A DNA stretch of 42,527 nt from NCBI GenBank assembly GCA_027066455.1, contig JAMONT010000035.1, positions 1 through 42,527 of the forward strand, given 5' to 3'. Shown here one piece after another: positions 1 through 42,527 of this stretch. This DNA comes from Candidatus Altimarinota bacterium (GTDB lineage Bacteria > Patescibacteriota > Gracilibacteria > BD1-5 > UBA6164). Under the pieces are notes generated by a model. The model was given only the letters and a program-made list of their open reading frames with translations, was not told the origin of the DNA and did not search any database. A program made the position numbers and the translations under genes. Position 1 is the stretch's first letter; each line of letters opens with the position of its first letter.

Positions 1-43
1 CTTGGACTATATTCAAAAGTACAATTTAAACTTTCTTCTTTAT
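1..43. repeat. 43-bp exact direct repeat, copy 1
   Basis: Identical to 139-181. On the minus strand it encodes the start of the second Kazal-like unit. The spacing of 138 bp equals 46 codons, so the repeat is in frame with the protein repeat. Confidence 0.9.
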
Positions 44-410
44 TTTTACATTTTCACATATACAAAAATTTTGCTTTTACTGCAGATAATTCACATTTAT
101 TTCAATAAGTTTTTTTAACTCAAAATTTTTCTCAACACCTTGGACTATATTCAAAAGTACAATTTAAACTTTCTTCTTTATATTTTAAACATTTTGGAGT
201 ATCTTGTCTAAAACAAGCTCTTTCAGTACAAGCTAAAATTTTTCAATTTTCTACTGAACAATCATTACATCAATCATACCAAGAAACACAACTTTTTGGT
301 ATTTTTGGTGATAAAGCTCAAGGATTAGAAGAAGAACTAGAAGCTACAGAATTAGAACTAAACAAAGAAAATGCTATTAAAATTAATAACAATAAAAATA
401 TTTTTTTCAT
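1..410 (-). CDS. Secreted Cys-rich protein with pacifastin-like and tandem Kazal-like motifs (partial, 3' end outside window)
   Basis: About 136 codons are visible on the minus strand from ATG at 408-410; the gene runs off the window start. It begins with a signal peptide (MKKIFLLLLILIAFSLFSS, then a Ser-rich stretch). Next comes a Cys-rich segment, CVSWYDGCNDC followed by ENGKILACTERAC, which resembles the CNxC...G....CTxxxC pattern of pacifastin-type inhibitors. Then comes CTFEYSPRCG...TYGNKCELSA...MGKC, which fits the Kazal pattern C-x7-C...TYxNxC...C with one expected Cys missing. The start of a second Kazal unit (KEESLNCTFEYSP) lies at the window edge, 46 codons downstream. Several glycines are TGA. 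The family normally inhibits serine proteases outside the cell; that role is inferred here. Calling this strand rests on motif and codon quality, because the opposite strand is also partly open. Confidence 0.72.
139..181. repeat. 43-bp exact direct repeat, copy 2
   Basis: Identical to 1-43. It encodes the KEESLNCTFEYSP segment of the first Kazal-like unit. Perfect identity over 43 bp suggests recent internal duplication or gene conversion within the repeat protein. Confidence 0.9.
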
Positions 411-659
411 AATATATAAATTAATAAATAAAGTTTTCAATAAACTTCATTTTAATCATTTTTCATTAAAATGCAATTTTTTCTTTTTAGTAAATTTATT
501 AAACAATGTCTTTGGGCTTAATACTTAGCACAATAGACATCAATTTCTCCAGAAAATCACAATATGTTTTTTACTTGCTATATTATTTTTAAAATAAATT
601 TTTTTGCTTTTTAAATAATTTAAATATAATAAAAAAACTAATAAAATAATTTAAAAAAA
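411..659. other. Divergent intergenic region
   Basis: AT-rich spacer between the minus-strand Kazal-like gene and uppS. A TATAAT hexamer at 625-630, with a weak TTGCTT at 604-609 (15-bp spacer), could serve uppS. I see no gene or RNA here. Confidence 0.4.
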
Positions 660-1337
660 ATGCTAAAACATATTTGAATAATAATGGATTGAAACAGAAG
701 ATGGGCAAAATCTAAATTTCTTCCAAAAATTGCATGACATAAATTTTGAGCTGAAAATGTTAAAAAAATAACTAAAGAAGCTAAAAAAATATGAATAAAA
801 AATCTAACTCTTTGGGCTTTGTCAGCTGATAATTTACAAAAAAGAGAAAAAAGTGAAGTTGATGCAATTATAAAAATCATAGATAATATAGAAAGTTTTT
901 TATGAGAAATGATAGAGGAAGGTTTGAAATTTCAAACTATTTGAGATATTTCACAACTTCCAGAAAAATCAAGGAAAATTTTGGAAGATATAAAAGAAAA
1001 AACAAAAAATAATAATTGAATAATTTTGAGTATAGCACTTGTTTATTGAGGTCAAGATGAAATAATTAGAGCTACAAAAAAAATTTTGAAAAATTGAATA
1101 AAATCAGAAAAAATAACAAAAGAAAAATTTAGAGAATATTTGGATACAAATATTTTACCAAAAATTGATTTAATAATTAGAACTGGTTGAGATAAAAGGC
1201 ATTCAGGTTTTTTGCTTTTTGATTCTGAATATTCAGAATATTATTTTACTGATAAAAAATGGCCAGAATTTGATAAAAAAGAACTTTCAAAAGCAATAGA
1301 ATTTTTTAATTGAGCTAAAAGAAATTTTGGGGGATAA
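660..1337 (+). CDS. uppS: Isoprenyl transferase (undecaprenyl diphosphate synthase)
   Basis: The 225-residue cis-prenyltransferase adds isopentenyl units to farnesyl diphosphate to make the C55 lipid carrier for cell-wall synthesis. The N-terminus holds the signature HIGIIMDGNRRWA with its catalytic Asp, followed by LTLWALSADN (usual LTLYAFSTEN). Near the C-terminus RTGGDKRHSGFLLFDSEYSE aligns with the family RTGGExRxSxFLLWQxxYxE, and WPEF follows. It is slightly shorter than the usual 240-250 residues. Conserved glycines such as MDGNR and RTGG are encoded by TGA. The next gene makes its allylic substrate, so the two probably act together. Confidence 0.93.
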
Positions 1338-1357
1338 TTTCCCTCTCTAAAAAATAA

Positions 1358-1405
1358 CCCTCTCTCTTGAATTCTCTCTCCCTTACAGGGAGAAAGAGGC
1401 TGCAA
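1358..1405 (+). repeat. Dispersed palindromic repeat, family A copy 1 (intergenic)
   Basis: Starts CCCTCTCTCTTGAATT, has a central CTCTCCCTTACAGGGAGA hairpin and ends GAGGCTGCA. It lies between uppS and the polyprenyl synthase. A partial duplicate (CCCTCTCT) precedes it at 1341. Confidence 0.85.
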
Positions 1406-1436
1406 AAAAAATAAATAATAATTTTTAAGAAAAAAA

Positions 1437-2366
1437 ATGGAAAATTGGTATTTGGAATATAAAAAATTAATAGATAATTCGGTAGAAAATTTTTTGATAA
1501 AATATTTTGAAACTGAAAAAAATATTTGACTTAAAGAAATAAAAAAAGCTAGTATTTATGCTTGCTATTGATGAAAAAGAATTAGAAGTATTTTGGCTTT
1601 GGAATTTTTTTTGATTTTTGTAAATTCTAATTCTAAAAATTCAAAAAAAACAATAAAAGATTTGTCACAAAAAGATGATATAATAAAATTTTGTATAGCT
1701 TTGGAATTATTGCACTGATATAGTTTGGTGCATGATGATTTGCCTTGTATGGATAATGATATATTAAGAAGATGAAAACCAACTGTATGGAAAAAATATT
1801 GAGAAACTAATGCTATATTAGTTTGAGATTTATTAAATAGTCTAGCATTTGAATTAACTTCAGATATATGAAACTTTACTATAATATCTTTTTATTTATC
1901 ACAAGCTGTATGAATTAAATGAATGTTATGATGACAAGTTTTAGATTTATTTTATGAACAAAATCCAGATAAATTATCTCTTGATAATTTAATTGAAGTT
2001 CATAATAAAAAAACTTGAGCATTAATAGAATGTTCAATTTTATGATGAATAATATTAGCAGAAAAAAAAGTGAATTTTGTAAAAGATGAAGAAAGTAATA
2101 ATATTAAAAAATATTTAGATTTTTGAAAAAAAATTGGTTTAGCTTTTCAAATTAAAGATGATTTACTTGATGAAAATTGAACTTTTGAAGAAACAGGAAA
2201 AAGTGTAGGAAATTGAGAAAAAAAAGGTTTTGTTTATTTTATGTGAATTAAAAAAACTGAAAAATTTTTAGATGATTTGATTTGTGAAGCCCAAAATATT
2301 ATAAAAAAATTAAATTCTTCTAAACTAGATTTCTTGGTTAAATATATTTGAGAAAGAAAAAAATAA
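1437..2366 (+). CDS. ispA: Polyprenyl (farnesyl/geranylgeranyl-type) diphosphate synthase
   Basis: A 309-residue trans-isoprenyl diphosphate synthase that condenses isopentenyl diphosphate with allylic primers. The substrate- and Mg-binding first Asp-rich motif is DDLPCMDND, in LLHGYSLVHDDLPCMDND, followed by RRGKPTVWKKYG. The second Asp-rich motif is DDLLDENGT, in AFQIKDDLLD. GGKRIRS near residue 45 is the family's N-terminal substrate-binding motif. Gly residues are largely TGA. The product presumably feeds the adjacent UppS. Chain length of the product cannot be read from the sequence, so the ispA symbol is approximate. Confidence 0.9.
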
Positions 2367-2438
2367 AAAATCTTTTGATTTTTTGAAAAAAAGAATAATA
2401 TAGGGGAAAGAAAAAATATTTAATAAGAAAAATAAAAT

Positions 2439-3347
2439 ATGTATGATGTAATAATAATTTGAGCTTGAAGTGCTGGTTATCCAGCTGGAATGTATTCTTC
2501 TAGATATTGAATGAAAAATTTAATTATTTGAGCAATGCCTTGATGAGCTTTGGCAACTTCTCATAAAGTAGAAAATTATCCTTGAATTTTATCAGCTCCT
2601 TGAAAAGAAATAATGGAAAATTTTAAAAAACATGCAGAAAATGCAGGTTCAGAAATAATAACTGAAAATGTAGAAAAAGTAGAAAAAAAAGGAGATATTT
2701 TTTGTATAACTACAAGTTCTAAAAAGGAATATGAAGCTAAATATGTGATAATTGCAACAGGAAATAATCATAGAAAATTATGAGTTGTTTGAGAAAAAGA
2801 ATTTTTAGGGAAGTGAGTAAGTTATTGTGCAACTTGTGATTGAATGTTTTTTAAATGAGTTGATATAGTTTTGGCTTGAGGTGGAAATACAGCACTTACA
2901 GAGGCATTATATTTATCAGATATTGTTAATAAAGTTTATTTAGTTCATAGAAAAGATACTTTTAGAGCAGAGGATTCTTGGGTTGAACAAGCTAAAAAGA
3001 AAGAAAATATAGAATTTGTTTTAAATGAAGAAATTTCTGAAATTAAATGAGGTTTTTCTGGAATGGAGGAAGTTGTTTTGAAATCAGGAAAAATATTAAA
3101 AGCAGAATGAATTTTTATTGCAATTTGAACTTTACCAAATGTTTGAATTGTTTCAGAATTAAATTTAGAAAAAGACAAAGAATGATGTTTGGTTGTAGAT
3201 TCTAGGCAAGAAACTAGTTTAAAATGACTTTATGCTGCTTGAGATGTTACTACAAATTCAAATAAATTTAAACAAACAATTATGAGTGCAGCAGAATGAT
3301 GTTTAGCTGCTGATAGTATTCATGAAGATTTACTTAAGAGTAAGTAA
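2439..3347 (+). CDS. trxB: Thioredoxin reductase
   Basis: A 302-residue FAD/NADPH flavoenzyme that reduces thioredoxin in the cytoplasm. The N-terminal FAD-binding motif is IIIGAGSAGYPAG (residues 5-17). The redox-active disulfide CATC is at 130-133, and the NADPH-binding motif is GGGNTA followed by HRKDTFRA. The C-terminal FAD motif is GLYAAGDVTT. Length matches the usual 300-320. Conserved glycines are read from TGA. The last 30 bases before ATG are A/T-rich with no clear ribosome binding site. It lies head-to-tail after the isoprenoid genes, possibly co-transcribed. Confidence 0.95.
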
Positions 3348-3370
3348 AAAATATTTTTTAAAAAACATTT

Positions 3371-4588
3371 ATGAAAAATAAAAAAGCCTTTACCTTAGTA
3401 GAATTAATAGTAGTAATAACAATATTATCAATATTGGCAACAATTTGATTTATTTGATATTCTTCTTACTTAGGTTCATCAAGAGATACAAATAGAGTTT
3501 CTCAATTAAAAAATATAAGTCAATCTTTAGAAATTTATGGAACAAAAAAATCTTTACCACTTCCAGAAGATAGTGTAGAAATAAAAACATGAGCAAAAAT
3601 AATAGCTTATCAAGGTTATGTATGAAAAAATATAATAGAACAAATAAATTATAGTACAGAAGGTATAGATCCTCAAAGCTGAGATTATTTTTCATATTAT
3701 CTAACAAAAGATAAAAAATATTTTCAACTAATGGCTTTTTTAGAAGATTGAACAGAATTGCAAAATAAATCAGCATTTAATATTTCTAAAAGTTATGCAG
3801 ATTATACAGATAAATTTCCAACAGTTTATTGAAAAAAATTGTGAATATTAACAGATATAGATAATACTCCAATTCAAGAAATAGCTTCAATAAAAACAGC
3901 TTGATTTTTAAATATATCTAATGTTTGAACAACAGAATATATTGCTATATTTTCAGATAAATCAAAACTAACTTGAAGTTGAACAAGTTTGGCTGTAGTA
4001 AATCCAAAAGCAAGTTGTAAAAGACTTTATGAAGCAAAATGAAAAAGAGAAAACTGAGTTTATAAAATAGATCCAGAAGGGAATTGAACAGGTTTTGAAG
4101 TTTATTGTGATATGACTACTGATTGAGGAGGTTGGACACTTATAATGAGATGAAAGTCTTGAAATTATTCTTGATGGTATACTACTTGAAATTTAAATTT
4201 AGAAAATTCTTTATATATTTGAGATACATTTAAATTTTCAGATGATAAAATAAATTTAATAAAAACAAAAGCTTATAGAATTATAAAAAATAATGAAGCT
4301 AGTTATAATAAATTTTTTATAAAATCTTCTTGTATTTATAATCATAATTCTGCTGCTACTTGAGAGTGTGAAAACTCTTGGTTAGATCAAAATTTTAATA
4401 AATGAGAATGGATATGAATTCAGTGATCATCAGGTCATAATTGAATTTCACAACAAATTTCTAGTCCTAATGTATGACATATTATAACTTCTCGGGGTTC
4501 TACATATTGATGGTTGTTAACTTCAGAAAACTGAAGTTGATGGAAACATGGTTGAAGTTGATGAGATTTTAGTATGTGGGTAAAATAA
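3371..4588 (+). CDS. Type IV pilin-like protein with fibrinogen-like C-terminal domain
   Basis: A 405-residue secreted or pilus protein. The N-terminus KKAFTLVELIVVITILSI is a class III prepilin signal: cleavage after Ala6 (Gly is usual), Glu at mature +5, then the hydrophobic pilin helix. From about Cys216 it carries a fibrinogen-related domain start: SCKRLYEAK, then GVYKIDPEG, then VYCDMTTDGGGWTLI (Cys246). The C-terminus is Trp/Gly-rich and ends FSMWVK. Bacterial pilins with fibrinogen-like tips are expected to act in adhesion to glycans or host surfaces; that is inferred. It ends just before a strong hairpin terminator. The bulk of its many glycines are TGA. Confidence 0.88.
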
Positions 4589-4620
4589 AAATCTTAGAAA
4601 AAATTTTCTAAGATTTTTTA
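4587..4620. terminator. Bidirectional hairpin terminator
   Basis: AAATCTTAGAAAA pairs with TTTTCTAAGATTT and is flanked by A- and T-runs. It sits between the convergent pilin gene and the ymdB-type gene and overlaps the latter's stop codon. Confidence 0.85.
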
Positions 4621-5445
4621 TTGTGAAAAAATTCCTCTAATTCTATCTTTTTCAATATGAATAGTTTTTCAAGTTTCTTCATCAATTTCAACAAATAAAT
4701 AATTTACAACATAACTACTTCATAAATCTTGTTCTATTTTTCCTTTTGCTATTCAAGTCAAAAACCTTTTCTCTAAACTTTTATAATCAGAACCAATAAC
4801 AGAATATAAACTTCAAGTCATTCAAATATCACTTATTATTCAAATTCCTGATGGAAGAATTATTTCATCATTTGTTTGAATATGTGTATGAGTTCAATAA
4901 ATTACAGAAATTTGTTTATTTAATTTTTCAGCAAAATAAGCCAAAGCATAAAGTTCAGCAGAAGTTTCTCAATGAAAATCTACAATAATTGAATCAATTT
5001 TTTTTTCTTTAATTCTTTCAATAATTTCATCAAGTTTCAAAAAAACATTTGTCATCTCGTCTCGCATAAAAACTCCAGACATAAGATTAATAACTAAAAG
5101 ATTTTTTCAATCTTTTTGAAGAATTTTATAACCTTTTCAAGGAGTTTTATAAAATCTAGAATCTATATGATTTGCTGGTCTAATAATAATAGCTTCAGGT
5201 TTATCCATATAATCTACAATTTTTTTTTCATTATCAAAACTATGATTTCATCAAGTAAATAAATCAATTCACAAATCTCACATTTCCAAAATTAATTTTT
5301 CAGTTGGTCATCTTCCAGAAGCTAAATTTTCTCAATTTGCAATAACAAAATCAGGTTTAAATTTATTTTTTATGTTTGAGATTTCTTTAGTTAAAGCTCT
5401 TCTTCAAATTCTTCAAACTATATCTCAAAATATTAGTATTTTCAT
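4618..5445 (-). CDS. ymdB: YmdB-family metallophosphoesterase (2',3'-cyclic-nucleotide phosphodiesterase type)
   Basis: A 275-residue protein of the TIGR00282/YmdB family, dinuclear-metal phosphoesterases that act on 2',3'- or 3',5'-cyclic nucleotides. The metal-ligand signatures are present in order: GDIVGRIGRRAL at the N-terminus, ANGENLASGRGPT, GGNHSFDN, DFHGETSAE and GTHTHIQTNDE. Length is as expected. Its start lies 15 bp after the stop of the truncated priA upstream, suggesting one operon with priA and yvcK. Physiological substrate in this organism is unknown. Confidence 0.9.
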
Positions 5446-5460
5446 TTTTATTTTTTTAAA

Positions 5461-6819
5461 TTATAATTTTTTGCTTACAAATTTCTCCATTAAACTAATT
5501 AATTCAAATTCTCACTTAATAGCCTTATACATATCATTTATTTTTGGTGTTCCTGAAGCTAAAATAACTTTTATTTTTAATAATTCAGAAATTTTTAAAG
5601 CAACTTCAACTCAAGAATATCTAGGATTTTTATCTGAATAATAACTATTATCATGCTCTTCATCAACAATAATTGTTCAAAGATTTTTATAAGGATAAAA
5701 AAGTGCACTTCTTGTTCACACAATTATTTTACTTTTTTGTGTATAAATATCAAGCCGGATTTTAGTTTTTTTTGCTTCAGAAATTGTAGAATTAATCAAA
5801 ACTATATTTTCAGGAAAAATTTTTTCTATTCTTTCAAATATTTGAGAATTAAGAATTATTTCAGGAACTAAAACTAAAGTTTGTTTATTTTCTTTTAGAT
5901 TTTTTTCAATAATTTTCATATAAATTTCAGTTTTTCAACTTCAAGTTATTCAATGAAAAAGAATTTTATCATTTTTAGAATTAATAATTTTTTCATAAGT
6001 TTCTTGTTGTTTTTGAGAAAGATGAATCCCCCTATCCCCCTTCGGGTACTTTCCCCCCACGGGAGAAAGGATTTTTTGAATTACTAATTTTAAGTCTTTT
6101 TCTAATTCTTGATTTTTTATTCTTATTATTCTTACTTTATATTGTTTTATAAATTCATCTCTTATTTTATCATATTCTTTTGTTTCCTCATGAATTTTTC
6201 AATCAAGTTCTATAACTAATTTTAATTCATCTGAATAAAAATCTGCTATATATCTTCAAAAAGGGTGTTGTCTTCTAAATTTTATTCAATTTAATTGATT
6301 TCTTCTTAAAATATTCCACATAAAATCTTCATATTTTGTAGGTTTTTTCCTAAAATCTCTTGCTAAATTAATTATATATTTTGGTGTTGATCTCAAAAAT
6401 GATGAATATTCCAAATTGTCCCAACTTTTGTCCCCTTTCTCCCTTGGGGGGAAAGGGTTAGGGATAGGGGGAGTTATTTTATCTTTCCTAATTTTTTCTT
6501 TTAGATTTTTTGGAAAAAATAAATTTAAACAATGATGAATAAGGGAAAAATATTTTTTTGCAATAAAATTAATTAATTTTATTTGATATGGAAAAAGTAA
6601 AGGAATTTCAAATTTTATTTCTATAATTGATTTTATTTTTTTTTCATCAAAATCTATTTTATCTAAAATTTCTAAAATAACAGCATCTTTTATTTGTTTT
6701 CAATAAGGAACAAGAATAATTTGACCAATTTTTATTTTTTCCTCCAAAAAATCAGGGACAAAATAAGTTATCCCTTCATCTGAAAAACTACTAGAAAATA
6801 AAACTGTTTTTATGTACAA
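5461..6819 (-). CDS. priA: Truncated PriA-like primosomal helicase with in-frame DUF559 endonuclease insertion
   Basis: One open frame of 452 codons. Residues 1-115 resemble the PriA N-terminal DNA-binding region (YFVPDFLEEKIKIGQIILVP). Residues about 116-264 are a foreign cassette holding a DUF559/Vsr-like nuclease domain (RRQHPFGRYIADF, then LVIELDGKIHEE). Residues 265-452 are the first helicase domain: LSQKQQETYEK, Walker A GITGSGKT at 290-297, DEEH at 387-390, and motif III-like SGTP. It stops just after motif III, so helicase motifs IV-VI and the zinc region of a normal PriA (about 700 residues) are absent. The start is TTG (6817-6819), because an in-frame TAA lies three codons upstream. 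It may be a decaying gene or a repurposed protein; replication restart activity is doubtful. Confidence 0.75.
6028..6070 (-). repeat. Terminal repeat of DUF559 cassette (3' side of priA frame)
   Basis: GC-rich palindromic repeat, inverted relative to 6432-6474. It carries an extra CCTTCGGGTA segment compared with its partner. Translated in the priA frame it reads SPVGGKYPKGDRGI. Confidence 0.8.
6432..6474 (+). repeat. Terminal repeat of DUF559 cassette (5' side of priA frame)
   Basis: Inverted partner of 6028-6070. Translated in the priA frame it reads TPPIPNPFPPREKG, the Pro-rich signature typical of these repeats. Confidence 0.8.
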
Positions 6820-6843
6820 GATTTTTTAGTTAAAAATTAAAAA

Positions 6844-7836
6844 TTATTTTATCCAACCTTCAACTAAATCTTTTACAACTTGATACATTTTTTTTGGTGA
6901 ATGTCTTACAAAATCATTTTCATTTAATAAATCTCTTTCAATTATTTTATATTTTTTTGCTTCAAAAATACTTAATTCTTTTACTTTTACTGGTTTTTTA
7001 TTTTCTTCATTTTTATACTTTTCTACCATTTCTTCACTAATATGTCCATTATTTACAACAATATAATCTAAAATATTTTCTCATAAATATTTTTCTAAAA
7101 CATCTATAAAATCAATAACTTCAAAATTATTTGTTTCTCAATGCTTAGTCATTATATTACAAAAATACATAAATTTTGTTCCATTTTTTTTAGCCTCTTT
7201 TACAGCTTCTCTAAATCAAGTTGTTAAAATATTTGGCATAATTGAAGTATATAAATCTCAAGGAGCAATAATTACTATATCAGAATTTATTATTGCATTT
7301 CTTGCATTTGGATTTAAAGGAACTTTTGGTTCTAAAGAAATTTCTTTTATTTTTAAATCTTCACTGTGTGTTGGACAATCAATTTCATTTTCTCAAATAG
7401 CTTTTTTACCATTTTCAAAAACAGCACAAAGTTCTGATTTTTCTCTTGTTACAGGGATAACTTTTCATTTTACTCTAAAAAGATGATTTATTTCTTCAAG
7501 CCCTTTTTCAAAATCTCAAGTAATATTTTCCATTGCAGTTATCAAAAGATTTCAAATAGTATGCCCTGAAACTGAACTTTCTTTTTCAAATCTATAGTTA
7601 AATAATTCTCTTAAAAGTAAACTTTCTTCACTTAAAGCTAAAATTCATCTTCTAATATCTCAAGGAGGCAAAACTCAAAATTCATCTCTCAAAACTCCTG
7701 TTGAACCTCAACTATCACTCATTGAAATAATTGCAGATAAGTTGAACCTCCCATCTTCCTTTAATCAAGTTAAAATATTATAACTACCTGTTCAACCTCA
7801 AATAGTTGTTATATTTATTTTTTTTTCTAAATTCAT
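6844..7836 (-). CDS. yvcK: YvcK/CofD-like protein (gluconeogenesis factor, UPF0052)
   Basis: A 330-residue Rossmann-like protein of the YvcK family. The family binds UDP-sugars and is linked to carbon metabolism and cell-envelope shape. The N-terminal nucleotide-binding loop is TTIGGGTGSYNI (residues 10-21), followed by ISMSDSGGSTGVLRDEFGVLPPGDIRRG, a near-consensus YvcK signature. PNPNAR-like LNPNARNAI and APGDLYTSIMPNIL follow. It is first in a probable minus-strand operon yvcK-priA-ymdB and is divergent from jag. Several key Gly are TGA. Confidence 0.92.
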
Positions 7837-7975
7837 TTTTTAATTATTTATAAGTAAAACTTTTTAGCATTATAATAAAAAAAAATAAATAATAAAGTTT
7901 TTATGCCTTAAAAAATTTGTAAATTTTAAAAAAAAATATATTATGTAACAATATAATATTTTTTAAGAAAAAATT

Positions 7976-8518
7976 ATGACTGAAAAAATTAAAAATATAA
8001 CTTTGGAATTGCTTGAAAAACTTATGCTAGAGATTGATTTGGTAGAAGTTGTAGAAAATTCTGCTAGAGAATGAAATTTTGATATAAAAATAAAAACTCC
8101 TGATAGTGCAATTTTAATATGAAAACATTGAACTACTTTTGAAGATTTAAGAAATATTTTGAAATGAATTTTTAGAAATAATTTTGAAGAAAGAATTTGG
8201 ATAAATTTAGAAATAAATGATTATGTGGCTAAAAAATTTGATAGAGTTTTGGATTTTGTAGCTAAAAAAATAGAATATGTTGAAAATACTTGAAAAGAAG
8301 TAATTTTACCAGAATATAATTGATATGAAAGAAAAAAAATTCATTCTTATGTTGCAAAACTTGAAGAACCAAAAATTTATACAAAAAGTATTTGAGAATG
8401 AAAAAATAGAAGAATGCATATTTTTTTGAAAGATTGAATAAAAATACAAGAAAATAAAAGCTGAAATTTACTGCACAAAACAAGCCTTTCTATTGACTTA
8501 GATTGAGTTTGAATTTAA
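7976..8518 (+). CDS. jag: Jag/SpoIIIJ-associated RNA-binding protein (KH + R3H)
   Basis: A 180-residue cytoplasmic RNA-binding protein. A KH-type motif ILIGKHGTTFEDLR sits at about residues 46-59, and the C-terminal R3H region reads NGYERKKIHSYVAKL...SIGEGKNRRMHIFL. Family members usually accompany the YidC/SpoIIIJ insertase and affect cell division and envelope synthesis, though no yidC is seen beside this one. The C-terminal domain order matches the family. The N-terminal Jag_N domain appears shortened or absent. Confidence 0.88.
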
Positions 8519-8539
8519 TTAATATCTTTAAAAATTAAT

Positions 8540-9721
8540 ATGAAATTACTAAAAATCTTTTTATTTTTTATTATCTTAACATCTTTATTATATTCTTTTT
8601 ATATAATTAATGGTAAAAATTACCAAATGCATAGGATTTTTCTGATGAATGTTGTAAATCACCCAGAATTTATTCCTGATAGTAAAATTGCAAAAATAAC
8701 AGCTTTTTGATTTAAACAAGTAAATGCTGATTTTTATTGGTTAAAATCTATTCAATATATTGGTTCTAATGCTATTTCTGCTGAATATAAAAAATATTTA
8801 TATAGTATGATAAATCTGATTACAGATTTATCACCAAATTTTGAAAAACCTTATGTAATATGAACTTTATTATTACCAGATTATAATTATAGATATGAAA
8901 AAGGAAGTGAAAATGAAAAAAATATTAATTTAAATATAAAACAATGAGAACAAATTTGATTAAAATGAATAGAAAATTTTTGTGATAAAAAAAAGTTAGA
9001 TTTGATAAAAAATGAGTATAATCTTATAAAAATTAAAACAGAAGAAAAATATAAAAATCCTTGTTATTCCTATCAAATTCCTTATAATTTAGCTTATGTA
9101 AAATTCTTTTATCAAAATGATTGAGAAAAATCTTCTTTTTATTATAAAATAACTTCAGCTATTGAAAAATCTCCAACAGGTTCTACAATTTTGGCAGCAA
9201 TAATGCAATGAAAATGATGAAATAGAGAAAAATCAATTATTATGTTTTTGAATATGATAAATACCAAAAATTTGAAATGAGATGAAATAGGAATTTATAA
9301 AGCATTTGCTACAAAAATTAATCAAATTTTAAAATGAGAAACTCCTTTAAATAAACAAAATTTAGCTATTTTGAATACAACTTTGAATAAAATATTTCCA
9401 AAAATAGAAGGAGAAAAAGAAAAAAATGTTTTACTTGAAACTGATTTAAAAAATTATTTAAGAAAAGCTATTAGAGAATTAAATTTATTTTATGTAGAAA
9501 AAGCAAATGAAAAATTTGTAAAAGATAACAAAAAAAATGCTAAATCAGCAAGAGAATTATTTGATAAAAAATATTTAGATTATTTTCCTATAGATTTTCA
9601 ACAATATGATGATTATGGTATTGCTTATGTTTATGATGAAAAAATAAAAAAATTTAATAATGAAATGAGACAATATACAGATGAATATTTTTTAGGAATT
9701 TTAGAAGCAAAAAAGAAATAA
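8540..9721 (+). CDS. Membrane-anchored TPR-like protein
   Basis: A 393-residue protein with one N-terminal membrane segment (LKIFLFFIILTSLLYSFYII) and a mostly helical, exported remainder. The stretch FKQVNADFYWLKSIQYIG, then LSPNFEKPYVIGTLLLP, matches a widespread TPR-repeat family whose members have VNADxLWLRxIQYxG and LxPxFxxPYxxGALVLP. Later parts (YNLAYVKFFYQND, AAIMQGKGGNREKSI) also look like TPR helices. It follows jag by 21 bp. A scaffold or assembly role at the membrane is likely; no specific partner can be named. Confidence 0.6.
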
Positions 9722-9794
9722 AAAAAAATTAGAAAGTTTGCTTTTTAAAAATTATTAATAAAAATAGCTTTAAAAAATTTTCTTAAAAAAACTT

Positions 9795-9822
9795 TTGACT
9801 AAAATAAATTAGCACATATAAT
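9795..9822 (+). promoter_or_regulatory. Promoter of clpB
   Basis: -35 TTGACT (9795-9800) and -10 TATAAT (9817-9822) with a 16-bp spacer. The -10 lies in the left part and spacer of the CIRCE operator, so repressor binding would block RNA polymerase. Confidence 0.8.
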
Positions 9823-9835
9823 ATTTATGTGCTAA
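9809..9835. promoter_or_regulatory. CIRCE operator upstream of clpB
   Basis: TTAGCACAT-N9-ATGTGCTAA, a perfect inverted repeat differing from the consensus TTAGCACTC-N9-GAGTGCTAA only in the last two bases of each arm. The palindrome extends outward through flanking AAATAAA/TTTATTT. It is the expected binding site of HrcA. Confidence 0.9.
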
Positions 9836-9864
9836 TTTATTTTAGTTTTTAATTTAAAACCATT

Positions 9865-12393
9865 ATGAATATAGAAAAATATACTTTAAATGCTTCTAAA
9901 AGAATTTCAGAAGCTCAAGATATGGCAAATAAAAATGCTAATCCAAGTATTTCAGTTTCACATTTATTATTATCAATGTTAAAATCAAATAATTCTTTAG
10001 TTAAAGAGATTTTACTTGAACTTTGAGTTGATATACAAATACTTTCTTCAAAAATTAAAAATGAGTTAGAAAAATTATGAAAAATTGAATGAAATTATGA
10101 GTTATCTTTGAGTAAAGAGTTAAATAAAGTTTTTATAGAAGCTGAAAAAATAGCAGAAAAAATGAAAGACCAATATATAACTGAAGAACATTTATTTTTA
10201 GCTTTGATAGAAAATTCTGATGCTAAAACTAAAGAAATTTTTGAAGCTTTTAATATTAATTATGTTAATGTTTTAAATATTATTGAAACAATGAGAAATG
10301 GTGAAAAAGTTACAGATAATGATCCTGAAAATAAAATGAATTCTTTAAAAAAATATTGAATTGATTTGGTTGAAAGAGCTAAAACAGGAAAAATTGATCC
10401 AGTAATTTGAAGAGAAGAAGAAATAAGAAGAACTTTGCAAATTTTATCAAGAAGAACAAAAAATAATCCAGTTTTAGTTTGAGAACCTTGAGTTGGAAAA
10501 ACTGCAATTATTGAATGAATTGCTTTAAAAATAGCTAATAAAGAAGTTCCTGATAATTTGATATGAAAAAGAATTGTGAGTCTTGATATGTGAACACTTT
10601 TGGCTTGAGCAAAATATAGATGAGAATTTGAAGAAAGATTGAAAGCTGTTATAAATGAAGTTAAAAAATCAAATTGAAATATAATTTTATTTATTGATGA
10701 ATTACATACAATTATTTGAGCTTGAGCTCAGGAATGACAAGGTGATGCTGGAAATCTTTTGAAACCAGAATTAGCAAGATGAGATTTGAAACTTATTTGA
10801 GCTACTACAATTAATGAATATAGAAAATATATTGAAAAAGACCCAGCTTTAGAAAGAAGATTTTCAAATGTTGTAGTTAATGAACCAAGTGCATCAGAAA
10901 CTTTGGCTATTTTAAGGTGAATAAAAGATAAATATGAAACTCATCATTGAATAAAAATTACAGATTTGGCAATAGAAGCTGCTGTTGAATTGAGTATAAA
11001 ATATTTAGCAGATAGAAAATTACCAGATAAAGCAATTGATTTGATAGATGAAGCTTTGGCTAGTGTAAAAATAAGTACAATTTCAAAACCAGTTGAACTA
11101 GAAACTTTGGAAAAAGAAATTAGAACTATAAATATTGAATTAGAAGCTAAAAAAGCAGAAGATAATACTCCAAAAGAAAAAATATTAGAACTCGAAAAAA
11201 ATTTAGCTTCAAAAAAAGAAGATGCTAAAATATTAGAATCAGCTTGGAAAAAGGAAAGAGATTTTATAGATGAATTAAAAAATATTAGAGAAAAAATTGA
11301 TAATTTTAAACAAGAAGCTGATGTTTTTGAAAGAGAATGAAATTTTTGAAAAGTTGCTGAAATAAGATATGGAAAAATTCCTGAGCTTGAAAAAAATATT
11401 TTATTGACAGAAGAAAAGTTGGAAAAATTACATTCTGGCAGACAAAATTTTTTAAAAGAAAAAGTAGTAGCAGAAGATATTGCAAATATAATTTCTAAAT
11501 GGACTTGAATTCCAGCAAATAAATTGCTTGAAACTGAAAAAGAAAAACTTTTACATTTAGAAGAAAATTTGAGAAAAAAAGTTGTATGACAAGAAGAAGC
11601 AATTGTTGCAGTTTCGAATGCAATTAGAAGAGCAAAAACTGGATTAAATGAAGAAAATAAGCCTCTTTGAAGTTTTTTATTTTTAGGACCAACTTGAGTT
11701 TGAAAAACTGAAACAGCAAAAGCTTTAGCTTTAGAATTATTTAATGATAAAAATTCTTTTATTAGAATTGATATGTCAGAATATATGGAAAAACACTCAG
11801 TTTCCAAATTAATTGGTTCTCCTCCTTGATATGTTTGATATGAAGAATGATGACAACTAACAGAAAGTGTTAGAAAAAGACCATATTCAGTAATTCTTTT
11901 TGATGAAGTAGAAAAAGCTCACTCTGAAGTTTTTAATATGTTTTTACAAATTTTAGATGATTGAATATTAACTGATTCTAAAGGAAAAACAGTTAGTTTT
12001 AAAAACACAATTATAATTATGACTTCTAATATAAAGCAAGAAAATTTGAAAGAATTTTTTAGGCCAGAATTTTTAAATAGAATTGATGATATAGTAAAAT
12101 TTAAATCACTTGATAAAAAAGTTATTATTTCTATAATTGATATTTTATTAAAAGATGTTACTATTTTACTTGAAAAAAAGTGAATAAAAGCTGAATTTTC
12201 TCAAAAATTAAAAGATTATATTGCTAAAATTGGTTATGATAAAGATTTTTGAGCTAGACCTTTAAAAAGAACAATTACAAATGTGATTTTGAATAAATTA
12301 TCAATAAAATTATTATCTTGAGAAATTGATAATAAAGATAATATTGAAATAGATATTGATGAAAATAATGATTTGATTTTTAAGAAGAAATAA
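9865..12393 (+). CDS. clpB: ClpB disaggregase (Hsp100)
   Basis: An 842-residue hexameric AAA+ chaperone that pulls proteins out of aggregates together with DnaK. It has an N-terminal Clp repeat domain (about 1-145). Walker A of NBD1 is GEPGVGKT (206-213), then [11 protein letters not shown] and ERRFSNV. A coiled-coil middle domain spans roughly 400-510. Walker A of NBD2 is GPTGVGKT (608-615), with [10 protein letters not shown] and [11 protein letters not shown]. Both Walker loops contain TGA-encoded Gly. The gene is preceded by a promoter with an embedded CIRCE operator, so heat-shock control by HrcA is likely. Length is close to the usual 850-870. Confidence 0.97.
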
Positions 12394-12558
12394 AAATTGT
12401 AAAAAGTAAAAAAAAAATTTGCATTTTTAAAAGAAAGTGGTAAGCTTTCATTGAAGTAATATTTTATTCATTTTTTTTAGTGTTATTTGATGTTTTCATA
12501 AGCAGAAAAAAAAGAAATTAAAAATTATTTCATATTTATTTTTTTTATAACTTAGTTT

Positions 12559-12828
12559 ATGGAAACAAAAAAACTATTTGTTGGATGAATTTCTTGGAAC
12601 CTTAGTTGGCAAGATTTAAAAGATGCTTTTGCTGAACACGCAGAAGTTGTACACGCTAGAATTATTATGGATAGAGAAACTAATAAATCAAGAGGTTTTT
12701 GATTTGTAGAATTCAATTCTGTAGAAGATGCTGTTAAAGCAAAAGAAGCTATGGATGGTGTAGAACTTGATGGTAGAGCTATAAAAGTAGACTTTGCTCA
12801 AGAAAAAGAAAGAAAAGAAGAAGATTAA
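12559..12828 (+). CDS. RRM-type RNA-binding protein
   Basis: An 89-residue single RRM protein. RNP2 is LFVGGI (6-11) and RNP1 is RGFGFVEF (45-52), both intact, followed by an acidic/basic tail (EKERKEED). Bacterial proteins of this type are often cold-induced RNA chaperones; that role is inferred. It has a 165-bp leader after clpB containing a small GAAAG/CTTTC hairpin near 12433-12449 but no promoter I can assign with confidence. A hairpin terminator follows. Confidence 0.92.
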
Positions 12829-12849
12829 TTTATTCTTTTTTTAGACTAG

Positions 12850-12884
12850 AAAATATCAAATTATAATAGATTTGGTATTTTTTA
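12850..12884 (+). terminator. Hairpin terminator after RRM gene
   Basis: AAATATCAAAT pairs with ATTTGGTATTT (one G-T pair) around an 8-9 base loop, followed by a T-run. Confidence 0.6.
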
Positions 12885-12962
12885 TTTAAGAAAAGACTAA
12901 AAAACAATTTAAGGAAATAGCAAAAAAATTAATTTAAAAGAAAAATTTTGTAATAAAAAAAT

Positions 12963-13571
12963 ATGAAAAAAATAGATTTATCAAGATTACTTGGTTCTAA
13001 ATGTAGAACAAAAATTTTAGAAAAATATTTACTTGAATATGCTTTTTGAAATGTAGAATGATTTTATATGAGGGCTTTATCAAGAGATATTGATGAACAA
13101 ATAAATTCTGTAAAAAGGGAACTTGATTCATTAAAAGAATTAGGTTTTTTAAAGTCAAAATTTGATGCTAAGAAAAAAATTTTTTATATTAATAAAAATT
13201 TTTATTTACTAGAAGATTTCAAAAATATTTTCCTAAAATCTTATTCTCCACTTGAAGATATTAAAAAATTTTTAAAACTAGAAAAATTTATTGATTTGGC
13301 TATAGTAAATGAAGAATTGCTAGAAAATTTGGAATGAAAAACTAATAATATTGTAGATATTTTACTTATTTGAGATATTGATAAGCCTCTTTTTGCAGAA
13401 TTTTTATCAAAAATATTTTTTAATAAAAAAATAAAATATGCTATTTTATCAACTAAAGATTTTTATGATAGAATAGAACATTGAGATAAATTAATTTACA
13501 GATTATTAAAACAAAAATGAAATATTTATTTATATGATAAATTGTGAGTGAAGCAAACTTTAGAAAAATAA
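12963..13571 (+). CDS. Winged-helix protein with nucleotidyltransferase-like C-terminus
   Basis: A 202-residue protein. Residues 1-90 look like a winged-helix DNA-binding domain: LGSKCRTKILEKYLLE, then MRALSRDIDEQINSVKRELD (recognition-helix-like), then LGFLKSKFDAKKKIFYINK as wing. Residues about 125-195 (NIVDILLIGDIDKPLFAEFL) resemble degenerate nucleotidyltransferase-type domains fused to such regulators in many CPR genomes, but catalytic GSxxxG and DxD motifs are not apparent. It probably regulates transcription; its target is unknown. It precedes a kinase gene by 9 bp and is likely co-transcribed with it. Confidence 0.6.
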
Positions 13572-13580
13572 TTGAAAAAA

Positions 13581-14183
13581 ATGAATACAAAAAAAATAAT
13601 ATTTATAGGAGGAGCTCCTTGAACTTGAAAAACTAGGCTAGCAAAAAATATTTCTGATAGTAAATGAATTTTTTATATTTCTTGTGATTTAATTAGAAAT
13701 TGGATGAAATCAATTACAACAAAAGATAAATATGAAAATTTATTTAAATTTTATTGAACAGCAGAAGAACATTATAAAAAATACAGTGTGGATGAAACAA
13801 TTAAAATGGAAGAAAAAAGAGATTGAGATGTTTTAGAATGAGTTATGAATTTTATAAAATTAAATAAAGATTGGAAAAGTTATGTAATTGAATGAATTAC
13901 AATTCAGCCAATATTTGTAGAAAAAATAAAAAATAAATTTGAAAATATAAAAATGGATTTTATTTTTTTAATTGATCAAGATAAAGATAGAATTAGAGAG
14001 ATTATTTATGATAGATGACTTTGGTGAAAAGAAAAATGGGTTAAAGAATTAGAAATTGAATATTTAATTAAAACAAATAAAAAATATTTGGAAGAATTGA
14101 AAAAAAATAATTATAATTATTATATTATAGATAAAGATAGAAATAAAACAATTTCACAAATTAAAAAAGATTTTAAAATATAG
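13581..14183 (+). CDS. P-loop kinase-like protein
   Basis: A 200-residue protein beginning KKIIFIGGAPGTGKTRLAK, a clear Walker A (GGAPGTGKT). DLIRNWM and YVIEGITIQPIF (Walker B-like region) follow, then RGLWGKEKWV, which could be an arginine-containing lid. The layout resembles small-molecule kinases such as 2-phosphoglycerate kinase or zeta-toxin-like kinases. The substrate cannot be determined. Two glycines of the P-loop are TGA. Confidence 0.65.
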
Positions 14184-14250
14184 AAAAATAACTTGCTAAA
14201 AATAATTTTTGCTTATAATCAAAAATCTAAAATTATAAATAAAAAATAAT

Positions 14251-14793
14251 ATGCCACTCGAAAAATTAAAAAAAGCAGATGAAAAAGTTAGTGAAGTAAC
14301 TTGAAAAATTATATTTTTTGTTTCAAAAAATATAACAAAAATTTTAAGAAATATACCAAAAGAAAAACTTACAAAATTTTTAGATGAAAATTCTAAAAAA
14401 ATTTCAGAAATAATAGAAAAATTTGTAGAAGAAAAATGATTAGAAAATATAGATGAAAATCCTGAAAATTCTGAAAAGTTAAAAAAAATTTATGGGCAAA
14501 TAAAAAAATATAAAGCAAAAAATAAAGAATATTGGAAATATTTTGATGAATTAGATGAAAAAGAAAAAAGTATTGAAAGATTTAAATTAATGCTTTTTTC
14601 TATTTTAGTTATACCTTGATGAGCTACTATTGTGGCAATAATTATATGAAATCCATTATTTATACTATATATTAATTGAGCATTATTATTACCAAGCTCT
14701 AAATTACCAAAACCAGTTTCAGACACAAGAGAAAAAGTTTTTGAAGTAACAAAAGGAAGTTATAAAGTGGTAAAGGGAAAGATTTTTAAATAA
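14251..14793 (+). CDS. Hypothetical membrane protein
   Basis: A 180-residue protein of unknown function. The first two thirds are charged and helical (many Lys/Glu, likely coiled coil at residues 40-110). A hydrophobic stretch follows (LMLFSILVIPGGATIVAIII and NPLFILYINGALLL, about residues 112-148), consistent with one or two membrane segments. The C-terminus is basic (KGSYKVVKGKIFK). I do not recognise a family. Confidence 0.55.
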
Positions 14794-14807
14794 AGTCTTT
14801 TAGTTTG

Positions 14808-14855
14808 CCCTCTCTCCTGAATCCTCTCTCCCTTTTAGGGAGAAAGGGGCTGCAA
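14808..14855 (+). repeat. Dispersed palindromic repeat, family A (intergenic)
   Basis: Starts CCCTCTCTCCTGAATCC, has a central CTCTCCCTTTTAGGGAGA hairpin and ends AAAGGGGCTGCA. It lies between the membrane protein gene and a strong hairpin. Confidence 0.85.
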
Positions 14856-14899
14856 AAAATAAGGAAGATGATTTTAAAAAAAATAAAAAATAATAAAAA

Positions 14900-14948
14900 A
14901 AAAGTTATAGTACAAAAAGTTACAGTAACTTTTTGTACTATAACTTTT
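14900..14948. terminator. Perfect 23-bp inverted repeat, probable terminator
   Basis: AAAAGTTATAGTACAAAAAG plus TTA pairs perfectly with its complement around a 3-base CAG loop, and a T-rich stretch follows. It is the longest perfect hairpin in the window and lies before the DUF234-type ATPase gene. It could also act as an operator. Confidence 0.6.
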
Positions 14949-15012
14949 GCATTTTTTAAGAAAAATGATATACTAAAGATTAGAAATTTTAGTTATTAAT
15001 AAAATTACTACT

Positions 15013-16428
15013 ATGAAATTTTATAATAGAGAAAATGAACTAGAGGAAATAGAAAAAATTCTAAGTTCAGATTATTCTGAATTTGTTTATATTTATGGAA
15101 GAAGAAGAATTTGAAAAACAAAATTGATATTGAAATCTTTAGAAAAAGAAAAATTTTTATATTTTTTTGTATGAAATAAAACTAAACAAGAATTGTTGTT
15201 GAATTTTCAAAAAACAATAGAAGAAATTTTATGAATTAATTATATAAAATTCAATAATTTTAGAGAAATATTAGATTTTATATTTAATTATGCAAAAGAA
15301 AAAAAATTAATAGTTGTCTTTGATGAATTTCAAAATTTTTTCAAAATAGAACCTAGTATTTTTTCAGATTTTCAATATTTTTGGGATTTAAATAATGAAA
15401 AAATGAATTTAAAGCTATTTTGTCTTTGAAGCCATTTTACTTTGATGAAAGAAATTTTTGAAAATTATTCTAATCCTCTTTTTTGAAGAAAAACAGCAAG
15501 TTTTTATTTGAGACCTTTTTCTTTAATTACACAAATTGAAATTTTAAAAGATTATGATTTACTTAATTCTAGAAATTTATTAGAATTTTATTCTATATTT
15601 TGATGAGTACCAAAATATGTGGAAATATTTTTAAATAATTTTAATAAAGAAACAAAGAAAGATTTTTTATCAGAAATTATTGATAATTTTATAAAAGATA
15701 ATTCTTTTTTCTTTTTTGAATGAAAAGAATTATTTTTAATAGAATTTTGAAAAAGTTCCCTAACTTATTTTTCTATATTATGAGCTATTTCAAATTGAAT
15801 AAATAAAAAATGAGAAATAGCACAGATTACAGGAATTTCAGTTGATTCATTATGAAAATATTTAAATAAATTAGAAAAATATTTTGAATTAATTGATAGA
15901 AGAATTACAGTGTGAGATAAAAAAACTTCAAAAGTTTCTTATTATCATATAAAAGATAGTTTTTTGATTTTTTGGTTTAGGTATGTTTATAAATACTCAA
16001 ATTTACTTGAAATAAAAAAATTTGATAAATTAAAAGAATTTATAAAAACTGATATAAATATTTTTTTATGATTTACTTTAGAAGAATTATTTAGAGAAAT
16101 TTTAATAGAAATAAATTTAAAAGAAAACAATAAAATTTTACCATTTGAATTTTTTGAAATTTGAAATTTGTTAACAAAATCAAATATTAAAATAGATTTA
16201 GTTTTATTAAATAAACCTGATAAAAAAGTATTATTTATAGAATCTAAGTTGAATAATAAAAAAATTACTCCAAAATTATTACAAAATTTAAAAGAAAAAG
16301 TTGAAAAAAGTGGAAAATATAATAATTATAAAAAATATTATTGATTTGTAAGTTTAGAAAAAATTAATAATATTTTTGATGAAGAAATATTATTATATTC
16401 TGTATGAGAATTTTTAGAAAAAAAATAA
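15013..16428 (+). CDS. DUF234-type AAA ATPase
   Basis: A 471-residue ATPase of the 'archaeal ATPase' family common in archaea and host-associated bacteria. Walker A is GRRRIGKT (29-36) and Walker B is LIVVFDEFQNF near residue 100. A SHFTLMKEIFENYSNPLFGR region precedes the STAND-like helical part, with FGGVPKYVE and an AQITGISVDSLGKYLNKLE winged-helix segment. The C-terminal DUF234 nuclease-like domain contains FEIGNLL, KIDLVLLN and FIESK, i.e. a possible PD-(D/E)xK core. Function of the family is not established; defence or mobile-element roles have been proposed. Confidence 0.85.
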
Positions 16429-16452
16429 CTTAAAAAAAATAATAAAATAATT

Positions 16453-16498
16453 CCCCACTTGAATTCTCCCCTTTTGGTCAAAAGGGAAGAGGCTACAA
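16453..16498 (+). repeat. Dispersed palindromic repeat, variant copy (intergenic)
   Basis: CCCCACTTGAATTCTCCCC, then a TTTTGGTCAAAA hairpin and GGGAAGAGGCTACAA. The ends match family A but the hairpin is different. Confidence 0.75.
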
Positions 16499-16538
16499 AG
16501 AAAAGAAAAAAAAAATAATAAAATAACTAAAAAAAAAA

Positions 16539-18500
16539 ATGAATACAAAAAAAATAATAAGTGTGCAAAATGAAATTTTTTTTCATTTAAAAAATCTTTG
16601 GGAAATTTCTGAAAAATGAACTAAATCTAATGAAATATTAGATAATTTTTTAGATGAATTAAATATGAAAAAAAATTCTAAAAATAGATTTATAGCATAT
16701 TCAAGAATTTCTGAATTAAAAGTTGAACCTCTTGAATTATATTTAGAAGAAATGCTTTTAGAAATAGAAAAAAATAATAAAAATCTTTGATTAAAATTAC
16801 CAAATAAACTTGAAAATAAAATAAAAATTTTGAATAAAGCATTTTTTTATGTAAAAAATATTTATGAAGATTTTTATAAAAAATTTATTTTAGAATTAGA
16901 AAAATTACAAAAAATTGAAATTGATAAAGGATTAAAGCCTTTTATTAACAATTTTGAATTAAAAATTTTTTCAGGAGTTTTTAATGTTTGAAAAGCTTTT
17001 AATAATTTTATGCCAGTTTGGCAAAATCATATTACAAAACAAAATGAAATTTTAGATAAAAAATTTGATTGAAATTCTGAAAAAATAATGTGATTTTTAA
17101 GAGAAAAAAATTTACTTGAAGTTGATGAAAATTTTAATGAAACTGATAGAAGTTATAGTGTTTTAGTTTGATGAAAAATGTTGAGTTATTTTGAAGCTTT
17201 TCCTAGAGAAATTAATTTTATAATTTCTGAATTACAAAAATTTATAGAAAATTTGGAAAAATCAGAAAATATTGAAAAATCAAAAAATATTGAAAACTTA
17301 AAAGATGTTGAAAAATGAGAAAATGCTTTAAAAAATAATTATATAAATTATTTAACAGCAATTAAAAATGCTTTTTCAGAAAAAAATTCTAAAAAATTAT
17401 TGAGTAAATGGCAAAAAGTAGATGAAACTTGGATGAGTTTGAAAGGTGAATTACAAATTTCTCACCCTTTAGAATTTTATGAAGATAAATATAGAAAGTG
17501 AGTTGCACCAGAATGGGATTTGAGAATTATGGATAGTGAAACTTTGTCTTCAAAAGTGAAAAAAAATATTTCTGAAATGTATGAAAAAATTTATAGCTCA
17601 CCCCTAACTCCTCTGCTAATAGGAGAGGGGAAATATAAAAATTTGAAAGAAAAATATATTGAATCTTATAATTTTTCAAAAGATAATTTTAACAGAGTTC
17701 AATTGTATATAAGTGAGCCAGTTTTGTATTTTGGAAGTGAATTAAATTGATTATTTTCAGCTCAAGTTGTGCCAAATGATGAAATTATTTCTGAAAGATT
17801 TTGAAAGAAAATTTTTGCTTTTCCAAAAATGGTTTTAGAAAGTAAGAAAAAAGCTCCTTTAATGAAATTAACTAAAGAAATTTTAGATGAAGATTTGTTA
17901 AATAATTATTTGAAAATTCTTGATAATGATAAATTATTTTTCCAAATTTATGATATTGAAACAATTGGTCACGAATTTGGGCATATTCTTTGGCTTAGCA
18001 AAGATATTGAAATTATTATGAATAAAAAAACTGGGAATTTCAAAAATATTGAAGAATATAAAGCAACAATAGGGTGACTTTGTAGTTATTTTTACTGAGA
18101 AGATTTATGAGAAGATTTTAACAAAAATATAATTATTATGCATTTAGTTAGGTGTATTTGATTATTGAAATATAGGGAAGTTGCAGAGGTTTTACCATAT
18201 TATAATGAAAGTTTAATTCATCTTGATATAATGTTTGATTCTTGAATTTTTGGGATAGAAAATTTTAAAATTAAATTAAATTGGAGTTTGGAAAGTTATA
18301 AAAAATTAAAACAAAATTATATAAAAAATTATAAAAAATTAATAAATATTTATCTTGAAAAAATAGATGCTAAAGAATTTTTAGATGATTATATTGAATT
18401 TTTAAAAGATTGAAATAATGTTTCAAAAAATAAAAAATTACAAGTTTTTTGAAATTATTATTATGATTTGTATAAAAAAATTTGAAATGAAGTTTTTTAG
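16539..18500 (+). CDS. HExxH zinc metallopeptidase (gluzincin-like), family uncertain
   Basis: A 653-residue protein. The zinc site is TIGHEFGHILW, His478-Glu479 with the second His at 482. About 28 residues on, NIEEYKATIGGL could supply a third Glu ligand, as EExRA-type motifs do in M49-like gluzincins. No signal peptide or membrane segment is seen, so it is probably cytoplasmic or exported by another route. A palindromic repeat at 17598-17632 is read in frame as SSPLTPLLIGEGKY (about residues 353-366), a non-conserved insert. Large HExxH proteins of similar size include the CiaB-annotated family, but I cannot confirm that assignment. Confidence 0.6.
17598..17632 (+). repeat. Dispersed palindromic repeat, family B, in frame in the metallopeptidase gene
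   Basis: CACCCCTAACTCCTCTGC-TAATAGGAGAGGGGAA with a CTCCTCT/AGGAGAG stem. It translates as SPLTPLLIGEG, a signature seen for such repeats when they fall in coding sequence. Confidence 0.75.
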
Positions 18501-18574
18501 AAAGAGGTTGAAAAAATAAGGAAAATAAAAAAATTGCAAGAATTTTGAAAATATTATTTTTTAAAAAATAAATT

Positions 18575-20335
18575 ATGGTAAATAATGAAGAAGTAGGTGT
18601 AAAATTTATCCCAAGAGCAAAATTTGATGAAGATTTTTTACCTTTTAAAAAAGGTGAAGAAATTTTTTTTGATGGAAAATATAAAGTTCAAGAATTAATT
18701 AAATTTTATTTAAAAAATAAGTGAGTAGAAAATTATAAAGAAAATGCTGAAAGATTTGAAATAAATTGTTTGCTTGGGAATAATTGAGGAGGGAAGAGTA
18801 GGTTGTTGAATAAATTTTTTTATATTTTTAATAATGGTGAAATTACCTGATGGGATAGAAATAAACCAATTATAAGTGTTTTTGATAAATTTGATAGGAT
18901 AAGTGTTGATAGTGATTTATCAATTCATTCTAATTTTTTTCAAGGAGAATATAATAAATTTTATTATGATGTCTATGTGTTTTTAGAAAAATATAAGAAT
19001 AAAAAATTTTTTAGTAAATTTTTAAATTTAAAAGAAAACTTTTTTTATGATTTGTCTATATCATCTATAGAACTTGAAAATTATGATTTTAAAAATTTTA
19101 TGGATTATGATTTTTTAGAAAAAATAAATTGATGATGAATGTGATTTGGTTTTTCAAAATATTTAGAAGATATTTTGAAAATATATAATATTTTTTCAAA
19201 AACAAATGAAAAAAAAATAGAAAATTTCTTTATTTTGAACTTAGATGCATTATTAGGAACTTTTTATTTTTTTGTTAAATATGAAAAAGAATATTTTTTA
19301 GAAAAAAAAGGAGAATTGAATAATAAAAATATAAAAGAATTAGTTCATATTTTGGATATTTATTTAAAAAAAATAAAAGTTGAAAATCGTTTTAAGGAAA
19401 TTTTTAATTTAAATAATGTGCCAAGAGAAGAAAAGTTTTTTTCTGATTTTAAAGAAATTTTTCAAGAGTATAAAGAAAAAAATAATAAAAATATTAAATT
19501 TAAAATTGAAGATTTTATAAAGTATGGTGATGTTTCTTTCTTATTTAATAAAAATATATTTAAAAGTGATTTGTTATTTTCTAATAATCCTATAGAAAAA
19601 AGCTCTGAAAAATTATCTTCTTGAGTAAAATCATTTAATGACCTATCATCTTGAGAAAAATCTATATTAGTAAGATTTACAAATATATATATGAAAATTA
19701 TTGAAGATATTGAAGAATATAATAATTGAGAGTGAAAGGAAAATTGAAGTAAATTAGAACATTTTACTATTCTTATTGATGAACCAGACTTACACCTCCA
19801 CTTAGATTGGCAAAAAAAATACATTCAAAAATTAATTGATGTTTTTTCTACTTTGGATTCAAAAATAAATTTACATTTTATTATTGCAACTCATAGTCCT
19901 TTTATAATTTCAGATTTACCAAATGAATGTATAATTATTTTGGATTGAAAAGGAAGTAAAACAAATGATACTGAATTTACAAAAATAAGAACTTATAATT
20001 GAACTAATATAAATGAATTAAAGGAAAATAAAAAAAGAAAATTTGAAAAATATGAAGATGTTTTAGAGTTTGAAAAAAAGAATAATAAAAATAAAAAATC
20101 TTTTTGAGCAAATTTTGTAGATATAATTAGAGATTGATTTTTCTTTGAAAATGAAGTTTTAATGGGAAGTTTTGCTGAAAATATTATTTGAAATATTGCT
20201 GATAAAAGAAGAAAAGAAATTACTAATAATGAAAAAATTAAAGAAAAAGATTTAGTTGAAAATATTGAAAAAGAAATTTGAGATGATTTTTTGAGGGATA
20301 ATTTATTATATTTTAAAGGAAAAAATAATGATTAA
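18575..20335 (+). CDS. ABC-type/OLD-like AAA ATPase, Septu PtuA-like
   Basis: A 586-residue ATPase. Walker A is LLGNNGGGKSRLL (68-75), the signature is LSSGEKSILVRF, Walker B is ILIDEPDLHLHLDWQ (Asp402, Glu403), and the switch is ATHSPFIISD. This set is typical of the RecF/SMC-like ATPases of anti-phage systems. Its stop overlaps the start of an HNH nuclease gene by 8 bp, the same pairing as PtuA-PtuB in the Septu system; the assignment is inferred from domains and gene order. A long, poorly conserved helical insert separates the nucleotide-binding halves. Confidence 0.75.
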
Positions 20336-21224
20336 AATAGAAATAAAAAAAGAAGAATTGGAAAAGTTTTTTAAAAATTTTAAAGGTGAAAAAGAAAATA
20401 CATATAAAAAATGATATACAATACAATTGATTAAATTCAATGATTTTAAAGAATTATTTTGTTCTAATGAAATTAATTTTTCTAAAATCAATAAAAATAA
20501 AGTTAATAATTATAAAAAAATATATGATAATATTTCTAGTAAATGAAAATCTAAAATATATATTGAAATAAGAAAATTCATAATAGAAAAATTTACTGAG
20601 AAAATTAAATTTTGTCCTTATTGTTGAAAAGTTCCATTAATATTTTTTGAAAAATGACAAAATAAAGATAACTCTTATAAAAGAATGTTTCAGTTTGACC
20701 ATTTTTTCCCAAAGAATCACTTTCATAAATGAATTATAAATTTTTATAATTTAATCCCAAATTGTAATGCTTGTAATCATTTAAAATGAGAAGACAATCC
20801 ACTTAATATAATAAATGATTGATGAGTGATATTTCATCCATATTTTTGAAATTTATATTTAGAAAAATGAGAAATAAAAAAAGATTGTGAAGAAAATATT
20901 GATTGAAGAAATTATGATATTTGATTAAATTATATTTCTAAAAATTCAAAGTTTTTTAAGTTAGGTCAAAAATATCTAAATTCTCAAGATACTTTCAATA
21001 TTTTTAATTTCATTCAAGATAAAAGAACAAAAATAAAAGATGAAAGATTAAAGTTTAAAGAAAATAGTAAATCTGATGAAGAATTAAAAAATTATTTTTT
21101 CAAAAATTATTATCCAACTCAAGAACAAGATATTTTAAAATTTTCAAACTGAAAGTTAAAAAAAGATTTAATAGAAAATTTAGAAATTAAATTACAAAAA
21201 AAGTGATACCTTTTGGGTGACTAG
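20328..21224 (+). CDS. HNH endonuclease, Septu PtuB-like
   Basis: A 298-residue nuclease. A zinc-ribbon-like HNH site is formed by FCPYCG (Cys96, Cys99), FDHFFPKNHFH (Asp124-His125) and IPNCNACNH (Cys146, Cys149, His151). It is translationally coupled to the ATPase (ATGATTAA-type overlap of 8 bp). In Septu systems the nuclease is thought to degrade DNA on ATPase-sensed infection; the role here is inferred. The C-terminal third is helical and unassigned. Confidence 0.78.
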
Positions 21225-21333
21225 CTTTTTTCCTTATATATAAAGAAGAACTATAAAAAATATTAAAAAAATATTGTATTTTTTCAAAAAAGTGGTACTA
21301 TTTAGGTGAGTTATTATTATTAAAAATATAAAA

Positions 21334-22233
21334 ATGTATATTTCAAAATGAAATTTACTTGTTAAAAAAGTAAATTGAAAAAGTATTACAATTAAAATTT
21401 CAAAAAATGTAGTATGAGAAAATGATATTTTAAATTTAACTAAAAAAGAATTTGAATTTATAAAAAACTTAGAAAATTATAGTTTGTTTGAAAATAAAAT
21501 TTATACTAAAAATAGTTTAGAAAAAATTGTTTTTGATTCCAAAATTCTTTTTAATAAATTAAATTTTGAGAAAAAAAATAAATTTGATTATTTTTATAAT
21601 ATAAATTTTATACAAAAATTTGTTTATGAATCAAATAGAACAGAATGAAGTAAAATAAAACAGGAAGAAATTTTTAAAATTTTTGAAAATAAAAAATCAA
21701 ATCATACAAATAAAAATGAAATTTTAGAAGTTAAAAATTCAAAAAAAGTTTTTGATTTTATGAATGAAGATTTTATTTTTAATATTGCAAATATTAAGAA
21801 AGTTTATCATATTTTGACAAAAAATTTATTTATGAATTGTTGAGATAAATACCCAAGATGATTTAAAAAAGTAGAAAATACTGTAAATAATGATATTACT
21901 TCAAGTCCAGAAAATGTAGAAAAAGATTTAAAAAACTTGATTATTTGGTACAAAGAAAATAAAAAAATATTATTTCCATTAGAACTTGCATATTTATTTC
22001 ATTTAAAATTTGAAAAAATTCACCCATTTATAGATTGAAATTGAAGAACTTGAAGGTTTTTGATAAATAAAATTTTATTAGATAATAACTATTATCCAAT
22101 AATTTTATTCTCAGATAATAAAAAGTCTTTTTTTAATTCAATAAAAACTCCTTGACTAAATAATAAAAAATATTTTAAAACAATGCTTGAACAACATTTA
22201 AAGACTTTAGACTATTTAAAAAAAAGTTTTTAA
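21334..22233 (+). CDS. fic: Fic family AMPylase with N-terminal inhibitory motif
   Basis: A 299-residue Fic protein that transfers a nucleotide (usually AMP) to target proteins. The catalytic motif HPFIDGNGRTGR starts at His230 and is complete (HPFx[D/E]GNGRxxR). An autoinhibitory-helix motif [S/T]xxxE[G/N] is present as SNRTEG (100-105), making this a class II Fic with self-inhibition. It lies 109 bp after the HNH gene and may belong to the same defence block or be an independent host-interaction effector. No signal peptide is visible. Confidence 0.9.
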
Positions 22234-22399
22234 CATTAAAAAAAAATATATCTTTAAAAACTTTTTTTCTGGAGTATAATTCCTTTTAGAAATTTAATAT
22301 TTTTAGTTTTAGTTATATGAAGTTTCTTTTAAAGTAAACAAGACTAAATGTATACAAATTTTGAACAATAAAAATTTATAAAAATAACTTTTGAAAAAA

Positions 22400-23629
22400 A
22401 TGAGTTTAGAAAACAATTTAATTGCCTCTATTGATATATGAAGTTCAAAAATTAGAACGATTATATGACAATTTGGTGAAGAAAATAAAGAAAACTTCCA
22501 AGTTTTATGAATTTGAATAGTAGAATCTACTGCTATTAGAAAAGGAAATATTTTAGATATGGAAGAATTTAAAAACAATCTTGATAAATCTCTTGAAGAA
22601 GCAGAAAAAATTGCTTGAGAACAAGTTGCTTGAGCTACTATTTCTTTTAATTCTTCACATTTAGAAGTTTTTGAAAGTAAATGAGTTGTCTCTGTTTCTG
22701 GTGATGAAATAGAATATGATGATATTGACAGAGTTATGGATATGGCAAAAAACTGAGTAGACCTTTCTAATAAAGAAATTCTAAAGGTTATTCCAGATTA
22801 TTACACTGTAGATTTGGAACCTTGAATTAGAAGTCCTATTGGAATGTCTGCTAGAAAATTGGAATTAAAGGCAAATATTTTTGCTATGAATTCTAGTATG
22901 CTTAATAATATTAAAAAAGCAATTGGAGATGTTTGAATAGAAATTCATGATATTTATCCAAATTTAATTTCAGCTCCTGAATGAATTTTGTCTAAAAGAC
23001 AAAAAGAATTATGAGTTGTAACTATTGATATTTGAGCTTCTACTACAGGTATTACTGTTTATGAAGAGGGAAGTTTGAAATTTGCAAAAGTTATTCCAGT
23101 ATGATGAGAAAATGTTACTAATGATATTGCTCTTTGAACTAGAGTTTCTATTGATACAGCTGAAAAATTAAAATTGGAATTTGCAGAAGTTAATAGAAAT
23201 GAAGAAGAACTTATTTCTAAAGAAATTGATTTAAAAAAGATTTCTAATAATGAAGAATGAAAAGTTGAAACTGATTATTTATCGAAAATTGTAACAGCTA
23301 GATATGAAGAAATTTTTAATTTTATTAGAGAAGAATTAAGATATATTTGAAAAGATTGAATGCTTCCTGAATGAGCAGTTTTAGTTTGATGAGGTTCAAA
23401 AATGAAATGAACTGTTGATTTAGCTAAAGAAATTCTTAGATTACCAGTTGCAGTTTGAACTCCAATTGAAAAAGATTCTTTAACTAGTACTTCAATAAGT
23501 GACCCGATTTTTGCTTCTGTAATAGGAACTTTGATTTTAGCAAACAAATATACTAAAGAATCTTTTGGTTTTAAACTAAATTTTATAGATTCTATTATAA
23601 AAATGTTTAAAAAGATTATGCCTTTTTAA
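22400..23629 (+). CDS. ftsA: Cell-division protein FtsA
   Basis: A 409-residue actin-like ATPase that tethers FtsZ to the membrane. ASIDIGSSKIRTIIG (residues 9-23) is the phosphate-1 motif. A 1C domain with ISFNSSHLEVFESKG follows, then VVTIDIGASTTGITVY (phosphate 2) and AVLVGGGSKMKG (adenosine motif). The C-terminus KLNFIDSIIKMFKKIMPF fits an amphipathic membrane-binding helix. It is directly upstream of ftsZ, separated by one dispersed palindromic repeat. Confidence 0.95.
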
Positions 23630-23634
23630 AAAAG

Positions 23635-23682
23635 CCCTCTCTCCTGAATCTTCTCTCCCTTACAGGGAAGAAAGGGGCTACA
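23635..23682 (+). repeat. Dispersed palindromic repeat, family A (ftsA-ftsZ spacer)
   Basis: CCCTCTCTCCTGAATCTT, then the CTCTCCCTTACAGGGAAG hairpin and AAAGGGGCTACA. It lies inside the ftsA-ftsZ unit, so it is transcribed with both genes. Confidence 0.85.
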
Positions 23683-23723
23683 GGAAAAGTTTAAAAATTT
23701 AATTTAATAATAAAAAAATAATT

Positions 23724-24926
23724 ATGGTAAAAGATGATAAATTAAGAAATTTACTATCAAATAAATTCTCAGCTCCAGCTGTTGAAGAAGTAAATATTGG
23801 TTCTGGAATTTCTCCTGTTGCAAACATAAAAGTTGTTTGAGTATGAGGAGGTTGACAAAATGCTGTTAATAGAATGATCGAATGAGGTCTTGAATGAGTA
23901 GAATTTATTTCTATAAATACAGATGCTCAGGCTCTTTATAATTCTTTAGCTCCTACAAAAATAAATATTTGAAAAGCTGTAACTTGAGGTCTTTGAGCTT
24001 GAGCTAGTCCTGAAATTGGTAAAAAATCAGCAGAAGAATCTTCTGAAGAAATAAAAGCTGTTTTAGAATGAGCTGATATGGTTTTTATAACTTGTGGACT
24101 TGGTTGATGAACTGGTACTGGAGCTGCTCCTGTTATAGCTGAACTTGCAAAATCTCTTTGAGCTTTGACAATTTGAGTAGTTACAAAACCATTTTCTTTT
24201 GAAGGTCAAAATAGAATGGCAAAATCATTAGAAGGTTATGATACTTTGAAAGAAAAAGTTGATACTTTAATCACAATTCCAAATGATAGAATTCTTTCTA
24301 TTATTGATAAAAAAACTCCACTTTTAGATGCTTTTTCAATAGTTGATGAAGTTTTAAATCAATGAGTTCAATGAGTTTCAGATTTGATTACTCAACCTGG
24401 TTTGATTAATGTTGATTTCGCTGATGTTAGGTCAGTTATGCATAGTGCTGGTTCTGCTCTTATGTGAATAGGTTATGGTTCTGGTGAAAATAGAGCTGTT
24501 GAAGCTGCTCGTTCAGCTATTGATTCTCCACTTTTAGAATTATCTATTGCTTGAGCTAAATGACTTTTATTCAATATTACAGGTTGAACTGATTTATCAA
24601 TGTTTGAAGTTGATGAAGCTGCAAAAATAATTACTGAAAGTGTTGATCCTGATGCTAATATTATTTTTGGTGCAACTATCAGTGAAGATTTTACTGGTGA
24701 ATTGAAAATAACTGTTGTTGCTACTGGTTTTGATGAAAATTCTAATCAAGCTTTTATTGAAAAACCAAAAATTGCTAATGCTCCTTTTGGCAAAAGAGCA
24801 ATTAGTGATTCAAGAATTTCTAGTCCTAAAACTCAAACTACAACTTCTACAAGTTCTAAATGAAAATCACCTGTAAAAATGGAAGATGATTTAGATATTC
24901 CAGCATTTTTAAGAAAGAAAAAATAA
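23724..24926 (+). CDS. ftsZ: Cell-division protein FtsZ
   Basis: A 400-residue tubulin-like GTPase that forms the division ring. It has VVGVGGGGQNAVNRM at the N-terminus, [11 protein letters not shown], the tubulin signature CGLGGGTGTGAAP, and PNDRIL and ADVRSVM in the T7 region. A Ser/Thr-rich linker leads to the conserved C-terminal peptide [10 protein letters not shown] that binds FtsA. Six of the loop glycines are TGA. A strong bidirectional terminator follows. Confidence 0.97.
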
Positions 24927-24933
24927 AATTTAT

Positions 24934-24968
24934 AAAAAAACTTGATTTTTAGAAAATCAAGTTTTTTT
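24934..24968. terminator. Bidirectional hairpin terminator after ftsZ
   Basis: AAAAAAACTTGATTTT pairs with AAAATCAAGTTTTTTT around TAG. It serves ftsZ and the convergent pseudouridine synthase gene. Confidence 0.9.
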
Positions 24969-25680
24969 ATTCTATTCAAATTTTTTTAAATAATTCATCT
25001 TTTTCAAATTTTGTTAAAGTTTTATATTCTCAAACTTCCAAATTTCAAAGTAAAATATTTTCTATTCTTACTCTTTTTAATTTTTTTACTCTATGTCATA
25101 TTTTTTCAACCATTCTTCTTATTTGTCTATTTTTTCATTCTGTTAAAGTTATAAGAAATTTTTTATCATTTAATCTTTTTATTTTAGATCTTTTAGTTTT
25201 TCATCAAAGCATAAATATTCATTCTTCCATTTTTTTTAAATCAAATTCTTCTATAAAATCATAAGTTTCAACCATATATTCTTTTTCGTGATTATATCTT
25301 GGGTGAATTAAATAGTTTCAAAGTCTTCAATCATTTGTTAATAAAATTAATCAAGTTGTCTCTTTATCAAGCCTTCAAATAGGAAAAATTCTTTGTTCAA
25401 CATTTAGCAAATCTACAATATTTTGTTCTTCAGCTTGAGCACAAGTTGTAACAATTCATCTTGGTTTATTCATTTTATAATAAACCATATTTTTTTGCTC
25501 TTTTACAAGTTTGTCTTCCAAAGTAATTTTATCAACTCAAACAACTATAGATTGTCCAATTTTGGCTGTTACACCATTAATTTTTACAAGTCAATCAGCT
25601 ATATAAATTTCAGCTTTTCTTCTTGAACAAATTCATGCTTGACTCATATATTTTTGTAATCTAACTTTTTCTTGGTTCAT
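24967..25680 (-). CDS. rluB: rRNA pseudouridine synthase (RluB/RsuA family)
   Basis: A 237-residue enzyme that isomerises uridine in 16S or 23S rRNA. It has an N-terminal S4 RNA-binding domain (VRLQKYMSQAGICSRRKAE), then YYKMNKPRGIVTT and the catalytic motif GRLDKETTGLILLTNDG with the nucleophilic Asp. The C-terminus includes LTEGKNRQIRRMVEKIGH, the family's RNA-contact motif. RluB versus RsuA or RluE cannot be separated from the sequence alone. It converges on ftsZ. Confidence 0.92.
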
Positions 25681-25743
25681 TTTTTTGCAATTATTAATAT
25701 TAAAAGTATTATATATAAAATAATTTTATTATCAATAAAAAAT

Positions 25744-26547
25744 ATGTGAAAAGAGATATTATTTAAAAAAAAGATTTTAATAGTTTCTGCTTTATCTTCT
25801 GAACTTAAAATAATTAAAGAAAAAGTAAAAAGTTTGAAAATAAAAAAATTAGAAATAAAATTTTTTGAATCTTGAATGTGAAATTATAAAACAATTCTTA
25901 ATTTAACAGAATTTTTAACAAATCAGGATTTTGATTTTATTGTTAATATTTGAGTTTGTTGATATAAAAAGGAAATAGAAAAATGTATTCAAGTTGGAAG
26001 AATAAAAAATTTGGCAAATAATAAAGAATTAATTGTTCCAATATTTTTTGAATTTTCTAAAATAAAATCTATTGCAAGTAGTGAAAAAATAATTTATGAT
26101 AAAAAAGAAATTTTTGAAGAAGATTTTGTTGATATGGAAAGTTATTGATTTGAACTTGTGGCAGAAAAATTTGAGCTACCAAGAATTATTTTGAAAATTC
26201 CTGTTGATATGATTTGAGAAGAAACAAAAAACTTTGATTTTTTAAAAGCTAAAAATTTTTTAAAAGAAAATATTGATTATGAAAAATTATTTGAAAAAAT
26301 TTTTTTATATTTACCCTCACCCCAACCCTCTCCCTTGTGGGGAGAGGGAGTAAAACAAAAACTTAATTTAACTGAAAGCCAAAAAATTATTTTTGAACAA
26401 TTATATAATAAATATTCAGTTTTAGTTTGAGATAATTTCGAAAAATATTTAGAAAACTTTTTTAAAAATTTTCTAAATAAAAAATTAGAAAAAAATGATA
26501 TTAAAAAATTTTTAAAAGATTTGGAAGAATTTTTAGATGATAAATAA
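25744..26547 (+). CDS. Nucleoside phosphorylase/MTA-SAH nucleosidase-like protein with in-frame repeat
   Basis: A 267-residue protein. Residues 1-165 resemble 5'-methylthioadenosine/S-adenosylhomocysteine nucleosidases: ILIVSALSSELKIIK, FESGMGNYKT, FIVNIGVCGY and DMESYGFELV, where DMES carries the ribose-binding Glu. The extension after about residue 190 is unrelated to the family. It opens with a palindromic repeat read in frame as LPSPQPSPLWGEGVKQ, followed by a Lys/Asn/Phe-rich helical tail. Catalysis is plausible but not certain, since the usual catalytic Asp region is atypical. Confidence 0.72.
26314..26350 (+). repeat. Dispersed palindromic repeat, family B, in frame in the nucleosidase-like gene
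   Basis: CCCTCACCCCAACCCTCTCC-CTTGTGGGGAGAGGGAG. The CCCTCTCC/GGAGAGGG stem is perfect. In-frame translation is PSPQPSPLWGEG (about residues 191-203), the classic signature of GC-rich bacterial dispersed repeats. Confidence 0.85.
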
Positions 26548-26628
26548 AATTTGATTTTTATAAAAAAAAATATATATTATACAAAAAATTTTTAAAGGAA
26601 AAATATTTATTTAATTATATAAAAAAAA

Positions 26629-28017
26629 ATGACAAAAAAACTTGAATTACTTTTACCAGCTTGAGATTTTGAAAAATTGAAATATGCTTATGCTTATTGA
26701 GCTGATGCCTGTTATGTTGGTGCTCCTATGTTTTCTCTTAGAGCTAGAACAAATGCTTTTACTATGAAAACTCTAAAAGAAGCTGTTGAATATGCTCATA
26801 ATTTGGACAAAAAAATTTATTTTACTGCAAATATTTATGCTCATAATGTGAAAATAAAACCATTTTTAGCACAATTTAAAAAAATGGTTGAAATGAATCC
26901 AGATGCTTTTATTATGTCTGACCCTTGACTTATTCATTTGGTGAAAAAAGATTTTCCAGATGTTGAAATTCATTTATCAGTTCAAGCAAATAACACAAAT
27001 TGGGCTCAAGCAGAATTTTGGCAAACTATGGGAATTAAAAGAATTATTTTAAGTAGAGAAATTTCTTTAAAAGAAATGGCTGAAATTCACGAAAAAGTTC
27101 CAGAAATGGAATTAGAAGCTTTTGTTCACTGAGCTATTTGTATGGCTTATTCTGGAAGATGTTTATTGTCAAATTACTTGAGTAATAGGGACCCAAATCA
27201 AGGAACTTGTAGTCATTCTTGTAGATGGGAATACAAAGTTTATAAAGAAAAAGATTCATATCAAGTGTTGAAAACTCCATCTGGAAAGGTTGAAGAAATG
27301 TGAGAAACAGGAAGACCAAAAGTTTATGAAACTCTTGAGTGAGCTTATTATTTGGAAGAAAAAGAAAGACCAGGAGAATTTTTAGCTATTGATGAAGATG
27401 AATACTGAACTTATATAATGAATTCTAGAGATTTGTGTGCTGTAGATTATTTAGAAGATTTAAAAAAAGCTTGAATAATTAGTTTCAAAGTTGAATGAAG
27501 AAATAAAACAATTAATTATTTAGCTTCAGTTTGAAGAGTTTATAAAAAAGTTTTGGAGGCTGTAGAATTAGGAAAAGATTATGATGTAAATGAGGCAATG
27601 CAAGAATTATTTTCTATTGCAAATAGATGATATATTCCAGGGTTTTTAGCTTGAAATCCTTGAGCTAATGCACAATTTTATGAAAGAAATGGAGGTTTTC
27701 AAACAGAATTATTTATTTGACCAATTAGAGAATATGATGAAGAAAAAGGTTTAGCAAAAGTAGAAGTAAAAAATATTTTTGAAGTTTGAGATACTTTAAA
27801 AATAATTACTCCAGATGATATTTGGGAACAAAAAATAGAAAAAATTTATAGAATTGTTTGAACAAATAGAAGTGATAAAGAAAAAGAAAATTTTGAAGGA
27901 AAATTAGAAGAAGTAGAAAAAGCTCATTGAGGGAGTTTTGATGTTTGGATAAATATGGATAAAAATCCAGGTATTTGGGCAATTGTAAGAAAAAATGTTG
28001 AAGGAAAATGCTTATAA
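26629..28017 (+). CDS. Peptidase U32 family protein (TrhP/RlhA-type tRNA or rRNA hydroxylation)
   Basis: A 462-residue U32 family protein. The N-terminal TIM-barrel begins LELLLPAGDFEKLKYAYAYGADACYVG. The U32 signature follows as EAFVHGAICMAYSGRCLLSN, with further Cys in QGTCSHSCRW that together can hold an Fe-S cluster. NSRDLCAVDYLEDL and KVEGRNKTINYLA are typical of the YegQ/TrhP/RlhA branch, which works in prephenate-dependent hydroxylation of tRNA or 23S rRNA. Peptidase activity is unlikely. Which RNA is modified is unknown. Confidence 0.9.
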
Positions 28018-28144
28018 TAAAAAAAGTTTTTCAATAATTTGGAACTTCAAAAATACAATTAAATTTTGATTTTATTTATCAATTTTAAGAATGAATTTTA
28101 TTTTTTTTTACTTTCCTTTTTTTGGGGAATTATTTTTTCATATT

Positions 28145-28720
28145 TTAAAACTTTTCAACTGTGATATTTCATGAAATAGTATTTATAATTAATTTTTTTT
28201 CAAAATCTCATAATTTAAAATCTATTTCTAATTTTTGAAAATTATTTGAACTACAATCTGTTGAACCTGAAAGATAAATTTTTCTTCATTCAAAAATAAT
28301 TTCTCCAGTTCCAAGGAAACTTCAAGTTGAACTAGAATTTAAATCAGAACAATAAAAATTTTCTATAAAAAATTGTGGATTTTGTAATATATTTTTTTCA
28401 ACAGAAATCCAAGCAGTACCAGTTTTATAAAATTTTTCTAAAGTAAATTCATTATTAGCTCAAGTTGCAAAAGTTATTTTTCTCTTTTTTGGAATTTCAA
28501 AATTTTCTACAGATTTTCAAACTAAGCTATTAAATTGTGTTTCTTCAACTATACTGATTATTTTATTTACTTTTTTTTCAAGTTTTTCTTTATCTTGTTG
28601 TCATTTAAAATTCATATTTGAAAGTCATAGAACTAAAATTGAAATTATTGTTATTACAACTAATAATTCTATTAAACTAAAGGCTTTTTTCTTATTAAAA
28701 TTGAATAAATAATTTTTCAT
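28145..28720 (-). CDS. Type II/IV secretion pseudopilin-like protein
   Basis: A 191-residue protein starting MKNYLFNFNKKKAFSLIELL, a class III prepilin signal with cleavage before Phe (Ala at -1 as in the other pilin of this window) and the +5 Glu, then a hydrophobic helix (VVITIISILVLGL). The remaining region is beta-rich (EIIFEGRKIYLSGSTD), like GspH/FimT minor pilins. Both ends are well supported; it is isolated from other pilus genes here. The spacer at 28018-28144 holds nothing recognisable. Confidence 0.82.
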
Positions 28721-28881
28721 TTTTATTTTTTTAGTAAATATATTTTGTATATAAAATATTTATATATAATTGTCAACATAATTTTATGGTATTTTTCTAT
28801 AAAAATTGTTATAATACTTTTGTTATATGTATTTTAAGGAAAAATATCAAAAATACAAAATTTATTTTAAAAAAAAATATT

Positions 28882-29700
28882 ATGTTAAAAAAAATTATAA
28901 TCACAATCATTTTGCTTTTTTCTATAGTTTGAAATTCTTTAGCTGACAAAATAACCTTTTCTTTAGACAAGGTTGATGTTTTGTCTAAAAATGTTTTAGA
29001 ATTAAATTTTAATAAAGACCTGAAAGAAACAAATTTTTTAATTGGATCTTTCAAAATTATAGATAGTTTAGAAAATCAGTTACTTATTGAAAAAGCTGAA
29101 ATTTTTAATAAAAATAAAGTTAAAATTTTTTTAGATAAAAATTTAGAACTAGAAAAAAATTATAAAATTACAGTTTTAGAACTTTTAGATATTGAGTGAA
29201 ATTCAATAAAACAAGGTTATAATGCTTCTTTAGAATTTATTACACCAAAAGATTTTAATATATTAAAAAAAGATGAAAAAACAGATGAAAAAAGTTTAGA
29301 ATTTTTTAAAATAGAAGAAAAAAGTTTAGAAAATAAAAATAACATAAAAAATGAAAAAAATATAGAGAATAAAAATGTTATAAATAATAAAGAAAAAGAA
29401 AAAAATGAAAAAACAAAAAAAGATGTTTTAGAAAAAATAAAGATTCAAAATGAAATAATAAAAAAGGAAAAACAAAAGCAATTAGAAAAAAAATTAAAAG
29501 AGGAAAAAATAATAAAAAATAATATAGCTGAAAAAATAAAATCTAAAAACAAAGAAATAAAAGATAAATTAGAAAATAGTAATAATACTAATGATGTAAT
29601 TATTGTGGATTCTTTACCAACTGCTTGACCAACAGAAACTATTTTAATAATTTTATCTTTACTTTTATGAATGTGATTTTTTATAAGAAAGAAGATTTAA
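28882..29700 (+). CDS. Secreted, LPTAG-anchored coiled-coil surface protein
   Basis: A 272-residue protein with an N-terminal signal peptide (KKIIITIILLFSIVGNSLA). Residues 22-115 look like a small beta domain (bacterial Ig-like/SbsA type: FSLDKVDVLSKNVLELNFNK, then KNYKITVLELLDIEGN). A Lys/Glu/Asn-rich, probably coiled-coil, stretch spans about 125-240. The C-terminus has a sorting-signal layout: SLPTAGPTE, a hydrophobic helix (TILIILSLLLGMGFF) and a basic tail IRKKI. The pentapeptide LPTAG is a variant of the LPxTG sortase motif. A cell-surface role is inferred; no sortase is encoded in the window. Confidence 0.68.
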
Positions 29701-30114
29701 AAGAATCTTTTAAAAATAATATTTTCTAAAAATACTTGAGTTAAAATAAGTGATGTGAAAATTAATTCTTTAAAATGAGAACAATTTAGATTTAAATCTG
29801 TTTGAACTAAAAAATGTGATGAATCTTTATATTCTAAATCATTTATTTTTGATTATAGTTGAGTAGCAAAAGCTAGTACTAAATGATTATATTCAAAAGA
29901 ATATGATTCAAATTTAAGTTGATATATTTCTAATTGATGATATTGATTTTGATATACTATATCTCATTGGTGAGTTAGAGATGTATGGCTTAGAGATAAT
30001 TCAAATAATTGAACTAGATGGCAAACAGTTTCCTGAAATCCGTGTTGATATACTAGCTGGTATTATCAATCTTGAAATTCAGCTAGACCAAACATAAAAA
30101 TGTATGTAAAATAA
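29701..30114 (+). pseudogene. Open remnant of a Gly/Tyr/Trp-rich surface domain, in frame after a TAA stop
   Basis: From the codon after the TAA at 29698-29700 the same frame stays open for 137 codons, with about 17 TGA Gly codons and protein-like content (SVGTKKCDESLYS, WGVRDVWLRDNSNNGTRWQT, ARPNIKMYVK at the end). There is no ATG start; the only alternative is GTG at 29755. Its style resembles the C-terminal part of the fibrinogen-like pilin at 3371 (both end W/Y-V-K) but I cannot align them. Most likely a 5'-truncated gene; a readthrough extension is less likely, since the preceding protein ends in a natural sorting signal. Confidence 0.5.
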
Positions 30115-30130
30115 TTTATAAAAAATTTTA

Positions 30131-30157
30131 AAAAGAACAAAAAAATTGTTCTTTTTT
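30131..30157 (+). terminator. Hairpin terminator
   Basis: AAAAGAACAA pairs with TTGTTCTTTT around an A-run, and a T-run follows. It ends transcription ahead of the dnaK promoter. Confidence 0.8.
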
Positions 30158-30175
30158 CTTGTAAAAAAAACAAAA

Positions 30176-30202
30176 TTAGCACATAAACCAAAAAAGTGCT
30201 AA
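30176..30202. promoter_or_regulatory. CIRCE operator upstream of dnaK
   Basis: TTAGCACAT-N9-AAGTGCTAA, a CIRCE variant with one mismatch between arms. It lies just upstream of the -35 box rather than overlapping the -10 as at clpB. Confidence 0.85.
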
Positions 30203-30209
30203 AAAACTT

Positions 30210-30238
30210 TTGACTTAATAAAAAAATTAATATAATAT
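30210..30238 (+). promoter_or_regulatory. Promoter of dnaK
   Basis: -35 TTGACT (30210-30215) in the context AAACTTTTGACT, shared with clpB. The -10 is TATAAT (30231-30236, spacer 15) or TAATAT (30233-30238, spacer 17). Confidence 0.7.
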
Positions 30239-30293
30239 AATTGTGCCAAAAAAAAAGAGGCTAAAAATATTTTAAAAATTTAACTAAAAAACT

Positions 30294-32219
<1,926 letters not shown>

Positions 32220-32227
32220 TGGATTTT

Positions 32228-32276
32228 CCCTCTCTCTTGAATTTTCTCTCCCTTGCTGGGAGAAAGAGGCTACAAA
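32228..32276 (+). repeat. Dispersed palindromic repeat, family A (after dnaK)
   Basis: CCCTCTCTCTTGAATTTT, then the CTCTCCCTTGCTGGGAGA hairpin and AAAGAGGCTACAAA. It starts 9 bp after the dnaK stop and could also act as a transcript 3' end. Confidence 0.85.
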
Positions 32277-32328
32277 GTAGAAAACTAGTTAATTTTTTAG
32301 CTAATTTTTTTATTTTTCTAGAGAAGAA

Positions 32329-32415
32329 ATGGAAAAGAAATTAGATAATTATATTGAAAAAAGTACAGATGAGATGATTTTTAATAAAAAACTTTTGACA
32401 AATATAGCTACATAA
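32329..32415 (+). pseudogene. Truncated copy of the toxin-antitoxin island antitoxin
   Basis: A 28-codon frame (MEKKLDNYIEKSTDEMIF...) nearly identical to the middle of the antitoxin at 33761-33892 (MEKRLDNYIEKSADEMIL). Similarity ends at the fourth-last base pair block before the HicA promoter, whose -35 box lies inside this frame. It is a decayed paralogue. Confidence 0.7.
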
Positions 32416-32433
32416 ATATTATGTAGCTATATT
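32395..32433 (+). promoter_or_regulatory. Promoter with 15-bp perfect palindrome upstream of hicA
   Basis: TTGACA (32395-32400) is followed by a palindrome, AATATAGCTACATAA (32401-32415), ATA, and its complement (32419-32433). A -10-like TATTAT (32417-32422) sits at its centre. A T-run follows, so it could alternatively be a terminator. The arrangement copies that of the CIRCE promoter at clpB, with different half-sites. Confidence 0.6.
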
Positions 32434-32454
32434 TTTTTGTTAATTAATAAAAAT

Positions 32455-32697
32455 ATGACTAAAAAAGAAAAAATATTTGAAAAATTTGAGAATAATCCTG
32501 AATCTTTGAAATATAATGAGTTAGAATTTGTTTTAAAAAATTTATGATTTGAAAAAATAAATGCAAAGTGAAGTCATGTGAAATTTAAAAATAAAATTTT
32601 ACAGAGTGATATTATTATACCAATACATAATAATGATTGCAAAAGTTTTTATAAAAAACAAACATATAAAATACTAAAAAATAATTCTTTAATTTAA
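32455..32697 (+). CDS. hicA: HicA-like mRNA interferase toxin
   Basis: An 80-residue protein. LGFEKINAKGSHVKFKNK carries the HicA catalytic-type GSH motif, followed by IIPIHNNDCKSFYKKQTYKILKN, matching the HicA IPxH...TxxxIL ending. HicA toxins cleave mRNA using that His in a double-stranded RNA-binding fold. It lies 5 bp before its presumed antitoxin, the usual hicA-hicB order. The N-terminus is longer than the typical 60-residue HicA. Confidence 0.78.
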
Positions 32698-32702
32698 AAA
32701 TT

Positions 32703-33014
32703 ATGACAATAAAAAATTATATTGAAGTTGATAATAAAAAATATTCTTATTTTATTGAGCCTATTGATTCAGAAATAAGTAAAATTATTTGTAAAACTGC
32801 AAAAATAGAACAAGAATTTTTGAATGAAGATTTGGTTAATTTATTGAAAAGTTTACCAAATTTAATAAAGGCAGAACAAGAATATAAAGAAAAAAAAGAT
32901 AATATAATAAGATTTAGAGTTTCTGCTTTAGAGAAAATAAAATTACAAAAAAAAGTTGAAAAATCTTGATATAAAACAATATCTTCTTTTATAAAATCAA
33001 AAGTTTTAAAATAA
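32703..33014 (+). CDS. HicB-like antitoxin with ribbon-helix-helix C-terminus
   Basis: A 103-residue protein. The C-terminal part NIIRFRVSALEKIKLQKKVEKS, then GYKTISSFIKSKVL, has the beta-strand plus two helices of a ribbon-helix-helix DNA-binding domain, used by antitoxins for autoregulation. The N-terminal IKNYIEVDNKKYSYFIEPI is short for a HicB RNase H-like fold. Assignment as the hicA partner rests on the 5-bp spacing. Confidence 0.65.
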
Positions 33015-33031
33015 AAATTAGTTAAAAAATT

Positions 33032-33157
33032 ATGAAAAAAAAACAATATTGAGATTTAAATTTATGTGAAATGGATAAGCATTTTGAAAGTTTTATCAAA
33101 AAAAGTGCTGATGAAATGATTTTAGAATTAAGAAAAAAAATTAGTTTAAAAAATTAA
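33032..33157 (+). CDS. Orphan antitoxin-like protein (paralogue 1)
   Basis: A 41-residue protein MKKKQYGDLNLCEMDKHFES...KKSADEMILELRKK then ISLKN. The N-terminal half matches the antitoxin at 34822 and the C-terminal half matches the one at 33761. No toxin follows; the last codons run directly into a terminator hairpin. It may be a solitary antitoxin that neutralises the neighbouring toxins, or a truncated remnant. Confidence 0.6.
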
Positions 33158-33170
33158 CTAATTTTTTATT
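33142..33170 (+). terminator. Hairpin terminator overlapping the 3' end of antitoxin paralogue 1
   Basis: TTAGTTTAAAAAATTAACTAA followed by T6. The stem is shared with the last codons of the orphan antitoxin. A near-identical hairpin lies at 34729-34758. Confidence 0.65.
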
Positions 33171-33198
33171 TTGCAAAAAATATTTTTTTAAATATAAT
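33171..33198 (+). promoter_or_regulatory. Promoter of antitoxin-toxin module 1
   Basis: TTGCAA (33171-33176), 16-bp spacer, TATAAT (33193-33198). The same block is repeated at 34762-34789 upstream of module 2, showing that the promoter was duplicated with the module. Confidence 0.75.
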
Positions 33199-33230
33199 GG
33201 AAATATATTTAAAAATTAATTTTAAAAATT

Positions 33231-33398
33231 ATGGTTTATATAAAAGATTGAGTAGAATATTTTACTATTGAAGAATCAATAAAAATTACAGATAATTATA
33301 TTGAAAAAAGTGCAAAAGAAATGATTTTTGAACTTAAAAAAGCAAGAGCAGAAAAAGAAAAAGTAAAATTAACTAATAAAGAACTTACTTATGTATAA
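33231..33398 (+). CDS. Antitoxin of RelE/ParE-like module 1
   Basis: A 55-residue protein (MVYIKDGVEYFTIEESIKIT, then DNYIEKSAKEMIFELKKARA, ending KELTYV). Its stop overlaps the toxin ATG in ATGTATAA (8 bp), giving translational coupling as is usual for antitoxin-toxin pairs. The DNA- and toxin-binding parts cannot be assigned; the family is small and unnamed. It is a paralogue of the genes at 33032, 33761 and 34822. Confidence 0.7.
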
Positions 33399-33732
33399 AG
33401 TAAAAATACCTAAAGAGATTCACAATAAAATTTTTAATTTTATAGATAATTATAAAATTTTTTTTATAAAAAGCTTTAATGACTCTTGAATATATTATGA
33501 AGATTTAATTATAGAAAATTATGTAAAAAATTCTAAAAAATTTCAAAGAGAAATATATTTTAGTATGAGAGATATTTTACAAGAAGAAAAAATAATTGCC
33601 TATAAACCACTAGAAAATAATAAATTTATGATAACAATAAAAGTTTTGAATTATAGATTATTTGTAGAATATTCTGAAGATAATAATGATAAACTAAGAT
33701 TTGTAGAAAATATTAGTTTTAATAAAAAATAA
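33391..33732 (+). CDS. RelE/ParE-like toxin, module 1
   Basis: A 113-residue protein. The profile (short N-terminal helices, then AYKPLENNKFMITIKVLNYR, then LFVEYSEDNNDKLRFVENIS) matches the RelE/ParE-type toxins common in CPR genomes, which end in an R-L-x-x-x-Y-S-x-D...R-x-V-E strand pattern. The last 51 residues are almost identical to the module 2 toxin at 34967, while the first 62 are clearly diverged. Target (mRNA or gyrase) cannot be told. Confidence 0.68.
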
Positions 33733-33760
33733 AATATATTTTAAAATTAATTTTATAATT

Positions 33761-33892
33761 ATGGTTTATATAAAAGATTGAAAAAAATATTTTTCTATAG
33801 AAGAAATGGAAAAGAGATTAGATAATTATATTGAAAAAAGTGCTGATGAAATGATTTTAGAATTAAGAAAAAAAATTAGTTTAAAAAATTAA
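33761..33892 (+). CDS. Orphan antitoxin-like protein (paralogue 3)
   Basis: A 43-residue protein MVYIKDGKKYFSIEEMEKRL, DNYIEKSADEMILELRKK, ISLKN. The N-terminal half belongs to the MVYIKDG type (as at 33231), and the C-terminus is identical to paralogue 1. No toxin gene follows; a membrane protein gene does. It was likely truncated by a deletion fusing it to terminator-like sequence. Confidence 0.6.
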
Positions 33893-33932
33893 ATATATTA
33901 TTTTTAGTTTATTTTTATAAAAAGTAGAAAAT

Positions 33933-34727
33933 ATGAAAAAAATTATTTTATCATTTATTAAATTTAGTTCTTTTATCATTTTAATAATATCTTTTATTTT
34001 ATTATTTTTAACTTTTTTTAATAAATCATTTTATTTTTGATTATGACAAACTTATTTAAAGTATGAAGTTAAAAATAAAATAAATAATTTTGATGAAAAG
34101 TTAAATGATTATGCTAATAAAAATACAAAACTCTGATGATTTCTTGATAAAACTTGATTAAATAAAATAAAAGGTAAATCAAGAGAAAAAATTGAAAATA
34201 ATATAGATAAAAATATAGAAAAATATTTTTCTACAAAAAATAATGTTAAAGATATAAAAATTTTTTGAAAATCTTTAAAAGAAGAATTAGGAAAAGTTAA
34301 AAATAATTTTATAAAAGATATTAGAATATTTTTAATAACTAATATTATAGGTTTTTTAATGATATATTTGCTCTTATTTTATAGGAAAAGGAAAGATATT
34401 ATTAAAAATATGTTTTATATTATAGTTATAATGTTTTTAGTTTTATTATGAGGTTTGATTTTTTATGTAATATGACAAAATTGGATAATTAATATTATTA
34501 CAAATAGTTTTTTATGATATGTATATCCTATTTTAATAATAATTTTTACTTTAATTTTTATGTTTTTTTATAAAAGACCAATTGAAAGCTGAGAAATATT
34601 ATCTATAACATCAGATGGAATAAATAATAAAATAAATGATTTAGATGTAAGTGATGTTGTTTTAGAAAGTTCTAATTGATTTTTTTCTTTCATTATTTCT
34701 ATGATTTTTATACCTTTTGATTTATAA
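33933..34727 (+). CDS. Hypothetical membrane protein inside the toxin-antitoxin island
   Basis: A 264-residue protein with about four or five hydrophobic segments: residues 4-30 (FIKFSSFIILIISFILLFLT), 130-146 (IRIFLITNIIGFLMIYLLLF), 157-180 (MFYIIVIMFLVLLWGLIFYV), 193-213 (YVYPILIIIFTLIFMFFY) and the C-terminus (FFSFIISMIFIPF). A charged soluble stretch spans 36-125. I do not recognise a family. Its position between duplicated antitoxin modules suggests cargo or a membrane-acting component. Confidence 0.5.
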
Positions 34728-34728
34728 A

Positions 34729-34758
34729 AATTAGTTAAAAAATTTAACTAATTTTTTT
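34729..34758 (+). terminator. Hairpin terminator after membrane protein gene
   Basis: AATTAGTTAAA pairs with TTTAACTAATT and T-run. It is a near copy of the hairpin at 33142-33170, with the same downstream ATTTTGC and promoter. Confidence 0.8.
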
Positions 34759-34761
34759 ATT

Positions 34762-34789
34762 TTGCAAAAAATATTTTTTTAAATATAAT
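34762..34789 (+). promoter_or_regulatory. Promoter of antitoxin-toxin module 2
   Basis: TTGCAA (34762-34767), 16-bp spacer, TATAAT (34784-34789). It is duplicated from the module 1 promoter. Confidence 0.75.
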
Positions 34790-34821
34790 AAGTTTATATT
34801 TTAAAATTAATTTTAAAAATT

Positions 34822-34974
34822 ATGACAAAAAAACAATATTGAGATTTAGCTTTTGAAGAATTAGATTATCATTTTGAGCATTTTATAGAAAAAAGTGCTG
34901 ATGGAATGATTTTAGAACTAAATAAAAAAAGAGCAAATAAAAAAATAATTGTTAAAGAATTAGCTTATGTATAA
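34822..34974 (+). CDS. Antitoxin of RelE/ParE-like module 2
   Basis: A 50-residue protein (MTKKQYGDLAFEELDYHFEH, FIEKSADGMILELNKKRANK, ending KELAYV). It shares the KSAD(E/G)MI core with the other paralogues and overlaps the toxin ATG by 8 bp in ATGTATAA, exactly as in module 1. Confidence 0.7.
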
Positions 34975-35308
34975 AATAATTTTAAGAAAACAAGCTAAAG
35001 ATACAATCGAAAAATTTATTATTTCTTATAAAAATAGTTACTTAAAAATGTATAGTGATACTTGAATATATTATGAAGATATAATAAGAGAAAATTATAT
35101 AAAAATTGCTAAAAATTTTTATTTTGATATTAAAAATAATATTGAAAAATCTTTACAAGAAGAAAAAATAATTGCCTATAAACCACTAGAAAATAATAAA
35201 TTTATAATAACAATAAAAGTTTTGAATTATAGATTATTTGTAGAATATTCTGAAAATAATAATGATAAACTAAGGTTTGTAGAAAATATTAGTTTTAATA
35301 AAAAATAG
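34967..35308 (+). CDS. RelE/ParE-like toxin, module 2
   Basis: A 113-residue paralogue of the toxin at 33391, of identical length. The N-terminal half (MYKIILRKQAKDTIEKFIIS, YSDTGIYYEDII) differs. The C-terminal 51 residues differ at two positions only, and the DNA of that block (35153-35308) differs at three coding bases plus the stop (TAG versus TAA). This pattern points to recent recombination or gene conversion. Confidence 0.68.
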
Positions 35309-35339
35309 AAAATTAACTTTAAAAAGTTAATTTTTTTAT
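35309..35339 (+). terminator. Hairpin terminator after module 2
   Basis: AAATTAACTTT pairs with AAGTTAATTT and is followed by a T-run. Confidence 0.8.
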
Positions 35340-35387
35340 TTTTTCAAGAAAATTGCGCACTTTGAACTAGAATGTAGGAAAAAATAT

Positions 35388-35418
35388 TTGACTAAAAAAT
35401 AAAAATAAATAATATATT
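35388..35418 (+). promoter_or_regulatory. Promoter of htpG
   Basis: -35 TTGACT (35388-35393). The -10 is AATATA (35411-35416, spacer 17) or TATATT (35413-35418). It borders the CIRCE operator. Confidence 0.6.
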
Positions 35419-35443
35419 AGCACAAAAAAAACTAGTGTGCTAA
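35417..35443. promoter_or_regulatory. CIRCE operator upstream of htpG
   Basis: TTAGCACAA-N9-GTGTGCTAA, arms with one mismatch. It is the third CIRCE-type site in the window. htpG is not under CIRCE control in most well-studied bacteria. Confidence 0.85.
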
Positions 35444-35470
35444 TATATTTAAATAATTTAATAAAAAAAA

Positions 35471-37414
35471 ATGACAAAAAAACACAATTTTGAAGCAGAA
35501 ACTGGTAGAATATTAGAACTTTTGACACATTCTATTTATTCTAATAAAGAAATTTTTTTAAGAGAAGTTGTTTCTAATAGTTCTGATGCTATTGATAAAG
35601 CTAGAATCAAATCTTTAACTGATACAAATTTTTTAAAAGCTTGAGAAAAATTTGAAATAAAAATAAATGTAAATGAAAAAAATAATTCTATTATTATAGA
35701 AGATAATGGGATTTGAATGGATAAAGAAAGTTTACAAAAAAATCTTTGAACTATTGCAAAATCTGGAACAAAAGAATTCGTAGAAAAATTAAAAAAAGCA
35801 AAAGAAGGCTCTGAACATAATCTTATTTGACAATTTTGAGTTGGATTTTATTCAGCTTTTATGGTAGCTGATAAAGTAGAAGTTGATAGTAAAACTAATG
35901 AAAGTGAAGCAAATAAATGGATTTCTGACTGAAAAACTGGTTATGAACTTGTTTCAGGAGAAAAAAAAGAAAGATGAACAAGAGTAGAAATTTTTTTAAA
36001 TGAAGCAAATAAAGAACTTTTAAGTGAATGGAAAATAAAAGAATTAGTAAAAAAATATTCTAATTATGCTCCAACTCCAATTATGCTAGAAGTTGAAGAA
36101 AAAGAAGAAAAGGATTGAAAAGAAGTAATTAAAGGAAAAAAATGGGAACAAATAAATGAATCTAAAGCTATTTGGAAAAAAAATAAATCTGAAATAAAAC
36201 CAGAAGAATTAGAAGAATTTTATAAATCTATAAGTATGGATTTTAATAAATATTTGACTTATTCACACATAAATATTGAATGAATGGTAAGTTATAAATC
36301 TTTGCTTTTTGTTCCAATGCAAAAAAATATGTTCAATGATTTGAGTGATCCAAACAAAGAATATTGACCAAAACTTTATATTCAAAATGTTTTGATTTTG
36401 GAAAATGCAAAAGAATTACTTCCTGTTTGGTTGAGATTTGTTTCTTGAGTTGTTGAAACTTCTGATTTACCTTTGAATATTTCAAGAGAAATGTTGCAAA
36501 ATAATTCTTCACTTGAAAAAATAAAAAAAGGTTTGGTTAAAAAAGTTTTAGCTGAACTAAAAAAATCTATGAAAAATGATGAAAAAAACTATGATATTTT
36601 CTTAGAAAATTATGCAAAACTTTTGAAAGAATGAGTTTATTATGAAACTTGAGAACAAAAAGAAGAAATTGCTTCAATTTTGAAATTTAAAAATTTAGAA
36701 TGAAAAAATATTAGTTTAGATGAATATTTAGAAAATTCAATTACCCTCTCTCCTGAATCCTCTCTCCCTGATGGGGAGAAAGGGGCTACAGAAGAAAAAA
36801 TAATTTATTATGTTGTTTGAAAATCTGAATCAGAAGTTTTAGCAAGTCCATATTTGTCTCAATTTAGAGAAAATAATGTTGATGTTTTACTTTTAACTGA
36901 CCCAATTGATTCATTTTTAGTTCAAAATTTTAATGAATACAAAAAAGCAAAATTAAAATCTATAACTTCAAGTGATATAAAATTAAAACAAGATTCTAAA
37001 GAAGAAAAAGAAAAAAAAGAAGAAGTAAAAAAAGATTTTAAAGATTTTTTAGAACTTACAAAAAATACTATTTCAGCTGATAAAATAGAAAAAGTTGAAT
37101 TAAATGAAAATCTTTGAGAAGCTATTTGAGCTTTGAAAACTCCAGAATGATGAGTAAATCCTGAAATGGAAAAAATGATGAAAACTATGGGGCAACCAGT
37201 TCCTGAACAAAAAAGAATTTTAGAATTAAATCCAAATACTGGACTTGTAAAATCTATGAAAGCTGAATTTGAAAAAGATTTGAAATCTGAAAAATTATCT
37301 GATATGATAAAATATGCTTATAATCAAGCCATTTTACTGGAATGAGGAGAATTAGAAAATATAGCAGATTTTGTAGCTCTAACTAATAAATTTGCAGGAA
37401 AATATTTAAAATAA
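35471..37414 (+). CDS. htpG: Chaperone HtpG (Hsp90)
   Basis: A 647-residue bacterial Hsp90. The GHKL ATPase motifs are present: [38 protein letters not shown], and [20 protein letters not shown]. The middle domain shows [11 protein letters not shown] and [15 protein letters not shown] dispersed repeat is inserted in frame at 36744-36790 (residues about 425-440, read [15 protein letters not shown]) directly before IIYYVVGKSES, in the middle/C-terminal boundary where other HtpG proteins have a short hairpin. Length otherwise fits the family (about 620-630). Confidence 0.96.
36744..36790 (+). repeat. Dispersed palindromic repeat, family A, in frame inside htpG
   Basis: CCCTCTCTCCTGAATCCT, then CTCTCCCTGATGGGGAGA and AAGGGGCTACA, the complete family A consensus. 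It adds about 16 codons without a frameshift. Confidence 0.9.
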
Positions 37415-37415
37415 T

Positions 37416-37463
37416 CCCTCTCTCTTGAATTCTCTCTCCCTTTTTAGGGAGAAAGAGGTTACA
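37416..37463 (+). repeat. Dispersed palindromic repeat, family A (htpG-sbcC spacer)
   Basis: CCCTCTCTCTTGAATTCT, then CTCTCCCTTTTTAGGGAGA and AAGAGGTTACA. It starts 2 bp after the htpG stop. Confidence 0.85.
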
Positions 37464-37495
37464 GTACACTACTAATTAAAAATTTTAGACACAAT

Positions 37496-39928
37496 ATGCA
37501 ATTAACATCAATAAAATTTTTAAACTTTAGAAGGTTTAGACAAGAAGAAATAAATTTAAAATCAGGTTTCACAATTATTTTTGGTAAAAATTGAAGCTGA
37601 AAATCAAGTATAATTGATGGAATTTGATTTTGTCTTTTTGGTGCCTGAAATAAGGACTTTTCTAGAGGAGTCACGCTAGATTTTAAAAGTTATTTTTTAA
37701 ATGATAGAAAACCTTCAAAAATAGAGTTAAATTTTGTTTTTTCTTGAGACCAATATAGAGTTGTTAGAATTATTGATAAAGGAATAAAAAAATTTGAAAA
37801 TGATTTTATTTTAGAAAGAGAAGATTTACTTTTTTGACCAAAATCTTTAAAAATTGTTTGATGAACTGAAATAACTAATTTTTTAATAAAACTTTTTTGA
37901 GTATCAAGAGAAATTTTTTTAAAATCAGTTTTTACAAAACAAAAAGATTTATCAGTTTTTTCTTGAGATAAATCAGCTAGAAAAAGTCTTATAAATTCTA
38001 TTTTATGAATTGATAAATTAGAAAAAATTATAAGAGATTTTTCAAAGTGTGAATATTCTAAAAAAACTGAACTTAGAATAATAAAATCTGAATTAGAAAA
38101 TTTTGATTTAGAAAAAATAAAAAAAGAATTAATAGAATTTTCTAAGCAAAAAACTGAATTAGAAAAGCAAGAAAAGGAATTTAAAAAACAATTAGAAGAA
38201 AAGAAAAAAGAATTTTTTAAGCAAGAAAAAGAATTTAAAATTCAGGAAAAAATAAAAGAAAATTTTGAAAATAATTTTAATTTATTTGAAAAAATAAAAA
38301 TTAGACAAGAAAATTTGAAAAAAAATATAGAAAATATAAAAGAAGAATTAAAAAATTTGGAAGAAAAAAAACAAATTTTGGAAGAAAAAAAATATATTTT
38401 TGAAACAGAAAAAATTTTGAAAGAAAAAATAGATATTTTGAAAAAAGAAGAAATTTTTTTTAAACAAAAACAAATATTAGAAAAAGAAAAAATTGAATTA
38501 GAAAAGAAAATAAGAGAAATTTTTTTAGAAATTAAATCCCTCTCTCCTGCACTTGACAGCATGACCCACAAGGGGCCGAAATCCTTTTTACCTATTAATG
38601 AAAAAGGGGCTACAAAAGAAAATATAGAAAAAAATCTAGAAGAAAAAAATAAAAATTTAAAAGAAATATTACAAAAAAAATTTGGACTTGAAAAAGAATT
38701 AGAAATAATTTTGGAAGAATGAAAACAAATAAAAAATGAACTTGAAGAAATAAAAAAATTGGCAAGCAGTGCAAAATGTCCAACTTGTAAAAGGGAGTTA
38801 TGAGATTATGCACCAAATTTATTAAAAATAATTAATGAAAAAAGAGAAGAAAAAATAGTTATTTATAATGAAAAAAAGAAAAAAATAAAAGAATTAGAAA
38901 TAGAAGAAAAAAATTTGTGAGAAAAAATTTTGGAACTTGAAAAAATAAAAAATGATTTGGAAGAAGCAGAAAAAAAATTAATTAGATTACAAGATTTAGA
39001 AAAAAATAAAAAAGAAAATATTGATTTAATTAATAAAAAATTATTAGAATTAAAAAATATTAATTTTGATGAAAAAATTTTAAATAAATTAATTTTAGAT
39101 TTTGAAAAGCTGAATTTAGAAACAAAAAAATTGAGAATTTTAGAATGAGAAATTAAAAAAATTGATATTTTAAAAAAAGATTTAAAAGATTTTTCAAATG
39201 ATTTAGAACAAAAAAAATTAGAAAAAAAAGATTTGGAAAAAAATTTAGAAGAAATTAATTTTGATAAGCAAAATTTTTTAAAATTAAAACTAAAACAAGA
39301 AAATTTTAATAAAATAATTTTGGAAAAAACAGAAAAATTATGATTTTTTAAAGATGAAATAAATGTTTTAGATAAACAAATTTTTATTAAAAATACTGAA
39401 AAAGAAAATAATAAACAAAAAGAAAAAAGGAAAAATAATATTTTAAAAGATTTAGATTTACTCAATTTAAAACAAAGAATTTTTTCTGATTATTCTATTT
39501 ATTTACTTAATTTTTTAAAACCAAAAATAGAATTTTTAGCATCAAATTATTTTGCAACAGCAACAAATAATAAATATACTTCGATTAGTTTGGATACAGA
39601 ATACAGAATAAAAATCGACGAAAAATCTCTAGATTTATATTCTTGAGGTGAACAAGATTTGGCTAATTTATGTCTTAGAATAGCTCTTGGTCAAAATCTA
39701 AGTATTACAAATACTTGAAATTTAATCAACTTTTTAATTTTAGATGAAGTTTTATGAAGTCAAGACAAAGTAAGACAAGAAAATATTTTACTTGCTTTAA
39801 AAAAATTGGAAACAAAATTTAGTCAAATTATTTTGATAAGCCATATTGATGATTTAAAAGATATTTGAGACAATTTAATTGAAGTAAAAAGTTTGGATAA
39901 TTTTGAAAGTGAAATTGTTAGTGTTTAG
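37496..39928 (+). CDS. sbcC: SbcC/Rad50-like DNA repair ATPase with in-frame repeat
   Basis: An 810-residue SMC-like ATPase that with SbcD processes DNA ends and hairpins. Walker A is IIFGKNGSGKSSI (30-37). Long coiled coils flank a zinc hook CPTCKREL (Cys428, Cys431). The signature is YSGGEQDLANLCLRIAL and Walker B is NFLILDEVLGSQD. A palindromic repeat variant lies in frame at 38538-38614 (residues about 348-373), within the ascending coiled coil before the hook, and adds Pro/Gly residues that should break the coil locally. sbcD is not in the window. Length is shorter than the usual 1000. Confidence 0.9.
38538..38614 (+). repeat. Dispersed repeat variant, in frame inside sbcC
   Basis: Begins CCCTCTCTCCTGCACTTGAC and ends GAAAAAGGGGCTACA like family A. 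The centre is replaced by an unusual GC-rich segment (CAGCATGACCCACAAGGGGC) and a different spacer. Total about 77 bp. Confidence 0.75.
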
Positions 39929-40055
39929 ATTTACTTTACTTTTTTTAACATTTAATGAAATATAATCTTTTCTTGTCAATCTAAAATGTTTGATTTTTTT
40001 ATGAAAAAAAATATAATTATTTAGTTAAAAAGATTTATTTATTTAAAAAAATATT

Positions 40056-40664
40056 ATGAAAAAAATAATTATTATGTTATTTATTACTTTTTCTTTAGTT
40101 TCTTGTACAGATAATAAATTAGAAAGTAATAACTCAGAAAAAGATAATTCTGTAATTATGGAAAAAGAATCTAACTTAGAAGAAAATAATTTTGAAAATG
40201 GAGAAAAAACTATGGAAGAAAAATTGGAAGATATAAAATTAGATTGAGAAGAATATTGAGATTTGAAAGATTTTATAAGAAAAGATTTGGAAGAAGATGA
40301 TAAACAAGTGATTTTAAAAATTTTAGAACAAAGAAAAGAAGAACAAAAAACTATTATAGAAACTCTTGAAAAAGCTATAATAGAATGAAATTTTGATGAG
40401 AAATTTGTAGAGATAAAAGCTATAAGAAGTATTTATAAAACTAGAATTTTACCTTATATTATTATAGACAAAAAAGAAACTTTTTCAAAAATGTCAAATG
40501 ATTGAAATATTAGACTAAAAGCTTTTTTTATATCAAAAATGAATAAAATAAAAGCAAGAAGTAATAATTTAAAAGAAAAACAAGAAGAAAATGAAAAACA
40601 AGATAAAATAACAGAAAAAATAAAAGAAATTAATGAAAAGAAAAAAGAAGAATTAGAAAAATAA
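40056..40664 (+). CDS. Lipoprotein of unknown function
   Basis: A 202-residue protein with a lipobox: MKKIIIMLFITFSLVSCTDN, Cys17 being the expected lipidated residue. The mature part is very acidic near the N-terminus (NSEKDNSVIMEKESNLEENN) and then helical with a Lys/Glu-rich tail (EEVEKQ-type repeats, NEKKKEELEK). No family is recognised. A strong terminator follows. Confidence 0.75.
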
Positions 40665-40670
40665 AATATT

Positions 40671-40712
40671 AAAAAAAGTAGAATGTAATTAAATTACATT
40701 CTACTTTTTTTT
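40671..40712. terminator. Bidirectional hairpin terminator
   Basis: AAAAAAAGTAGAATGTAATT, AA, then its perfect complement ending in T-run. It serves the lipoprotein gene and the convergent YqhA-like gene. Confidence 0.92.
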
Positions 40713-41171
40713 AGAAAAATAAATACTTAAACTTATTAAAAAAATACCAAATGCAAATGCTAATAATTCATAAGAATCTTTATAAGTAAGTTCAATGGAA
40801 TATTGAAAATAAGTTATTATTAAGATTATTAAAATTACAGATGTAAGTTTTTCTTTTAAATCATATAAATTATTAACAATAAAAGCTTTTGGTAATTTTA
40901 CTGTTGTATTATCAGATTTTAAATAAATTTCATACAAACTAAATGAGACAATTAATGTGATAATTCATATAAGAAAAAGATCAACAGAAGTTATTAATTG
41001 TACAATAAGTTTTTTATCTGTAAGGTCATTTAAGCTAAATAATGTAAAATTTATAAATGTCCATATAAATGTAAAAATAGATGAAATTGCTAAACCTAAA
41101 ACAGCAAGTACAATAAAAAATCTGCTTTTAAATAGTATATATTCAAAAAATTTTGCTATTTTTTTTTTCAT
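40701..41171 (-). CDS. YqhA-like (UPF0114) membrane protein
   Basis: A 156-residue membrane protein with about four hydrophobic segments: FFIVLAVLGLAISSIFTFIW, QLITSVDLFLIGIITLIVSF, SVILIILIITYFQYSI and LLAFAFGIFLISLSIYF. The LITSVDLFLIG...SLYEIYL arrangement matches the UPF0114 family (xxxDxxLIGxxLxxFxxGLYELF). Function of the family is unknown. The upstream spacer (41172-41406) has only AT-rich sequence and a hairpin. Confidence 0.78.
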
Positions 41172-41344
41172 TTTTTTTGTTATTATTAAAGATTATTATA
41201 ATTTTTATTAAGTCTAAATAAGTTTTTTATAAAACATAATATATAAATTAACAATTATTTTATAGTAGTTTATCTTTTTTTAAATAAAAGCAAATAAATA
41301 ACTATCATTTATTTTTTTTACAAATCTTTTTTTGTATTATTATA

Positions 41345-41385
41345 CAAAAAAAATCTAAAAAAATAAATATTTTTTTAGATTTTTT
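41345..41385. terminator. Hairpin terminator downstream of rplA
   Basis: AAAAAATCTAAAAAAATA pairs with TATTTTTTTAGATTTTTT. It is all A/T apart from two G-C pairs, and on the minus strand it follows the rplA stop by about 20 bp. Confidence 0.6.
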
Positions 41386-41406
41386 AGTTTTTTAAAATTT
41401 TCAAAC

Positions 41407-42096
41407 TTATGAGCTTTCTAATTTTATAGAAGGTCACATAGCATTACAAATGAAAATATCTTCAATATATTTTCATTTAGATCAGCTAGGTTTTACTTCT
41501 TTTACAGTATTTAAGAAAAATTTTAAATTTTCACTTAATTTATCTTTACCAAAAGATAATTTTCCAAAAATAGAATGAATGTTACCTTGTTTATCAGTTT
41601 TAAATTCAAATTTTCAAGCAGCAATTTCTTTTGTGATAGCAATCAAGTCTTCTCAAACAGTACCAGCTTTAGGATTAGGCATAAGACCTTTTGGTCACAA
41701 AACTCTTGCAACTTTACCTAAATGTCTCATCATTGAAGGACTAGCAATACATACATCAAAATTTAAATCAACACTTCAAGCAGCAATATCAGCAATTAAA
41801 TCTTCTCCTCAAGCAACTGTTGCTCAAGCTCTTTTTAAATCATCAGCTGAAATAGAATCTGAAAAAGCACAAATTTTTGGAACTTTACCACTTCAATTTG
41901 GAAGAGAAATAGTAGATCTAATTATTTGATCAGCATGTTTTGGATCTAAGTTTAAATTTAAATGAATTTCTACTGTAGGATCAAATTTTACAGTATTTGT
42001 TTTTTCTAATAATTCAACAGCTTCTTCTATTCAATAAGCCACTTCTTTATTTACAAGCTCTATAGCTTTATTATATTTTTTACCTCTTTTTGCCAT
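41407..42096 (-). CDS. rplA: 50S ribosomal protein L1
   Basis: A 229-residue ribosomal protein of the L1 stalk. [20 protein letters not shown] at the N-terminus, [20 protein letters not shown] and the L1 signature [14 protein letters not shown] leave no doubt. The C-terminus [22 protein letters not shown] is normal. rplK (L11), usually just upstream, is not here: the divergent region leads to a membrane protein instead. Confidence 0.97.
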
Positions 42097-42198
42097 AATA
42101 ATATTTTAAATAATAATAAGGTATAATGAATTTTATTCAAAAAATTCTCCCTTAAAAGCCAAAATATTATATATAAAAAAATAAAAATGCAAATTTTT

Positions 42199-42227
42199 TT
42201 GACACTTATTTTTTTTTATGATAAAAT
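42199..42227 (+). promoter_or_regulatory. Promoter of the last gene
   Basis: TTGACA (42199-42204), 17-bp spacer, TAAAAT (42222-42227), a near-consensus sigma-70 promoter 40 bp before the ATG of the partial membrane protein gene. Confidence 0.8.
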
Positions 42228-42266
42228 ATATAGGAATACAAATTGAAAAAATAATTTAAAAAATAT

Positions 42267-42527
42267 ATGGGAAAAAAATTTAACTTATCAGGAACATTAA
42301 TTAATACACTAGTATTGATGATTTTTGCTTTAAATTTTTTTATTATACTTAAATACAAAGATGTTATTTTATGAATAGATAGTTTAGTTGAATATATAAT
42401 TTTATGAATTTTTTTATTAATAGAAGTTGTAATTATTTTAATGTGAGTAAATTTGGTTTATTTAAAACCTATTGCAGAATTGGAATATAATATAAAAAAA
42501 TTTATAGTTTGAAGTTTTAAATGAAAT
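42267..42527 (+). CDS. Membrane protein, partial (3' end outside window)
   Basis: 87 codons are visible. Two membrane segments (LINTLVLMIFALNFFIILKY and LVEYIILGIFLLIEVVIILM) are followed by GVNLVYLKPIAELEYNIKKF. A xxPIxELExxIKxF segment just inside a second membrane helix resembles the start of a HAMP-type linker in sensor proteins, but too little is present to say. The start is supported by the strong upstream promoter. Confidence 0.6.

Follow-up and report, generated by a model that had tools for sequence, protein, structure and literature searches.

A reading frame at the very end of a contig from Candidatus Altimarinota bacterium raises the question of whether a bacterium that reads UGA as glycine exports a chain of protease inhibitor domains and, if so, which proteases such domains might face. 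The window, meaning the whole stretch of DNA that was analysed, is 42,527 nucleotides long and represents the entire contig C35 of the source genome (G000; 1.49 Mb in 102 contigs). The sequence-only reading had placed the gene on the minus strand and translated TGA as glycine, and both choices hold. Under table 25, the frame is open from its ATG to the contig end with seven in-frame TGA codons that close it under the standard code, and homologues confirm that the minus strand, rather than the opposite one, is coding. The DnaK gene on the same contig (30294–32216) is a single frame with 29 TGA codons and its product scores 729 bits against solved DnaK. The window frame aligned over 80 codons with L009 (genome G008), which has the most similar architecture found: 32 codons are identical, 11 differ synonymously and 37 non-synonymously. 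Six TGA codons of the window are matched there by TGA (three times), GGT, GCT and TCA (once each). Among 28 pacifastin-like units, the glycine of a DGC motif is encoded by TGA in six and by GGN in 22, the search pattern having demanded a glycine and left its codon free. GC content is 21% for the contig and 24% for the AT-rich inhibitor region, and the neighbors of the frame are ordinary bacterial genes. Read with UGA as glycine, the frame is confirmed to be a real coding sequence.

In order, the translation presents a signal peptide, CVSWYDGCNDCSVENGKILACTERACFRQDTPKC (Cys41–Cys74), CTFEYSPRCGEKFGVKKTYGNKCELSAVKAKFLYMGKC (Cys84–Cys121) and the start of a further unit, KNKEESLNCTFEYSP. Residues 4–18 of the signal peptide have a mean Kyte-Doolittle value of 2.99, a lipobox cysteine is absent, and cleavage would be expected after residue 24. 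The signal peptide and the motifs CNDC...GKILACTERAC and CTFEYSPRCG...TYGNKC, on which the secreted inhibitor had first been proposed, are all present. The two Kazal-like units that had been counted, CTFEYSPRCG and TYGNKCELSA, proved to be the front and the back of one domain, with a second domain that only begins before the contig ends. The features are collected in Table 1.

Table 1. Features of the inhibitor gene and associated sequences; positions are those of the window unless another contig or locus is named.
Feature	Position	Strand	Basis or remark
Inhibitor coding sequence, 5' part, table 25	3..410	-	ATG 410..408; runs off contig end
Sec-type signal peptide, residues 1-24	339..410	-	Basic start, hydrophobic core, small residues at presumed cut
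Pacifastin-like domain, Cys41-Cys74	189..290	-	Without pacifastin C4; extra Cys 8 residues after C6
Predicted reactive bond, P1 Glu63 - P1' Arg64	219..224	-	Alignment to solved pacifastins
Kazal domain 1, Cys84-Cys121, four-cysteine, C1-C5 absent, non-classical	48..161	-	Pfam, PDB, HMM
Predicted Kazal P1, Phe86 (CT-F-EY)	153..155	-	Alignment with 2sgf_I
Kazal domain 2 start (CTFEYSP), cut by contig end	3..23	-	Translation, direct repeat
47-base direct repeat copy	1..47	.	Other copy 139-185; 98% identical; assembly broke there
Continuation of inhibitor gene	C62 (L039) 8231 down to 7629	-	Shared 20-base end
Helical C-terminal domain	L039:7632-7859, L040:2361-2570, L041:536-760, L042:2530-2769		Without firm Pfam name
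uppS-like gene	660		

The two copies of the 47-base repeat lie 138 bases apart. The genome has four copies of the 20 bases that close the minus strand, ACTTTTGAATATAGTCCAAG: one at the end of C35, one at the end of C62 and one inside each of these contigs. Contig C62 (8,231 bases) opens in frame with TFEYSPRCG and continues with the remainder of one Kazal unit, another near-identical one, CPIYNTLPAKKDCYYKYIENKNGCKIQKLIC, a helical tail and a stop at 7629. The inhibitor gene very probably continues from C35 onto C62, and the remaining repeats of the set are found there. In the simplest join, three Kazal units are present and the product is 330 residues long (136 − 6 + 200), values that rest on the 20-base overlap because the two parts of the gene lie on separate contigs; more Kazal units may be present since collapsed repeats would be invisible here. 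The whole joined protein of about 330 residues would consist of the pacifastin-like domain, three Kazal domains, a further cysteine-rich motif and the helical tail.

Three observations were made elsewhere in the window. At 3371–4588 on the plus strand, a type IV pilin-like N-terminus (N_methyl) is joined to the first part of a fibrinogen C-terminal domain (Fibrinogen_C, 43.5 bits). A DUF559 domain (103 bits) lies in frame inside a PriA-like helicase at 5461–6819 on the minus strand, between the 3' DNA-binding domain and the DEAD domain. A dispersed repeat of 60–90 bases with palindromic parts is found at 1358–1437, 14808–14887, 23628–23716, 32228–32300, 36739–36804 and 37408–37501, mostly directly behind genes and, at 36739–36804, in frame inside an HtpG-like gene. 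It resembles palindromic elements of the type that inserts into genes.

The Kazal assignment, at first made by eye, is borne out by significant domain matches. Kazal_1 (PF00050) scored a marginal 21.6 bits on the 136-residue frame (residues 74–114; cut-off 21), 21.3 bits on the isolated 38-residue core and 27.1 bits on the C62 part, and it matched 25 of 27 units from relatives at E 0.01 or better. A Kazal HMM derived from other genomes only gave the window protein 44.0 bits. With the same HMM, and 5,000 shuffles made of each kind, the best residue shuffle reached 11.9 bits (4,927 scored) and the best shuffle with fixed cysteines 14.5 bits (4,939 scored); the runner-up among the 341 window frames of at least 40 residues scored 2.3. 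A sequence search of the PDB gave 38 distinct sequences with E values of 1 or less. Ovomucoids and other Kazal inhibitors make up most of them, and saxiphilin is among the weakest. A profile of 27 Kazal units matched silk protease inhibitor 2 (2m5x/4hgu) at all 35 positions (E 2.5e-15), and agrin and follistatin were also matched.

The window unit contains C2-x7-C3-G (CTFEYSPRCG), TYGNKC and MGKC. The C1-C5 disulfide of the classical six-cysteine Kazal domain is absent, there being no cysteine at the C5 position. Cys74 is the only cysteine at a C1-like distance, and the alignment assigns it to the pacifastin-like unit; the repeated Kazal units also lack C1. From its cysteine pattern, the unit is accepted only as a non-classical, four-cysteine form. 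Among 133 distinct Kazal cores from 94 of 134 loci, selected with a pattern that fixed the cysteines and TY.N.C and left the loop free, 93 have neither C1 nor C5, 24 have both, 15 have C1 only and one has C5 only (Fisher p 3e-15 for co-occurrence, relatedness ignored).

Since the units are related and unevenly sampled, the statistics of the reactive loop are descriptions and not tests: P2 is Thr in 93 of the 133 cores, P1' is Glu in 68, P2' is Tyr in 110 and P4' is Pro in 131. The P1 position, which we take to be Phe86 in the window, is occupied by 15 kinds of residue (Met 48, Lys 11, Asp 10, Ala 10, Leu 10, Thr 9, Glu 9 and others). The entropies in bits are 1.63 for P2, 3.20 for P1, 2.41 for P1', 1.19 for P2', 3.30 for P3' and 0.13 for P4'; because P3' is as variable as P1, part of the P1 variability may be plain surface exposure. 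Canonical inhibitors such as ovomucoids present variable contact positions on a conserved frame.

The head that precedes the Kazal domains had been read as a pacifastin. Its likeness to pacifastins stands, and plain membership is not supported. Pacifastins have a three-stranded fold in which C1 is paired with C4, C2 with C6 and C3 with C5. Pacifastin_I (PF05375; cut-off 27.9) scored 21.6 bits in the 136-residue frame (residues 43–71) and 28.3 bits on the isolated 34-residue domain, which is marginal because the same residues fall under or over the cut-off by context. The family matched 28/28 bacterial units when these were scanned alone, and a PDB profile search with the 28 units returned only pacifastins among its 16 matches up to E 10, the best being 1kio (E 9.9e-7) and PMP-C in 1gl1 being included. 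The pattern behind the 28 units had barred a cysteine between C3 and C5 and demanded a late one, and was thus unable to test C4. A second set of 37 units, from 28 of 175 non-viral loci, was collected with no condition on C4, C1 or the late cysteine. C1 and a late cysteine after C6 occur in 37/37 and a cysteine between C3 and C5 in 0/37, so that the six-cysteine scaffold C1–C6 with CNxCxC is not seen in any of them; a bias against forms with C4 is possible since most loci were fetched because they resembled the window protein, Kazal_1 or a profile without C4. As C4 is missing and a late cysteine is found instead, the domain is termed pacifastin-like and is not filed as a pacifastin. The C1-C4 pair is impossible in the window unit since there is no C4. 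The reactive bond would be Glu63-Arg64, if the P1 register that we assume for pacifastins applies. A glutamate at P1 is unusual for a pacifastin. At the aligned residue, the 28 units have Glu (7), Met (5), Gln (4), Arg (4), Leu (4) or Lys (4). AlphaFold-type predictions were of low confidence and lent no support, both for the 91-residue pacifastin-like and Kazal piece as a single sequence (mean pLDDT 40.5) and for the pacifastin-like domain with a 10-row alignment (mean pLDDT 57.7).

A DNA-pattern scan of viral contigs identified pacifastin-like units that have C4 and one more upstream cysteine (CPRDCSSWYDGCNTCTCKDGFLGACTERFCFRKTEPKCLD in L149; also L150 and L152), and the L149 stretch scores 53.3 bits with Pacifastin_I. 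These C4-bearing units lie on IMG/VR contigs at L149:8479-8955, L150:1936-2055 and L152:1800-1919. Three such units occur within one 1664-residue cysteine-rich frame of a virus-like contig, and the two best share 57% of their aligned residues with the window unit. From the paired presence of C4 and the upstream cysteine, the comparison suggests that the bacterial form is without one disulfide, that between the upstream cysteine and C4, and keeps another that would join Cys41 to the late Cys74. In two relatives, L017:1474-3186 and L048:877-3303, a pacifastin-like domain is fused to a beta-propeller (Beta_propel, PF09826; 274 and 391 bits, respectively); these frames have few or no in-frame TGA codons.

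The source genome contains three more Kazal genes, on C23 (L040), C83 (L041) and C52 (L042), and in an alignment all four of its Kazal genes end in a common helical domain. A profile of this tail matched 31 of the 48 genomes of the family (UBA6164) and six places in the source genome: besides the four Kazal genes, it picked out proteins on C90 and C44 that by eye are LRR-like. In other genomes, the tail comes after FN3-like domains (also named by eye) or Kazal heads. The tail thus seems to serve exported proteins as a general address or anchor. Cysteine-rich segments of other kinds were also encountered. At L022:1408-2400, a Kazal head is followed by four 31-residue repeats (CPVY..GCY..DENGC..PK.C) for which no Pfam family and no PDB relative was found; the motif is present once on C62. 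An antistasin identity for the CPIY...GC...NGC...C motif of C62 found no support: none of the PDB matches of a five-row profile, taken up to E 10, was an antistasin. A TIMP-like identity for the CSCM start of L034 was dropped, with no PDB match up to E 1 and no Pfam match.

Bacterial cases of Kazal and pacifastin domains, both best known from animals, had been described beforehand as scattered, which understates their distribution. Of 353 genomes of the class (Gracilibacteria), 93 have a Kazal_1 match, as do 17 of 379 genomes in an even sample of the phylum, one of the 17 being in the class; the pacifastin-like profile was found in 78/353 and 14/379, respectively (seven of the 14 in the class, the source genome included). 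The two samples overlap, and all of these tallies are taken as lower bounds because the genome-wide six-frame search at E 0.001 is stricter than the Pfam cut-off and counted TGA as a stop. Under these settings PF00050 found no match in the contigs of the source genome, though the window unit, scanned as protein, is over that cut-off; in 14 control genomes Kazal_1 was found 0 times. A search with the window protein gave matches in 51 of 99 genomes, which is not a Kazal count since some were through the signal peptide only (query 4–46 in G094). Neither a relative of the window protein nor one of the Kazal alignment was found in the viral contigs. The single match in the genome-contig collection, L038 (Poseidonibacter), was rejected as a relative: it concerned mainly the signal peptide, the cysteine motifs were absent, and the frame by eye is that of a substrate-binding-like protein.

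Several known systems may be compared. We take GmSPI-2-type Kazal inhibitors to fall in MEROPS family I1, and the pacifastins SGCI/SGPI and PMP-C in I19. The ovomucoid third domain (2sgf_I) shares the CTFEY reactive loop and TYGNKC with the window unit but has a C1-C5 disulfide, whereas the window unit has no C5. The solved pacifastins (1kgm, 1kio, 1gl1) share the CNxC...G...ACTxxAC core with the reactive bond in CTxx; they differ from the bacterial units in C4 and the late cysteine, and from the window in its P1 glutamate. The nearest likeness in cysteine pattern is to GmSPI-2 of the wax moth, with four cysteines, seven residues between C2 and C3, TYxNxC and a last cysteine after GxC. In contrast, the window unit is bacterial, tandem, located behind a pacifastin-like head, three residues longer before TYGNKC, and has Phe in place of Thr at P1. 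GmSPI-2 is described, in the part of the report available, as a non-classical Kazal inhibitor with four cysteines, two disulfides, seven residues between the loop cysteines and P1 at Thr7, highly active on subtilisin and proteinase K (PMC4169406). Pacifastin-like domains in CPR bacteria and myxobacteria were reported in 2026 (PMC13388995). As far as the text of that report was accessible, its CPR set was mostly found by structure, has the intact six-cysteine scaffold and comes from MAGs of 35.0–49.5% GC, whereas the window unit was found by sequence, lies on a 21% GC contig with a UGA-Gly code, lacks C4 and is fused to Kazal domains; in the accessible main text, "gracilibacter" occurs 0 times. 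Prokaryotic Kazal domains are also on record, e.g. from a sponge thaumarchaeon in the portion of that paper available (PMC6697440). Both domain families are therefore already known in bacteria. In the literature searched, no description was found of the Kazal and pacifastin-like combination in UGA-Gly bacteria, of the form without C4 or of the common tail; the literature covered was that on Kazal domains in the candidate phyla radiation, in Gracilibacteria and in Patescibacteria, and on protease inhibitors of Absconditabacteria.

Taken together, the homology and the reactive-site pattern favor the serine protease inhibitor reading advanced at the outset, and the protein is probably a secreted or surface-held, multi-headed canonical inhibitor. 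After Sec export, its disulfides would form outside the cell, yielding a chain of one pacifastin-like head, three GmSPI-2-like Kazal heads, the cysteine-rich motif and the helical C-terminal domain. Each head would present a rigid, exposed loop that binds the active site of a serine protease like a substrate and is hardly cleaved. The Kazal heads, with Phe at P1, would suit subtilisin- or chymotrypsin-like enzymes and the pacifastin-like head would offer Glu, so that several heads with different P1 residues could block serine proteases, with retention or release at the cell surface possibly mediated by the tail. Most simply, the role would be protection of a small, host-dependent cell against foreign serine proteases. 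Alpha-2-macroglobulin (A2M) domains, which have an unrelated fold and a trap mechanism, occur in 35 of the 48 genomes of the family and twice in the source genome. A foreign target fits since P1 is variable and since, in the part of the paper available, A2M domains of Vampirococcus lugosii have been proposed to be protective against host proteases (PMC8080830), a CPR-predator defense akin to the one considered here.

This protective role may be carried further, tentatively, to a family repertoire of diversifying exported inhibitors with a shared tail and swappable heads, in which P1 is in an arms race with the proteases of hosts, prey or grazers. The interchangeable heads could then be the Kazal domain, the pacifastin-like domain without C4, the further cysteine-rich repeat and, separately, A2M. 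It is equally conjectural that the helical tail delivers or holds these proteins at the cell surface and that P1 differs from species to species.

The target could instead be the organism's own enzymes. Two places in the source genome encode subtilases over the Pfam cut-off, on C56 (L051) and C12 (L052), and the heads may keep such exported subtilases inactive until prey or host material is met. The copy on C12 has a signal-like start, the motifs expected around the catalytic Asp, His and Ser can be made out in that on C56, and Phe at P1 with a GmSPI-2-like loop fits subtilisins. However, neither subtilase is encoded on C35 or C62 and neither was seen linked to an inhibitor gene, and 15 kinds of P1 in 133 cores are more than would be needed for one conserved self target. 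This explanation is the less likely one but a serious rival. The two subtilase genes are nearly identical, and that on C56 has a long acidic, repeat-rich C-terminal part.

It is less plausible still that the heads do not inhibit at all and serve as stable spacer or adhesion modules. Kazal-like domains are also found in non-inhibitory proteins such as agrin and follistatin, which is a point against the inhibitor reading, the common tail also ends the FN3-like and LRR proteins named by eye, and the pacifastin-like domain is joined to beta-propellers in L048 and L017. Against this, the conserved P2 Thr and P2' Tyr flank a variable P1, and the match to GmSPI-2, an active minimal inhibitor, is full-length. 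That the frame is an artefact, through chance or eukaryotic contamination, is barely credible even for an AT-rich region within a repeat at a contig end, given that none of about 9,900 scored shuffles came near the HMM score, that the in-frame TGA codons need the code used by the remainder of the contig, including DnaK, and that the neighbors are bacterial and same-order relatives carry the same domains.

Animals have supplied most of the work on secreted canonical inhibitors. Here, Kazal heads with variable reactive sites are found in about a quarter of the genomes of reduced, probably host-dependent bacteria. Whether such heads contribute to survival against digestion by partners or grazers is testable with small proteins. 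The pacifastin-like form without C4, together with the viral forms that have it, bears on the origin of the inhibitor fold.

Follow-up and report, generated by a model that had tools for sequence, protein, structure and literature searches.

A DUF559 nuclease gene between inverted triplex-type hairpins, in frame within a bacterial priA, as a probable REPtron-like element

The priA gene studied here contains, in frame, a nuclease cassette that is probably one copy of a compact REPtron-like selfish element, in which a DUF559 nuclease gene lies between inverted intrastrand-triplex hairpins. The window, the whole stretch of 42,527 nt that was analysed, is one contig (C35) of a Candidatus Altimarinota genome of 1.49 Mb with 97.7% completeness, and its genes are open under no reading other than genetic code 25 (TGA = Gly). 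Computational comparison showed that DUF559 genes are paired with repeats of this kind, that the repeats obey a triplex rule, and that the cassettes recur, change host genes and are embedded in frame, with biases of strand and frame.

A Pfam scan of the 452-aa priA ORF identified the PriA 3'BD (E 1e-13), DUF559 (E 1e-29, residues 150-252) and DEAD/ResIII (E 1e-19) domains. The features of the locus were:

5461..6819, minus strand: priA ORF with cassette, 452 aa, code 25, TTG start; 3'BD, cassette, helicase lobe 1
6028..6472, minus strand: nuclease cassette, made of a TM arm, DUF559 and an inverted TM arm, translated in frame
6432..6472, minus strand: 5' arm, type c triplex motif, tail first on the coding strand (CTCCCCCTATCCC-TAA-CCCTTTCCCCCC-AA-GGGAGAAAGGGG), mirror triad match 11/11
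6064..6372, minus strand: predicted DUF559/Vsr-like PD-(D/E)XK nuclease domain, from its profile match and kept residues
6028..6070, plus strand: 3' arm, type c, inverted, with the nested hairpin CCCCTTCGGGTA in place of the linker, mirror triad match 9/9

The original prediction, a DUF559 cassette with inverted GC-rich ends in frame in priA, therefore described a real unit (6028-6472 in the code 25 ORF). Its arms are inverted copies of each other, scoring 20 against a maximum of 18 among 261 control window pairs; the inversion of the ends was confirmed and their supposed simplicity was not, since each arm is composed of tail, linker and hairpin. The arms are translated as KITPPIPNPFPPREKGD...LSPVGGKYPKGDRGIHL with no stops across the whole cassette, and the translation of such repeats as PSPLPxGxG, which had been noted for other bacteria, was also found to be genuine. 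The domain matched the DUF559 profile (PF04480) with 97-103 bits, the curated cut-off being 20.6. It keeps E57, D59, G60, H63, Y69, D70 and R73 (A1 numbering), which are invariant in its clade, and all 22 columns that are invariant in the A1 alignment hold for it (22/22), so that with its conserved acidic and His residues kept it is predicted to be a nuclease.

The PriA linker between FFPKNL and GSGKT is 197 aa long here versus 62-67 aa in most relatives, a net gain of ~134 codons. About 14 of the usual linker residues are absent at the cassette site, and the priA cassette, although in frame as proposed, is thus not a simple clean insertion. Comparison with priA of sister genomes bore out the expected absence of the insertion from relatives. 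Within the searched order, PriA ORFs of ~315-330 aa without DUF559 are the rule and the cassette is absent from the priA of 40-odd relatives, indicating that a short PriA is characteristic of the family and that only the source genome has the cassette. Helicase lobe 2 is apparently absent from PriA across the whole family, which is unusual for a replication-restart helicase. The PriA of genome G061 has a repeat-only, proline-rich insert at nearly the same point as the window cassette, implying a second event in the same linker. This insert and one in DnaX of G061 (both at L024), together with one in DnaX of G058 (L035), make up the in-frame repeat-only inserts seen, with the readings KPHPTPLLKGEG, KPSPPTPLPKREG and TPPSPLQEGG. 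No target-site duplication was recognised at the cassette ends of the priA or RecG sites, and no precise empty site for a TM-bounded unit was found among the loci compared.

Every repeat subfamily has a common plan, namely an outer pyrimidine tail, a short linker, a pyrimidine stem strand, a loop and a purine stem strand. The tail mirrors the pyrimidine strand of the stem, carrying C where that strand has C in 631/677 positions and A or T where it has T in 407/432 positions (A 195, T 212). The mirror match was perfect in 93 of 128 nuclease-flanking arms versus 27 in the direct orientation, a control of identical composition, and in these 128 arms it was better than the direct match in 86, equal in 37 and worse in five. 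Read on the G-rich strand, this rule gives exactly the triads (G.G-C, A.A-T and T.A-T) by which a strand folds back into an antiparallel purine-motif triplex. That the tail may hold either A or T agrees with the antiparallel purine motif and disagrees with the pyrimidine one. The signal for a parallel pyrimidine-motif (C+.G-C) triplex was only weak, and this model was rejected because at A-T pairs the tails are as likely to hold A as T. Most linkers measure 3, 5 or 12-14 nt, the long ones containing nested hairpins (CCCCTTCGGGTA, TGCCTTTCAGGCA).

Judged by their letters, the repeats belong to the BoxC/PIT/TM class of intrastrand-triplex motifs, in which a hairpin is joined by a third tract through purine-motif triads. 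BoxC/PIT, for which Hoyne 2000 is the source as cited in PMC4666352, correspond to the TM of Holder et al. 2015, who found that more than 260 genomes carry such motifs (PMC4666352). The E. coli TM forms a triplex in solution according to NMR and CD, and for E. coli cells in vivo Holder et al. reported that a stable triplex was not seen (PMC4666352). The three-tract purine-motif design is common to those motifs and ours, and the sequence class is near-identical. However, the motifs here bracket a nuclease gene and sit in frame in genes, and the 2015 survey found no mobility gene for TM repeats (PMC4666352).

Besides the cassette arms, the window contains the following repeats, all on the plus strand:

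1358..1404, plus strand: type e triplex repeat, intergenic
14808..14854, plus strand: type e triplex repeat, intergenic
16454..16497, plus strand: type e triplex repeat, intergenic
23635..23681, plus strand: type e triplex repeat
26314..26348, plus strand: type a triplex repeat, in frame within ORF 25672-26547 (..LPSPQPSPLWGEGVK..)
32228..32274, plus strand: type e triplex repeat, intergenic
36744..36790, plus strand: type e triplex repeat, in frame within ORF 35471-37414
37416..37463, plus strand: type e triplex repeat, intergenic

A census of 511 kb, about one third of the source genome, yielded 38 copies of type e, 10 of type c and 13 of type a (full-length pattern); all or nearly all members of these families disappeared when the sequence was shuffled. 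The recG nuclease belongs with type a and the priA nuclease with type c. The idea that the priA nuclease may mobilise the repeats found all over the window was not upheld, since these are mostly of type e, cognate to another DUF559 clade (the copy on contig C85, L004), and priA carries type c. With cassette arms counted in both, 13/13 type a and 10/10 type c copies lie in genes, as do 13/38 of type e. Twelve of the 13 type a copies share a single frame and strand, with a mean of 5.3 of the six frames open (p about 1e-7), and the in-gene type e copies keep one frame and strand in 10/13. The strand bias does not come from coding alone, as intergenic type e copies between co-directional genes are oriented with transcription 19:1. 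Elsewhere in the same genome (contig C34; L005, 2060-2240), a pseudouridine-synthase-like gene beside a DUF559 cassette carries two in-frame repeats, one of type c and one of type a. Types a and e in this genome tend to terminate in GCTACA with an A-rich flank after it, possibly a conserved 3' terminus or a target preference. The type e consensus CYTGAATYC...GRGGCTRCA shows three-way covariation there, in which tail and stem pyrimidines change jointly (C/C with G, T/T with A); a single exception was seen, at L127:2496.

The source genome has five DUF559 copies, of which those in priA and recG (L001) are in frame and three are free-standing. GC-rich hairpins flank all five (5/5) on both sides, the motif subfamily varying by copy. 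Across the order, DUF559 was present in 45/77 genomes. Among the 94 loci with enough flanking sequence, 65 were bracketed by inverted arms with a score higher than any of 261 control window pairs drawn from the same loci, and 71 reached the 99% control level. In species-representative genomes of other phyla (Cyanobacteria, Proteobacteria, Chloroflexi, Bacteroidota, Nitrospirota, Armatimonadota and others), 47 of the 79 testable DUF559 loci scored at least 19 and 53 at least 17, against a maximum of 14 in 123 controls. The strict type a pattern occurred in 42 of 287 genomes across the phylum, its backward-read control giving about three sites in total. Strong DUF559 matches (E <= 1e-15) were found in 38/42 genomes with the pattern versus 16/245 without it (odds ratio 136, p 5e-30, which is descriptive only since the genomes are related). 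The exact type a pattern was absent in 16/54 DUF559 genomes and strong DUF559 was absent in 4/42 repeat genomes, possibly through other repeat types and decay. The association that the original prediction had put forward thus holds within the genome, in the order, in other phyla and at the level of genome co-occurrence; neither of the findings named as speaking against it, an insertion fixed at the same place in distant relatives or a lack of DUF559-repeat association elsewhere, was observed. PADLOC matches to DUF559 were weak and partial. A literature search, with most subscription papers outside its scope, returned no paper joining DUF559 with these repeats.

Other bacteria gave further views of such loci. 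In Sinorhizobium (L286, L283) and Pseudanabaena (L285), DUF559 adjoins complete inverted TM-spacer-TM pairs of ~90-130 bp, and the Sinorhizobium unit may resemble the RIME1 repeat. The 50 kb of S. meliloti pSymB that were examined contained no repeat and copies per replicon are few, so no empty site was obtained. In E. coli, the consensus arm matched 5376/5426 genomes at a median of 17 places. The DUF559 gene of this species is ycjD, most of whose query region is contained in 3361 genomes, and TM-like motifs lie on its downstream side only. In the sapF-ycjD-fabI region (L277-L280), ycjD is apparently missing from many E. coli strains; the three strains compared without it had a larger replacement, an MFS/outer-membrane efflux gene pair after sapF, and no empty site. 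At the yjdP-phnP TM, the deletions were ragged at the one locus compared, with no clean insertion.

A rather unlikely alternative is that the TM hairpins are spread by another enzyme (a RAYT/IS200 HUH transposase or an IS), with DUF559 as a passenger or domesticated bystander in MITE-like elements. RAYT and REP are a known precedent for such spread (PMC3733652), and genome G068 offers a case of transport as cargo. There, near-identical elements of ~571 bp have been amplified recently to about ten copies, some ended by contig edges (L288-L292, L295, L296), each with a 23-bp TIR (GGCATAATCTAAATTTTGGTGGA) that encloses a TM-DUF559-TM cassette; 8-bp target duplications accompany them (gagaattc, gaatatct, tcccgatt, catattag, aaaataat). 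This nesting indicates that the cassette can also travel as cargo. The TIR was found elsewhere in G068 and in G069 and G066. However, it is absent from the source genome, where the priA and RecG cassettes end at the TMs. Furthermore, the contigs of the source genome had no match to Y1 transposases (PF01797), and Y1 (HUH, RAYT/IS200) genes were present in 24/42 type a genomes vs 112/245 others (OR 1.6, p 0.18, again descriptive for related genomes), so that the repeats are tracked by DUF559 and not by Y1.

In-frame insertion is not peculiar to priA. Some 35 nuclease cassettes across the order are embedded in frame in many different conserved genes, whose names were taken from sequence motifs and not from a profile search: RecG (15), MnmA (4), MiaB (4), RsmF-like (2), MiaA (2), PriA, TsaD, RecQ, a leucyl-tRNA-synthetase-like gene and others. 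Fourteen of the 15 RecG cassettes lie in one loop, before QVAIMAPTEIL, and most genomes have an intact RecG. Homing endonucleases of the Vsr type are known, and repeated strikes on the same loop (RecG 14, MnmA 4, MiaB 4) would be expected if the nuclease cut conserved empty sites in the RecG, MnmA and MiaB loops and copied itself by repair, the repeats being accessory. We regard such homing as quite improbable. Endpoints within a host loop vary by several codons, and one loop is common to different nuclease clades and repeat types, which argues for a tolerated loop struck repeatedly and not for a single cut site; in addition, nuclease-free single repeats are common, and no intein or intron sequence was recognised, the Pfam scan of the 452-aa ORF giving PriA and DUF559 domains and no splicing domain.

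A tree of 93 DUF559 domains, with few columns and many open forks, clustered by location, with 10 changes between in-gene and intergenic copies versus 28.4 when shuffled (0/500 as low). A clade of 22 members has 21 in genes and one of 29 members has 27 outside genes. RecG-hosted copies are scattered on the tree (11 changes versus 13.2 shuffled), and the priA copy has as its sister one hosted by RecG in another genus (SH-aLRT 92). Thus, the class of target tracks the nuclease clade and the exact host gene changes. It is highly improbable that PriA and RecG took on DUF559 for its usefulness, as fork-processing helicase-nuclease fusions: helicase genes are frequent hosts and the conserved residues are kept, but placement is patchy, tRNA-modification enzymes and synthetases are also hosts, the repeats are always included and the nuclease is not inherited with the host gene, and a selected fusion protein was rejected. 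A reading of the repeats as common terminators or regulatory hairpins that lie near DUF559 by chance has next to no probability and was rejected, since the co-directional intergenic copies that would suit it are outweighed by inverted bracketing far above controls, the three-tract rule, the in-gene copies and the genome-level co-occurrence.

The REPtron-like reading places the cassette in a kind already known, the repeat-spreading partner systems. With REP/RAYT (REPtrons, REPINs) it shares small palindromic inverted repeats around a presumed mobilising gene and dispersed non-autonomous copies. Some REPs are intragenic in repair genes, and in-frame intragenic REPs are known (PMC3733652). As such REPs are known and the literature searched held no paper joining DUF559 with these repeats, we class the element with these systems as a new version. 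It is not a member of the REP/RAYT family: its enzyme is a PD-(D/E)XK DUF559 nuclease instead of an HUH tyrosine transposase, its ends are triplex motifs, and the GTAG tag of REPs is absent, with CCTCACC, CCCTATC or CTGAATC tracts occupying its position. Rickettsia palindromic elements (RPE) are likewise stop-free palindromic repeats in frame in protein genes; they are not known to carry a nuclease gene (PMC3733652) or a triplex tract. Inteins and intron homing endonucleases also place a nuclease in frame in conserved genes, but no splicing domain was found by the Pfam scan of the 452-aa ORF, which rejects the intein reading; sites and loops are multiple here, and the insert, to judge by the sequence, stays in the protein. 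The DUF559 domain is shared with YcjD of E. coli, VsrA of Caulobacter and PDB 3hrl (match E 7e-25). A role in mismatch repair has been proposed for VsrA (PMC12907096), implying that DUF559 is not always a mobility enzyme.

The element may spread as follows. Where a fork or transcription bubble leaves an end single-stranded, its G-rich strand would form a hairpin onto which the third tract folds back as a purine-motif triplex. The cognate nuclease, as the putative mobilising enzyme, would recognise the motif, probably as a folded single strand, free or nick the unit and cut target DNA, and repair would then paste or copy the unit in one strand orientation. As the unit encodes a stop-free linker rich in proline and glycine in its usual frame, copies in protein loops would survive; frame tolerance would thus follow from the stop-free motif and the loop sites. 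Single hairpins in the genome and in genes would be non-autonomous offspring of the element, as REPs are to the RAYT gene, and in in-gene hosts the nuclease would be produced as a domain within a loop of an essential protein.

Whether these elements form a minimal class that spreads with no more than a single PD-(D/E)XK Vsr-like nuclease and triplex ends, that generated the BoxC/PIT/TM repeats across bacteria and in which some clades specialised for one-strand, one-frame gene insertion with the nuclease as a loop of an essential protein, appears to us an evenly balanced question. Few bacterial repeats are as widespread as those of the BoxC/PIT/triplex kind. The pairing supplies a candidate enzyme for them. 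It makes their origin testable by simple assays, for which E. coli ycjD and the solved Neisseria-type 3hrl protein are ready tools. Essential genes of repair and translation harbour nuclease genes in frame and remain unbroken, and the ends of the element suggest a biological use for purine-motif DNA triplexes.
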